Notes: generated by a model from the letters alone, not told the origin. Counted from the stretch's first letter, positions 1 to 64,000 are shown. The stretch is 64,000 nucleotides of DNA from Gallionellales bacterium GWA2_60_142 (GCA_001801085.1 MGWR01000070.1:36933-100932), one strand, 5' to 3'. A program made the numbers and translations.

Positions 1-129
1 CGCCTGTTGGGTATCGATTGCCAGGCGATAGGGGCGCTGCTGCTGTATCTCGCCGCGTTGCTGACGCTGTGGTCTATGGGCTACTACCTGATGCGGGCCT
101 CGCCGCAACTGAAAAAATCTCACAACTGA
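1..129 (+). CDS. pgsA: C-terminal fragment of CDP-diacylglycerol--glycerol-3-phosphate 3-phosphatidyltransferase-like protein (partial)
   Basis: Open frame from window start ending TGA at 127-129; translation RLLGIDCQAIGALLLYLAALLTLWSMGYYLMRASPQLKKSHN resembles the PgsA C-terminal transmembrane tail. Confidence 0.6.
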   Translation, partial: RLLGIDCQAIGALLLYLAALLTLWSMGYYLMRASPQLKKSHN

Positions 130-130
130 A

Positions 131-158
131 TTGATTTATGGGGCTGCGTCTGTATAAT
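131..158 (+). promoter_or_regulatory. Putative sigma70 promoter for the tRNA cluster (-35 TTGATT, -10 TATAAT)
   Basis: TTGATT at 131-136 and TATAAT at 153-158, 16-nt spacing, just upstream of the tRNA-Pro gene. Confidence 0.6.
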
Positions 159-168
159 GCGCAGCCTT

Positions 169-245
169 CGGGGTGTAGCGTAGCCTGGTAGCGCGCCTGC
201 TTTGGGAGCAGGATGTCGGGAGTTCGAATCTCTCCACCCCGACCA
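169..245 (+). tRNA. tRNA-Pro (anticodon TGG)
   Basis: Cloverleaf CGGGGTG...CACCCCG-ACCA, anticodon loop TTTGGGA, TTCGAAT T-loop, encoded CCA. Confidence 0.95.
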
Positions 246-279
246 GATTCAAGCAAAGAAATATGCTGTGAAAAGAATT

Positions 280-356
280 GTGCCCGTAGCTCAACCGGAT
301 AGAGCACCAGCCTTCTAAGCTGGGGGTTACAGGTTCGATTCCTGTCGGGCACGCCA
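280..356 (+). tRNA. tRNA-Arg (anticodon TCT)
   Basis: GTGCCCG...CGGGCAC-GCCA acceptor stem, anticodon loop CTTCTAA, TTCGATT T-loop. Confidence 0.95.
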
Positions 357-381
357 AGTGTCTGTCGGAAAATGTTTCAAT

Positions 382-458
382 GGTGGCTGTAGCTCAGTTG
401 GTAGAGTCCAGGATTGTGATTCCTGTTGTCGTGGGTTCGAGCCCCATCAGCCACCCCA
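382..458 (+). tRNA. tRNA-His (anticodon GTG)
   Basis: G-1 followed by GTGGCTG...CAGCCAC, anticodon loop TTGTGAT, encoded CCA. Confidence 0.95.
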
Positions 459-464
459 AACTTA

Positions 465-495
465 AAAGGGCCAGCGATACGCTGGCCCTTTTTTC
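465..495 (+). terminator. Rho-independent terminator of the tRNA cluster
   Basis: Hairpin AAGGGCCAGC-GATAC-GCTGGCCCTT followed by T-run. Confidence 0.9.
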
Positions 496-595
496 ATGGT
501 TCCACCGTATAATCGCGCGAACATACCTGAACGAGACATCGGGTATGGGGCGTTGTCTCCACAAAAAGGCTAAAACCATATTCGGTTGTGAATCG

Positions 596-2581
596 ATGAT
601 CCCATTCCTGTATCGCTTACTTGCGGCAATCATCTACGCCTCTCTGTTGGGGCAGCCATCCTGGGCCATTGACGCGTCCGGCGAGCAGAGTTATTTCGAG
701 GAATTTCCGGTCGTGCTCAGCGCCTCCCGATTGAAGCAACCCCAGTCCGAAGCACCGAGTGCGATGACGGTGATCGATCGCGAGATGATCGTTGCATCTG
801 GAGCGCGCAATGTCGTAGATATATTGCGGTTGGTGCCGGGAATGTATGTGGGATATGACAGCGGTAACGTTCCCTTTGCCAGTTATCACGGCGCAACCGA
901 TCAATATGCCCGGCGCATGCAGGTGTTGATCGATGGTCGTACGGTCTATCTGCCGCCTGTCGGCGGAGTTGATTGGCTGGATATCCCCCTGCATATCGGC
1001 GATATCGAGCGTATCGAGGTGATTCGTGGACCCGCAGCGGCATCTCACGGAGCGAACTCGTTGCAAGGGGTGATCAGCATCATCACACGCGATGCGGTCA
1101 GCATGAATGGCGCGTCGGTTGCCCTGACTCAGGGCAACGGCGGAATATCTGAAGTAACAGGCAGGCTAGGACAAAGCGGTGACGATCTGGATTACAGGCT
1201 CACGCTGTCGAATCGATCCGATCATGGTTACGACTTGAAGATAATTAATGACGGTAGCCGCACCAGTCAGCTCAATCTGCGCAGTAATTATCGGCTCAAT
1301 TCTCAAGATAGTATTGATTTCCAGTTGGGATATAGCGACGGAATTCGCGGTGCGGGAAATATGGCCAGATTTAATCCTGCTGGAGGTTTTACGGAGCCTC
1401 CCAGAGAAATCAAGACAGTTTCGGATTATCTGCAAATCGATTGGTTACACGCTCTGTCCGATGGCAACGAGTTCAAATTGAACTACTACCATATTTCGCG
1501 CAGTTACTTGGACAATATGCCCGTCGTCATCGACAAACAGGGATATCAGATCCATCGTCATGAACTGGGATTGCAACATACACTTCCACAAGGGGAGCAT
1601 AACCGCTTGGTATGGGGAGCGAATGTCCGGCATGACACCGCGGACGACCCCCTGACTTTCAGGTCCCCCCAAGCGCTGAATGTTTTTCAGGTGTTTGTGC
1701 ATGACGAGATGAGGTTCTCGCCATCATTATTGGCCAATCTCGGTGCAATGTATGAGGACGACGGGATGGGGCACCGTAACTGGTCCCCACGCGCCACGCT
1801 GAATTATCACGTCACCCCGGAACATACCATTCGTGCGGGAGCCTCGATGGCCTATCGCAGTCCCGTGATGTTCGAACAGTATGCGGATACTTCATATTTG
1901 GTTTCCAGACCTTTCAAGAATGTCAGATCGGTCAATCCAGAAAAGATTGTTTCAAAAGAGATCGGCTACTTGGGGGAGTTCAAGGAGGCCGGGATATCGC
2001 TGGATGCCAGGATCTACCAGGACCGGATAAGCGACTATATTTTCCTGGATCCCTATGTGGCCGCCGGACCTGTACTGACATTCGGCTTTGCGAACCTGCT
2101 TGCGGAAAGCCACGAAGGATTCGAGAGCACACTCAAGTTCCGGTGGGGCGAGCGAAGCAATCTGGTTTTTAACTATGCGCATCAGCGAGTAAATTGTGCC
2201 GCAACGGGGATCATGACTCTGGCGGCATTTATTCCTCGACTTCAAGCCTATGTGAATCAATGTTCTTTGCTGGTGCCCGCCGATAGTGGCAGTATCTTGC
2301 TGACACAGCAACTGACCCCGCGCCTGCAGTTCAGCACTGGTTACTATCATCAGGAAAAGGTGCAAGTGCTTGATGCCCAGTGGCCGCAAAACCTGATGCG
2401 CAGGGTGGATATGAGAATGGCCTATACGTTTGGGCATCAGGGCGAGCCTGGAAGCGGGGATATCTCATTCGTGGTACAGAACGCATTTCAGGATAACTAT
2501 ACGGAATACAGCAATGTCCCTCAAAAAGCGGGCTTCGTGTTCAATCGGCGCTTCTATCTGAACGCCACGTTGGAACTCTAG
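596..2581 (+). CDS. TonB-dependent receptor (plug + beta-barrel)
   Basis: Signal-like N-terminus MIPFLYRLLAAIIYASLLGQPSWA; plug motif VLSASRLKQPQSEAPSAMTVIDREMI...RIEVIRGPAAASHGANSLQGVISI. The ORF-track start (380) lies within tRNA-His, so the ATG at 596 is preferred. Confidence 0.85.
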   Translation: MIPFLYRLLAAIIYASLLGQPSWAIDASGEQSYFEEFPVVLSASRLKQPQSEAPSAMTVIDREMIVASGARNVVDILRLVPGMYVGYDSGNVPFASYHGATDQYARRMQVLIDGRTVYLPPVGGVDWLDIPLHIGDIERIEVIRGPAAASHGANSLQGVISIITRDAVSMNGASVALTQGNGGISEVTGRLGQSGDDLDYRLTLSNRSDHGYDLKIINDGSRTSQLNLRSNYRLNSQDSIDFQLGYSDGIRGAGNMARFNPAGGFTEPPREIKTVSDYLQIDWLHALSDGNEFKLNYYHISRSYLDNMPVVIDKQGYQIHRHELGLQHTLPQGEHNRLVWGANVRHDTADDPLTFRSPQALNVFQVFVHDEMRFSPSLLANLGAMYEDDGMGHRNWSPRATLNYHVTPEHTIRAGASMAYRSPVMFEQYADTSYLVSRPFKNVRSVNPEKIVSKEIGYLGEFKEAGISLDARIYQDRISDYIFLDPYVAAGPVLTFGFANLLAESHEGFESTLKFRWGERSNLVFNYAHQRVNCAATGIMTLAAFIPRLQAYVNQCSLLVPADSGSILLTQQLTPRLQFSTGYYHQEKVQVLDAQWPQNLMRRVDMRMAYTFGHQGEPGSGDISFVVQNAFQDNYTEYSNVPQKAGFVFNRRFYLNATLEL

Positions 2582-2589
2582 ACATAAAA

Positions 2590-3501
2590 GTGCGCTACGC
2601 TCGCCCAATAATCTTTTCGCTGATCTCCGCAGTTTGCATATTGTGGTCGCACTCCATTCGGGCCGATGGATTGGTTGTGACTCTGCTGCTGGGCGACAGT
2701 AGCGCCCCCTATCAGGCATTCACGGAGACTCTGCGCCAGCGGTTGCCGGCCTCTATTCGACTTTCCGTGCGGGAACCCAATGGTTCGGTCGGAGCATCGG
2801 ATCTGGTGGTTGCCGTAGGGATGAAAGCGGCAGAATCGGCGGCTTCCGATCCCCGTTCACCGATATTGGCCGTGATGGTGCCCAAATCGGGATATGACAG
2901 CCTTTTTCTGGGGCAAAAAATGCCACAGGGCATTTCGGCTATCTATCTGGATCAGCCATGGGAACGCCAAGTCGATTTCCTCTATGCCGTGTTGCCGGAT
3001 GTGGAGCGGGTAGGGCTGCTGTATTCCCCGGAGACTCGTCTCGAGATTTCCCCGTTGCTTAACAGCGTGGCGAATCATGGCGGTTCTGTCGTCGCGCAGT
3101 CAGTACAATCGGCAGAAAGACTGTTTTCCAGCCTAGAAAGAGTCCTGTCGGGCAGTGACGTATTACTCGCGATCCCCGACAGTCGCATATATAACGCAAC
3201 CAGTATCCGCAATATCCTGCTGACCAGCTATCGGCACGAAGTACCCCTGATCGGCCTGTCTCAAGGATATGTGAATGCGGGGGCATTGGCTGCGATATTC
3301 ACGCTTCCGGAGCAGATTGCAGAACAGACAGCCAAACAGATCGTTGCATTCGAACAGAGGAGGGGACTTGCCGCCCCCAGTTATCCGGAGCATTTCACGA
3401 TCTCGCTGAATAACCAAGTTGCGAGATCGCTTGAGATTCGTTTGCCATCCGAAAGCGATATTCGCAAGCGCATGCGTAACACCGGAGGGGCGGAACGATG
3501 A
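2590..3501 (+). CDS. Periplasmic ABC substrate-binding-like protein (PF04392/TrpX-type)
   Basis: GTG start, signal peptide, two-lobe binding-protein-like sequence (VERVGLLYSPET..., DVLLAIPDSRIYNATSIRNILLTSYRHEVPLIGLSQGYVNAGALA). Confidence 0.7.
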   Translation: MRYARPIIFSLISAVCILWSHSIRADGLVVTLLLGDSSAPYQAFTETLRQRLPASIRLSVREPNGSVGASDLVVAVGMKAAESAASDPRSPILAVMVPKSGYDSLFLGQKMPQGISAIYLDQPWERQVDFLYAVLPDVERVGLLYSPETRLEISPLLNSVANHGGSVVAQSVQSAERLFSSLERVLSGSDVLLAIPDSRIYNATSIRNILLTSYRHEVPLIGLSQGYVNAGALAAIFTLPEQIAEQTAKQIVAFEQRRGLAAPSYPEHFTISLNNQVARSLEIRLPSESDIRKRMRNTGGAER

Positions 3502-5453
3502 GACGTATCGGTATCCGCACCCAGATCACGGCATTGACACTCATACCTCTGTTGGTGGTGGTTGTCAGTATGGAAGCCTATTTCTTGCGTGACCGCTTTG
3601 CCGACCTTGACAATGATCTGCAGGAACATGGAAAGCTCCTGGCTCGACAGCTTGCCGGCAGCGCTGAGTATGGCGTGTTCTCCAACAACCAAGCCTTCCT
3701 GCAGGGGATCGCCAACTACACCCTGATGCAGAACGATGTGCGCAGCATCGCCATTACCGATTCCAGTTCGCGAATATTGCATCATGCCTCCGATCCAACA
3801 GGAAAAGTCACTTCCAGTGGAAGCGACGACAATATCTTCCAATCGCGAGTGGACTTGTTGAATCCGATCAGCATCGATACTGAAAGCGTATGGCTTTACC
3901 AGCCCATCGTACCGACGCAAGTCGGGCTGGACGATCTGGCTGACGAGCCGAAATCTCTGCAGATAGGCGCGGTCGTCATCGAGATGAGCAGGCGAGACAC
4001 CGAAAAACGCAAGTCAAAAATGCTCTGGTTCACAGTCAGCGTGACAGCTCTGATTCTGGCTTTTCCTCTTTATGCGATATTTTTGGCCAGTCGCAGCATC
4101 ACTTATCCGATTCGCCGCCTGAGCGAGGCCGTTCAGCAAATTGCCAAAGGCAACCTGGATGTCCAAGTACGAGTCTCGGATGGCACGACGCAAGAGTTGG
4201 GCAATCTTGCCAGCGGATTCAATGATATGGCGGCCCAACTTAAGGATGAGCGTGCGATCCTTGAAGATCGTATCGAAGAGGCGACTCAGGCGTTGCGTGC
4301 CAAAAAGGAGGAGGCCGAGCGTGCAAGCCACGACAAAAGTCACTTCCTGGCCGTGGCCAGTCATGATTTGCGTCAGCCTTTGCACGCACTGGGACTGTAT
4401 ATCGCGGAATTGCAACGCAAGGCGGTAGGTGACGAACAACAGTATCTAGTCCGGCAGGTGGAACGCTCCGTCGAATCCCTATCCACGCTGCTCAATGCTC
4501 TGCTCGATATTTCCAAGCTGGATGCCGGAGCCATCGTTCCGCATATGCAGGTTTGCGATCTCGGTGCGATGCTCAGACATGTTGCGACGGATTATCAGAT
4601 ACTTTCCAGTCTGCGCAATATCCGTCTGGTGATTCATCCTTGCACCGAACATGTTCATAGCGACCCCATGTTGCTGGAGCGCATTCTGACTAATCTGGTC
4701 AGCAATGCGTTGCGGTATACCCCGCAAAACGGCCGAGTGATGATCGCCTGTCGCCGCCGTGGCGACAGAGTGCGCATAGAAGTGCGCGACAACGGAATCG
4801 GCATCTCCAGAAACGACCAAAACAACATCTATCGCGAATTCTTCCAGTTGAACCAACCTCAACTGGATTCCAGCAAGGGACTGGGATTGGGATTGGCCAT
4901 CGTGGATCGTCTGGTCAAATTGCTCGGACACCAGATAGGCCTGCGTTCAGCCCCGGGGAAAGGCTCCGTTTTTGCCGTGGAGGTACCGATAGCTTCCGGT
5001 GTCGCGGAATCATCCATGGCCGGAACCATTGATTCCGAAACTGAAACCGAAGCCGTGACAGATAACTCGATATTAGCCGGCAAGAAGCTGCTGGTTGTCG
5101 ATGATGATGAAATGGTATTGAACAGCACAGCGAGTATCCTGCTTGCCTGGGGTTGCCAAGTCACCTTGGCAACTTCGTTGAGTCAAGTCGAGCAGTACCT
5201 ACAACACGACATGTCATGGGACATGATCATTAGCGATTATCAGTTGGAAAACCATGCGACCGGAATCGATGTCATCACCATGGTTCAGCAACATCAATCC
5301 CAAAAACTGCCGCCGTGCATTCTGGTTAGCGGCGATACCGGCCCGACCGTCCTTAAGCTCGCAGCCGTAAGCGGCCATCACTTGCTACATAAACCAGTCA
5401 AGCCAGCAAAGCTTCGATCTTTGGCCATCCATCTGCTGGAAGATACAGAATAG
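3498..5453 (+). CDS. Hybrid sensor histidine kinase (TM-sensor-TM-HAMP-HisKA-HATPase_c-REC)
   Basis: HAMP region; H-box SHDLRQPLHALGLY; N-box LTNLVSNALRYT; G-boxes DNGIGI and GLGLGLAIV; C-terminal receiver LLVVDDDE...IISDYQL...HKPVKP. ATGA overlap with preceding gene. Confidence 0.92.
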   Translation: MRRIGIRTQITALTLIPLLVVVVSMEAYFLRDRFADLDNDLQEHGKLLARQLAGSAEYGVFSNNQAFLQGIANYTLMQNDVRSIAITDSSSRILHHASDPTGKVTSSGSDDNIFQSRVDLLNPISIDTESVWLYQPIVPTQVGLDDLADEPKSLQIGAVVIEMSRRDTEKRKSKMLWFTVSVTALILAFPLYAIFLASRSITYPIRRLSEAVQQIAKGNLDVQVRVSDGTTQELGNLASGFNDMAAQLKDERAILEDRIEEATQALRAKKEEAERASHDKSHFLAVASHDLRQPLHALGLYIAELQRKAVGDEQQYLVRQVERSVESLSTLLNALLDISKLDAGAIVPHMQVCDLGAMLRHVATDYQILSSLRNIRLVIHPCTEHVHSDPMLLERILTNLVSNALRYTPQNGRVMIACRRRGDRVRIEVRDNGIGISRNDQNNIYREFFQLNQPQLDSSKGLGLGLAIVDRLVKLLGHQIGLRSAPGKGSVFAVEVPIASGVAESSMAGTIDSETETEAVTDNSILAGKKLLVVDDDEMVLNSTASILLAWGCQVTLATSLSQVEQYLQHDMSWDMIISDYQLENHATGIDVITMVQQHQSQKLPPCILVSGDTGPTVLKLAAVSGHHLLHKPVKPAKLRSLAIHLLEDTE

Positions 5454-5630
5454 TTTCGGCCGCAGGGTGACCGCTTATTAGTCTTACTTCAACGGGCGCT
5501 TTGGCCGTAACTGTACCGCAAACCGTTCCGTGTTTGGTCTCTTTTGGATTCGCATAATGTATATTATGTCAAATACTGTATCTCTGTTTTTATTCCAATT
5601 ATTCAATTTGTTATACCTTACCTCTTTCGG

Positions 5631-7136
5631 TCACATTTCTTGGATTGGGATGCGCGCATTTTCAGCAGATATTTCTGCCAATTGCTCGGTCTGTTCCGCT
5701 CTAACTTGATCCCAGGTGAATCGCCACTCCCAATTTCCGCAAGGCTTGCCCGGAAAGTTCATGCGGTGTTCGCTGTTCAAACCCAGAACGTCCTGCAGTG
5801 GGAAAATGACGGTGTTGGCAACAGATGCCGAAAGTGCGCGCATCATGTCCCAGTGGACAGCTAGTCCATCGCTGCGTAGGTATTGTTGTGCGAAGCCCTT
5901 TTCCCGATCCGGCAAGGTGCTCCACCAGCCCAGCGTCGTGTCGTTGTCATGGGTTCCGGTATAGGCGACCGTGTTCGACACATAATTGTGCGGGAGAAAC
6001 GGATTGGTCTCATTATCCCCAAAAGCGAATTGAAGGACTCGCATGCCCGGGAGTTCGAACTTGTCACGTAGTTCGGCTACATCGGGAGTGATGATTCCCA
6101 AGTCCTCGGCGAGGATAGGCAGCGTCGGAAAGCTGCGTTGCATCACCTGGAACAAGTGGTCACCGGGAGACGTTACCCACTCGCCTCCGATAGCGTTGGG
6201 AGCTCCGGCCGGTATCTCCCAATATGCGGCAAACCCGCGGAAGTGATCGACACGCACTACATCGGCAAGACGGAAAGCTTGACGCATGCGCGCAATCCAC
6301 CAGTCGAAGCCGCTTTCCTCATGTACCGCCCAGCGGTAGACAGGATTTCCCCATAGTTGTCCGGTTTCGCTGAAATAATCCGGCGGTACACCGGCGACTG
6401 CAATAGGACGCCCGGCGGCGTCGAGCTTGAATAGTTCCTGGTGCGCCCATACATCCGCGCTCTGGTAAGCGACAAAAATGGGGACATCGCCGATGATGCG
6501 AATATTGCGTGAATTGGCATATTCCTTAAGATGGAACCATTGCCGAGCGAAACACCACTGGCAGAATTTCCAGAAATCGATTTCGTCGGCAAAGCGAATT
6601 TCGAAATCTCGCAATGCTTGCGCTTCTCTGCGTGCCAAGTCACCCGGCCAGAAATCCCACTCCCGCCAGTCCTGATGTTCGGCGATCGCCATGAACAGGG
6701 CGTAGTCGCGGAGCCAGTCAATTTCGGCTTCGCAAAATACTTCATATTCACGACGTATTTGACTGTTTTTTATATTAAAAAATCGCCTAGCAGCTTGGCG
6801 CAGTCTGGCCATGCGAAATGGCAGCGTTACGCAGAAATCGACTCGGTTGGCATGAAAATCCGGCGCGGATTCCAGCTCACCCTGCTCCAGCCAACCATGC
6901 TCAGCCAGCTCGGCAAGATCGATCAACAAGACATTGCCGGCGAAAGCGGAGCGGCTCATGTATGGTGAATTGCCGGGACCGATCTCGCCCAAAGGCAGAA
7001 CCTGCCAATAGGATTGTCCGGCATCGGACAACCAATCAACGAAGCGATACGCATCCTTACCCAAATCCCCGGAACCGAATCTGCCGGGCAGCGATGTAGG
7101 ATGTAACAGGATGCCGCTTGCCCGCGTCTTCAGCAT
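5631..7136 (-). CDS. malQ: 4-alpha-glucanotransferase (amylomaltase)
   Basis: RASGILLHPTSLPGRFGSGDLG, VRVDHFRGF, AEDLGIITPDV, YTGTHDNDT: GH77 signatures. Confidence 0.95.
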   Translation of the reverse strand: MLKTRASGILLHPTSLPGRFGSGDLGKDAYRFVDWLSDAGQSYWQVLPLGEIGPGNSPYMSRSAFAGNVLLIDLAELAEHGWLEQGELESAPDFHANRVDFCVTLPFRMARLRQAARRFFNIKNSQIRREYEVFCEAEIDWLRDYALFMAIAEHQDWREWDFWPGDLARREAQALRDFEIRFADEIDFWKFCQWCFARQWFHLKEYANSRNIRIIGDVPIFVAYQSADVWAHQELFKLDAAGRPIAVAGVPPDYFSETGQLWGNPVYRWAVHEESGFDWWIARMRQAFRLADVVRVDHFRGFAAYWEIPAGAPNAIGGEWVTSPGDHLFQVMQRSFPTLPILAEDLGIITPDVAELRDKFELPGMRVLQFAFGDNETNPFLPHNYVSNTVAYTGTHDNDTTLGWWSTLPDREKGFAQQYLRSDGLAVHWDMMRALSASVANTVIFPLQDVLGLNSEHRMNFPGKPCGNWEWRFTWDQVRAEQTEQLAEISAENARIPIQEM

Positions 7137-7166
7137 AGGACGATTCTTTATCGTGGTTTAGAAAGA

Positions 7167-8909
7167 TTACTCTGAAGCACGGCGCATCGCCCCGCCCGCT
7201 TCCGGATTCCCGCTGCCTTGACTGATCGGCTCGAACAGATTCATCGGCGGGGGAAGTTTAAGCAGATGATACAACTCGGTCAGATTATGCCGGAACAACC
7301 GGTCGAAACTGGACACGGAATGCGACGGATTGTAGTCGCCGAACCACCAGAACCAGTCGGAACTCTCGCATGAGCGCAACTGTTTTTCGGCGGCCTCCTG
7401 TTCGGATTGATTGAGGCGGTCGCTGGCCATGACCATGTCGAAACTCTGTTTGGCGACGCACAGCAGATCCCAGGCCCGGTTTTTGTCTGCCGATCCGATC
7501 CAGGTCGAAAAGTTACCGTAGACCCAACTCCCGGCGACGACGCTCGCCAGATTATGCGTCTGCGCATAACCCGAGGCTTTGGGAACATTGCAATTTTTGA
7601 GATACTCGGCGTAGGTCGTGGTGTGTATCCGGCTGTTTGATTCGAGCGCGGTATACAGTTCGTCGAGGAAATAAAAACCGTTGTAGGGGTAATATTCCCA
7701 GGCATTCTCCCCATCAAGGATCACGCTGATCACCGGGGTCTCGCCTTCATCCGCCTGCTCGGCGATAGCCAATACCTGGTCGATGAAATGGCCGGCCGCA
7801 TCCTTACCATGCCAGCGCGAATATTCGAATCCGATCAGATCGGACAGATGGTCGTCGCGGAAGAAGCATTGCAAACCATCGCCGTTTTGCGCGAGCTGAT
7901 AGGGACGATACAGATATTGGTGTCTTGCAGGAACCGCTTTCCGCATCTTGTTCAGACTGTTGACCAAGACCCCCTCCCCGCTTGCCGTCCAGCGGCACCC
8001 TTCCGCCGCCAGCACTTCCAGCGTCTCGGTAGAGATTGAGCCTTCAGCCGGCCACATGCCCTGCGGTTCCATACCGAAGCGATCGCGATGGCTGCGGCGC
8101 GCGAGTCTGACATGCTCGGTCACGCGCAATCGCCCTTTGGGATAATGCGGCGACTTGGGTAACGGCGCATCCGGCATCGCCTCCCGCGCACTGGCGAAAT
8201 CGATCAGCAGCGGCGCCAGCGGATGGTAATGTGGGGTCGCGGATATCTCGATCTGGCCGGACTCGGCCAGCTTGCGGTAGCGCGGAATGACGCTGGCGAC
8301 TTGCTGCCCGATCAGTTCCAGAAGCTGTTTTCGGTCTTCGCAGGTGAACCCTTCAGCCTTGCTCATCAGGCGGGGCACCAAGGCATGTTCGCGGCGCACG
8401 CTCTCGCCGCACCAGACCAGATGATACCAAGTCAACAAGTCGCTTAGATATTGTCCGGAAAGATAGGACAAAGCTGTTTCGCCGTCAGTGTGGAGCCGGT
8501 TATACAGTTCAAACAAACGTTTGTAGGCCGGATAGGGCGAGATCATCTTGGTGTGATTGCTGCGGAAACAGGCATCGAATGCAAGCTGGCGTTGCTCCAC
8601 CGTAAGCTTGCTGTGATCCTCATGCGCCAGCAAACGCAGTAACGGATCACGCAATTCCCCGCTGGCGAACTGGTCGCAATAGTCTTCGATCTGATCGAGC
8701 AGGATGGGCACGAAATTCACCACGGCACGCACCTTGGGATGGCGCTCCAAATGATAAGCCATGTCGGTGTAATCCTTGATGGCATGCAGATAAGTCCATG
8801 GCAACACGAAATCGCCGCTGGAATAGTCGCGATAATCCGGCTGATGCATGTGCCAGAGAAAAACCAGATTTGCGTTCTTTTTCATTTGAGGGACGGCATT
8901 AATTTTCAA
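7167..8909 (-). CDS. Glycoside hydrolase family 57 protein (alpha-amylase/glucanotransferase-like)
   Basis: LVFLWHMHQPDYRD, GMWPAEGSIS, VISVILDGENAWEYYPYNG: GH57 motifs. Confidence 0.93.
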   Translation of the reverse strand: MKINAVPQMKKNANLVFLWHMHQPDYRDYSSGDFVLPWTYLHAIKDYTDMAYHLERHPKVRAVVNFVPILLDQIEDYCDQFASGELRDPLLRLLAHEDHSKLTVEQRQLAFDACFRSNHTKMISPYPAYKRLFELYNRLHTDGETALSYLSGQYLSDLLTWYHLVWCGESVRREHALVPRLMSKAEGFTCEDRKQLLELIGQQVASVIPRYRKLAESGQIEISATPHYHPLAPLLIDFASAREAMPDAPLPKSPHYPKGRLRVTEHVRLARRSHRDRFGMEPQGMWPAEGSISTETLEVLAAEGCRWTASGEGVLVNSLNKMRKAVPARHQYLYRPYQLAQNGDGLQCFFRDDHLSDLIGFEYSRWHGKDAAGHFIDQVLAIAEQADEGETPVISVILDGENAWEYYPYNGFYFLDELYTALESNSRIHTTTYAEYLKNCNVPKASGYAQTHNLASVVAGSWVYGNFSTWIGSADKNRAWDLLCVAKQSFDMVMASDRLNQSEQEAAEKQLRSCESSDWFWWFGDYNPSHSVSSFDRLFRHNLTELYHLLKLPPPMNLFEPISQGSGNPEAGGAMRRASE

Positions 8910-8926
8910 TTAATTGCACAAACTAT

Positions 8927-10252
8927 TTAACGGAAGCTGTGAGCTTTTTGCCCCAGCATATCCGCTGTGATCAGCGTAATTCCGTTGGGACTGACCCGGA
9001 AGCGTTTGCGGTCTTCTTCCGGATCGATCCCGACCTGCAACCCATCCGGGATCTTGCAGTTCTTGTCGACGATCACGCGTTTCAATACCACATGGCTACC
9101 GACATTAACGTTGGGCAACAGCACCGAGTCCTCGATATTGCAATGGCTGCATATACGCACATCGGAGAACAGCAGAGAACGCCGTACCGACGAGCCGCTG
9201 ATGATGCAGCCGCCGGAAACCAGCGAATCGATCGCCATACCGCGTCGCCCGTCCTCGTCAAACACGAACTTGGCCGGCGGCAATTGTTCCTGATGTGTCC
9301 AGATCGGCCATTCCTGATCGTACATATTCAGATCGGGGATGACCTTGGTCAGCTCCATGTTCGCTTCCCAATAAGAATCGATGGTTCCCACGTCACGCCA
9401 ATACGGGATCTTGTCATCCCCCATCCCCACGCAACTCTGGTCGAAGCTCTGCGCAAACACGCGGTATTTCTCGACCAGATAGGGAATGATGTCCTTGCCG
9501 AAATCGTGACTTGACTTCGGATCGTCTGCGTCGCGGATCAATTGTTCGAACAGGAACTTGGTGTTGAACACATAGATACCCATGCTGGCCAGCGCCTTGT
9601 CAGTCCGGCCCGGGAGCGGAGTGGGATTCGCCGGCTTCTCGGCAAATTCCATGACGCGGCCATGTTCGTCCACGCCCATCACGCCGAATGCGGTCGCATC
9701 GGCAAGCGGCACTTCCAGGCAGGCTACGCTCATGTCAGCCTTGGTGTCGACGTGAAATGCCAGCAGCTTGCCGTAGTCCATCTTGTATACGTGATCGCCC
9801 GCCAGAATCAGCACGAATTCCGGATGGTTCTCGCGCAGGATGTCGAGATTCTGGTACACCGCATCCGCGGTGCCTTGGTACCAATGCTCCTCGTCTACGC
9901 GTTGCTGCGCAGGCAGGATGTCGACGAACTCGCCGAACTGGCCGTTCAGGAACGACCAGCCGCGCTGGATGTGGCGGATCAGGCTGTGCGACTTATATTG
10001 GGTGGCCACGCCGATGCGGCGAATGCCGGAATTGACGCAATTGGACAGCACGAAATCGATGATGCGGAACTTGCCGCCAAACGGGACGGCCGGCTTGGCG
10101 CGCCAGTCAGTCAACTGATGCAGACGGCTGCCGCGTCCGCCGGCCAGAATCATCGCGTAGGTATTTTTGGTGATACGGCTGATGAAGCGAGGCGACGTAT
10201 CGCCGGCAGTGAGGTGGTATTTTTTTTGCAGATAACCTAGTTCAGCATTCAT
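8927..10252 (-). CDS. glgC: Glucose-1-phosphate adenylyltransferase
   Basis: [35 protein letters not shown] nucleotidyltransferase signature, GlgC length and C-terminal hexapeptide region. Confidence 0.97.
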
Positions 10253-10339
10253 TCCACATCTCCGTTTGTTTGCATGTCTGGCTCAGGCATTATCGTTTAC
10301 AATCGATTCACTACACAAGGACAGCGGAGAGTAATTAAG

Positions 10340-12502
<2,163 letters not shown>

Positions 12503-12545
12503 AGAACATCAGCCTGAAACCCGTCATTGATCTGAATTGACCATC

Positions 12546-14186
12546 ATGTCGAAACTCACTCAATCGCCCGCCTGGCAAGCACTCAAGGCACACCATCCCG
12601 CAGTCGCACCGCTTTCGATGCGGCAGATGTTCCGCGACGATCCCGCTCGTTTCGAGCGTTTTTCGATCCGGTTCGACGACCTGCTGTTCGACTACTCGAA
12701 GAACCGCATCACCGCAGAGACCGTCGGGCTGCTGCTTGATCTGGCTGCTCAGGCCGAGTTGCCCGCCTGGATAGAGCGCATGTTCGGCGGCGACAGGATC
12801 AACTCCACCGAACATCGTGCCGTACTGCATACCGCGTTGCGCAACCGCTCGGAGCGTCCGGTGCTGGTGGACGGCCGGGACGTGATGCCGGACGTGCGCC
12901 GCGTGCTGGGACATATGCGTCGCTTCGCCGATGCAGTGCGCGGCGGCGGACATCGCGGCCACACAGGCAAACAGATTACCGACATCGTCAACATCGGTAT
13001 CGGCGGCTCCGATCTCGGCCCGCTGATGGCGTGCGAGGCGCTCAGACACTATGCGCGCTGCGACCTGCGCGCGCATTTCGTCTCCAACGTCGACGGCACC
13101 CATCTGGCCGAGACGCTTAAGAAGCTGGACGCGGAGACCACGCTGTTCATCGTCAGCTCGAAGACCTTCACCACCCAGGAGACCATCACCAACGCCCGTT
13201 CGGCGCGTGCCTGGCTGGTCGGCAAGCTGGGCGACGAACAGGCTGTCTCCAAGCACTTCGCCGCGGTCTCGACCAACCTCAAGGCCACCGGCGAATTCGG
13301 CATCAACCCGGACAACGTATTCGAGTTCTGGGACTGGGTCGGCGGGCGTTACTCGCTGTGGTCGGCCATCGGCCTGCCGATCGCGCTGCATGTCGGCATG
13401 GACCGTTTCGAGGAACTGCTGGGCGGCGCCTATGCGATGGACGAACACTTCCGCAGCGCGCCGCCGGAACAAAACATCCCGGTGCTGATGGGCCTACTCG
13501 GCATCTGGTACGGCAACTTCTTCGGCGCAGGCGCCAACGCCATGTTCCCCTACGATCAGTACCTGCACCGCTTCCCTGCCTACCTCCAGCAACTGGACAT
13601 GGAGAGTAACGGCAAACGCGTGGACCGCGACGGCAATGCCGTGGACTACGACACCGGCATGGTGATGTGGGGCGAACCCGGCACCAACGGCCAGCACGCC
13701 TTCTATCAGTTGATCCATCAGGGCACGCGCATGATCCCGGCGGATTTCCTCGCCCCCATGCACAGCCAGAATCCCATCGGCGAGCACCATGCAATCCTGC
13801 TCGCCAACTGTTTCGCCCAGACTGAGGCGCTGATGCTGGGCAAGACCGCCGAGGAGGCCCGCGCCGAACTGGAAGCGCAAGGCCTGAGCGGCGATGCCCT
13901 CGAAGCCCTGCTGCCGCACAAGGTCTTCCCTGGCAACAAGCCGACCAACACCCTGCTGTTCGACAGGCTCGATCCGCACACGCTGGGCATGCTGATCGCC
14001 TTGTACGAACACAAAGTGTTCGTGCAGAGCGTGGTGTGGAACATCAACCCGTTCGACCAATGGGGCGTGGAACTCGGCAAGCAACTAGCCGGCAAGATAT
14101 TGCCAGAACTGCGCGACGGCGGTGCGGTATCCGCGCACGACGCTTCGACCGGCGGTTTGATCGGACACTACCGCCGACATCGCTAG
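12546..14186 (+). CDS. pgi: Glucose-6-phosphate isomerase
   Basis: [52 protein letters not shown], and C-terminal [18 protein letters not shown]. Confidence 0.97.
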
Positions 14187-14232
14187 CTACCTCGCCGCTA
14201 CTGCTAACGCCTGTCATCCTGAATCTCCCGAG

Positions 14233-15018
14233 ATGCTGACCGAATGGCTGACCTGGCTCGCCGCCGATTGCCCACCACCGACGCGCAAGCTGGGCTATCT
14301 GCGCGAAAGCATCGCCATCCGTACGCGCTATCGACGCTGCAAGACGATGTGGCAGCCGCATCTGACAAACAGCCGCGCCGCATTACTCGATTCACTGCAA
14401 GCATGCAGCAGCTTCCGCACCGCGCTGGTGTTCGGTTCGGGGCTGTTGCTGGACATCCCGCTGGACGAACTGGCCCGGCGCTTCAAGAAGGTGTATCTGG
14501 TCGATATCGTTCATTTACCCGAGGTGAAGCGCGCCGTGCGCCATCATGCCAACGTGCGTTGCATCGATCTCGATGTCACTGGGTTCATCGAGCATATGGA
14601 GGCGCTGTCTCCAGAGCGACTCGAATTGCCGCCGCCGAAATACTTTCTTGATGAGCCTGACATTGATTGGGTGGCCTCGGTTAACCTGCTCTCCCAACTG
14701 CCTTTGTTGCCGGTGGACTGGCTGCGCCAACGTTTCCCCGAGCTGAGCGAAGCGATGCTGGAAGAATGGGGGACGCAGGTGATGAGGCAGCATCTGGACT
14801 ACCTCGCCGCCTTTGCCGCACCGACCTGTCTGCTGGCCGATATGGAGCAGGTAATCCATACCGGCAACGGCGAAATCATCGAGCGTATCGACTTCGCATC
14901 GCGGCTCCGCCTCGACGATGCAGCGCCTGAGCAATGGCGCTGGAACATCGCACCACCCGGGGAGATCGCACCGGACATCGGCAGCTTCCACCGCGTCGCG
15001 GCACATTGCAGGCAATGA
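14233..15018 (+). CDS. Uncharacterised protein with a Rossmann/SAM-binding-like N-terminal half
   Basis: Full-length ORF in the glycogen block; RTALVFGSGLLLDIPLDELARRFKKVYLVDI resembles a nucleotide/SAM-binding Rossmann start. Confidence 0.6.
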   Translation: MLTEWLTWLAADCPPPTRKLGYLRESIAIRTRYRRCKTMWQPHLTNSRAALLDSLQACSSFRTALVFGSGLLLDIPLDELARRFKKVYLVDIVHLPEVKRAVRHHANVRCIDLDVTGFIEHMEALSPERLELPPPKYFLDEPDIDWVASVNLLSQLPLLPVDWLRQRFPELSEAMLEEWGTQVMRQHLDYLAAFAAPTCLLADMEQVIHTGNGEIIERIDFASRLRLDDAAPEQWRWNIAPPGEIAPDIGSFHRVAAHCRQ

Positions 15019-15082
15019 TTCGCCCGTGGCATGGATCGCTTGCCTCAGGGCAATGACGGTATAATTCGCCGTCGCCGCTCCT

Positions 15083-17635
15083 ATGCTCCCTTCCGGAATG
15101 GCCGGCCAGAATGAATCAACTGAGGAGCACATCATCAAGACCCCAAGCAAAAAGAGCCACACACCCTCCGTAATCGGCAACCTGCCCCCGCTCGGCATGG
15201 ACGCCGACAGCATCGTCGACGATTTCAGACGTTATTTCAGCCATACCCTGGGCCGGGACGAGCCTCAGTTCTCCAGCACCCAGATGTACGAATCGCTGGT
15301 GCTGTCGCTGCGCGACCGTCTGGTCGAGCGCTGGCGTAACACCCGGCTGGCTTATCGCGAGTCGGACTGCAAACGCACCTATTACCTGTCGCTGGAGTTC
15401 CTGATGGGGCGCGCGCTCGGCAATGCGATGCTGAACCTGAATGTGGATCCGAATACGCGCACCGCGCTGCGCAAGCTGGAGGTGGAACTCGATGCCATTG
15501 CCGAACACGAGCACGATGCAGGCTTGGGCAACGGCGGCCTCGGACGGCTGGCGGCCTGCTTTCTGGATAGTTGCGCTTCGCTGCAACTGCCGGTGATGGG
15601 CTACGGCATCCGCTACGAATACGGCATGTTCCGCCAGAAGATCGAGAACGGCAGCCAGATCGAGGAAGCCGACCACTGGCTGCGCGACGGCAACCCTTGG
15701 GAGATCGAGCGCCAGGAATTCGCCACGCGTATCAAATTCGGCGGGCGCACGGAATATTTCACCGACCAGATCGGCCGCATGCATGTGCGCTGGGTCGATA
15801 CGCGCGACGTGATGGCGATGCCCTACGACGTGCCGGTGCCGGGCTTCCAGAACGGCACGGTGAACACGCTGCGCCTGTGGAGCGCGGCGGCGACCGAAGA
15901 ATTCGATCTGTCCGAATTCAACGCCGGCAGCTACACCGAGGCGGTCGCGTCCAAAAATGCCGCAGAGCACATCACCATGGTGCTCTATCCGAACGATGCC
16001 AGCGAGAACGGCAAGGAACTGCGCCTGCGCCAGCAATACTTCCTCGCTTCGGCCAGCTTGCAGGACATACTGCGCCAGTGGGTCAAAACGCACGATCACG
16101 ACTTCAGCGAATTTGCCGAGAAGAACTGCTTCCAGTTGAACGACACCCATCCGACCTGCGCGGTGCCGGAACTGATGCGCCTGTTGATGGACGAGCACGG
16201 CATGGGCTGGGACGAGGCATGGGCCATCACCAGCAGCACCATGGCCTACACCAATCACACGCTGCTGCCGGAGGCGCTGGAAAAGTGGCCCGTCAGCATG
16301 TTCGGTCGCCTGCTGCCGCGCCTGATGGACATCGTGCGCGAGATCAACGCCCGCTTCATCGCCAAGGTGGCCTTGCGCTATCCCGGCGACATCGAGCGCC
16401 AGCGCCGCATGTCCATCATCGAAGAAGGCCACGATCAGCAGGTGCGCATGGCCTACCTGGCGGTGGTGGCTTGCCGTTCGGTCAACGGCGTCGCGGCGCT
16501 GCATTCGCAATTGTTGCAAGAGCAATTGTTCCGCGATTTCTACGAGAAGTGGCCGGAAAAATTCAACAACAAGACCAACGGCGTTACACCGCGCCGCTGG
16601 CTATCGTGGAGCAATCCGGCGCTGGGCGCATTGCTCGACGACGCCATCGACAACGGCTGGCGTACCGACCTATCCCGCTTGCAGAGCCTGAAAAAATTTG
16701 CGGACGACCCCGCTTTCCGCGCGCGTTGGCATGAGGTGAAACAGGCCAACAAGCAGCGTCTGGCCGATATGGTGAAACGCGACTGCGATGTCGAGTTCGA
16801 CATCAATGCGATGTTTGACGTGCAGGTGAAGCGCATCCACGAATACAAGCGGCAGTTGCTGAACGTGCTGCATGTGATCCACCTGTACGACCGCATCAAG
16901 CGCGGCGACACCGCCGACTGGACGCCGCGTTGCGTACTGATCGGCGGCAAGGCAGCCCCCGGCTACATGATGGCGAAACGCATCATCAAACTGGTCAACT
17001 CGGTCGCGCATGTCATCAATAGCGATCCGGACACCAAGGGCTTGCTGCGTCTGGCTTTCCTGCCGAACTACCGCGTTACCGCGATGGAAGCGATCTGTCC
17101 CGGAACCGACCTGTCGGAGCAGATATCCACCGCAGGCAAGGAAGCCTCCGGCACCGGCAACATGAAGTTCATGATGAATGGCGCGCTGACGATAGGCACG
17201 CTGGACGGCGCCAACATTGAAATCCGCGAAGAAGCCGGTGAGGAAAACTTCTTCCTGTTCGGCCTGACCGCGGAACAGGTCGATGCAATGCGCGGACACT
17301 ACGATCCTGCGTCTATCATCGATACAGACGAAGATTTCCGGCGCGTAATGGGTCTGCTGACCAGCGGCCACTTCAACCTGTTCGAGCCAGGCATCTTCGA
17401 TCCGGTCATCCAGTCGATCTATAGTCCCGGCGATCCTTGGCTGACCGCGGCGGACTTCCGCAGCTACATCGACTGCCAGCGTCGTGCAGCGCAAGCCTAC
17501 CGCAACCGGGACGCATGGACGCGTATGAGCATCGTCAACACCGCGACCAGCGGCAAGTTCTCCAGCGACCGCACCATCCTCGACTACAACCGCGAGATAT
17601 GGGGCTTGCCGCAGGTGGCGCCGCAGTTTCCCTGA
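15083..17635 (+). CDS. glgP: Glycogen/alpha-glucan phosphorylase
   Basis: YYLSLEFLMGRALGNAMLNL, GNGGLGRLAACFLDS, FQLNDTHPT, EASGTGNMKFMMNGALTIGTLDGANIE (pyridoxal phosphate site). Confidence 0.97.
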   Translation: MLPSGMAGQNESTEEHIIKTPSKKSHTPSVIGNLPPLGMDADSIVDDFRRYFSHTLGRDEPQFSSTQMYESLVLSLRDRLVERWRNTRLAYRESDCKRTYYLSLEFLMGRALGNAMLNLNVDPNTRTALRKLEVELDAIAEHEHDAGLGNGGLGRLAACFLDSCASLQLPVMGYGIRYEYGMFRQKIENGSQIEEADHWLRDGNPWEIERQEFATRIKFGGRTEYFTDQIGRMHVRWVDTRDVMAMPYDVPVPGFQNGTVNTLRLWSAAATEEFDLSEFNAGSYTEAVASKNAAEHITMVLYPNDASENGKELRLRQQYFLASASLQDILRQWVKTHDHDFSEFAEKNCFQLNDTHPTCAVPELMRLLMDEHGMGWDEAWAITSSTMAYTNHTLLPEALEKWPVSMFGRLLPRLMDIVREINARFIAKVALRYPGDIERQRRMSIIEEGHDQQVRMAYLAVVACRSVNGVAALHSQLLQEQLFRDFYEKWPEKFNNKTNGVTPRRWLSWSNPALGALLDDAIDNGWRTDLSRLQSLKKFADDPAFRARWHEVKQANKQRLADMVKRDCDVEFDINAMFDVQVKRIHEYKRQLLNVLHVIHLYDRIKRGDTADWTPRCVLIGGKAAPGYMMAKRIIKLVNSVAHVINSDPDTKGLLRLAFLPNYRVTAMEAICPGTDLSEQISTAGKEASGTGNMKFMMNGALTIGTLDGANIEIREEAGEENFFLFGLTAEQVDAMRGHYDPASIIDTDEDFRRVMGLLTSGHFNLFEPGIFDPVIQSIYSPGDPWLTAADFRSYIDCQRRAAQAYRNRDAWTRMSIVNTATSGKFSSDRTILDYNREIWGLPQVAPQFP

Positions 17636-17645
17636 GTCCTCTGCG

Positions 17646-17675
17646 TTCGCCGGAACCTAAACTGGTTCCGGCGAA
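17646..17675. other. Perfect 12-bp stem-loop downstream of glgP
   Basis: TTCGCCGGAACC-TAAACT-GGTTCCGGCGAA. Confidence 0.7.
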
Positions 17676-17692
17676 TATGAATACCAACAAGC

Positions 17693-17724
17693 AAAAAGCC
17701 GCACGATTGTGCGGCTTTTTGTTT
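17693..17724. terminator. Bidirectional Rho-independent terminator between glgP (+) and rne (-)
   Basis: AAAAAGCCGCAC-GATT-GTGCGGCTTTTT perfect stem with A/T tracts on both sides. Confidence 0.88.
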
Positions 17725-17739
17725 TACTGCTGGCCGAAA

Positions 17740-20265
17740 CTACGCTTGCGGGTGCTGGGTCTCGATCTGAACCAGCGGTTCATTCTCGACGTACACCTCG
17801 CGCTGGCGCGTGCGGCGGCGGTTTACCGGCTGGTTGCCGGCCGGAGCCGCTTCCGTAATGGCGCTGAATTTGTTCGGATCGGTTTCGATCTGAACCAGGC
17901 CGTCGCTACCGGGTGCCGTCGCGACGGGTGCGGCGACCGCAACAGGCTGTGGCGCTGCAACTGACTTTGGCTTAGCCGCTGGAGTTGGCGGCACATAGTT
18001 TGCCGGATAAGCGATGTACTCGGTCGGTTTCAGCGGCGGCACGTAGCCTGCGGGATAAGCGACATACTCGGTCGGTTTGGATCTTACCGGAGCGGCAGGT
18101 GCAGCCTGCTCGCCGCCCGTTTCCGTAGTCATCACCTCGCCGCCCGTTTCCGTAGTCATCACCTCGCCGTTCGGAGCGCCATTTTCACGGCGTTCGCGTT
18201 CGCGGCGGCCTCCGCGGCGACCGCGACGGCGGCTACCCTCACGCGCCCCCTCTTCCGACTGCTCGGCGGCGGGAGCGGTGACCCGGGATTCCTGCACCGG
18301 CTTTTCGGTTTCTGCGGCCGGAGCTACACGCGGCGGGCGCGGTTGCTTCGGTGGACGCGGCTCGCGCTCGCCTTGCGGCTGACGCGGCTCCTGCTGCTTG
18401 GCCTCGGACTGAGCCGATTTCTCGCCTCGCTCGCGGCGGCCTTCGCCTCGCTCGTTGCGATCGCCGCGGTCGCGGCGCTTGCCACCTTCGCGCTCGCCTC
18501 GCTCTGCACGGTCACCGCGTTCACGACGCTGGCGCGACTTGCCTGTTGCAGACTTCGCCTTGGGCTTTTCTTCTTCCGCGCCCAGCGACTTGAACCAGCC
18601 GATGATCTTGCCGAGCAGCGAGGGACCTTGTGCCTTTGGCTCTTCCACCTTCACCGGCGCCGGTTGTGCCGGCGTGATGCCCTGCACCACCGCTGTGGCG
18701 CGCACGGCCTTCTGTTGCTCCTGCGCCGGGGTCAGCGGCTTGTCTTCCGCCGGCTTTTCCACCAACTTGTAACTGGCTTGCATCACCTCGGCGGTCATAT
18801 CGTCGTGACGCAGGCGGTTGATGCTGTAGTTCGGCGTTTCCAGATGCGGATTCGGGATCAGCGTGACGCTGACGCGCAGACGCGATTCGATGCGATGGAT
18901 TTCGGCGCGCTTCTCGTTCAGCAGGAAAGTCGCAACATCCACCGGCACCTGCGCGTGGATCGCGACGCTGCTGTCCTTCATCGCCTCTTCCTGGAGGATG
19001 CGCAGAATGTGCAGTGCGGAGGACTCGGTGCCGCGGATGTGGCCGATGCCGCTGCAACGCGGGCAGGCGATGTAGTTGCTCTCGCCCAGACTGGGTTGCA
19101 GGCGCTGGCGCGAAAGCTCCAGCAGGCCGAAGCGCGAGATCTTCGCGGTCTGCACGCGGGCGCGGTCGTAGCGCAGCGAGTCGCGCAGGCGATCTTCCAC
19201 CGCACGCTGGTTCTTGCTCGACTCCATGTCGATGAAGTCGATCACGATCAGGCCGCCCAAGTCGCGCAGACGCAACTGGCGGGCGATCTCTTCGGCCGCT
19301 TCGAGGTTGGTGTTGAACGCGGTCGATTCGATGTCCGCACCCTTGGTGGAACGCGCCGAGTTGATGTCAATGGAGGTCAGCGCTTCGGTGTGGTCGATCA
19401 CGATTGCGCCGCCGGAAGGCAGACGCACTTCGCGCGCATGGGCGGACTCGATCTGGTGTTCGATCTGGAAGCGCGAGAACAACGGCACATCATCTACGTA
19501 GCGCTTGATGCGATCAACGTTATCCGGCATCACCGTGCTCATGAACGCCAGCGCCTGCTGATAGATATCCTCGGTGTCGATCAGGATCTCGCCGATCTCA
19601 GGGTTGAAGTAGTCGCGGATCGCGCGCACTACCAGACTGCCTTCCAGATAGATCAGCGACGGCGCCTTTTCGGCGGAGGCTGCGCCTTCGATCGCATCCC
19701 ACAGCTGATTCAGGTAGTTAAGGTCCCACTGCAACTCTTCTTCGCTGCGGCCGATACCGGCGGTGCGGGCGATGATGCTCATCCCTTGCGGAACATCGAT
19801 ATGCGACAGCACTTCGCGCAGTTCGTTGCGCTCTTCGCCCTCGATGCGGCGCGACACGCCTCCGCCGTTCGGGTTGTTCGGCATCAGCACGATGTAGCGG
19901 CCAGCCAGACTGATATAGGTGGTCAGCGCCGCGCCCTTGTTGCCGCGCTCGTCCTTCTCGACCTGCACCAGCAGTTCCTGGCCTTCGCGCAATGCTTCCT
20001 TGATACTGGGGCGGCTGCCGCAACCAGGCAGGTAATACTGGGGAGAGACTTCCTTGAAGGGGAGGAAACCGTGGCGACTGCCGCCGTATTCGACGAAACA
20101 GGCCTCGAGGCTGGGCTCGATGCGGGTGATGACTGCCTTGTAGATGTTGCTCTTGCGTTGCTCTTTGCCGGCGGTTTCAATGTCGAGGTCGATCAGTTTC
20201 TGACCATCGACAATGGCGACGCGGAGTTCTTCCGGCTGCGTCGCATTGAATAGCATGCGTTTCAT
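17740..20265 (-). CDS. rne: Ribonuclease E/G family protein (RNase E-like)
   Basis: MKRMLFNATQPEELRVAIVDGQKLIDLDIE start; S1 domain; GGLIVIDFIDMESSKNQRAVEDRL; zinc-link CPRCSGIG; long basic/acidic disordered C-terminus. Confidence 0.95.
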   Translation of the reverse strand: MKRMLFNATQPEELRVAIVDGQKLIDLDIETAGKEQRKSNIYKAVITRIEPSLEACFVEYGGSRHGFLPFKEVSPQYYLPGCGSRPSIKEALREGQELLVQVEKDERGNKGAALTTYISLAGRYIVLMPNNPNGGGVSRRIEGEERNELREVLSHIDVPQGMSIIARTAGIGRSEEELQWDLNYLNQLWDAIEGAASAEKAPSLIYLEGSLVVRAIRDYFNPEIGEILIDTEDIYQQALAFMSTVMPDNVDRIKRYVDDVPLFSRFQIEHQIESAHAREVRLPSGGAIVIDHTEALTSIDINSARSTKGADIESTAFNTNLEAAEEIARQLRLRDLGGLIVIDFIDMESSKNQRAVEDRLRDSLRYDRARVQTAKISRFGLLELSRQRLQPSLGESNYIACPRCSGIGHIRGTESSALHILRILQEEAMKDSSVAIHAQVPVDVATFLLNEKRAEIHRIESRLRVSVTLIPNPHLETPNYSINRLRHDDMTAEVMQASYKLVEKPAEDKPLTPAQEQQKAVRATAVVQGITPAQPAPVKVEEPKAQGPSLLGKIIGWFKSLGAEEEKPKAKSATGKSRQRRERGDRAERGEREGGKRRDRGDRNERGEGRRERGEKSAQSEAKQQEPRQPQGEREPRPPKQPRPPRVAPAAETEKPVQESRVTAPAAEQSEEGAREGSRRRGRRGGRRERERRENGAPNGEVMTTETGGEVMTTETGGEQAAPAAPVRSKPTEYVAYPAGYVPPLKPTEYIAYPANYVPPTPAAKPKSVAAPQPVAVAAPVATAPGSDGLVQIETDPNKFSAITEAAPAGNQPVNRRRTRQREVYVENEPLVQIETQHPQA
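17985..18080 (-). repeat. In-frame 48-nt-period repeat in rne encoding KPTEY(V/I)AYPA(G/N)YVPP twice
   Basis: Two near-identical units read directly from sequence and translation. Confidence 0.8.
18112..18168 (-). repeat. Perfect 27-nt tandem duplication in rne encoding GGEVMTTET twice
   Basis: GCCGCCCGTTTCCGTAGTCATCACCTC repeated directly at 18112-18138 and 18139-18165. Confidence 0.9.
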
Positions 20266-20621
20266 TTTTTATTGTCTCCCGCGCTCTGACACGGGCGAGA
20301 CCAAGCTACACGCGGTCAGGCGTGCGAGAGGAGCAATCGTGCAAACAGTGTCGGCTTGTGCGTACGTTTGGTCAAAATCGGTTCTCTGTCGTTAGCTTGT
20401 CTTTAATTGTTCTGGGTAACGCGGCCAATGGCGCGTCACGAAAAATCCACAGGTGCTTTGAGCGCGTATTTCAATTACCATCACTGCTTGATTTCCGGTG
20501 AGTGACATTAACCGGGCGGGCGGCTGCTTCGTAGGCGGCTTGACTGCCTGCCTCATATGCGACGGGGAATTTCCACCCGTTTTTACAAAGGCGCACACGC
20601 GAGCGACGAAGTATATTCAAA

Positions 20622-21581
20622 ATGAATGGTTTAAGCAAAGAATCTGTCACCTTTCTGGAAGTGGACGAATCCGGCGAGACGCAGCGCATCGACAACTTCC
20701 TGTTCCGCCACCTGAAAGGCGTGCCGAAGAGCCATGTCTACCGCATTTTGCGCGGCGGCGAGGTGCGGGTGAACAAGAAACGGGTGGATCAGACCTATCG
20801 TTTGAAACTGGGCGACCTGCTGCGCATCCCGCCTATTCGCGTCGCGGAGAAGCCCGAAGCCGAGTTCGTCCCGGCGGCGGAATTTCCCATCCTTTATGAA
20901 GATGACGCGCTGCTGGCGATCAACAAGCCGTCGGGAACGGCGGTGCATGGCGGCAGCGGGGTCAGCTTCGGAGTCATCGAACAGCTACGCCGCGCAAGAC
21001 CCCAAGCCAAATTTCTCGAACTGGTGCACCGGCTCGACCGCGAGACCTCGGGCGTGCTGCTGGTGGCGAAGAAGCGTTCCGCACTGACCGGGCTGCACGA
21101 GATCATGCGCGAGGGCAACAGCGACAAGCGCTATTACGCGCTGGTGCTGGGTCAGTGGAAGAACGCGCGGCAGCATGTCAAGCTGCCGCTGTACAAGTTC
21201 GACACCCCGCAGGGCGAAAAACGCGTAATGGTGCGCGAAGATGGCCAGCAGGCCCACACCATTTTCAGCCTGCAAAAAAGCTGGGGACCACAAAATAATG
21301 GAACTGGATTCAGCCTGCTCGAAGCGGAGCTCAAAACCGGGCGCACCCACCAGATCCGCGTACACTTGTCGCACCTCGGTTTTCCAATCGCGGGCGACGA
21401 TAAGTACGGCGACTTTGCGCGCAACAGGCAGCTAATTAAACAAGGACTTAAGCGCATGTTTTTGCATGCGCATTCAATCTCGTTCAATCATCCCCTGACC
21501 GGCGAACCGTTACAGATTACCGCGCCGCTGCCGCAGGAACTGGCGGGCTTCATCGCACGGCTGGATGCCGGTGCGGCGTAG
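20622..21581 (+). CDS. rluC: 23S rRNA pseudouridine synthase (RluC-like)
   Basis: S4-like N-terminus; catalytic LVHRLDRETSGVLLVAKK; KTGRTHQIRVHLSHLGFPIAGD; divergent from rne. Confidence 0.9.
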   Translation: MNGLSKESVTFLEVDESGETQRIDNFLFRHLKGVPKSHVYRILRGGEVRVNKKRVDQTYRLKLGDLLRIPPIRVAEKPEAEFVPAAEFPILYEDDALLAINKPSGTAVHGGSGVSFGVIEQLRRARPQAKFLELVHRLDRETSGVLLVAKKRSALTGLHEIMREGNSDKRYYALVLGQWKNARQHVKLPLYKFDTPQGEKRVMVREDGQQAHTIFSLQKSWGPQNNGTGFSLLEAELKTGRTHQIRVHLSHLGFPIAGDDKYGDFARNRQLIKQGLKRMFLHAHSISFNHPLTGEPLQITAPLPQELAGFIARLDAGAA

Positions 21582-21648
21582 TCTTGGCGATCCGCATAGA
21601 TAGAGACAAGAAGAGCGCGCTGCGCAATATTACCGTTTTGGTTTATCC

Positions 21649-22983
21649 TTGGCTCCCCTGCCATCGGCGCAGTTCGCACAAGATATGAATAGCATAGATC
21701 CCCTCACCGGATTTCTGAATCGGTTCGGCTGTATTCAAACCGCCATGATGCTGGTGGCCAATTCGACGACAGACGCAAAACCGCTGGCCGTAATCTGGGT
21801 TGACCTTGATCGCTTCAAGCAGATCAACGAATCGTTCGGCCAGCTTGGCGGCGACGAGGTGATAGGCAACCTCGGGATGCGCTTCCGCAACCGGGTGAGC
21901 GGACGCGCCGAACTTGCCAGAATGGGGGGCGACGAATTTGTGTTCATGATGCCGAACTGCGGTCGCGAGTACGCACAGCAGTTGGCGAAAGAGCTTGCCA
22001 GTACAGTCGAGGAGCCGCTCGCCATCGGCAGCCTGACGTTACGCCCGACCGCGAGCATCGGCATCGCGATCCACGAACCCGGCGAAGACTCGCTTACCCT
22101 GCTCGACCGCGCCGACCGCGCGATGTTCGCGGCCAAGAACAAGGGCGGGAACAGCATCGTTTGCTCCGGCGAAGAGCCGATTCCGGGACGTCTCGGAATC
22201 ACCCTCGCGCGCGAGGAGCTGGCTATCGAGAACAGTCTGCATACGGCGCTGGAGACCGGCGGCATCAGCCTGCACTACCAGCCTATCATCCGCGCGGACG
22301 GAAGCATTGAGGCCGCCGAGGCGCTGATGCGCTGCTCGGTCGATGGCGAAAACATCTCGCCCGGCAAATTCATCCCTGTCGCCGAAAAGACCGGTCTGGT
22401 AATTCGTCTCGGCGAATGGAGTCTGCTGCAAGGGGCGATGCATGCGCGCCTGCTGCAGGATGCCGGCTATTGCACCAAGGTTGCGATCAACGTCTCGCGC
22501 GCTCAACTAGTCTCGCCGAAATTCACCCAGGCGCTGCATGCTGCGCTGGTCTGCTCCAACGTCAAGCCCGAACTGGTGGAGCTGGAACTGACCGAGTCTC
22601 TGTTCATGGATATTTCCGACACCGTCCAGAAAAATTTGAAGAACGCCATCGCTGCAGGCGTCGGATTGGCCATCGATGATTTTGGCACCGGCTATTCCTG
22701 TCTGGCCAACCTGAAGGATATCCCGGCCCGGAAACTCAAGCTGGATCGCGCCTTTGTCACTGTGCTGCCCGAAGACAAACGCGCTCTGGCGGTCGTCAGG
22801 GCAATGACCCAACTCGGTCACGAACTGGGCATGACCATCGTCGCCGAAGGCTGCGAAACGAAGGATCAGATTGACGCCCTGCTCGATGCCGGTGTCGACG
22901 CCATCCAGGGATTTTATTACGCCAGACCCATGCCGGAGGAGAAGCTGCTCCCTTGGCTGCAAGCAAGGAACACAACAAAATGA
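21649..22983 (+). CDS. GGDEF-EAL domain protein (c-di-GMP turnover) without a recognisable sensor domain
   Basis: DPLTGFLNR, MGGDEF active-site motif, AAEALMR (EAL), DDFGTGYSCLANL. The upstream in-frame ATG at 21685 (MNSIDPLTGF) is an alternative start. Confidence 0.92.
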   Translation: MAPLPSAQFAQDMNSIDPLTGFLNRFGCIQTAMMLVANSTTDAKPLAVIWVDLDRFKQINESFGQLGGDEVIGNLGMRFRNRVSGRAELARMGGDEFVFMMPNCGREYAQQLAKELASTVEEPLAIGSLTLRPTASIGIAIHEPGEDSLTLLDRADRAMFAAKNKGGNSIVCSGEEPIPGRLGITLAREELAIENSLHTALETGGISLHYQPIIRADGSIEAAEALMRCSVDGENISPGKFIPVAEKTGLVIRLGEWSLLQGAMHARLLQDAGYCTKVAINVSRAQLVSPKFTQALHAALVCSNVKPELVELELTESLFMDISDTVQKNLKNAIAAGVGLAIDDFGTGYSCLANLKDIPARKLKLDRAFVTVLPEDKRALAVVRAMTQLGHELGMTIVAEGCETKDQIDALLDAGVDAIQGFYYARPMPEEKLLPWLQARNTTK

Positions 22984-23858
22984 ATGCCGCCCAGCAAGAC
23001 TCTCCCCCGACGGATGTTGACAACCTGTTCGAACGGTCCATCATTGACGTAGGCATCCCGCCCTGCCCGGTGATACTGGATCGTTTCATGGCCGAGGCGA
23101 ACAAGGATGAGCCGGACTACACTCGCCTGGCCGGTATTATCAGCAGCGACGTCGGCATCTCGGCTGGCCTGATCAAGACCGCCAATTCGCCGTATTTCGG
23201 CCTGCGCCAGCGCGTTCGATCCGTCAACGAAGCGCTCACGGTTCTGGGTCTTAAACCGGCCAGCCGCGCCGTGGCAGGCATCATCCTGCGTAACTCCTTC
23301 CCGAACGTGCCGAATCTGGAGCGCTTCTGGGATGCCTCGGCTCGCATCGCCCACCTCTCTGGCTGGCTGGCCCAGAATCTCGATATCCGCGGCCTGCGTG
23401 CCGAGGACGCCTACACCTACGGCCTGTTCCGTGACTGCGGCATCCCTGTCCTGCTGGGACGTTTCCCGAACTATGCAGCGGTGCTGGACGAAGCCAACCG
23501 GGATGCCGAGCACAGTTTCACCGAGGTCGAAGAGACCGCCATACCGACCAACCATGCGATGGTTGGCTGCATACTGGCGCAGAGCTGGTGGCTACCGGAA
23601 GAGATATGTCTTGCCATCCGCAACCATCATGACCTCGCGGCGATTGAGTCGGTCAACTCCACCCTGCCGATGCTGAGCCGCCGGCTGATTGCGACGGCCC
23701 AGCTTGCCGAACACATCGTGCAGCAGCAACTCGGCCTGAGTCTGACCCAGGAATGGCCGAAGCTGGGGGCTGCCTGCCTGCAAGTCCTGGATATCGGCGC
23801 GACTCAGCTCGACACGCTATATATCGATGCGGCGCCAGCCGCGAACGCGACCGAATAA
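22980..23858 (+). CDS. HDOD domain protein
   Basis: ISSDVGISAGLIKTANSPYFGLRQRVRSVNEALTVLGL, GLFRDCGIPVLL: HDOD features. ATG at 22980 overlaps the stop of the EAL gene (ATGA). Confidence 0.85.
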   Translation: MNAAQQDSPPTDVDNLFERSIIDVGIPPCPVILDRFMAEANKDEPDYTRLAGIISSDVGISAGLIKTANSPYFGLRQRVRSVNEALTVLGLKPASRAVAGIILRNSFPNVPNLERFWDASARIAHLSGWLAQNLDIRGLRAEDAYTYGLFRDCGIPVLLGRFPNYAAVLDEANRDAEHSFTEVEETAIPTNHAMVGCILAQSWWLPEEICLAIRNHHDLAAIESVNSTLPMLSRRLIATAQLAEHIVQQQLGLSLTQEWPKLGAACLQVLDIGATQLDTLYIDAAPAANATE

Positions 23859-23867
23859 TGCCCAAAG

Positions 23868-23893
23868 AAAAAGGCACGTAACCGTGCCTTTTT
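23868..23893. terminator. Bidirectional Rho-independent terminator
   Basis: AAAAAGGCACG-TAAC-CGTGCCTTTTT between convergent genes. Confidence 0.88.
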
Positions 23894-23914
23894 CGCATAC
23901 CTGCAACGCAATAA

Positions 23915-24259
23915 TCAGTCTTTTTTATCGTGGCTATGCTTCTTGTGCTTGTCATGATCGCGGTGCTTGCCGTGGTCGTGGTGATCGAGATCCTCGTCAT
24001 CGTCGTTCACGCGCTGCACTTGCACCACCTTGGCCGGTGCCGCCTGTGCGGCGGGAGCAGTATTGCTGCTACCTACTGCCGCGCCGGTCGCACCGCCGAT
24101 GGCAGCCCCCAGGATCGCGCCGTTCTGGCCGCCTACGTTGTATCCAACAGCCGCCCCCGCCGCCCCGCCTATCGCACCTCCGACGACGGCGCCACTATCA
24201 ACCGCATAGGCATTGATGCTGGCAGTAAGGAATAGGGCCATCGCTAATTGTTTTTTCAT
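23915..24259 (-). CDS. Glycine-zipper secreted/outer-membrane protein with His/Asp/Lys-rich C-terminus
   Basis: Signal peptide MKKQLAMALFLTASINAYA; GAVVGGAIGGAAGAAVGYNVGGQNGAILGAAIGGATGAAVG; C-terminus DDDEDLDHHDHGKHRDHDKHKKHSHDKKD. Confidence 0.8.
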   Translation of the reverse strand: MKKQLAMALFLTASINAYAVDSGAVVGGAIGGAAGAAVGYNVGGQNGAILGAAIGGATGAAVGSSNTAPAAQAAPAKVVQVQRVNDDDEDLDHHDHGKHRDHDKHKKHSHDKKD

Positions 24260-24370
24260 GTTTTCTCCGTAACAAATGTATGGATGTTGCGCCGTTTAGT
24301 ATGCTCCGATGCAGTTTAAGTTCCTCACGTGCATGGCAAGCCCTTTGATGATCGAACTTGCCATGCTCTC

Positions 24371-24518
24371 CCTCTCCTCAATCCTCTGAGTGAAACAACT
24401 AGCCAATCGACTAAGCTGCATAAAACCGCAGCCAAGTCGCTGGTTATCCCGCAAGCGGGGAGAGCGCAGCGAGGGGGGCGAAGCCAGGCGAACGAATCGC
24501 TACGCGAGTTTCAAGTTA
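24371..24518 (+). repeat. Dispersed intergenic repeat, copy 1
   Basis: CCTCTCCTCAATCCT...ACTAGCCAATCGACTAAG...AAGTCGCTGGTTATCCCGCAAGCGGGGAGAGCGCAGCGAGGGG...CGAACGAATCGCTACGCGAGTTTC..GTTA; matches copy 2 at 46203-46345. Confidence 0.85.
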
Positions 24519-24584
24519 ACTGAATTTGTCGGCAATCCGGGGCGCATGATATTCTCGGACTCCGAGAAAGTCATCCCATAACCC

Positions 24585-25379
24585 ATGTCCGTTTCCATCA
24601 AGACCCCGCAAGAAATCGAAAAGATGCGCATCGCCGGCCGCCTGACCAGCGAGGTGCTCGATTACATCACCCCGTTCGTCAAGGCCGGCGTGACCACCAA
24701 CGAGCTGGACCGGCTCTGCCACGACTATATCGTCAACGTCCAGCAAGGCATACCCGCGCCGCTGAACTATGCGCCGGGTGGACATACGCCCTACCCCAAG
24801 TCGATCTGCGCCTCGATCAACCACCAGATCTGCCACGGCATACCGAGCGATAAGGTTCTGAAGAACGGCGATATCGTCAACCTCGATGTCACCGTGATCA
24901 AGGACGGCTACCACGGCGACAGCAGCCGGATGTACATGGTCGGCGAACCGTCGATCCAGGCCAGACGCCTGTGCGAGACCACCTGGCTGGCGCTGTGGCG
25001 CGGCATCCGCGTAGTCAGGCCGGGCGCATATCTGGGCGACATCGGTCACGCGATCCAGAGCTTTGTCGAGCCGCTGGGCTACAGCGTGGTGCGCGAATTC
25101 TGCGGCCACGGCATCGGCAACCGCTTCCACGAGGAACCGCAGGTGCTGCACTACGGCCGTCCCAAGACCGGCATCAAACTCGAAGCCGGCATGACCTTCA
25201 CCATTGAGCCGATGATCAACGCCGGCAAGAAGGACATCAAGCAACTGGGCGACGGCTGGACTGTGGTCACCAAAGATCACAGCCTGTCGGCGCAATACGA
25301 GCACACGATACTCGTCACCGAATCCGGCTACGAAGTGCTGACCGTTTCCGATGGTTGCCCGCCCCCGCCTTCCGTCTGA
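24585..25379 (+). CDS. map: Methionine aminopeptidase type I
   Basis: EIEKMRIAGRLTSEVLDYITPFVKAGVTTNELD, NLDVTVIKDGYHGDSSRMYMVG, GHGIGNRFHEEP, FTIEPMINAG. Confidence 0.96.
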   Translation: MSVSIKTPQEIEKMRIAGRLTSEVLDYITPFVKAGVTTNELDRLCHDYIVNVQQGIPAPLNYAPGGHTPYPKSICASINHQICHGIPSDKVLKNGDIVNLDVTVIKDGYHGDSSRMYMVGEPSIQARRLCETTWLALWRGIRVVRPGAYLGDIGHAIQSFVEPLGYSVVREFCGHGIGNRFHEEPQVLHYGRPKTGIKLEAGMTFTIEPMINAGKKDIKQLGDGWTVVTKDHSLSAQYEHTILVTESGYEVLTVSDGCPPPPSV

Positions 25380-27930
25380 CGACGTCGCAACCCTGCGCGC
25401 CTCGTTGCGCGGCGACCGCACCGCCCTCGAACAGGAGTTCCTCCGGCACGACAAGGCGGCGCAGTTGCTGAAGGCGCACAGCAGGCTGATCGACGATTAC
25501 CTGCGCCGTGTCTGGCAACAGCTGGACATGCCGGCGCCGCTTGCGCTGATCGCGGTAGGCGGCTACGGCCGCGGCGAGCTGTACCCGAAATCCGATATCG
25601 ACCTGCTGATCCTGCTGAATGAAGAGCCCGAAAAGCTTTTGGCCGGGCCCCCGCAGGATGAATCGCTGCAAGCCAAGCTGCAACAACTGATCGGCATGCT
25701 GTGGGATATCGGACTGGAAGTCGGCCACAGCATACGCACCATCGAACAATGTCTCGCCGAGTCCACCGACATCACGGTGCAGACCAACCTATTGGAAATG
25801 CGCCTGCTTTGCGGCAATGCAAAGCTGTTCAGAGCCTTGAATGTCGCGGTGCAACAGCACCTCGATCCGCGCGCCTTCTTCCTCGCGAAACAGCAGGAGC
25901 AGCAACAGCGCCATGCACGCTTCCTCGAGGCGGACTTCAACCTAGAACCCAACCTGAAGGAAAGCCCCGGCGGCTTGCGCGACTTGCAGACCGTCAACTG
26001 GATAGCCCGTGCCGCGGGACTGGGGACAAGCTGGCGCGACCTGGCTGCCGCCGGACTCATCACCGCCACCGAAGCACGTCAGATCGCGCGTCACGATGCG
26101 TTGCTGCAAACATTGCGCACCCGCCTGCACTATTTGGCGAAGCGCCGCGAGGATCGCCTGCTGTTCGACTTCCAGACCGCGTTGGCCGAGCAGATGGGCA
26201 TAGAGGCATCGGCCAACCGCCGCGCCAGCGAGCACCTGATGCAGCGCTACTATCGCACTCGCCTCGCGGTGCGCCAGTTCAATACGATATTGCTGCAAAC
26301 GTTGCGCGATCGCATCTTCCGGGATATGCCGCCGCAGCATGCGCTGAACGAGCGCTTCCGCGTCATCGGCACGCTGCTGGACATCCGCGATGAGCAGCTG
26401 TTCGAGCACAGTCCGTCGGCAATCTTCGAAGCCATGCTGTTGATGCAGCAGCACGGCGAACTGACCGATATGTCCGCGAAAACCTTGCGTGCGCTGTGGC
26501 GTGCGCAGCATCGCATCGACGCGGCGTTCCGCAACGATACAGCTAATCGTGCGCGCTTCATGGAAATCCTGCGCCAGCCGCAGGGCATCGTCCATGCGTT
26601 GCGGCGCATGAACCAGTACGGCATTCTCGGTCGCTACATCCCCGCGTTCGGCCGCATCGTCGGCCAGATGCAGCACGACCTGTTCCATATCCACACCGTA
26701 GACGAGCATATCTTGATGGTGGTGCGCAACCTGCGCCGCTTTGCGCTGCCGCAATACGCGCATGAAGTGCCGCTATGCAGCAGGTTGATGAGCGAATTCG
26801 CGCGCCCCGAGGTGCTGTACGTCGCCGGCCTGTTCCACGACATCGCCAAGGGACGCGGCGGCGACCATTCGCAACTGGGCAAGAAGGACGCGCTCGCATT
26901 CTGCAAACGCCACGAACTCAGCGAAGACGATACCGAAATGGTGGTATGGCTGGTCGAGCAGCACCTGACGCTGTCGGCCACCGCGCAGAAGCAGGACTTG
27001 TCGGACCCCGACGTGATCGCCGGTTTCGCCAGGACGATCAGGAACGACCGCCATCTGGTCGCGCTCTACCTGCTCACCGTCGCCGACGTGCGCGGCACCA
27101 GCCCCAAGGTCTGGAACGCCTGGAAAGGCAAGCTGATGGAAGACCTGTTCCATCTCGCGCGCCGTTACCTCAGCGACGGACAGTCCGCAGACATGCTCGG
27201 GGAGATCCGCCGCGAGGCCGCCAACACGCTCAATCTGTATGCGCTGTCGCCCGACACTTACAAGCTGTTGTGGGCGCAGCTCGACGACAGCTACTTTCAG
27301 GATCACGAGCCGCAGGAGATCGCCTGGCATACGCGGCAGCTGGCATTCAAGGTCAACAGCGCATCGCCCGTGGTCAAGACCCGATTGAGCCGCGCCGGGG
27401 AAGGCCTGCAGGTGCTGGTGTACTGTCCGGACCAGCGCAGCCTGTTCGCCCGCATCTGCGATTTCTTCGCGCGCATGAACTTCACCATCGCCGAAGCCAA
27501 GATCCATACGACCCGCCACGGCTATGCGCTGAACAGCTTCCAGATCATGGAGGCCGCGCCGTCCAGTTCCGCCTACCGCGACATCATGAACTATGTCGAA
27601 CACGAACTGACGCAGCAGATCGCGCAGGACGGACCGCTGACCCTGGCCGCCGGAGGGCGCATCAGCCGCCAGCTCAAGCATTTCCCCATCCCTACCGAAG
27701 TGGAGATCAGGCCGGACCACAAGGGATTGATGGTGTTGTCGCTGACCGCCGGAGACCGTCCCGGCCTGCTGGCTCATATCGCCCAGATACTGGATCAGCG
27801 CGACATCCGGCTGCACCGCGCGAAGGTCAACACGCTGGGCAGCCGTGCGGAAGATGTGTTCTGGATCAGCGGCAGCATCCTGGCGCAGCCGGAGAAGACC
27901 GCCGCGCTACGCGAAGCCCTGATGAAATAG
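25351..27930 (+). CDS. glnD: [Protein-PII] uridylyltransferase / uridylyl-removing enzyme
   Basis: Nucleotidyltransferase motif GGYGRGELYPKSDIDLLIL; HD motif LFHDIAKGRGGDHS; two C-terminal ACT domains. Confidence 0.96.
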   Translation: MVARPRLPSDDVATLRASLRGDRTALEQEFLRHDKAAQLLKAHSRLIDDYLRRVWQQLDMPAPLALIAVGGYGRGELYPKSDIDLLILLNEEPEKLLAGPPQDESLQAKLQQLIGMLWDIGLEVGHSIRTIEQCLAESTDITVQTNLLEMRLLCGNAKLFRALNVAVQQHLDPRAFFLAKQQEQQQRHARFLEADFNLEPNLKESPGGLRDLQTVNWIARAAGLGTSWRDLAAAGLITATEARQIARHDALLQTLRTRLHYLAKRREDRLLFDFQTALAEQMGIEASANRRASEHLMQRYYRTRLAVRQFNTILLQTLRDRIFRDMPPQHALNERFRVIGTLLDIRDEQLFEHSPSAIFEAMLLMQQHGELTDMSAKTLRALWRAQHRIDAAFRNDTANRARFMEILRQPQGIVHALRRMNQYGILGRYIPAFGRIVGQMQHDLFHIHTVDEHILMVVRNLRRFALPQYAHEVPLCSRLMSEFARPEVLYVAGLFHDIAKGRGGDHSQLGKKDALAFCKRHELSEDDTEMVVWLVEQHLTLSATAQKQDLSDPDVIAGFARTIRNDRHLVALYLLTVADVRGTSPKVWNAWKGKLMEDLFHLARRYLSDGQSADMLGEIRREAANTLNLYALSPDTYKLLWAQLDDSYFQDHEPQEIAWHTRQLAFKVNSASPVVKTRLSRAGEGLQVLVYCPDQRSLFARICDFFARMNFTIAEAKIHTTRHGYALNSFQIMEAAPSSSAYRDIMNYVEHELTQQIAQDGPLTLAAGGRISRQLKHFPIPTEVEIRPDHKGLMVLSLTAGDRPGLLAHIAQILDQRDIRLHRAKVNTLGSRAEDVFWISGSILAQPEKTAALREALMK

Positions 27931-27949
27931 GCCTCGCGCAGCCGCTCTC

Positions 27950-30900
27950 TTACCTCTGATCGAGACGGTCGCTCAACTTCAATCCGTTGAGCGTGGGAGC
28001 GGCGGAAGAGTCCGGCTGAGCCCGGTCCGTTGCGTTCTCATCACCGGCATTGCCGGAGGAAACGGCCGGATTGGCCGCCTCGGGCACCGTGTCAGGCTCG
28101 CCTGCCTGGAACACCCAGAACATGATGCCTATCACCGCTGCGACGGCCACCGTCAGGCCGATCATCTTCGCCCTGGAAAGGAACACCGGCGCATCCTGAC
28201 GGGGCATCTGTTCCGGGCGCAATGGAGCGTGTTGCATGTGCGGCGATGTCTCGTTTACCGCTTCGGTTTCGACAGTCGATCGCTCGTCGCTCCCGGGCTC
28301 ATCGGACGAAACGGCCGGCGTGTCGTTTTCCGCCGCGATCGCGTCGCTCTCCGGTTCGGCATCCGCGTATTCCGGCGACGACGCCTGGTCCGGAGTCTCG
28401 CCGGCAACGGATGCAGCCGCCGCATCATCCGGCCGGTCTTCCGCATCAATGACTTCATCGACGATAGTCAACTCCGGCTCTTCCTCGCGGCCCACCGCAG
28501 CTTGTTCATCCTCCGGGGGCAGCACGGATATCTGGTCGCTCCCCGCTTGTTCGGCCAGCATCATTCTTTCCCAGCTGGGATAGTGCTCGGGCTTGAACTG
28601 CTCCTCCCGCTCGGCCATTTTCCGGATCTCGGCTTCCGCCGCCTGCGAAACGGCCCGCTCGAATTCCTCGCGATTCCTCCGGGCTTCTTCGATCAGCCGT
28701 TTGGCGCGCTCCATGGCCCATTGCTCGGCGGCCTGCGCCTGCTGCTCGGCAAATTCGGCACGGCGTTCGGCATCGATGCGGGCCTGCATCAAAGCGCTGG
28801 TCTCTTTTTCGAGCGACCGCTGCTGTTCGACCTGCCCGAGCAGTTCGCGCTCCAGTTCGAGATGGACCCGTTGCTGCCCCAGCAATTCGAGTTCGGTCTG
28901 TTCGCGCTGTTCGGCGAGCAAGCGCGCCTGCTCCGCCATCTCGATGCGCTTGACCACGATAAGGGCGTTTTCCTCTTCCTTCTGTCGTTGCGCTTCTTCC
29001 GCTTCCCGCGCACGCTGTTCCTCGGCATCGCATCGCGCGCGGGATTCCTGCAACCGCGCCTCGCGCTCTTCCAGCTGCCGCTTCGTCGATTCCGAAATCG
29101 CATTGATGCGTTCTTCGATCGCCCGTTCCGCCGCGATGCGATCCTGCTCCGCCTGCACGGCTATACGTTCGGCTTCTTCGGAACGCGCCTGCAGCATCGC
29201 GGCCGTTTCCTCTTCCAGCGCCTTCTGTCGCTCCAGCTGCCCGATCAGTTCGCGTTCGCGTTCGGCATGCTGCTGCTGGCGGGCCAGCAGTTCGGCCTCC
29301 ATCTTCTCGCGCTGCTCGGCATCCGCCCTGGCCTGCTGTTCCAGTTCGACGCGCTTGCGCGCAGCAACGGCTGCCGCCGCCTCGATGCGCAGTTTCGACT
29401 GCTCGATCTCGGCCGCATTGTTTTCTTCCTCGATACGCAGCCTAGCCATGTTCTCTGCCCGCGCCATCGCGGTCTGGAGGGCCTCCTCCGCTGCGGCGAC
29501 CTGCTTCTGGAAACTCGCCGTGGCGAGTGCATCCGCGCGGATCCTTTCCTTCTCGGCCGCAAGCGCCCGGGCTTCCTCCTCGGCACGCGCACGGGCCATA
29601 TTGCGGGCGCGCACTGCAGTCTGCTCCTTCTCGCGCATGGTCTCGACCAGCTGCATTTCCAGCCGCTCTGTCTCCAGCGCCAGCTCTCTGGCCTGCACTT
29701 CGAGTTCAATGCGTTCCTGATTTTTCAGGATCGCGCTCTGTTCAGTGGCATTGCGCGCTTCTATCGCCGCAAGCAGACAGGATTCCGATTCGGCCTTCTC
29801 TTCTGCCAGACATTGGGCCTGCTGCGCCGCGGCGGCTTTCTGGCTGGCGGCCTCGATCGCCTTCTGCTCGGCCAGCTCCTGCAGTCCGATCTCGCGAATC
29901 GCCTGGGATTCCGCATCGATGTGCTGCTGTGCCAGTTTTGCCAGATGCTGCTCGGCTTGAACCTTCTCGGCCGCCGTCTGCACCGCCTTGCGCTCGGTCT
30001 CTATACGCTCCTGCGCCTCCTCTTCGACCTGGCGCAACAGGGCAATCGCCTGCTCCCGCGACTGCATCGCTTCTCTCTCGACCTCCACAGCCAATTCTCC
30101 GGCGCGTGCCTCGTATTCCAAGCGCTCCTTGTTGCTCTGAACGGCACTCTGTTCGACGGCGGTGCGCGCCTCTATCGTGGCACGCAGTTGCGCCTCGGTC
30201 TCGGCATTCTCATCGGCCACGCGTTTGGCCTGTTGTGCCGCTGCCGCACGCAGATTGGCCGCCTCGATCTCGCGCAACTCGGCCTGCAGCTTGAGTTCGA
30301 TCTCCTGGGTGGCCTGCATCTCCGCATCGGTTCGCTGTTGCGTCAACACTGTCAGGTTCTGCTCCGCCTGCAGCTTGTAGGCGGCTGCCTGTGCGGCCTT
30401 GCGCTCGATGCCCAGACGCTCCTGCGCCTCCTGTTCGGCCCGGCGCAACAGCGCATTGTTCTCTTCCTGCTGCTGCTGGATCTGTCGGTCGAGCTCTGCT
30501 TGGGAGCGTGCGAGTTCCGCCGCTTCCTGTTCGCTCCTGAACCGGCGTTCGGCCTCGGCTCGCGCCAGACCTTCCGCCTCGGCGCGCTGCCTGACCGCCT
30601 CGAACAACTGACGCTCCTCACGTTCGCGAGCCTCGGCATTGAGTCTGGCCTGTTCTTCGAAATGGGCGCGTTGAGCCAGCATCTCGGCCGCGGCACGCTC
30701 GCGTTCGGCGCGCGTTTTGGCGGCCTGCTCGGCTTCGCGTTCCGCAGCGATCTTCTTCTGGACTTCGCTCAAGGCTTCCGCTTCGGCGCTTGCTCTGGCC
30801 TCCGCAGCCTCGGCGGCCACCTGCTCGGCGACGAGTCTGGCATTGACCAGGTCGAGAGCTTCCTGTTCCTTGCGCGCCTTGATTTCTGCGGCACGGGCGA

Positions 30901-31747
30901 TTGCCGTGTCCGTCGCAGCCTGTTCCTGTGCCATCCGCGCCAGATCCTGCTCCATGCGCACGCGATTTTCGGCGGCATGCACGGAATGCTGCTCGGCCTC
31001 GACGCGCCGGCCTATCTTTTCCAGTTCCGCCTGTTCGGTATCGGCCCTGCTGCGTGCCAGACGCAACTCCTCGGCTTCCTCCTCGGCACGTTTGACCGCC
31101 ATGTCGCGCAGTTGCTGCTCCAGCACGAGTTTTTCTTCGGCGTTGCGCTTGCGTTCGAGTTCGGCGGCCTCGCGTTCGCCGGCCGTCTGTGCGAGCAGCG
31201 TTTCGATTTCGGCGATATCCGTCCGTATCGTCCGCATCTCGGCCTCGGCGCTTCGCCTCGCTTCTTCGTCGGCCTTGATGCGCTGTTCGAGCAGTTGCGC
31301 CAGCTCGCGCTCGGCGCGCAGCTTCTCGTCGGCGGAGGTGCGGGCAAGCTGTTCCTGATGCAGGCGCTGGTTCAGTTCTTCGGTCGCTTGTTGTTCGGCA
31401 CGCAACCTGGCCTGGTTCTCGGCCTGCAGGCGCAACTCCAGATCCAGTCTGGCCTGCCATTCCGCGGCGGCTCGCTTCTCGATGTCCAGCTTGGCCCGTA
31501 TCGCCTCGCCCAGCCGGACCTCGTCCTGCGCCTTGGCCTCGATCTGGGCGGTCAGCTCAATCTCGGCGCGGGCACGAGCCTGGGCCACCGCGCGCGCATG
31601 GGCTTCCGCGCGCGCGCGCGCCTGTGCGGAAAGCTCGGCCTGGGTCTCGGCCTCGATGCGACCGCGTGCCTCCTGGATAGCCAGCGTTTCTGCGGAAACC
31701 TTATTCTCGTCCTTGTCGACTAGACGGATGACTGGTTGCTTGGACAT
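27950..31747 (-). CDS. Giant Ala/Glu/Arg-rich coiled-coil protein with a C-terminal transmembrane segment
   Basis: ATG at 31747 (MSKQPVIRLVDKDENKVSAETLA) preceded by AGGGAGC; about 1000 aa heptad-like A/E/R/Q-rich sequence, acidic linker, then KMIGLTVAVAAVIGIMFWVFQ. Confidence 0.85.
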   Translation of the reverse strand: MSKQPVIRLVDKDENKVSAETLAIQEARGRIEAETQAELSAQARARAEAHARAVAQARARAEIELTAQIEAKAQDEVRLGEAIRAKLDIEKRAAAEWQARLDLELRLQAENQARLRAEQQATEELNQRLHQEQLARTSADEKLRAERELAQLLEQRIKADEEARRSAEAEMRTIRTDIAEIETLLAQTAGEREAAELERKRNAEEKLVLEQQLRDMAVKRAEEEAEELRLARSRADTEQAELEKIGRRVEAEQHSVHAAENRVRMEQDLARMAQEQAATDTAIARAAEIKARKEQEALDLVNARLVAEQVAAEAAEARASAEAEALSEVQKKIAAEREAEQAAKTRAERERAAAEMLAQRAHFEEQARLNAEAREREERQLFEAVRQRAEAEGLARAEAERRFRSEQEAAELARSQAELDRQIQQQQEENNALLRRAEQEAQERLGIERKAAQAAAYKLQAEQNLTVLTQQRTDAEMQATQEIELKLQAELREIEAANLRAAAAQQAKRVADENAETEAQLRATIEARTAVEQSAVQSNKERLEYEARAGELAVEVEREAMQSREQAIALLRQVEEEAQERIETERKAVQTAAEKVQAEQHLAKLAQQHIDAESQAIREIGLQELAEQKAIEAASQKAAAAQQAQCLAEEKAESESCLLAAIEARNATEQSAILKNQERIELEVQARELALETERLEMQLVETMREKEQTAVRARNMARARAEEEARALAAEKERIRADALATASFQKQVAAAEEALQTAMARAENMARLRIEEENNAAEIEQSKLRIEAAAAVAARKRVELEQQARADAEQREKMEAELLARQQQHAERERELIGQLERQKALEEETAAMLQARSEEAERIAVQAEQDRIAAERAIEERINAISESTKRQLEEREARLQESRARCDAEEQRAREAEEAQRQKEEENALIVVKRIEMAEQARLLAEQREQTELELLGQQRVHLELERELLGQVEQQRSLEKETSALMQARIDAERRAEFAEQQAQAAEQWAMERAKRLIEEARRNREEFERAVSQAAEAEIRKMAEREEQFKPEHYPSWERMMLAEQAGSDQISVLPPEDEQAAVGREEEPELTIVDEVIDAEDRPDDAAAASVAGETPDQASSPEYADAEPESDAIAAENDTPAVSSDEPGSDERSTVETEAVNETSPHMQHAPLRPEQMPRQDAPVFLSRAKMIGLTVAVAAVIGIMFWVFQAGEPDTVPEAANPAVSSGNAGDENATDRAQPDSSAAPTLNGLKLSDRLDQR
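28724..29356 (-). repeat. Second internal duplication (135-aa offset) in the coiled-coil gene
   Basis: KRVELEQQARADAEQREKMEAELLARQQQHAERERELIGQLERQKALEEETAAMLQAR vs KRIEMAEQARLLAEQREQTELELLGQQRVHLELERELLGQVEQQRSLEKETSALMQAR. Confidence 0.85.
29633..30454 (-). repeat. Two tandem gapless 137-aa (411-nt) diverged repeats inside the coiled-coil gene
   Basis: ALLRRAEQEAQERLGIERKAAQAAAYKLQAEQ... vs ALLRQVEEEAQERIETERKAVQTAAEKVQAEQ..., constant offset of 137 residues, ending RATIEARTAVEQSAV / LAAIEARNATEQSAI. Confidence 0.85.
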
Positions 31748-31917
31748 GGCGTTGCTCCCTGTATCTGGTTGATACGCATTTACCGCAAAATATATAGCGC
31801 CCCGGCGAACTTGCCGGAACAACGACAAGCGAGGCGCGAATCAAGGCATAAAAAACGGGCTGTTATCAGCCCTACACCGGATAGAAAACCGTATTCGAAA
31901 TTCCAAACTCGCAGCCC

Positions 31918-32556
31918 TCAGGCCACATGCCGTGAAACGTCCGCGACCACTTGCTCGAACATCGCCGTGGTCAGGCGTTTCGTCTGGGTATTGTAGCGGC
32001 TGCAGTGGTAGCTGTCGAACAACGTCAGGCCGCCCGGTAACTCGTGTCGCGCGCAATGTGCAAAGACATACGCACTCTTGCGCAAGCCCATCGCCGTCAG
32101 CACCGCCTGATGGGCGATCAGGCCCAACGCCATCACCGCCGCCCCGCCGGGCAAGGCCGCCAGTTCCCCGGCCAGATAGCCGTTGCAGGCGCGCACCTCG
32201 GAAGGCTCCGGCTTGTTCTGCGGCGGCAGGCAGCGCACCGCATTGGTGATGCGGCAACCCCGCAATTCCAGCGCAAGGTTCGCGTTCTTCTCCGCATCCA
32301 ACGGATCGGGGCTGGTCGCAAAGCCATACTTGTGCAGCGTGCCGTACAGCAGGTTGCCGGCATAGTCGCCGGTGAAAGGACGTCCGGTGCGGTTCGCACC
32401 GTGCATGCCGGGAGCGAGGCCGACGATCAGGAACCTGCTTCCAGGCGCGCCGAACGAGCTGACCGGCAAGGCGTGATAACCGGGATGCTCGATGCGCACC
32501 TGATCGAGGAAACTGCTTAGCCGCGGACAAACACGGCAATTCTCTGAAAAAGTCAT
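31918..32556 (-). CDS. Uracil-DNA glycosylase superfamily protein (family 5/UdgB-like)
   Basis: FLIVGLAPGMHGANRTGRPFTGDYAG and LFDSYHCSRYNTQT motifs. Start at MTFSENCRVCPRL chosen because the longer ORF overlaps the upstream gene. Confidence 0.85.
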   Translation of the reverse strand: MTFSENCRVCPRLSSFLDQVRIEHPGYHALPVSSFGAPGSRFLIVGLAPGMHGANRTGRPFTGDYAGNLLYGTLHKYGFATSPDPLDAEKNANLALELRGCRITNAVRCLPPQNKPEPSEVRACNGYLAGELAALPGGAAVMALGLIAHQAVLTAMGLRKSAYVFAHCARHELPGGLTLFDSYHCSRYNTQTKRLTTAMFEQVVADVSRHVA

Positions 32557-32560
32557 TTCA

Positions 32561-34678
32561 TCATCCAAAAAAACCGACATACCAAAGGCCAATCAGCGAG
32601 ACGATACCCATCGCGATGACCAGATAGTAGGGCCACACCACATGCCGCTCCGCGTAGGGATCGACCAGCGAACGGTTGGCGCCCTTGGGCAGGTCGGCCA
32701 GCGCGGTCAGCGAAGTGCCGAACGGGATGTTGATGTAGGCGCGCGCATTGATCGCCCAGCCACAGGCGTCCAGTATCGGGCCGAGGTTGCGCCGCTTCAG
32801 CTTGAACCATGCCATCGCCATCGACGGACCGGAGATCAGCAACATCAGTCCTATCAGCGCCAGCGGAATCTGCCAGAATTTCAGTCCCAGCACGCCGCCG
32901 ACGACGGAAGCGAGGATGCCGCCGATCGCCCCTATCGCCAGCCCTATCGCCGCGAAGATACCGGCGAACTTGCCGATGTCGAATGGAGGCTTAGGCGTAG
33001 CGGGATCGGACACACCCTTGCCGCCTTCCGCCACCGACTTGAGCATCTTGTCGTCCACCGCACCCACCTTGGAGGCTGCGAACTTCTGAAACTGCTCGCT
33101 GATCGCCTTCGCGAGTTTCTTGTACGGCGACCAGAACGCCTGACGGATGCTGATCGGATTGTCGATGATGCGCACGATCTGCGCGTTCCAGTCCCGCCCC
33201 TTGCGGTCATAGAAGATGCCGTTGCGGCCTGCCGTCAGGAAGTCCGAGTCGCCGGAGGTGAATGCCACGACGATGCTCATCTTCTCGGTGCCGCCGCTGC
33301 GCACGCAGTCGCAGTACACCAGGCATGCACCGCTCATGCTGGCGAAGACGGCATGCTTGTTCACGTCCTCTACCTTGACGCACAGCTCGCAGCTGCGGCC
33401 GTCCAGATACAGCGTGCCGGCCTGGAAGATCGCCTTGTCGCGGCCGGTGTAGAAGTTGCGGAACGATACAAAGTTGTTGACCAGTTTGAACAGGTCGCGC
33501 TTGTAGTGCAGCAGCTTCTCCACCGAACGTATCGCCCGGACCTCGGCCTCGACCGCCTTGTCCTGCGCGATCAATGCTTCGATTTGCTGGCGGCGTCCTG
33601 CCGAGATGATCTCGCGGATGCGGTCGATGCCGAGCCTCTCGACGTTGCCTTGCGGCTTGTTCGCCTGCCAGGCATCGAACGCTGCGAAACGGGCGCACAA
33701 CGCAGCCCACGCGCGATCATCCAGTGCGTCCATATCGCCCAGCAGCGGCTGCACCACTTGCGCGCGGAACGCCTCCAGCCGCGCCTGCCAGGCCGGGTTG
33801 ACGCCCGCGAGCAGCGGCAGCGGCTTGTTTGCCGCCACGGTCGCCAGCGGAAAGTCCGCGACCTCGGCGCTCTGGGCCGACAGGCTCTTCGCGGCGAGTT
33901 GCTGGTAATCCTCGACCGCGCGGCTCAACGGCGCCGCGGCGCGGATATCGTAGGCGGCTAGGCGGCAGCGCGTGAAATAATCGTCTATCTTGTCGCGAAC
34001 GGCGGCGCAGGCCCGAGCCGCTGCCGCTGTATTCTCGCCGAGGAACAGCACCGCCGCATCGCCTTCGCCCTGCGCATGCCATGCCTCATAGGCCGCGGCC
34101 TCGTCGAAGAAACGCCCGGCGATCTCCCCGGTGATGCCGGGCTGCCCGCTCACGTCCGCCGACGAACCGGCGCAGGCGACGATGTCGCCGACCGTCGCGC
34201 GCAACGCTTCGTCGGCGATATCTTCGGCGCAGACCACGCCATCGCCATTGAACTTCTGGCTGGCGACCAGCTTCTCGACATCGTCCATGTCCGCCAGCGA
34301 GATTTCCTGCGCATCTGATTTGCCCAGACTCTTCAGGACATGTCGCGCCGAGGCCAGCAGCTCCCTGCCTGCATCGTTGTTGTCGTTAATATCGGAAAGG
34401 TTCAGCCGGTCGCTCCCGTCGATCAGCAGGTCCGGATTTCTCAGCATCCCGCCGGCCCAGACGATCGCCTCAAGCACCTCGTTGGGACGCACATGGCCGT
34501 CTCCGTCGCTGTCTATCATGTCCAGCGTGCGCGCGTCGAACTCGATGCCGCGCGTCGGACAGCTCAGCGCCGCCCACAGCTTCTGGTCGAGCTCGCGCAG
34601 CGCCAGCAGGTCCGCACCGCTATCGATCTGCACCTGATCGAAGCCGCCCGCGCGAAAGAAATTCCATGTATGTGTCAT
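32561..34678 (-). CDS. Uncharacterised 705-aa protein with a canonical EF-hand loop and C-terminal transmembrane helices
   Basis: DSDGDGHVRPNE matches the EF-hand loop DxDxDGxxxxxE; C-terminal hydrophobic helices (IFAAIGLAIGAIGGILASVVGGVLGL; PYYLVIAMGIVSLIGLWYVGFFG). Confidence 0.75.
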   Translation of the reverse strand: MTHTWNFFRAGGFDQVQIDSGADLLALRELDQKLWAALSCPTRGIEFDARTLDMIDSDGDGHVRPNEVLEAIVWAGGMLRNPDLLIDGSDRLNLSDINDNNDAGRELLASARHVLKSLGKSDAQEISLADMDDVEKLVASQKFNGDGVVCAEDIADEALRATVGDIVACAGSSADVSGQPGITGEIAGRFFDEAAAYEAWHAQGEGDAAVLFLGENTAAAARACAAVRDKIDDYFTRCRLAAYDIRAAAPLSRAVEDYQQLAAKSLSAQSAEVADFPLATVAANKPLPLLAGVNPAWQARLEAFRAQVVQPLLGDMDALDDRAWAALCARFAAFDAWQANKPQGNVERLGIDRIREIISAGRRQQIEALIAQDKAVEAEVRAIRSVEKLLHYKRDLFKLVNNFVSFRNFYTGRDKAIFQAGTLYLDGRSCELCVKVEDVNKHAVFASMSGACLVYCDCVRSGGTEKMSIVVAFTSGDSDFLTAGRNGIFYDRKGRDWNAQIVRIIDNPISIRQAFWSPYKKLAKAISEQFQKFAASKVGAVDDKMLKSVAEGGKGVSDPATPKPPFDIGKFAGIFAAIGLAIGAIGGILASVVGGVLGLKFWQIPLALIGLMLLISGPSMAMAWFKLKRRNLGPILDACGWAINARAYINIPFGTSLTALADLPKGANRSLVDPYAERHVVWPYYLVIAMGIVSLIGLWYVGFFG

Positions 34679-34711
34679 GCGTCCTCCCTGCCCCGATGAG
34701 TTGACCTGCGA

Positions 34712-35557
34712 CTACTGTTCCCGATGTTCGAGCGTATAGCTTGCCTGCCCGTCCTGCCCCAGATGGCGAACCAGATACGGCATCGTTTCCTGCAGCACGC
34801 CGTGCAGCGTCCACGGAGGATTGAGCACGAACATGCCGCTGCCGTACATGCCGAAGCCGTCCTCGGACGGCCCCTGAACGCTCAGCGCGACATGCAACCA
34901 GCTCTTCACCGGCAACTGCTTGAGCTGTTCCGGCAACTCCCGCGCTTCGGCGCGCTGCAACTGCGGATACCACACCGCGTACACGCCGTTGGCGAAACGC
35001 TTCAACCCTTCGCCCAGCGCCGATACGACGCGGCGATAGTCCTGCTTGTCCTCGTAAGGTGGATCGATCAACACCAGCGCGCGACGCGGCGGCGGCGGCA
35101 GCAACGCCTTCAGCGCCCCGAAGCCGTCGGCTTGCTGCATCAGCACCTGCGAGCCCTGCCCAGAAAAATTCTCCTGCAGGATGTCGCTGTCGGTCGGATG
35201 CAGCTCGAACAGCCGCATCTTGTCCTGCCCGCGCAACAGCTGCTGCGCGACCAGCGGCGAACCCGGATATAGCTTCATCTGCCCGTCCGGATTGATGCCC
35301 TTGACCAGCGCCACATAGTCGGCCAGCGCAGCCGGCAGATCGTCGCGATCCCACAGCCGCGCGATGCCGCTCTCGTACTCCGCATTCTGCGTGGCGTAAC
35401 CGCTGTCCAGCGCATAACAACCCGCGCCGGCATGGGTGTCGATATACCAGAACGGCTTGTCCTTCTGGGACAGGTATTGCAGCAATTGCACTTCGATGAA
35501 GTGCTTCAGCACATCGGCGTGATTGCCCGCATGAAAGGCGTGACGGTAGCTCAGCAT
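34712..35557 (-). CDS. rlmJ: 23S rRNA (adenine(2030)-N6)-methyltransferase
   Basis: MLSYRHAFHAGNHADVLKHF start; ALVLIDPPYEDKQDYRRV; C-terminal half typical of RlmJ. Start moved to 35557 by motif. Confidence 0.93.
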   Translation of the reverse strand: MLSYRHAFHAGNHADVLKHFIEVQLLQYLSQKDKPFWYIDTHAGAGCYALDSGYATQNAEYESGIARLWDRDDLPAALADYVALVKGINPDGQMKLYPGSPLVAQQLLRGQDKMRLFELHPTDSDILQENFSGQGSQVLMQQADGFGALKALLPPPPRRALVLIDPPYEDKQDYRRVVSALGEGLKRFANGVYAVWYPQLQRAEARELPEQLKQLPVKSWLHVALSVQGPSEDGFGMYGSGMFVLNPPWTLHGVLQETMPYLVRHLGQDGQASYTLEHREQ

Positions 35558-35642
35558 GGATGGAAATTCTCTCGGATTTGTTTCGTGTTGAATCGGACGG
35601 ATGCTATCAGTTTTGCTGGCCCGTGTTATTGAATGACTGCAC

Positions 35643-36068
35643 TTAGGTGACATCCCAAGGATTGAAAACCTGAGGATAAAACGCGAAATCCTGCACGTTG
35701 CGGGTGACTACGGTAAGTCCATGGCATTGCGCCGTGGCCATCAGCAAACCGTCCATCACCGGCAGCGGCTGTCCGGCCAGCTCCGCGGCTGCGGCGAGTT
35801 GCGCCCAGACATGCAGTGACGCAGCGTCCAGCGGCAGTATGCGTCCCGCAAAGCGCTGCTCCACTTTTCCCAGCCAGTCGGTGAGTTTCTGGCTGCGGCG
35901 CGGACCGTTGGCACGCAGTTTGAGTATGCCCTTTTCGATTTCGCCCAGCGTAATGACACTGATGAACAGGCTGGACTCGTCCTGCTCGTCCAGCCAGGCA
36001 ATCACCTGCGGCGCAGGCGCCTTCCGTGCGTATTCGGAAAGCACGCAGGTATCCAGCAGCCAACTCAT
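35643..36068 (-). CDS. vapC: PIN-domain toxin (VapC-like)
   Basis: MSWLLDTCVLSEYARKAPAPQVIAWLDEQ, SVITLGEIEKGI, DGLLMATAQCHGLTVVTRNVQDF: PIN acidic residues. Confidence 0.92.
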   Translation of the reverse strand: MSWLLDTCVLSEYARKAPAPQVIAWLDEQDESSLFISVITLGEIEKGILKLRANGPRRSQKLTDWLGKVEQRFAGRILPLDAASLHVWAQLAAAAELAGQPLPVMDGLLMATAQCHGLTVVTRNVQDFAFYPQVFNPWDVT

Positions 36069-36316
36069 AGCTCGACGTTGCGCCCAGTGTCGCGGCTGCG
36101 GGAAATATCCAGATCGTCGATTGCAAGATCGGGACGCAGCAGCGCGGTAGAAAGTTTGCTCTTGCGACGGGTGAGCCTCGCATATTCCTCCGCCGAAACC
36201 ACCACCGCCGTCGGCTTGCCATGCACCGTCACCACCTGCGCATCCCCGCCCGCCGCCCGTTTGACGAGCTGGCTAAAGTTACCCTTCGCCTCCTGCAATT
36301 GCCATTCGCTACGCAT
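36065..36316 (-). CDS. Phd/YefM-family antitoxin
   Basis: MRSEWQLQEAKGNFSQLVKRAAGGDAQVVTVHGKPTAVVVSAEEYARL; overlaps toxin by 4 nt (ATGA). Confidence 0.92.
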   Translation of the reverse strand: MRSEWQLQEAKGNFSQLVKRAAGGDAQVVTVHGKPTAVVVSAEEYARLTRRKSKLSTALLRPDLAIDDLDISRSRDTGRNVEL

Positions 36317-36330
36317 GACGCCCTCCTTAA

Positions 36331-36351
36331 TTCTGTCCAGTCTGGCCAGAA
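36331..36351. promoter_or_regulatory. Putative operator palindrome upstream of the toxin-antitoxin operon
   Basis: TTCTGTCCA-GTC-TGGCCAGAA inverted repeat (8 of 9 positions) immediately upstream of the AAGGAGGG ribosome-binding site of the antitoxin. Confidence 0.5.
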
Positions 36352-36568
36352 TCTAACATACCTCCGCAGGAATGGCTAGACCGCTGGTATTCATGCGGGC
36401 CCCAGGGCGATGTCACTAAAAAGCACCTATCATCAACTATCGAAAATTATCGGTTCAGGTAAAGAGGGACTTTCACTGCATGGAAGCTGCCTATTCCGCG
36501 GGTTGAGCCGAGTGATCCAATCAAACTGGGTTAATATAACCCTCAACATAAAAAATATTTCCAGCACG

Positions 36569-39500
36569 ATGCCCAGCCTCCGCAAGCTGATTGTTATTGA
36601 TTCCTATGCCGCCTCGCGCATCCGCGAGGTCCGGCTGGATGGGCATGTCCACGTATCTGGACGCAACGGCCGCGGCAAGACGACCCTCATCCGGTTGATC
36701 CCGCTTTTCTATGGCGAACAGCCTTCCCGAGTCGTGCGCTCATCCGGCAGCGTGGTTCGTTCGCTGCGCGAATTCATGTTCAGCCGCTCGACTTCCTACG
36801 TTGCCTTCGAGTACGAGAACCACGACGGCGTCAAACTCGCCGTGCTGCATTACGGCTCGGACAACAGCCCGCAATACCACTTGGCCGACGGCCCCTACAC
36901 CAAGGATATTTTCGTCGAGAATGACCAACTGATCGAAGGCCGCCACCTCAATGCCCGCCTGCGCACTCTCGGTCGCAATCCGAGCGGTGCCCTCGGCGTG
37001 CTTCAGTATCGCGCAGTCATTCAGGGAACGGCAGCCCGGCTTAATGCACCGGAGCATCGCCCGCTGGTGCGGCGCTTTGCGCTCGTGGCAACACGCTCCC
37101 GCCTGGCCGGCATCGAACGCATTAGTTCGGGCATGTTTTCCAAGGACATCACCTTCGTGGCGCTCAAACGCATGGCCGCTTCCGTTGCTCGCAACGAAGA
37201 AGACAATGAAATCGTGTTAAAGCTATCGCGCAAGGAACTGGAAGGATTCCTGCCCGACTTCAAGGCTTACCACGCCGCCATGGCGCTCGAACCGGCCTTC
37301 CAGGCCGCGAACGCCGCTTACGTTCAGGGCAATACCGCCCGCCAGCACCAGACACGCGCGGCAGGCAAGCTCAAACATCTGGTGCAGGCGCTCGGCTGGT
37401 TGCACGGAACCCTGCGCCAGAAAGCGCTCGATGCGGAAGACGCGCTTTCGGCTTTGCAACGGGAGCAGCGGGAAGCGCTGGCCGCGCTCGATCTCGAAGC
37501 GCAGACGCTGGCAGACGAAATCGCCCGGCTCGACAACGAAATCAAACTGGCGGATAGAGAAGAAAAGCAATGGAACGACAAGGACATTCATGCCTTGATC
37601 GCCCTCGTGGCTCGGCGGTCTGCGCTGGAAAAGGAAGTTGCCGACTTGCGGGAACGGCAAACGAAGCTGCTCGCCCAGGCCGATTCTGTTGATCGCAAGT
37701 ACCAAGCCCTGTTCGCCGAAGAGAAATCCCGCCGCAAACAACTCGAGGCCGACGCACAAGAACGCCTCAACACAATAACCAGTGAGTTGAACGGAGAGGC
37801 AGAGACACTTGCCGCCGACCGCGAAACCGCCATAAGCGCCCTCGATGACGCCCAGGCCACCGAAACGGATACCGCTAACGACGCGTGGCAAGCCGCGACG
37901 GCTATCGTTTCGGACATTGACCAAGCGTTAGCGCAACTGACTCCCGATGCCGAACTAGCGGGACTCGTAAGCGTCGCAAAGACCGCGCTCGAGGCCGCGT
38001 CTTCCGCGCTGCTCCAGGCGGCGACCGAAGCGGCGCATGCCCTGCTCTCCGTAGAGCAGGCAGAGAACCGCCTGACCCAGCAAGCCCAGCAAACGACGCA
38101 ACTCGCGCAGAAACATGCCCAGGCCAAGGACAGACACTCGCACCTGTTGCTGCTGGAAAACCCAAGCCACGACACCCTGCTGCACCACCTGCGCACGCAT
38201 TTGCCGGACTGGCATACCAACATTGCCAAGGTCGTGCGCGAGGACCTGTTGCTGCGCACCGATCTGTCCCCTGACAGCACCGGTCAGGGCGACGACAGCC
38301 TTTACGGCCTAGCGCTCGATCTTGCCCGCATCGAAGCGGGACGCGCCGCCAGCGAGCAATCCCTAGCAGCAGAAATCGCTCGCGCCAAGACTAACGAGGA
38401 TGAAGCACAACTTGCCTGGAAGAATGCTGAACGCGAACGGGACGCTCTCGCGAAAGCGCTGGACGCCGCACGTGACCTGCACCGCACCCGGATCGCCGAA
38501 TACAGCCGTTGCAAGAACGAACAGGAGCATTGCCGCCAAGCAGTAGGCGCAACCGAAAAAAGGCGGGACGAGGAGCTCGACCAGCGCCGCGGCCAGTTGT
38601 ACACACAACGCGCCGAAGCCGCTGTCATTGCGCTCAGCCGCAAACAGGCCATCGAGGGCTTGCGGCGTAGCCATGAGCAAGCCCGAAAGACTGTGAAGTC
38701 CGGCTTCGACCAGCGTGCTCAAGAGCTACGCAAGCGGCAGCAGGGGGCTAAGGATCGGCATACCGAAGAACTTGCACAACTCGAAGTTGCAAAATGCAAA
38801 GCTCTCGAAGGCTTGGAAAAACTTCGTTTGTCCGATCTGACCCAGGCCGGAGTGGATACGGCAGCGCTGAAAATCCTTGAAGGCGAGCTTGCCGCCGCCA
38901 AGCAAACGGCAGAAAGCGCGCAACAGGCTGCGCCTGTCGTCGAAAGTTATCAGCGCTGGCTGGTGCGGGTTCCGGTGCAGCGCGAAACGCATCGGCATCA
39001 AAGACAACAAAAAGTGGCCGAGGCCGACACGCAGGAAAGCCTGCGTAAGGAGCAAACGGCGAGATTCAAGGCACGCATCGAGAATCAGCAGACAGTGTGC
39101 GAAACAGCCAAACAGGCTGCCAACCTTGCACATCAACGCTTGGAGCAGGCAGAAACCGCGCAACAGGCCAGATTGGCGGGCATCGAAGCCGACATATCCG
39201 GCGAGGCCGTCGAAGTGGCCGTCCACTGGTTGCTGCCCGACATTCTGTCTGAACTCGATGCGGCGACCGGCCAGCTCCGCGAACAGGAGCGTTTGTTGCG
39301 CCAGCACCTCGGCACGCTGGTGAGGACTTTCCGCAAGCCGGAATATGCCGCAACCAAGGTTGGCGAATTTGCCACCAACATCGCAGACGACTATTGGTCC
39401 GAGGCATGGCGCACGTTGGACGTTTTCGGCGATTGGTACGGCGACGCCCACGCCCAGCAACGCGATGTCTTGGCAGGCTCCCTGCGCAACGGTTGCGGCA

Positions 39501-40207
39501 TCCTGCGGCGCTTCCAGGAAGGATTACTGGGCTTCCAGAGCAGCATCAACGGACTCTCGACAGAGCTCCAAAACAGCCTGGAATCGGACATGGTGTTCGA
39601 GGCGATCCGGCGGCTCTCGTTACGCCTGTCTGCACTGGTGGGGCGGCGCCCCTATTGGGACGCTCTCGTCCGCGTCCTGACGGAACATGACCGCTGGCAG
39701 GAAGCCGGGTTTGCCGGCTTGCCGGGCCATGCCCTGCTGGAAGAACTGCAGGATTTCGCCCGCCATCTTCCGGAAGGCGAGTTGGCCGAAAATCCAGAAA
39801 CTCTCATGGATCTGGAGATAGAGGTAGACGATGGCACCGAGGTCAAACGCGTCCGCAACGAGACCGACCTCAAGCAGGTATCGAGCAATGGGCTGAGCTA
39901 TCTGGTGCTGTGTCTGATCTTCGTCGCCTTCGCCAACCGCGCGCGGCGCAACAGCGAGTCAGCCGACATCTGGCTCACCTGGGCGCTCGACGAGATCGGC
40001 ACCATAGATGAAGGTAATTCCAGAGCCTTGCTGGCGATGCTTAACCGCAACCGCATCCGCCTCGTCTCGGCAAGCCCGGAGGCGAAGGAATCTTTGCAAA
40101 CCCTGTTCGATCACCGCTATGAAGTGCTCCAGGATTTCGAAATCCGCCGCATCCTCAGCGAGGACGAACTACCCGGTCTGCTTGCAGAGGTCGCCGATGA
40201 GCGCTGA
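36569..40207 (+). CDS. SMC/MukB/JetC-like coiled-coil ATPase (Wadjet/MksB-like)
   Basis: MPSLRKLIVIDSYAASRIREVRLDGHVHVSGRNGRGKTTLIRLIPLFYGEQPSRV (Walker A), about 800 aa of coiled coil, C-terminal SSNGLSYLVLCLIFVAFANR...WLTWALDEIGTIDEGN (degenerate signature and Walker B). Confidence 0.85.
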   Translation: MPSLRKLIVIDSYAASRIREVRLDGHVHVSGRNGRGKTTLIRLIPLFYGEQPSRVVRSSGSVVRSLREFMFSRSTSYVAFEYENHDGVKLAVLHYGSDNSPQYHLADGPYTKDIFVENDQLIEGRHLNARLRTLGRNPSGALGVLQYRAVIQGTAARLNAPEHRPLVRRFALVATRSRLAGIERISSGMFSKDITFVALKRMAASVARNEEDNEIVLKLSRKELEGFLPDFKAYHAAMALEPAFQAANAAYVQGNTARQHQTRAAGKLKHLVQALGWLHGTLRQKALDAEDALSALQREQREALAALDLEAQTLADEIARLDNEIKLADREEKQWNDKDIHALIALVARRSALEKEVADLRERQTKLLAQADSVDRKYQALFAEEKSRRKQLEADAQERLNTITSELNGEAETLAADRETAISALDDAQATETDTANDAWQAATAIVSDIDQALAQLTPDAELAGLVSVAKTALEAASSALLQAATEAAHALLSVEQAENRLTQQAQQTTQLAQKHAQAKDRHSHLLLLENPSHDTLLHHLRTHLPDWHTNIAKVVREDLLLRTDLSPDSTGQGDDSLYGLALDLARIEAGRAASEQSLAAEIARAKTNEDEAQLAWKNAERERDALAKALDAARDLHRTRIAEYSRCKNEQEHCRQAVGATEKRRDEELDQRRGQLYTQRAEAAVIALSRKQAIEGLRRSHEQARKTVKSGFDQRAQELRKRQQGAKDRHTEELAQLEVAKCKALEGLEKLRLSDLTQAGVDTAALKILEGELAAAKQTAESAQQAAPVVESYQRWLVRVPVQRETHRHQRQQKVAEADTQESLRKEQTARFKARIENQQTVCETAKQAANLAHQRLEQAETAQQARLAGIEADISGEAVEVAVHWLLPDILSELDAATGQLREQERLLRQHLGTLVRTFRKPEYAATKVGEFATNIADDYWSEAWRTLDVFGDWYGDAHAQQRDVLAGSLRNGCGILRRFQEGLLGFQSSINGLSTELQNSLESDMVFEAIRRLSLRLSALVGRRPYWDALVRVLTEHDRWQEAGFAGLPGHALLEELQDFARHLPEGELAENPETLMDLEIEVDDGTEVKRVRNETDLKQVSSNGLSYLVLCLIFVAFANRARRNSESADIWLTWALDEIGTIDEGNSRALLAMLNRNRIRLVSASPEAKESLQTLFDHRYEVLQDFEIRRILSEDELPGLLAEVADER

Positions 40208-40862
40208 TCGCTTTCAATCCATCGCCACCTGTTTGCTGCGCGGCGGCTTCATCAACCGTGCATCCGATCCGGAGTTGTTCGACTATCTGGAAGAGCCTGC
40301 CAATGTCGATGGCATCAACGACTTTCTCGGCCGTCTGGGGCTGCTCGCGCTGCGCACCGCGAGCGGCGAAACCTGGTTTGCCGCCCTGCGGCGGCTGGAT
40401 GACTCGAACCGCAATGCCGCGCGCGAAACCGCAGTCCAGGCCAAGCGCGAACTGCGGCACTGGGTCGGCTTCCTCAAGCTGACCATGGCGGCGCTGAGCG
40501 AGCCAGCGCCGGTAGCCGGAGCACTGCTCCACGCCCACCGCCTTAACGATGCCGTGCATGAAAATCTCAACCTGCAGGAAACTTTGCGCACGCTTTGCCA
40601 GCGGCTGCGCAGCACCCCGGATGCTTCGTTGCAAAAGATGCTCGAACTGGTCATCAACTGGGCCGTCCGCCCGGAACAAGGGCTACTGGAACTGATAGAC
40701 GAAGAAAAGGGCATCTACCGCCTGACCGGCAAGGTAGATTGGGTGCTGGACATGATCCTGTCCATCGACGAATCGCTGGAGCGTCAGACACCTTCTATCC
40801 CCCGCTCCGCCGCCAGCTCTCCCATGCCGCCAAGCACATCTCCGGATGCGCCCGATGCGTGA
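40197..40862 (+). CDS. MukE/MksE/JetB-like condensin accessory protein
   Basis: MSADRFQSIATCLLRGGFINRASDPELFDYLEEP; position and size between the SMC and kleisin-like genes; ATG overlaps the preceding stop. Confidence 0.72.
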   Translation: MSADRFQSIATCLLRGGFINRASDPELFDYLEEPANVDGINDFLGRLGLLALRTASGETWFAALRRLDDSNRNAARETAVQAKRELRHWVGFLKLTMAALSEPAPVAGALLHAHRLNDAVHENLNLQETLRTLCQRLRSTPDASLQKMLELVINWAVRPEQGLLELIDEEKGIYRLTGKVDWVLDMILSIDESLERQTPSIPRSAASSPMPPSTSPDAPDA

Positions 40863-42129
40863 GCACATTCTCAACGTCATCCAGGCGCTGCACCAGAACC
40901 GCGAACTGATCGCCGATGCCTATTGCCGTGGGCAAGGCGTCGCCCCGGAGAAGGAAACCGAAGCGGCCTTCACTCGCCTGCTCAAGGTGAAAGCGCTGGC
41001 GCCCTACATCGAGGGCAGCTTCCGCTTGGATCGGCGCCTACGCGTGTTTTTCGACCGCGCGGTGAATCGCGTCAAAATTTACGGCAACTCCACCCATTAC
41101 GCCCATGTCGTCGGCAAGCTGGAGGGCATGCTGGAAGCCTATCAAGGTGCAATGATCGCCGCCGATGCGCAAAGCCAGGAGGAATGCATAGACGAGATCA
41201 TCGACCTGTGCGACGAATTCGCCACCGGCATGAAAGAGGACATCGAGCATTTCCGCATGGTGGTCGACACCCGCAAAGGTTTCTCGGGTGGCGCTCTCAA
41301 GGACAGGCTGTTCCACAATAGGAACTACGTTGCACAAGCCTCCCAGATGGTAGAGGCAGTTGGGTTGCTCGACCAAGCAGACTTGCTGGATGCCATCCGG
41401 GGCTTCATGGAGCTCACCAATGTTCTCCAGCGGCATCTGTACAACCGCGTCGAAGGCAGCGACGATCTGCGCCGCCGCCTGTTCGAGGTCCAACAGGCAC
41501 TGAACGCCGCGCTGTTCGATCTCCAGGCCGCGCATCATCTGGTGGAAGTGCTGCTCCGTCTCGACGACCGCCTTGTGCGCCAAGCAGATTTCGAGCCACC
41601 GGTCTGGGAGGATGACGGCAACCTGCCCGACATGCTGTTCCGTTTTCCAGGTTTCCCGCTGCCAAGCTATCCCGATCCGAACGGCGACGACAGCGGCGCA
41701 CTGCTGTCGCTGCTGATGGAAATCCGCGACGACCGGCGTCCGTCCGCCCGCCCCACAGCACCGCGCGCTGGTTGCCTCGATGACGCTGGCGAACCGCCTC
41801 CCTCCAAACCCAGCCCGAGCGAATTCCGCCGCGCCTTGAATTTGCTGCTCGCCGAGATCGACCATCATGCCGTAGCGATTTCGGTGATGATCTGGCTACG
41901 CACCCACCGAGAGCGTGAAACGCTTTATCCCTACTCGCCGGTAATCTGGTTGGGCACGCTCTCGTGCGCCATCGACAACGGGCTAACGGCACCGGACGGC
42001 TGGCGCTATCGGCACCAAGTGGCCGCTCCCGACCTACGCTGGGAAACCCCAGTGCTCACCGACATCTGGCTGGAACTCCATGCTGCCGATACAACACATC
42101 CAAGCGTTGCTGCGCGCGTGCCAGTCTGA
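40855..42129 (+). CDS. MukF/MksF/JetA-like kleisin
   Basis: MREHILNVIQALHQNRELIADAYCRGQG; helical sequence with central acidic linker; overlaps the preceding stop. Confidence 0.7.
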   Translation: MREHILNVIQALHQNRELIADAYCRGQGVAPEKETEAAFTRLLKVKALAPYIEGSFRLDRRLRVFFDRAVNRVKIYGNSTHYAHVVGKLEGMLEAYQGAMIAADAQSQEECIDEIIDLCDEFATGMKEDIEHFRMVVDTRKGFSGGALKDRLFHNRNYVAQASQMVEAVGLLDQADLLDAIRGFMELTNVLQRHLYNRVEGSDDLRRRLFEVQQALNAALFDLQAAHHLVEVLLRLDDRLVRQADFEPPVWEDDGNLPDMLFRFPGFPLPSYPDPNGDDSGALLSLLMEIRDDRRPSARPTAPRAGCLDDAGEPPPSKPSPSEFRRALNLLLAEIDHHAVAISVMIWLRTHRERETLYPYSPVIWLGTLSCAIDNGLTAPDGWRYRHQVAAPDLRWETPVLTDIWLELHAADTTHPSVAARVPV

Positions 42130-42913
42130 CAATGGTCGCCGCCCCGCCAGCAAGGCGGCGCAGGCGCTCGCCGACTCATTGGGGTTTGGGCGCATCGTTG
42201 GCAAGCAATGGCTGGTTTCGGATCACGACCGGGAGAGAATCCGCGTCTATCTGCAACAGGTAGAGGGCATTGACCCCGCCACGCCGCCCGATGCGTGGAG
42301 CGAACGCACCCGCATCGGCGCCGCCGAGCTGGGACGGAACGAGAAACTGGCGGGACGACGGCCACGCGAAGACCGGCTTGCCCTGCGCGGGCCAACCGGA
42401 TTACGCCTAGGCGAGACGCTGCTTCCCCTTCCCGGACAAGCCTTCCTCGACATTCCATTGGCAGATGCGGCCTGCCTTCGTTATGACTGCGCTGTCGTGG
42501 TGGAAAACTTTGAAGCGTTCATACACTATGAGAACGCAGCAATCGAGTTGCCGTTTCCGCAACCGCTCATCATTTTTCGCGGAGACAGTGTCAATACGAC
42601 TGACACGGTGCTCAAGTTCCTGCATGCCGGCAAAGCGCCGGTCATTGCGTGGCCGGATATGGATGCCGCAGGCCTGCTGTATGCGTCGAGCCTGCCGCGC
42701 TTAGCCGGAATCATCGGGCCGAAGAAGCCGCAAGAATGTCTCTCCTTCTATGGGAGGGACGATCTTTACCTCGGACAGCTACGGGAGCTCGATGCTCTGC
42801 ATCTATCGGGAAAGAGCATCGCTTTGGAGGATTCGGTTCGAAAAAACAGGAAGGGGCTCGATCAGGAACGGATGATCTCGGCTGCAATTCCGCTCATCCT
42901 CTGGACGACATAA
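42080..42913 (+). CDS. TOPRIM-domain protein, JetD/MksG-like putative nuclease
   Basis: CAVVVENFEAF (TOPRIM Glu, codon at 42503) and APVIAWPDMDAAGLLYA (DxD, codons from 42656); translationally overlapping last gene of the SMC operon. Confidence 0.75.
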   Translation: MLPIQHIQALLRACQSDNGRRPASKAAQALADSLGFGRIVGKQWLVSDHDRERIRVYLQQVEGIDPATPPDAWSERTRIGAAELGRNEKLAGRRPREDRLALRGPTGLRLGETLLPLPGQAFLDIPLADAACLRYDCAVVVENFEAFIHYENAAIELPFPQPLIIFRGDSVNTTDTVLKFLHAGKAPVIAWPDMDAAGLLYASSLPRLAGIIGPKKPQECLSFYGRDDLYLGQLRELDALHLSGKSIALEDSVRKNRKGLDQERMISAAIPLILWTT

Positions 42914-42979
42914 TCTACTTCAGATATGGCACTACGAAAATAAGCTGCGCCTTTTCCTCTGCTCGCAATTAGGTTTCTG

Positions 42980-44560
42980 TCACTCCCATTCGATCGTCGC
43001 TGGCGGCTTGCCCGAAATGTCGTACACCACGCGGTTGATGCCGCGCACTTCGTTGATGATGCGGTTGGACACCTTGCCCAGCAGCTCGTACGGCAGATGC
43101 GCCCAGTGCGCGGTCATGAAGTCCTGCGTCTGCACCGCACGCAAGGACACCACCCATTCGTAGGTGCGGCCGTCGCCCATCACGCCGACGCTCTTGACCG
43201 GCAGGAACACCGTGAAGGCTTGACTGGTCAGTTCATACCAGGTCTTGCCGCTGGCATCCTTCGTGTTGCGCAGTTCTTCGATGAAGATCGCATCGGCGCG
43301 GCGCAGCAACTCCGCGTATTCGCGTTTCACTTCGCCGAGGATGCGCACGCCTAGGCCGGGGCCGGGGAACGGGTGGCGGTACACCATGTCCGCAGGCAGA
43401 CCCAGCGCCACGCCCAGTTCGCGGACTTCGTCCTTGAACAACTCGCGCAGCGGCTCCAGCAGCTTCAGGTGCATGGACTCGGGCAGGCCGCCGACGTTGT
43501 GGTGCGACTTGATCGTGTGCGCCTTCTTGGTCTTGGAACCGGCCGATTCGATCACGTCCGGGTAGATCGTGCCCTGCGCCAGCCACTTGGCCTGCTGCAG
43601 CTTCGCGGACTCGCGCTGGAACACTTCGACGAACTCGCGGCCGATGATCTTGCGCTTCTGCTCAGGGTCGGAAACGCCGGTCAGGTGCTTCATGAACTCG
43701 TCGCTGGCATCGACATGGATCACCTTCATGTGCAAGTGGTTGCCGAAGGTCTCCATCACCTGCTCGCCCTCGTGCAGACGCAACAGGCCGTTGTCCACGA
43801 ACACGCAGATCAACTGGTCGCCGATGGCTCTGTGGATCAGCGCCGCCGCGACAGACGAATCCACGCCGCCGGACAGACCGAGGATGACTTCTTCGTCGCC
43901 GACCTGCGCCTTGATCTTCGCCACCGCCTCGGCGATGTAGTCCGGCATGTTCCAGTCCTGTCCGCAGCCGCAGATGTCGTGTACGAAGCGGCCGATGATC
44001 GCCTTGCCCTGATGGGTGTGGGTCACTTCCGGATGGAACTGCACCGCGTAGTAGCGGCGCGATTCGTCCGCCATCGCGGCGAACGGCGTCGCCTCGTTGG
44101 AGGCGATCACCGAGAAGCCGGGCGGAATCGCAGTAACCTTGTCGCCGTGGCTCATCCACACATCCAGCAGGCCATGGCCTTGCGCGTTGGTCTTGTCCTG
44201 GATGCCGTCGAACAGCTTCGAGTGTCCCTGCGCGCGGATCTCGGCATAGCCGAATTCGCGCACATGGCCGCTCTCGACCTTGCCGCCGAGCTGCGCCGCC
44301 ATGGTCTGCATGCCGTAACAAATGCCGAACACCGGCACGCCGAGATCGAACACGACCTGCGGCGCCTTGGGCGTCTCGTCTTCGTACACCGAGTTGGGCC
44401 CGCCGGACAGGATGATGCCCGCCGGGTTGAACGCGCGGATGTCCGCTTCGCTCATGTCCCAGGGATGCAGTTCGCAATAGACATGCGTCTCGCGCACGCG
44501 GCGTGCAATCAGTTGGGTGTACTGGGAACCGAAGTCGAGGATGAGGATTTTTTTGTGCAT
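42980..44560 (-). CDS. guaA: GMP synthase (glutamine-hydrolysing)
   Basis: [54 protein letters not shown]-terminal KPPATIEWE. Confidence 0.98.
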
Positions 44561-44584
44561 ATCAGGAACCGTGAAGGATGAAGT

Positions 44585-44635
44585 AAAAAAGGGGGAAGAG
44601 TGGTTGGAGCGTCTGCTCTTTTCTCTTTCCCCCTT
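44585..44635 (-). terminator. Hairpin with U-tract between guaB and guaA (minus-strand terminator/attenuator)
   Basis: Minus strand AAGGGGGAAAGAG ... CTCTTCCCCCTTTTTT. Confidence 0.65.
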
Positions 44636-44650
44636 CGCTTTCCCGTAGTG

Positions 44651-46111
44651 TTAATCGATGTGGTAGTTGGGTGCTTCCTTGGTGATCTGCACGTCGTGCA
44701 CATGCGACTCGCGGATACCGGAAGAGGTGATCTCGACGAACTCGGCCTTGGTGTGTACGGTCGCGATGTCGGCGCAGCCGAGGTAACCCATGCTGGCGCG
44801 CAGACCGCCCATCAGTTGGTGGATCACCGCCAGCACGCTGCCCTTGTAAGGCACGCGGCCTTCGACGCCTTCCGGCACCAGCTTGTCCTGGTTGGCTTCG
44901 CCTTCCTGGAAGTAGCGGTCGCTGGAGCCCTGCTGCATCGCCCCCAAGCTGCCCATGCCGCGATAAGACTTGTACGAACGGCCCTGGAACAATTCGATCT
45001 CACCCGGTGCTTCTTCGGTGCCGGCGAACAGGCCTCCCAGCATCACCGCATGCGCGCCCGCCGCAATCGCCTTCGCGATGTCGCCGGAGAAGCGGATGCC
45101 GCCGTCGGCGATCAGCGGAACGCCGGTGCCTTGCAGCGTCTTCGCGACGTTCTGGATCGCCGCGATCTGCGGCACGCCGACGCCGGCGATCATGCGCGTG
45201 GTGCAGATCGAGCCGGGGCCGATGCCGACCTTGACGCCGTCGGCGCCATGGTCCAGCAGGGCTTGCGCCGCGCCGCCGGTGGCGATGTTGCCGCCGATCA
45301 CTTCTACCTGCGGGAAGTTATCCTTGACCCAGCGAACGCGATCCAGCACGCCCTGCGAATGGCCGTGTGCGGTATCGACCACGATCACATCGACGCCGGC
45401 TTCGGCCAGCAGCGCGACGCGCTCTTCGGTGCCTGCACCGACGCCGACGGCAGCGCCGGCGCGCAAACGGCCCAGACTGTCCTTGCAGGCGCGCGGATGT
45501 TCGTTGGATTTCAGGATGTCCTTGACCGTCATCAGGCCGCGCAGTTCGAATGCGTCGTTGACCACCAGCACGCGCTCGATGCGGTGCTTGTGCATCAGGT
45601 TGCGCGCCTCTTCTAGGCTGGCGTTTTCCTTGACGGTGATCAGCCGCTCGCGCGGAGTCATGATGTTCTGGACAGGTTGATCGAGATTATTCTCGAAGCG
45701 CAGGTCGCGGTTGGTGACGATGCCGACCACTTGCTTGCCCTGCACGACCGGCAGGCCGGAGATACGATGCTGACGAGTCAAAGCCAATACATTGCGCACC
45801 GTCATGTCCGGCGTGATCGTGATCGGGTCCTTGACCACGCCGCTTTCGAAGCGTTTGACCTTGGAGACTTCGGCGGCTTGCGCCTTATCGGTCATGTTCT
45901 TGTGCACGATACCGATGCCGCCCTCCTGCGCCAGCGCAATCGCCAGACGAGATTCCGTGACGGTATCCATCGCCGCTGACAGCAGCGGGATGTTCAGCGT
46001 GATATTGCGAGTGAGTTGCGTGCGCAGGGTAACATCGCGCGGCAACACATTGGAGTAGGCTGGGACGAGCAGAACGTCGTCAAAGGTCAGTGCTTTCTGG
46101 ATAATGCGCAT
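44651..46111 (-). CDS. guaB: IMP dehydrogenase
   Basis: [24 protein letters not shown] pair, [34 protein letters not shown]. Confidence 0.98.
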
Positions 46112-46202
46112 GTCAAACGGCCCTCGGCAAAGCGCGCATTATACGCATGCCGGACGGACGGGTAAACGGCTCGTCCAAACTAGAGAGGAACCTCCATACC
46201 AG

Positions 46203-46342
46203 CCCCTCTCCTCAATCCTGATGGAACTACTAGCCATTCGACTAAGCCCGCAAGCGGGAAAGTCGCTGGTTATCTCCCGCAAATGGGGAGAGCGTAGCGA
46301 GGGGGCGCAGCCAAGCAAACGAATCGCTATGCGAATTTCTCG

Positions 46343-46345
<3 letters not shown>
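46203..46345 (+). repeat. Dispersed intergenic repeat, copy 2
   Basis: CCCTCTCCTCAATCCTGATGGAACTACTAGCCATTCGACTAAGCCCGCAAGCGGGAAAGTCGCTGGTTATCTCCCGCAAATGGGGAGAGCGTAGCGAGGGGGCGCAGCCAAGCAAACGAATCGCTATGCGAATTTCTCGTTA; matches copy 1 at 24371-24518. Confidence 0.85.
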
Positions 46346-46693
<348 letters not shown>

Positions 46694-46753
46694 CTATGCA
46701 ATGGTTGGCAGATAAACGGGCGGCATTGTAGCAAGGCTTTGCATCTTGCAGCA

Positions 46754-47311
46754 TCAGTCCAATGAACAATAGACCACGCTAATAATTTCCAGCTCGGTGA
46801 CGCCGACCGGCGTGCGCAGGTTCGCAACCTCGCCCTCGCGCAACTTGGTCAGCGCGCGCGCCAGTGGCGACACCCAGCTGATACGGCCATTGCCGACATC
46901 GGCTTCGTCCACGCCGACAATGCTGTAAACGTTCTCGAAGCCCTTCTCGTCGCAGACCGTGACCGTCGCACCGAAGAACACCTGATCGCATTTGCCGCGC
47001 GTGGATGGATCGACTACTTCTGCCATGTCCAGACGCTTGCGCAGGAACCTCACGCGGCGGTCGATCTCGCGCAGACGCTTCTTGCCGTAGATGTAGTCGC
47101 CGTTCTCGGAACGGTCGCCGTTGGAGGCGGCCCAGGTGATGGTCTTCACCAGCGCCGGACGCTCGACCTTCCACAGATGATCCAACTCGTCGCGCAGCTT
47201 CTGGTAGCCGCCCGGCGTCAGGTAATTCTTGACGCCCGCAGGCAAAGGACTCGACGATTCCAGTTCGTCATCGTCGTCGCCGTCGGTCTCTTTGGTGAAT
47301 GCCTTGCTCAT
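46754..47311 (-). CDS. greB: Transcript cleavage factor GreB
   Basis: NYLTPGGYQKLRDELDHLWKVERPALV...SENGDYIYGKKRLREIDRRVRFLRKRLD. Confidence 0.93.
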   Translation of the reverse strand: MSKAFTKETDGDDDDELESSSPLPAGVKNYLTPGGYQKLRDELDHLWKVERPALVKTITWAASNGDRSENGDYIYGKKRLREIDRRVRFLRKRLDMAEVVDPSTRGKCDQVFFGATVTVCDEKGFENVYSIVGVDEADVGNGRISWVSPLARALTKLREGEVANLRTPVGVTELEIISVVYCSLD

Positions 47312-47365
47312 GCCGGGAATTCTACAACAGACGCGGTGGTTTCCCGCCACGCAACTGCAGAATCG

Positions 47366-50143
47366 TCAAGCCTCTTTGAGTTTCGCATGTGCTGCTGCCA
47401 ATCTTGCAATCGGCACGCGAGGCGCGGAGCAGGACACGTAGCTCAGGCCGATCTGGTGGCAGAACATGATCGAGGCCGGGTGGCCGCCGTGTTCGCCGCA
47501 GATGCCGATCTTCATGTCCGGGCGGGTGGCTCGTCCGCCTTCGATCGCCAGCTTCATCAGCTTGCCTACACCCTGCGTATCCAGTACCTCGAACGGGTTG
47601 TCGCGCAGGATGGCCTGATCGATGTAGTCCGGCAGGAACTTGTTCTCGGCATCCTCGCGCGAGAACGAGAACGTCGCCTGGGTCAGGTCGTTGGTGCCGA
47701 AGGAGAAGAACTCGGCCTCCTTCGCCAGGCTGTCGGCGCGCACGCAGGCGCGCACCACTTCCATCATCGAGCCGAATTTGATCTTCACCTTGACGCCGCT
47801 GGTCTGCTCGACCTCGGCCACGATCTTGTCGACCATGCGTTTGACGTACTGCAATTCGACCGAGGTGCACACCTGCGGCACCATGATCTCGGGATGCACA
47901 TCGGTACTTTCCTTAACGCATTCGACGGTGGCCTCGGCCAGCGCGCGGATTTGCATCGCGTAGATTTCCGGATAGGTCACGCTGAGGCGCACGCCCCTGT
48001 GTCCCAGCATCGGGTTGACTTCGTGCAGCGCGCGCACTTTTTTCAGGATCGTCTGTTTCTTCTCGATAGCCTGTTCGACGAGATGCGAATTGAGCGTGCT
48101 CGATCTGACTTGCGCCACATCGGCGGCGCTCAGTTCCGCGTCGCCCAACAGATCCAGCGTATTGGACAGGATTTCCATGCCGCTGGCAGTCTGGTGCAGG
48201 TATTGCAGGTCGGCGAGCTCCTTAATCAGTTGTTGTTCCGACGGCAAAAATTCGTGGATAGGCGGATCGAGCAGGCGGATCGTCACCGGCAGGCCGGCCA
48301 TGGTCTCCAGCAAACCTTTGAAGTCGCCGCGCTGGATCGGAAGCAGGCGATCGAGTGCGATCTGACGCTGTTGCGTATCCTCCGCGATGATCATGTCCAG
48401 CACGATGGGCAGACGGTCGCTGGCGTTGAACATGCGTTCGGTGCGGCACAGGCCGATGCCTTTCGCGCCCAGTTGCAGCGCGCGCTTCGCATCGTTCGGC
48501 GTATCGGCGTTAGCCATCACCGCCAGCCGCGCCTCCTGATCCGCCCAGCCCAGCAGCGTGTTCAGCTCGTCGGTAATCTCCGCCTCTATGGTCGGCACGC
48601 TGCCCAGATAGACCATGCCGGTAGTGCCATCGATGGTGATGATGTCGCCCTCGTGGATCACCGTCTCGCCTATCGTCGCTTGACGCAGCGTGACGTTGAC
48701 CTCGATGCCCTCGGCCCCCGCGACGCAGGGTTTGCCCATGCCGCGCGCGACCACCGCCGCATGCGATGTCTTGCCGCCCCGGCTGGTCAGGATGCCGCGC
48801 GAGGCGAAGAAACCGTGGATGTCTTCCGGCTTGGTCTCCTCGCGCACCAGGATCACCGGCTTGCCTGCCCTGCCCTGTTCCTCGGCGCGGTCGGCATCGA
48901 ACACGGCGTGGCCAAAATCTGCGCCCGGCGAAGCGGGCAGCCCCTTGGCCAGCGGCCTGGCCTTGGAGGCGGGATCGAGGCGAGGGAACAGCATTTGCGC
49001 GAGACTGTCCGGCGCGATGCGCATCAGCGCCTGACGGCGTGTGATCAGCCCTTCTTTCTCCATCTCGACGGAAGTGCGCACCATCGCGGTGGTGTTCATC
49101 TTGCCATTGCGCGTTTGCAGGCAATACAGGATGCCGCGCTCGATGGTGAACTCGAAATCCTGCACCTCGTGATAGTGGTTCTCCAGCTTGGCACGGAGTT
49201 CCTGCAACTGCCGGAACAGGTCGGGCATCTCGGTCGCCATGTAGTCGATAGGCTTGGGCGTGCGGATGCCGGCGACGACATCCTCGCCCTGCGCGTTCAC
49301 CAGATACTCGCCGAAGATGTGGTTCTCGCCGGTCGCCGGGTTGCGCGTGAAACCGACGCCGGTCGCCGAATCGTTGCCGCGATTGCCGAACACCATGGTG
49401 CAGATGTTCACCGCGGTGCCGTTGGCCATCTCCGGTGTGATGTGGAATTCGCGGCGGTAATCGACCGCGCGCTTGCCCATCCATGAGCGGAACACTGCCT
49501 TGACCGACAGGATCAATTGTTCGTACGGATTTTCGGGGAACGGCCGGCCGCTCTGTTCCTGCACTACGCGCAGGAACCGTTCGCTGACTTCCTTGAGGTC
49601 GTCGGCAGTCAGCGCCAGATCTTCCTTGATGCCGCGATCCTGTTTGACTGCACTCAGTTCGGCATCGAACAACTCGTCGGAAATATCCAGCGCGATCTTG
49701 CCGAATAACTGAATGAAGCGGCGGTAGGTGTCGTAGCCGAAGCGCGGGTCGCCGGTCTGGGCGATCTCGCCGGCCAGCGTCTGCGGATTCAGGCCGAGGT
49801 TGAGGATGGTGTCCATCATGCCCGGCATGGACATCGCCGAACCGGAGCGCACCGATACCAGCAAGGGAGCATTCGCATCGCCGAAACGCTTGCCGGTCTT
49901 AATTTCCAGCGCCTTCATCTGGGCGTCGATCTCGTCCAGCAGCGATTTCGGCAATTCCTCGCCCGACGCCGCGAGATAGCTCAGGCAGGCCTCGGTGCTG
50001 ATGACGAAGCCGGGCGGCACGTTCAGCCCGATCTGGGTCATCTCGCACAGATTCGCTCCCTTGCCGCCCAGCAGTTTCTTGTTCTTGCCGTCGCCTTCTT
50101 CGAATGCGAAGACCTGTTTTCCTGCCTTTACGATGCTGTCCAC
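47366..50143 (-). CDS. ppdK: Pyruvate, phosphate dikinase
   Basis: LLGGKGANLCEMTQIGLNVPPGF, GGKTSHAAVVARGMGKPCV, GLCRTERMF, C-terminal FSFGTNDLTQATFSFSREDAE. Confidence 0.97.
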   Translation of the reverse strand: MDSIVKAGKQVFAFEEGDGKNKKLLGGKGANLCEMTQIGLNVPPGFVISTEACLSYLAASGEELPKSLLDEIDAQMKALEIKTGKRFGDANAPLLVSVRSGSAMSMPGMMDTILNLGLNPQTLAGEIAQTGDPRFGYDTYRRFIQLFGKIALDISDELFDAELSAVKQDRGIKEDLALTADDLKEVSERFLRVVQEQSGRPFPENPYEQLILSVKAVFRSWMGKRAVDYRREFHITPEMANGTAVNICTMVFGNRGNDSATGVGFTRNPATGENHIFGEYLVNAQGEDVVAGIRTPKPIDYMATEMPDLFRQLQELRAKLENHYHEVQDFEFTIERGILYCLQTRNGKMNTTAMVRTSVEMEKEGLITRRQALMRIAPDSLAQMLFPRLDPASKARPLAKGLPASPGADFGHAVFDADRAEEQGRAGKPVILVREETKPEDIHGFFASRGILTSRGGKTSHAAVVARGMGKPCVAGAEGIEVNVTLRQATIGETVIHEGDIITIDGTTGMVYLGSVPTIEAEITDELNTLLGWADQEARLAVMANADTPNDAKRALQLGAKGIGLCRTERMFNASDRLPIVLDMIIAEDTQQRQIALDRLLPIQRGDFKGLLETMAGLPVTIRLLDPPIHEFLPSEQQLIKELADLQYLHQTASGMEILSNTLDLLGDAELSAADVAQVRSSTLNSHLVEQAIEKKQTILKKVRALHEVNPMLGHRGVRLSVTYPEIYAMQIRALAEATVECVKESTDVHPEIMVPQVCTSVELQYVKRMVDKIVAEVEQTSGVKVKIKFGSMMEVVRACVRADSLAKEAEFFSFGTNDLTQATFSFSREDAENKFLPDYIDQAILRDNPFEVLDTQGVGKLMKLAIEGGRATRPDMKIGICGEHGGHPASIMFCHQIGLSYVSCSAPRVPIARLAAAHAKLKEA

Positions 50144-50237
50144 TGCACACCTCCATTCAGATGACTACAGACTGCGTCCGCGATTGCGGACACGCACAAA
50201 AAACACCGGCCAATCTAGCAATGAAACATCTCTGGCG

Positions 50238-50560
50238 CTATAGGGGGAAGTCTACATCAGCTAGTCCCAATCCGATACGCAAAGCCGCGCATCTTTGATT
50301 GGGATTGGGATTGCCGTCCGCATCGAGCAAAATTCGCGGCAGGTGGAGAGGCGATGGTGGTAGATACTGCAAAAGAACCCGTCGGCCGACTTCGCCTGCG
50401 AGCGCGATGCTGCGCAGATGCGGAGAGACGGGTTTGGAGAGGTGTGCGGGGACGATGCCGCCGGGCGCATCGTCGGCCTCGGCCCAGTAGTAAAGGAACG
50501 CGGTAATTGGCGCAGCAAGCGCCGCAACTCAGGCAGGGATGTTCTGAGTCGCACCCATGT
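50238..50560 (-). pseudogene. Decayed YkgJ-family (cysteine-cluster) gene with several frameshifts
   Basis: Conserved blocks lie in different minus-strand frames: HPCLSCGACCANYRV; YYWAEADDAPGGIVPAHLSKPVSPHLR...VGRRV; FCSIYHHRLSTCREF; DADGNPNPNQRCAALRIGLGLADVD-stop. Confidence 0.7.
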
Positions 50561-50566
50561 TCGCGC

Positions 50567-51028
50567 TTATGCGAACACGCCCCCCGCGCCCAGGACTGCG
50601 ACACTTACGGTCAACAACCCGAGCGTCAGGTTCACCGCGACCAGCTTGCGTATCCGGCCCAGTTGCTCGCCAGCTTCTTTCCAGCTCTGCTTGGAGATAT
50701 GCACGCTGAGCGGCACATAGCAGGAAAAGAACACATAGCCGTAGATCGCGATCATCGCCACGCCTAGCGCCAGCATGATGTGTACATGGCGCGACACATG
50801 AGCGAGCCCGCCGTACAGATAGATCAGGTAGAAGCCGGTGACCAGCAGCAATCCTATCGACAACCACACCCAATTGAAAAAGCGTCGGAACACGCCGTCC
50901 CACAGGCGCAGACGCTCGGGTGGCTGCAATACCTCGGCGGCTGTCGGGCGCAACACGACATAGGCGAAGAACATGCCGCCGACCCAGACCAGCACGGCGA
51001 GAAGATGAAGCATTTTGAACAGAGCCAT
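50567..51028 (-). CDS. CopD-like integral membrane protein
   Basis: MALFKMLHLLAVLVWVGGMFFAYVVLRP with four predicted hydrophobic helices. Confidence 0.75.
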   Translation of the reverse strand: MALFKMLHLLAVLVWVGGMFFAYVVLRPTAAEVLQPPERLRLWDGVFRRFFNWVWLSIGLLLVTGFYLIYLYGGLAHVSRHVHIMLALGVAMIAIYGYVFFSCYVPLSVHISKQSWKEAGEQLGRIRKLVAVNLTLGLLTVSVAVLGAGGVFA

Positions 51029-51050
51029 GATTTTCTCCTAAGGTTCTCAG

Positions 51051-51626
51051 TTAAGTGTAATGCAACATCTCGCGCACCGGCCTGAAACTCCGGCGATGCA
51101 CATTGGACACGCCGTGTTCGCGCAATGCGGCGAGATGCGCGGCGGTCGGGTAGCCCTTGTGCTCGGCGAAGCCGTATTGCGGATACTGTTCGTGCAATTG
51201 CAACATCAGTTCATCGCGCGCGGTCTTCGCCAGTATCGAGGCGGCGGAAATCGCGGCGACCTTACTGTCGCCCTTGACGATAGCCTCGCTGGGGATGCCG
51301 GTCTGCGGACAATACAAGCCATCCACCAATACTTGCTGCGGACGGATCGGCAACGCCTCGACCGCACGGCGCATCGCCAGCAGCGTGGCTTGCAGAATGT
51401 TCATCTCGTCGATTTCGCCGACCTCGGCGTAAGCCACCGCCCAAGCCAGCGCGCGTTCGCGGATGATCGGGGCGAGGCGGTCGCGCTGTTTTTCGGAAAG
51501 TTTCTTCGAATCGGCTAGCCCCTCGATCGGATGCGCCGCATCGAGGATCACCGCCGCGGCGCTGACCGGCCCGGCCAGTGGGCCGCGCCCGGCTTCGTCT
51601 ACGCCGCAGATCAGGATGACGCTCAT
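51051..51626 (-). CDS. rnhB: Ribonuclease HII
   Basis: [54 protein letters not shown]. Start at 51626 (ATGA overlap with lpxB stop). Confidence 0.97.
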
Positions 51627-52774
51627 GCCGGCAGATAAGGCAGAATAGCCGCCGCCGCCTTCTGCGCGGTGTCCTGGCGCAGCGTACGATGCAGTTCGTG
51701 GAACGTCTCTTCCAGTTGCACCACGGCCTCGCCATTGTTGACCAGATTCAGCAGCGCCTGCGTCAGGTTCTCCGGCGTTGCATCTTCCTGGATCAATTCG
51801 GGCACGACGAAGCGCTCGCACAGGATGTTGGGCAGGCCGAAGTACGGCTGGTAGCGCTTGCGTTTGATCATCCACCAGGAGAAAGCCGGCATGCGATAGG
51901 TGATGACCATGGGGCGCTTCAGCAGCGCGCACTCCAGCGTCGCGGTGCCGGAGGCGACCAGCACGCCGTCGGCGGCGATCATCGCGTCCTGAGCGTGACC
52001 GAACAACAGGGTGATCGGCAACTGCTCGGCATCGCAATCGTACAGCGCCTGTTCGAAAATGCCGCGCGTCTCACGGCTGACCAACGGCACGAGAAAGCGC
52101 GCATCCGGTATTTGCTGCAACACCAGTTTCGCGGTCTCGATATAGGTATGCGCGAGGTGCTTCACTTCGCTCTGGCGACTGCCGGGCAGAAAGGCGAACA
52201 CCTTCGCGTGCAGCGGAATGCGCATGGTCTCGCGCATCTCGGCGCGCTTGGGGAATTCCGGCAGCATGTCGGCGAGCGGATGGCCGACGTAATCCACCGC
52301 GATCCCGGCCTGCCGGTACAGTCTGGGCTCATGCGGGAACAGCGCGAGCACGCGCGACACGGCGCGCCCGATCTTGTGGATGCGCTCGCCGCGCCATGCC
52401 CAGATCGACGGGCTGACGTAATGGATAGTCGGGATGCCGCTCATCTTGAGCGCCATCTCCAGATCCAGATTGAAGTCCGGCGCATCCACGCCGATGAACA
52501 GGTCCGGGCGTTTGCCCAGGAAATATTCACGCAGCTTGCGGCGGATGCCGACGATCTCGCGATAGTGACGCAACACCTCGACATAGCCGCGCACCGCGAG
52601 CTTTTCCATCGGGAACAGCACCTCCATGCCGGCGGATTGCATCTTCGGCCCGCCGATGCCGACAAAATGGATGTCGGGACGCGCTTCTTTCAATGCTGTC
52701 ATCAGATGGCTGCCAAGCATGTCGCCGGACGCTTCGCCCGCGACGATGCCGATTACGATTCTTTTCTGCTGCAT
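51623..52774 (-). CDS. lpxB: Lipid-A-disaccharide synthase
   Basis: [73 protein letters not shown]. Confidence 0.97.
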
Positions 52775-52798
52775 GGAGAAACCTTTGTGTTATCCGAT

Positions 52799-53569
52799 CT
52801 AACGGACGATACCGCGGGTAGATGTCGCGAGGAAGTCGGCCAGCGGCTGCAACTCCGGATGCTCGGCCAGTTGACCCTCGATTTCGGCCTTGGCCTCGTC
52901 GAAACTCATGCCGGACTTGTACAGCGTCTTGTAGGCTCGCTTGATTGCCATGATCGCTTCGCTCGAATAACCGCGACGCTTCAGCCCTTCCGCATTGATG
53001 CCGTGCGGTGCGCAGGGATTGCCCGAAGCCAGCACGTAAGTTGGCACATCCTTGAACAGGATGGTTCCCATACCGGTGATGATGTGCTCGCCTATCCTGA
53101 CGAACTGGTGCACCACGGTGAAGCCGCCGAGGATCGCATAGTCGCCGACATGCACATGGCCGGCCAGCTGCGCGTTGTTCGCGAAGATCGTGTGGCTGCC
53201 GACCTGGCAATCGTGCGCCAGATGCACGTAGGCCATGATCCAGTTGTGGCTGCCGACGCGCGTGACGCCGACATCCTGAGCGGTACCGAGGTTGAAGGTG
53301 CAGAACTCGCGTATGGTGTTGTGGTCGCCGATCTCCAGCCGAGTCGGTTCGTTGGCGTATTTCTTGTCCTGCGGAATTTCGCCCAGCGAACAGAACTGGA
53401 AGATGCGGTTGTGCTTGCCGATGCGCGTGTGACCGTTGATTACCACATGCGGGCCGATCACCGTGCCCTCGCCGATCTCGACATGCTCGCCGATGATCGA
53501 GTACGGCCCCACCTCGACGTCGTCGGCAAGCCTGGCGTTGGGGTGGACTATCGCGGTCGGATGGATCAT
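52799..53569 (-). CDS. lpxA: Acyl-[ACP]--UDP-N-acetylglucosamine O-acyltransferase
   Basis: [51 protein letters not shown] hexapeptide repeats. Confidence 0.97.
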
Positions 53570-53591
53570 GTAAACCTCGTCAAATCCGGGA

Positions 53592-54041
53592 TTACGCGAC
53601 CGACTTGACGGTGCACATCAGTTCGGCTTCGGCAGCCAGCTGGCCGTCCACTTCGGCAGTGCCCTTGAACTTGAACACGCCGCGCATGCTGCGCGTCAGC
53701 TCCACCTTGAAGATCAGCTGGTCGCCGGGAGACACCGGGCGCTTGAAGCGCGCGCCGTCGATGCCGGCGAAGTAGTACACCGAGTTCTCGTCCGGTTTGC
53801 TGTCCATGGACTTGAACGACAGCAAGGCCGCGACCTGGGCCATCGCCTCGATGATCAGCACGCCGGGCATCACCGGGTGATGCGGGTAATGGCCGGGGAA
53901 GAACGGCTCGTTGATGGTGACGTTCTTCAGCGCGACGATGTTCTTGCCGGGTTCGACCGACAGCACGCGATCGACCAGCAGGAAGGGATAGCGGTGCGGC
54001 AGATGTTCGAGAATGGCGTGAATGTCCATGGCGGTACTCAT
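53592..54041 (-). CDS. fabZ: 3-hydroxyacyl-[ACP] dehydratase
   Basis: [49 protein letters not shown]. Confidence 0.97.
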
Positions 54042-55093
54042 TATTCTTCCCTTTCAGTGATGCTTGTTTTCAATGATTCGAATTGTTGCTCCAGCGCCTT
54101 GATGCGCTTCGCCATCTGGTCGAGATGACGCAGATGCACGGCGTTCTTGCGCCAGTCTTCCTGTTTGGAGAGCGGGAAGATCGCGGCATAGGAGCCGGCC
54201 TCGCGGATCGATTTTCCGACCAGCGTATGCGCGGCGACCTCGACATGATCGGCCAGTTGCAGGTGACCGAGGATGCGGGCTCCGCCGCCGATCAGGCAGT
54301 ACTTGCCGATCACCGCGCTGCCGGCAATGCCGGCGCAGCCGGCAATGGCGGTGTGCGCGCCGATGCGCACGTTGTGCGCGACCTGGATCTGGTTGTCCAG
54401 CTTCACGCCGTCCTCAATCACCGTATCGTTAAGCGCGCCGCGATCTATCGTGGTGTTCGCGCCGATCTCGACGTCGTTACCGATCACCACGCGACCGATC
54501 TGCGGGATCTTGAGCCAGCGGCCCTCGTCCATCGCGATGCCGAAACCGTCCGAGCCAATCACGCAGCCGGAATGGGCGATCAGGTCGTCTCCGATCACGC
54601 AATCATGGTAGACCGTCACGCGCGGATACAGCCGCGCGCGGCTGCCGATCATCGCGTTCTCGCCTATGCAGCATCCCTCGCCGATCACCGAATCCGCACC
54701 TATCACCGCCCCCTCGCCGATCACCGCAGTCGCGGCGATGCTGGCGGTCGGGTCGATACGGGCGCTGGCGCCAATCACCGCGGAAGGATGCACGCCCGGA
54801 CGAATCTCGGGCAACGGGTTGAGCAGCGCCGAGACTCGGGCGAAATAGGCATAGGGGTTGGCGCAGACGATGCGCGGCAGACCGGTCGCATCGGCATCCG
54901 CCTCGGCGAGTATCACCGCTCCCGCCTCGGTGGTCGCCAGTTGCGCGCGATACTTGCTATTGGTCAGGAAGCTGATGTGCCGCGACTGCGCGCTTTCCAG
55001 CGTCGCGATCTGGGCTACGCGCACCTCGCCGTCGCCCAGCACGCGCCCACCGAGCCGGGCGGCAATTGCGGTCAGACTATATGTGACAGACAT
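54041..55093 (-). CDS. lpxD: UDP-3-O-(3-hydroxyacyl)glucosamine N-acyltransferase
   Basis: Hexapeptide repeat protein; [48 protein letters not shown]. Confidence 0.96.
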
Positions 55094-55107
55094 GCCGAAA
55101 ATGCCGC

Positions 55108-55632
55108 CTACTTGCCATCCTTGGCGGCAGGTTTCTCTATCGCGAGGTGCTTGATGACCTTGTCGGTGATGTCTATCTTGGGATTGCGATACACCGCCTC
55201 CTGCAGGATCAGGTCGTACTTCTCCGTTTCGGCGATGATCTGAATCGCCTTGTTGGCCTGCTCCAGCACGATGGACAATTCCTCGTTCTTGCGCAGATTC
55301 AGGTCTTCGCGGAACTCGCGCTGCATGCGTTGCAGATTCACGTTCATCGCGGTCAATTCGCGCTCCTTGTTGCGGTGATCGGCATCGGTCATCGCGCCCG
55401 CCTCCTTCTCCAGCAGCGCCTGAAGCTCCTTGACCTGCTTCATCAGCTTTTTGATCTCCTGATCGCGACCGGAGAACTCCTTCTCAATGCGCTTCTCGGC
55501 CTTCAGCGCCGGCGACGATTCGCGCAACACGCGTTCGGTATCCACCACGCCCACCCTGAAATCGGCAGCCTGCACCGTTCCGACACTCAGCCCCAGGGCC
55601 AGCATCGCCATCATGATCTTCGTTTTCATTAC
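55108..55632 (-). CDS. skp: Periplasmic chaperone Skp/OmpH family
   Basis: Signal peptide MKTKIMMAMLALGLSVGTVQA; FRVGVVDTERVLRESSPALKAEKRIEKEF; located between bamA and lpxD. Confidence 0.9.
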   Translation of the reverse strand, partial: VMKTKIMMAMLALGLSVGTVQAADFRVGVVDTERVLRESSPALKAEKRIEKEFSGRDQEIKKLMKQVKELQALLEKEAGAMTDADHRNKERELTAMNVNLQRMQREFREDLNLRKNEELSIVLEQANKAIQIIAETEKYDLILQEAVYRNPKIDITDKVIKHLAIEKPAAKDGK

Positions 55633-55682
55633 ATACTCCTCGCTCATCGTAATCGGTATCCCGGACAACCGGGGGTTGCATG

Positions 55683-57965
55683 TCAGAACATCGAGCCCAA
55701 ATTAAACTGGAACTTCTGCAGCCTGTCTTCCGGCTGCTTGTTCAGCGGCACGGCATAGCTGAACTTGAGCGGCCCCATCGGCGAGATCCAGATGACCGCC
55801 GCCCCCGTGGAATAGCGTATGCCCGCGCTACCAGGCAGATCGCCCGGACCGTACACCGCACCGGCATCGACGAAACCGCTCAGGCGCACCGACTTATTCT
55901 TTTCCATACCCGGGAACGGCACCATCAATTCCGCGTTGCCAACCACGCGACGCGTACCGCCCAGCACCGCATTGTTGACGTCGCGCGGGCCGAGCGAATT
56001 GGACTCAAAACCGCGCACCGATCCGGTGCCGCCGCCATAGAAATTCTTGAAGAACGGCAAGTCCTTGCCGCCGTAGCCTCCGCCTACACCCACTTCGCCG
56101 TTCAACAGCAGCGTGATGTCGCTGGCGACCGGATAGAACCGCTGATGCTGGTAATTCAACTTGTAATAGCGCATATCGAACATCGGCAGCGCCATCTCAA
56201 GGAAGGCGCGCTGCACCGTGCCCTCGGTGGTGTAAATCGCGCTGTCGCGGCTATCCCTGGACCAGCCGACCGTGCCGAGCAGATTACTGTTCGAGGCGCC
56301 GAAGGTGTTCACGTACTGCGACAGGCGCGCCGGTGAAGCCGCCGTCAGGATCAACTGGGTATTTTCGGCAGACAGCCCATAGCTGATGGACTCGTCCTCG
56401 TCGATCGGCACACCGAAACGCACTCCGCCGCCCAGCGTATGCGAACCGTATTGGCTGACCGCAGTGCTGGTCGAATCGGTGTTGCGCTTGTAAACATCGA
56501 AACCGCGACTAACGCCCTCGTCGGTGAAATACGGATTGGTATAGGAGAACGAATAAACCTGATTGGTCTTGCTGGTGTTGATCTGCACCGCCGCATGGTT
56601 GCCGCTGCCGAACAAATTGTTCTGGCTGACGCTTCCGCTCAGCGACAAGCCTTCCCCTTGGGAGAAACCCGCACCTGCGGAAATGTTGCCGGTGGACTTC
56701 TCCGCCACGGCGATATTCACGTCCATCTGATCCGCCGTGCCCTGCACCGGCAGGGTCTCCACATTCACTTCCTCGAAGAAATCCAGTTTATCGACGCGTT
56801 GCTTGGACTTTTTGATTTTCTCGACGTCGAACCATGCACCCTCGACTTGACGGAACTCGCGCCGGATCACTTCGTCGCGTGTCTTGTCGTTGCCGGCGAT
56901 ATTGATGCGGCGGATGTACACGCGCTGACCGGGATCGACCATGAAATTGAACGCCACCTCATGCTTTTCCTTGTCTATCGTCGGCACTGCATTCACGTTG
57001 GCGAAAGCATAGCCCTCCCCTCCCAAGCGGTCGCTGATCTTTTTGCTTGAGTCCGTCAAAGCGCTACGCGAAAAAGTATCGCCTGCCTTGATCTGGATCA
57101 ACTGTTCGACCTCTTCCTTGGGCACTATCGTGTTGCCGACCACAGCCACATTGGACACGGTATATTTCGTGCCCTCGCTGAAATTGATCGTGATGTAAAT
57201 ATCCTTCTTGTCCGGCGTGATCGAGACTTGGGTGGAATCGATATTGAATTCCAGATAGCCGTTGTCCATGTAGAACGAACGCATCGCCTCCATGTCGGCG
57301 GACAGTTTCTGCTTGGAATACTGATCGTTCTTGCTGAACCAACTCATCCAGTCCGGCGTGCTGAGCTTCATCAGGTCCAGCAACTCCTGCTCGCCGTAGG
57401 CCTGATTGCCGACCAAGTTGATCTGTTTGATCTTGGAGACTTCGCCTTCCACCACGTTGAACACTACGGCAACGCGGTTGCGCTCCAGTTCGGTGACCGA
57501 GGTGGTCACGCTGACGCCGTACTTACCGCGCGCGACATATTGGCGCTTCAACTCCTGCGTCGCCTTCTCCAGCGCCCCCTTGTCGAAAATGCGCGCCTCG
57601 GCCAGCCCTGCATACTTCATGTTGTCTTTGAGTTGCTGCGCCGGGAAATCCTTGATGCCGTTAAGTTCGATGCTGGCGATGGAGGGACGCTCGCGCACCA
57701 GCACGATCAGCACGCCCTGCTCGACCTCCAGGCGCACATCCTTGAAGAAGCCGGTGGCATACAACGCGCGGATTGCCGCAGCCGCCTGCGTGTCGTCCAT
57801 CGTGTCGCCGACCTTGATGGGCAGGTAGCTGAACACCGTGCCGGCCTCGGTGCGCTGTATACCTTCGACACGAATATCGGTGACTTTAAATGGCTCGATC
57901 GCCCAGGCGGGCGAGATGCAGAGCAGGGAAATCAGCCCTGCCAGTTTTTTCAGTTTCATTTTCAA
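55683..57965 (-). CDS. bamA: Outer membrane protein assembly factor BamA
   Basis: POTRA repeats (FKVTDIRVEGIQRTEAGTVFSYLPIKVGD), barrel motif VRGFESNSLGPRD, C-terminal FQFNLGSMF. Confidence 0.97.
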   Translation of the reverse strand: MKMKLKKLAGLISLLCISPAWAIEPFKVTDIRVEGIQRTEAGTVFSYLPIKVGDTMDDTQAAAAIRALYATGFFKDVRLEVEQGVLIVLVRERPSIASIELNGIKDFPAQQLKDNMKYAGLAEARIFDKGALEKATQELKRQYVARGKYGVSVTTSVTELERNRVAVVFNVVEGEVSKIKQINLVGNQAYGEQELLDLMKLSTPDWMSWFSKNDQYSKQKLSADMEAMRSFYMDNGYLEFNIDSTQVSITPDKKDIYITINFSEGTKYTVSNVAVVGNTIVPKEEVEQLIQIKAGDTFSRSALTDSSKKISDRLGGEGYAFANVNAVPTIDKEKHEVAFNFMVDPGQRVYIRRINIAGNDKTRDEVIRREFRQVEGAWFDVEKIKKSKQRVDKLDFFEEVNVETLPVQGTADQMDVNIAVAEKSTGNISAGAGFSQGEGLSLSGSVSQNNLFGSGNHAAVQINTSKTNQVYSFSYTNPYFTDEGVSRGFDVYKRNTDSTSTAVSQYGSHTLGGGVRFGVPIDEDESISYGLSAENTQLILTAASPARLSQYVNTFGASNSNLLGTVGWSRDSRDSAIYTTEGTVQRAFLEMALPMFDMRYYKLNYQHQRFYPVASDITLLLNGEVGVGGGYGGKDLPFFKNFYGGGTGSVRGFESNSLGPRDVNNAVLGGTRRVVGNAELMVPFPGMEKNKSVRLSGFVDAGAVYGPGDLPGSAGIRYSTGAAVIWISPMGPLKFSYAVPLNKQPEDRLQKFQFNLGSMF

Positions 57966-59314
57966 CCTGAGATTAGCCGAGTTATGTCGTTATATAGGGC
58001 AAACACCATCAGCGTGCCGAGCAGCGCCATACCGATCTTCTGTCCGAGTTCCCACGCTTGCTCCGAGACCGGACTTCCTTTCGCCAGTTCGGCAGCATAA
58101 TACAGCAAGTGCCCCCCATCCAATAAGGGGATGGGCAACAGATTCAGCACGCCCAGACTGACGCTGATCAATGCGAGAAAACCCAGATACGACACCAGCC
58201 CCATTTCGGCGGATTGTCCGGCATAGTCGGCGATGGTGATCGGGCCGGAAAGATTCTTCATCGACACCTCGCCCAGCACCATCTTGCCCAGCATTTTCAG
58301 GCTGATGATCGATGTCTCCCATGTCTTGCGCAATGCCTGGAGCAGCGCATCCAGCGGGCCATAGCTCACTTCGGTCAGCATCGATTCCCACACCGCCTTA
58401 TCGACCTGCGGCGCAGCACCGATCTTGCCGACCGGCTCGCCGCCCTCGTCCACCGCGTTCGGCATAACCGTCACGCTCAACACCTGTTCGCCGCGCCGGA
58501 TATCGAACTGCACGGTTTGTCCCGGATGCGTACGCACTACCTCGACCAGCTCGCTCCAGTGCTGCATAGCCCGCCCGTTGGCGTTCATGACCACATCGCC
58601 AGGCTGGAGTCCCGCCTGTTGCGCCACACCGCCTTCGGAGAGTTTGCCGATGACGGGAAGGACGTGCGGCTGATACAGTTGCAAACCGAGTTTGGCGAGC
58701 AGCTCGCCGTCCAGCTCGTTCGCATTCAGCCCGCGCATGTCGAGCACATGGGCCAGCGGCTCGCCCTGTGCGCTGCGGCCCTCGATTTTCACTTCGGCCT
58801 GTTGCAGTGCGTGATCCAGCAACATCCAGCGCAACTCCTGCCAGCTCGGCACCGGCTCGCCGTCGATATGCGTAATGGTCTCGCCCGGTTGCATCACTGC
58901 CGCGGCGGCGGGCGTATCCGGCGGCACCTCGCCCAGCACCGGCTTCAGTCCGGGCACGCCGTGGACGAACAGCGCCCAATACAGAACGATGGCCAGCAGG
59001 AAATTCGACAACGGCCCGGCCACGACGATGGCCATGCGCTGCAACACCGGCTTGCGGTTGAAAGCCTGATCCAGTTCTTCCGGCGCGACCTCGCCCTCGT
59101 GCTCGTCCAACATCTTGACGTAGCCGCCCAGCGGGATCGCCGAAATCGCCCATTCTGTACCGTTGGCAAGCCGTTTACTGTAAAGCACCTTGCCGAAGCC
59201 GACCGAGAAGCGCAGAACCTTCACGCCGCAACGCCGTGCCACCCAGTAGTGCCCCAGTTCATGGAACACCACCAGCAGTGCAATGGCGACAACGAAAGCC
59301 AATAAGGTAATCAT
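57962..59314 (-). CDS. rseP: Site-2 zinc protease RseP
   Basis: [27 protein letters not shown] (HExxH), PDZ domains, [15 protein letters not shown]. Confidence 0.96.
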
Positions 59315-60546
59315 GGATGTAGGGGCGCGGCGCGCCGTGCCGGTGCCGGAACAGAAGTTTCACGTGCTCCTGCGAGATTGCCGATCTGTTGTTGCGCAGC
59401 ACTACGCGCCTCGGCATCCGCACCAATCACATCTTCCAGACAGGTGACTGCATTGACCGGCAATTCGTCGAGCACAGCTTCGATGACGCGCGGGATATCG
59501 AGGAAAGCGATGCGGCGATTCAGGAAGGCATCCACCGCCACCTCGTTCGCCGCGTTCAGGATCGCCGGGGCCGTGCCCGCAGCGCGCAATGCCTGATAGG
59601 CCAGCGACAGACAGGGGAAGCGCTCGAAGTCGGGCGCGACGAAGTTCATCGTCGCGACCTTGAACAGGTCCAGCGGCACGACGCCGGCATCGATGCGCTC
59701 CGGCCAGGACAGACCATAGGCGATCGGCGTGCGCATGTCCGGGTTGCCGAGCTGCGCCAGCACCGAGCCGTCGACGTATTGCACCAGCGAATGGATCACG
59801 CTCTGCGGATGCACCACCACCTGGATGTCGTCCGCACTCGCGTTGAACAGCCAGTGCGCCTCGATGACTTCGAGGCCCTTGTTCATCATGGTCGCGGAAT
59901 CCACCGAGATCTTGCGGCCCATGCTCCAGTTCGGATGCGCGCAGGCCTGCTCGGGCGTGACGTCGTGCAGCTCGGCCAGCGGCGTGTTGCGGAACGGGCC
60001 GCCGGAGGCGGTCAGCAGTATCTTGCTGACGCCGCTGCGCTTCATATCGCCGCGATAGTCATGCGGCAGGGACTGGAAGATCGCATTGTGTTCGCTGTCA
60101 ATGGGCAGCAGCGCTGAGCCGCTGGCGCGCACCGCCTCCATGAACACGTTGCCCGCGGTCACCAGCGTCTCCTTGTTCGCCAGCAGGATTTTTTTTCCTG
60201 CTTGCGCCGCCGCCAGCGTCGGGCGCAGACCCGCCGCGCCGACGATGGCCGCCATCACCGCATCCACCTCGGGCAGCACCGAGACCTGCTCCAATGCCTC
60301 GACGCCGCACAGCACCTCGGTGGATATACCGGCATCCTTCAGGCACCGGCGCAGTCCTGCGGCAGCCGCCTCGTCCAGCAGCACCGCATAGTCCGGCTTG
60401 AATTGTTCGCACTGCTTGAACAGCAGATCGACCTGCGAATTCGCGGTCAGTGCGACGACACGAAAACGGTCGGGATGGCGCGCCACCACGTCCAGCGTGC
60501 TGGTGCCTATGCTGCCGGTGGAGCCGAGAACGGTCAGGTGTTGCAT
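59311..60546 (-). CDS. dxr: 1-deoxy-D-xylulose-5-phosphate reductoisomerase
   Basis: [66 protein letters not shown]. Confidence 0.97.
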
Positions 60547-60547
60547 G

Positions 60548-61378
60548 TCAGCCTATCCTCTGGAACAGCATCGCCAATGCTGCGAGCGGCAGCGTCGAGG
60601 TCAGCGCGTCGATGCGATCCAGCAGGCCGCCGTGTCCCGGCAGCAGCGCGCCGCTGTCCTTCACGCCGGCCTGACGCTTGATCGCCGATTCGAACAGGTC
60701 TCCGATCACCGCCAGCGCCACCCACCACCATGCGGTCAGCAACAATGGCGGCAGAATCTCGCGCGTCGAGAAATGCGGGCTGAAACTCCAGACCAGCACC
60801 ACATAGACCGACACGCCGAACATCGCGCCCGCCACGCCTTCCCAGGTCTTGCCTGGGCTGATCTCGGGCGCGAGCTTGTTCTTGCCGAAACGCCTTCCGG
60901 CGAAATACGCCGCGATGTCGGCGACCCACACCAGCCCCATCACGAACAGCAGCAACCACGGGCTGGGCGCGGCTTCGCGCAGATCCATCATCGCAGCACC
61001 AGTCGGGATCAGCACTGCCCAGCCGACCGCAGCCATCGCCAGCGGACGCTCGACCTTCCAGCCCACCATCAACCAGGTCGGCACGATGACCAGCCACAGC
61101 AGCGCAGACACCAGATAGATCGCCAGATGGACGTAGAAATTCACCGTCTCGGCGGCATAGGCGTCGAGCGACACCAGTCCCAGCATCAGGGCTAGCGTCA
61201 ACCACCAATACAGACGCGCCTTCCCGCCCTCCAATCTGGACAGGTGCGACCATTCTGTCGTCCCCTGCATTACCATCACGACGACCAGCAGCGCCCATGC
61301 CATCGGCGGCAACAGGAACAACGCCGCCAGCAACAGCGCCAGCAGCACGATGGCGGTGATCACGCGCGACTTAAGCAT
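60548..61378 (-). CDS. cdsA: Phosphatidate cytidylyltransferase
   Basis: [29 protein letters not shown] and [20 protein letters not shown] signature. Confidence 0.96.
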
Positions 61379-62147
61379 TGCCCTCTCCCTGGTGCTGCTC
61401 GCCCTTCAATTGATCGCTGGTCCGGCCGAAACGACGTTCGCGTTTCTGGTACGAGGAGATCGCCGTCTCCAGTTCCTTGCGCCCGAACTCGGGCCACAGC
61501 ACATCGGTGAAATACAGTTCGGTATAAGCCAGTTGCCACAGCATGAAGTTGCTGATGCGCTGTTCGCCGCCGGTGCGTATGAATAGGTCCGGCTCGGGGG
61601 CGTCGCTCATCGACAGGTAGGGCGCCATATCCTCTTCGGTGAAGCCCTGCGCCAGTTGCGGATGCTCTTTCAGCATGGACTGCACCGCGTTCATCATGTC
61701 CCAGCGGCCGCCGTAGTTGGCCGCAATGGTCAGCGTCAGTCCGGTGTTGTTCGCGGTCAGTTGTTCGGCATCGAGCATGGTCTGGCTGAGCTTGTCGTCG
61801 AAACGGCTGCGGTCGCCGATGATCTTCAGGCGGATGTTCTTCTCGTGCATCTTCGCGACTTCGCGTTCCAGCATCTTCAGGAACAGCGACATCAGGAAGG
61901 AGACTTCGTCGGCGGGACGCCGCCAGTTCTCGCTGCTGAAGGCGAAAACGGTGAGATATTCGACGCCCAGATCGCGGCAGGCCTTGACGACCTCGCGCAG
62001 CGATTCGACGCCACGCTGGTGACCCATCACGCGCGGCATGAAGCGTTTCTTCGCCCAGCGCCCGTTGCCATCCATGATGACGGCGATGTGGCGCGGGACA
62101 CTGGGAATGTCAGGGATGGTGCGAGTGGAACTCGGCAGCGGCGACAT
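61371..62147 (-). CDS. uppS: Isoprenyl transferase (undecaprenyl diphosphate synthase)
   Basis: PRHIAVIMDGNGRWAKKRFMPRVMGHQRGVESLR; DLFIRTGGEQRISNFMLWQLAYTELYF. Confidence 0.97.
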   Translation of the reverse strand: MSPLPSSTRTIPDIPSVPRHIAVIMDGNGRWAKKRFMPRVMGHQRGVESLREVVKACRDLGVEYLTVFAFSSENWRRPADEVSFLMSLFLKMLEREVAKMHEKNIRLKIIGDRSRFDDKLSQTMLDAEQLTANNTGLTLTIAANYGGRWDMMNAVQSMLKEHPQLAQGFTEEDMAPYLSMSDAPEPDLFIRTGGEQRISNFMLWQLAYTELYFTDVLWPEFGRKELETAISSYQKRERRFGRTSDQLKGEQHQGEGNA

Positions 62148-62704
62148 TACACCGCCATCAAGTCAACTTCTTTGGCAGCCAGCGCCTTGTCGATCTCGGC
62201 GACGTAGCGGTCGGTCAGTTTCTGGATATCGTCCTGGGTGCGGCGCTCGTCGTCCTCGGAGATTTCTTTCTTCTTGAGCGCATCCTTGAGATGGGTGTTG
62301 GCATCGCGGCGGATGTTGCGCACCGCGATCTTCGCATCTTCGCCTTCGCTCTTGACCACTTTGATCAGGTCGCGGCGGCGCTCCTCGGTCAGCATCGGCA
62401 TCGGCACGCGGATCAGTTCACCCTGGCTGGCCGGATTCAGCCCCAGGTCGGAGTCGCGGATCGCGCGCTCGACCGGGCCAACCATATTCTTCTCATAAGG
62501 CTGCACGCCGATGGTGCGCGCATCGACCAGCGTGATGTTCGCCACCATGTTCACCGGGGTCATGCTGCCGTAGTAGTCCACCATTACATGATCCAGCAGG
62601 CCGGTATGCGCGCGTCCGGTGCGCACCTTGCCCAGATCGGTTTTCAGCGCCTCCAGCGACTTTTGCATCTTCTGTTCGGCAGTTTTTTTCAGGTCAACAA
62701 TCAC
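62147..62704 (-). CDS. frr: Ribosome recycling factor
   Basis: [48 protein letters not shown] start at 62704 preceded by GGGAGGGAACT. Confidence 0.96.
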
Positions 62705-62718
62705 AGTTCCCTCCCGGA

Positions 62719-63435
62719 TCAATCGATACGCACCAGCGTGCCTTCGCCTTCGCCGAATACCACGCGCTTCAGCGCGCCGGCCTTGAAAATACTGAATACG
62801 ATGATGGGCAGCTTCTGGTCGCGGCACAATGTCAGCGCCGTCGCGTCCATCACCTTGAGATTCTTGCTGATCGCCTCGTCAAAGCTCAGGCTTTGATAGC
62901 GGATCGCATTCGGATCCTTCTTCGGATCCGCAGTGTAGATACCGTCCACCTTGGTGGCCTTGATCACCACATCGGCGGACATCTCCACGCCGCGCAACGC
63001 GGCGGCGGTGTCGGTGGTGAAGAACGGGCTGCCGATGCCTGCCGCGAAAATCACCACCTTGCCGTCTTCCAGATAACGCAACGCCTTGCCGCGTATGAAC
63101 GGCTCGGCGACTTGCTCCAGGCTCAGCGCGGACTGCACGCGGCAGTCCAGCCCGGCGCGCTTCATCGCATCCTGAAGCGCCATCGAGTTCATCACCGTCG
63201 CCAGCATACCCATGTAATCGGCGGTCGCGCGATCCATCCCCGCCGCGGCCGGAGCCACGCCGCGGAAGATGTTGCCGCCGCCGATCACAATAGCCACTTC
63301 CACGCCCAGACCCACCACTTCGGCGATCTCGCCGACGATGCGCTCGATCACCTCGCGGTTGATGCCGTAGCTGTCCTCACCCATCAGGGCTTCGCCGGAC
63401 AGCTTGAGCAGGATGCGTTTGTAGGCTGGCTTCAT
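62719..63435 (-). CDS. pyrH: UMP kinase
   Basis: [39 protein letters not shown]. Confidence 0.98.
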
Positions 63436-63440
63436 GGCGA

Positions 63441-64000
63441 TTAACCCTGGGCAGCAGCAGCGGCAGCAGCCACTTCAGCCGCGTAGTCTTCCACCTTCTT
63501 CTCGATGCCTTCGCCGACGACGAACATCTGGAACGCGGTCACCGATGCGCCCTTGGCCTTCAGCAGTTGTTCGATGGTCTGCTTGCCGTCTTCGGCCTTG
63601 ACGAACACCTGGCCCAGCAGCGTAACTTCCTTCAGGAACTTCTGCACGGTGCCTTCGGCGATCTTTTCCAGCATGGCTTCCGGCTTGCCGGATTCCTTGG
63701 CCTTCTCGATCGCGATACGGCGCTCGGTCGCGATGTCTTCCGGATTCACGCCGGATGCATCGACCGACTTCGGCTTGCTCGCCGCGATGTGCATGCAGAT
63801 GTCGCGGCCCAGCGCATCGTCACCGCCGGTGAAGTTCAGCAACACGCCGATCTTGCTGCCGTGCAGGTAGGAAGCCAGCTTGCCGTCGGCAGTCTCGTAA
63901 TGCTGGAAGCGGCGGATCGTGAGGTTCTCGCCCAGCTTCATCACCAGCGCCTTGCGCACTTCTTCGACGGAGCCGGAGTCGTTCGCCAGCGCCATGCCGG
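63441..64000 (-). CDS. tsf: Elongation factor Ts, C-terminal part (truncated by window edge)
   Basis: C-terminal EF-Ts sequence including [21 protein letters not shown]; open at the window boundary. Confidence 0.95.

What the first reader, a model, noticed from the sequence alone, without database searches (positions are those of the whole stretch)
36569..42913. Four-gene SMC-kleisin-TOPRIM operon: candidate divergent Wadjet/MksBEFG plasmid-defence system with non-canonical gene order
Seen: four genes overlap translationally (SMC stop 40207 / next ATG 40197; stop 40862 / next ATG 40855; stop 42129 / next ATG 42080). The first is an about 1210-aa coiled-coil ATPase with Walker A GRNGRGKTTLIRL and Walker B WALDEIGTID. 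The last has TOPRIM-like E (VVVENFEAF) and DxD (AWPDMDAAG). Established: Wadjet (JetABCD/MksFEBG) is a MukBEF-like condensin plus TOPRIM nuclease that cleaves circular plasmid DNA, usually encoded kleisin-E-SMC-nuclease (A-B-C-D). Inference: here the order is SMC-E-kleisin-TOPRIM, and the TOPRIM protein (277 aa) looks shorter than typical JetD, suggesting a divergent subtype.
Basis: partly seen in the sequence, partly recalled or inferred. Interest (0 to 1): 0.85.

Follow-up and report, generated by a model that had tools for sequence, protein, structure and literature searches.

The report
Uncatalogued Wadjet-like SMC plasmid-defence operon
Four overlapping genes in an iron-oxidising bacterium (Gallionella group) encode a DNA-loop-extruding SMC machine plus a DNA-cutting subunit, resembling the Wadjet anti-plasmid system but belonging to a separate branch, with its own fixed gene order, that current defence-gene catalogues miss.

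Summary
The operon is real and intact at the stated coordinates: SMC (36569-40207, 1212 aa), KITE/MksE-like E (40197-40862), kleisin-like F (40855-42129) and TOPRIM G (42080-42913). Walker A/B and TOPRIM E142/D193/D195 are present and invariant in homologues. F models as a MukF/JetA-type kleisin. G models (pLDDT 94.8) as Topo VI-A/MksG. So it is built like Wadjet (JetABCD/MksFEBG).

It is not Wadjet type I or II by profile, domain or tree, and no type III model matched it. The SMC is Pfam DUF3584 and the nuclease DUF7281, and PADLOC gives no Wadjet call. The order SMC-E-F-G is not a local oddity: all 45 complete operons among 62 loci (window plus 61), mainly Beta/Gammaproteobacteria, share it.

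Defence is supported by context. The operon plus a vapBC-like pair fills a 7.4-kb insert between rlmJ and guaA that is absent in the nearest relative, and a congener carries a complete canonical Wadjet I on the same side of guaA. Other copies sit beside BREX, on plasmids and in one phage record. One subclade has repeatedly lost the nuclease, as MukBEF did.

Plasmid cleavage is inferred, not shown. The clade may already sit unnamed in a 2025 'Wadjet group' dataset I could not open.

The parts
36569..40207 (+). SMC ATPase (MksB/JetC-like), 1212 aa, DUF3584; Walker A GRNGRGKT, signature SSNGLSYL, Walker B WALDEI
   Evidence: PF12128 475 bits; motifs conserved in 57/57 homologues; head-domain tree
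40197..40862 (+). KITE subunit (MksE/JetB-like), 221 aa
   Evidence: PF21980 MksE 29 bits, cut-off 27; 33/35 homologues hit MksE and 17/35 hit DUF4194, the JetB domain
40855..42129 (+). kleisin subunit (MksF/JetA-like), 424 aa, N- and C-terminal winged-helix-like regions joined by helices
   Evidence: AlphaFold model pLDDT 76.9; top 10 Foldseek PDB hits all MukF or JetA, including Wadjet-II 9qe0
42080..42913 (+). short TOPRIM nuclease subunit (MksG/JetD-like), 277 aa, DUF7281; E142, D193, D195, R167-G168, E263 conserved
   Evidence: PF23947 67.5 bits; model pLDDT 94.8; Foldseek Topo VI-A 1d3y and MksG 8b7f, probability 1.00; invariant residues
35643..36068 (-). PIN-domain (VapC-like) toxin, probable companion of the insert
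   Evidence: ORF; class assigned by eye from sequence, no profile run
36065..36316 (-). Phd/YefM-like antitoxin, 83 aa, overlapping vapC
   Evidence: translation; class assigned by eye
35617..42983 (.). accessory insert (TA pair + four-gene operon) between rlmJ and guaA; the same interval is 92 bp in the nearest relative L160
   Evidence: flank alignments 93.8% and 91.3% identical and adjacent in L160

Best explanation
A four-subunit SMC restriction complex that works like Wadjet/MksBEFG. An SMC dimer, with kleisin F and KITE E, loads on DNA and extrudes loops using ATP. When the extruded DNA is a small closed circle, the topological end state activates the TOPRIM nuclease G, which cuts the circle, so plasmids (perhaps circular phage genomes) are restricted. 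Shown here: intact genes, subunit identities by family or fold, conserved ATPase and TOPRIM residues, fixed operon order, accessory insertion in a spot where a congener carries canonical Wadjet I. Inferred: complex formation, loop extrusion, circle sensing, cleavage. By family it is a separate DUF3584/DUF7281 branch of the Wadjet/Mks group, outside types I and II and not matched by type III models.
For: Families. Kleisin fold. Topo VI-A/MksG fold and invariant TOPRIM residues. Fixed SMC-E-F-G order in 45/45 complete operons with overlapping or near-overlapping genes. Accessory: 3 of 37 genomes of the genus; insert absent in nearest relative. A congener (L163/G310) carries complete type I JetABCD beside guaA. 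BREX pglZ directly upstream in L048; neighbours of other loci include GajA, pAgo, BREX and type I methylase hits. Plasmid carriage. Smc in 38 of 41 genomes of the genus and ScpA in the window's own genome.
Against: No functional data. F shows no sequence-level similarity to JetA (hhalign probability 0.5%) and rests on fold alone, with low global TM scores from a flexible model. G lacks the JetD N-terminal domain, so its activation could differ. One subclade lacks G. One search has no matched control set, so neighbourhood enrichment is suggestive only.
Confidence: 0.78

Rival explanations
1. A chromosome-organising condensin (MksBEF-like) in which the TOPRIM protein is a regulator or decatenating helper rather than a defence nuclease.
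For: The DUF3584 family includes nuclease-free SMC-E-F loci in a slowly evolving subclade, about 35-75% SMC identity across families. The window's own assembly shows no Smc, and carrier G313, 99% complete, shows neither Smc nor ScpA.
Against: Present in only 3 of 37 genomes of the genus. Nearly all congeners have Smc, including carrier G311, and the window's genome has ScpA and is only 80.5% complete. The window copy is a divergent, G-bearing branch away from the nuclease-free subclade. It sits in an insertion beside a TA pair. TOPRIM residues are fully conserved.
Confidence: 0.1
2. An anti-phage (linear or replicating phage DNA) system rather than anti-plasmid, of the Lamassu/OLD-like SMC plus nuclease kind.
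For: Weak PADLOC matches of some family members to LmuB and ATPase-Toprim models. Adjacent to known anti-phage systems in several loci.
Against: Lamassu has no MukE/MukF-type pair; this operon has E and F subunits of MksE and kleisin type. The nuclease matches Topo VI-A/MksG, not an OLD-family or Lamassu effector.
Confidence: 0.08
3. An already described Wadjet type (I, II or III) with shuffled genes.
For: G members give weak JetD1/JetD2/JetD3 hits (best 7.1e-08). PADLOC labels JetC models 'DUF3584; MukB-like'.
Against: The window SMC gives no JetC hit in PADLOC. PF12128 does not hit reference JetC1, JetC2 or MukB, which hit PF13558 instead. Type I and II reference operons are all A-B-C-D. DUF3584 heads form their own clade, support 100, branch 0.99.
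Confidence: 0.04

Closest known systems
Wadjet type I / MksBEFG (JetABCD; C. glutamicum, P. aeruginosa PA14)
   Same: Same four subunit classes (SMC, KITE, kleisin, CAP-TOPRIM nuclease). G model matches MksG 8b7f with probability 1.00. Some E homologues hit the JetB domain DUF4194. A congener carries type I beside the same gene, guaA.
   Different: Order SMC-E-F-G instead of F-E-SMC-G. SMC is DUF3584, not PF13558/AAA_29. G is 277 aa (DUF7281) without DUF3322 (JetD1 391-402 aa). No type I profile call.
Wadjet type II (reference locus L121; solved JetABC of Neobacillus vireti, 9qe0)
   Same: Same subunit logic; the F model resembles the type II JetA chain (9qe0_E, probability 0.90).
   Different: Type II subunits carry DUF2397, DUF2398, a 1392-aa JetC and DUF3323-DUF2399 JetD in order A-B-C-D; none of these domains is found here.
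MksBEF / MukBEF chromosomal condensins
   Same: E is an MksE (PF21980). F's best fold matches are MukF. The family contains nuclease-free members.
   Different: This operon carries the nuclease, has a shorter SMC (1212 vs about 1480 aa in MukB) and is accessory.
Topoisomerase VI subunit A / Spo11
   Same: Winged-helix plus TOPRIM fold with E and DxD.
   Different: No ATPase B subunit in the operon; no invariant tyrosine in the N-terminal region (best column 24 of 35).

Membership tests
Wadjet/MksBEFG group (broad sense) | SMC ATPase with MukB-like role and intact ATPase motifs | tested here: met
   PF12128 475 bits; Walker A, signature and Walker B
Wadjet/MksBEFG group (broad sense) | KITE (MukE/JetB) subunit | tested here: met
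   PF21980 above cut-off; 33/35 homologues
Wadjet/MksBEFG group (broad sense) | kleisin (MukF/JetA) subunit | tested here: met
   fold only: Foldseek top hits MukF/JetA; not by sequence
Wadjet/MksBEFG group (broad sense) | CAP-TOPRIM nuclease in the same operon with E and DxD | tested here: met
Wadjet/MksBEFG group (broad sense) | restricts or cleaves closed-circular plasmid DNA | not testable with these tools
   needs transformation or cleavage assay
Wadjet type I | JetA1/B1/C1/D1 profiles, DUF3322+JetD_C nuclease, order A-B-C-D | tested here: not met
   no JetA/B/C hit, JetD1 only 0.0078; order SMC-E-F-G; no DUF3322
Wadjet type II | JetA2/B2/C2/D2 profiles (DUF2397/2398/2399) | tested here: not met
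   no hit for any of the four window proteins; reference L121 differs in every domain
Wadjet type III | JetA3/B3/C3/D3 profiles | tested here: inconclusive
   no hit in the window, but a few G homologues hit JetD3 weakly and no type III reference locus was found for the tree
Lamassu | LmuB SMC with LmuA effector and LmuC, no MukE/MukF pair | tested here: not met
   operon has MksE and kleisin subunits and a Topo VI-A-like nuclease
MksBEF/MukBEF chromosomal condensin | no nuclease, housekeeping distribution | tested here: not met
   nuclease present; 3 of 37 genomes in genus; insertion

The most novel reading that the evidence does not exclude
The DUF3584 SMC-E-F-G operons are a further major Wadjet type, with a minimal nuclease lacking the JetD N-terminal domain, and a second, independent instance (besides MukBEF) of a nuclease-armed plasmid-cutting SMC complex turning into a nuclease-free, probably chromosome-organising condensin, since nuclease-free members are nested inside the armed clade.
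Probability: 0.4. Interest if true: 0.8.

Novelty: new variant of a known kind. Interest (0 to 1): 0.62.

Why it matters
Annotation pipelines label these operons 'ATP-binding protein' plus three 'hypothetical proteins', and PADLOC does not call them, so a Wadjet-like defence present in several per cent of sampled Pseudomonadota genomes (22 of 399 by its SMC, nuclease-free forms included) goes uncounted. The short nuclease offers a minimal model for how an SMC motor switches a TOPRIM nuclease on. The family holds armed and unarmed members at about 45% SMC identity (for example L203 and L204, 46.7%), close enough to test directly how a plasmid-cutting SMC becomes a condensin.

Tried and rejected
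Sequence-only profile comparison of F with JetA1 (hhalign probability 0.5%) and of E with JetB1 (7.5%) failed with three-sequence reference alignments, so F was settled by structure and E by Pfam. PDB profile searches gave nothing useful for E or F and only Topo VI-A for G. JetC3 reference loci were not found in 200 genomes. Scans of viral contigs with G and SMC alignments found no confirmed relatives, although a GenBank phage record has one. No direct repeats mark the insert ends and no integrase gene was seen in it, so its mobilisation route is unknown. Base composition does not stand out (insert 60.3% GC, flanks about 63%). Literature searches for DUF7281 found no paper and for DUF3584 only incidental mentions; Petrushenko 2011 is not held.

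Full report
Observation. SMC 36569-40207, E 40197-40862, F 40855-42129 and G 42080-42913 overlap by 11, 8 and 50 bases. The quoted Walker and TOPRIM motifs are in the translations.

Subunits. The SMC matches Pfam DUF3584 at 475 bits and E passes the MksE cut-off; G matches DUF7281, and JetD_C only at E = 0.06. F has no Pfam match. With 35 homologues aligned, 33 E proteins hit MksE and 17 also hit DUF4194, the domain of type I JetB. The AlphaFold model of F has winged-helix-like regions at both ends joined by helices, and its ten best PDB matches are all MukF or JetA chains, including the type II JetA of Neobacillus vireti. Global TM scores are low because the model is flexible. The model of G is very confident (pLDDT 94.8) and matches Topo VI-A and the C. 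glutamicum MksG nuclease with probability 1.00. In all 35 G homologues E142, N143, R167, G168, D193, D195 and E263 are invariant. G lacks the N-terminal DUF3322/DUF3323 domain of JetD, which explains its short length.

A conserved system. A scan of 85,488 species genomes with an SMC alignment returned 61 loci, nearly all Beta- and Gammaproteobacteria. Of these plus the window, 45 are complete by length criteria, and all 45 have the order SMC-E-F-G, mostly with stop-start overlaps. No locus in this set had another order. Protein identities to the window are often only 15-35%, so the order is old.

Not a listed Wadjet type. PADLOC gives no Wadjet call for the window: nothing for SMC beyond weak generic ATPase hits, nothing for E or F, and JetD1 at 0.0078 for G. 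Reference operons of type I (L123, L129, L163) and type II (L121) were fetched; all have order A-B-C-D and their own domains. PF12128 does not hit the JetC or MukB references tested. In a tree of head domains the DUF3584 proteins separate from JetC1, JetC2, MukB and a short-SMC group with support 100 and a branch of 0.99. The reference set is small and lacks type III, so rank and exact sister group are provisional.

Accessory and defence context. Only 3 of 37 genomes of the genus carry it. The genus is Gallionella-like, judged from the public names of two congeners. In the nearest relative (L160) rlmJ and guaA are neighbours; the window differs by an insert at 35617-42983 holding a VapC/Phd-like pair and the operon. 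On the same side of guaA, congener G310 (L163) carries a complete canonical Wadjet I (JetA1 570, JetB1 271, JetC1 1193 and JetD1 463 bits), and G298 (L165) carries a MADS-like gene. A guaA-flanked island is also the most diverse defence island in Stenotrophomonas maltophilia (PMC11680222). Elsewhere the operon lies directly beside BREX pglZ (L048), and neighbours of sampled loci include GajA, pAgo, other BREX genes and type I methylases (no control set). It is on plasmids, for example Aromatoleum EbN1 plasmid 1, annotated as an ATP-binding protein and three hypothetical proteins, and complete in a 209-kb record deposited as Dolichospermum phage Dfl-JY45.

Armed and unarmed members. The highest-scoring DUF3584 proteins belong to a slowly evolving subclade in which some loci have G (L196, L197, L204, L206) and others do not (L198-L201, L203, L207), with no remnant detected. 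The nuclease-free forms are nested in at least three places, and the phage copy is sister to the subclade. This resembles MukBEF, a Wadjet-group member without the nuclease (PMC7617805). So family membership alone does not prove defence. The window copy is G-bearing, divergent, accessory and island-borne.

Mechanism. From the anatomy and the known behaviour of JetABCD/MksBEFG (PMC10586767, PMC10123090), the most likely action is ATP-driven loop extrusion on incoming DNA, sensing of a small closed circle, and cleavage by G. Subunit identities and catalytic residues are shown; assembly, extrusion, sensing and cutting are inferred. A chromosomal role is less likely because Smc is found in 38 of 41 genomes of the genus and ScpA in the window's own 80.5%-complete assembly.

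Novelty. No paper in the library describes the DUF3584/DUF7281 operon. The large Wadjet-group search of 2025 (PMC7617805) may include it without naming it; its data file was not readable here. I therefore call it a new variant of a known kind.

Noticed in passing
L198, L199, L200, L201, L203, L207 (SMC-E-F loci): Nuclease-free SMC-E-F operons nested among nuclease-bearing ones; possible independent change from plasmid defence to condensin.
   Followed up: partly
L181 6974-13329 (PP438435.1 86907-93262): Complete SMC-E-F-G operon in a 209-kb record deposited as Dolichospermum phage Dfl-JY45; a phage carrying an anti-plasmid-type system. Phage nature of the record was not independently proven.
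   Followed up: partly
L026 1174-6567 and L027 6618-12155: Four-gene relatives with a short SMC (936-956 aa) and weak DUF7281-like TOPRIM, apparently in orders F-E-SMC-G and G-SMC-F-E; further short-SMC relatives in L023 and L024. Another uncalled branch.
   Followed up: partly
L163, L165, L160 (side of guaA facing the window insert): Variable defence spot beside guaA in this genus: Wadjet I, MADS-like gene, or empty.
   Followed up: partly
G313 (L018): Carrier genome, 99% complete, with no detectable Smc or ScpA.
   Followed up: partly
window 35643-36316: VapC/Phd-like toxin-antitoxin pair inside the same insert, divergent from the operon.
   Followed up: no
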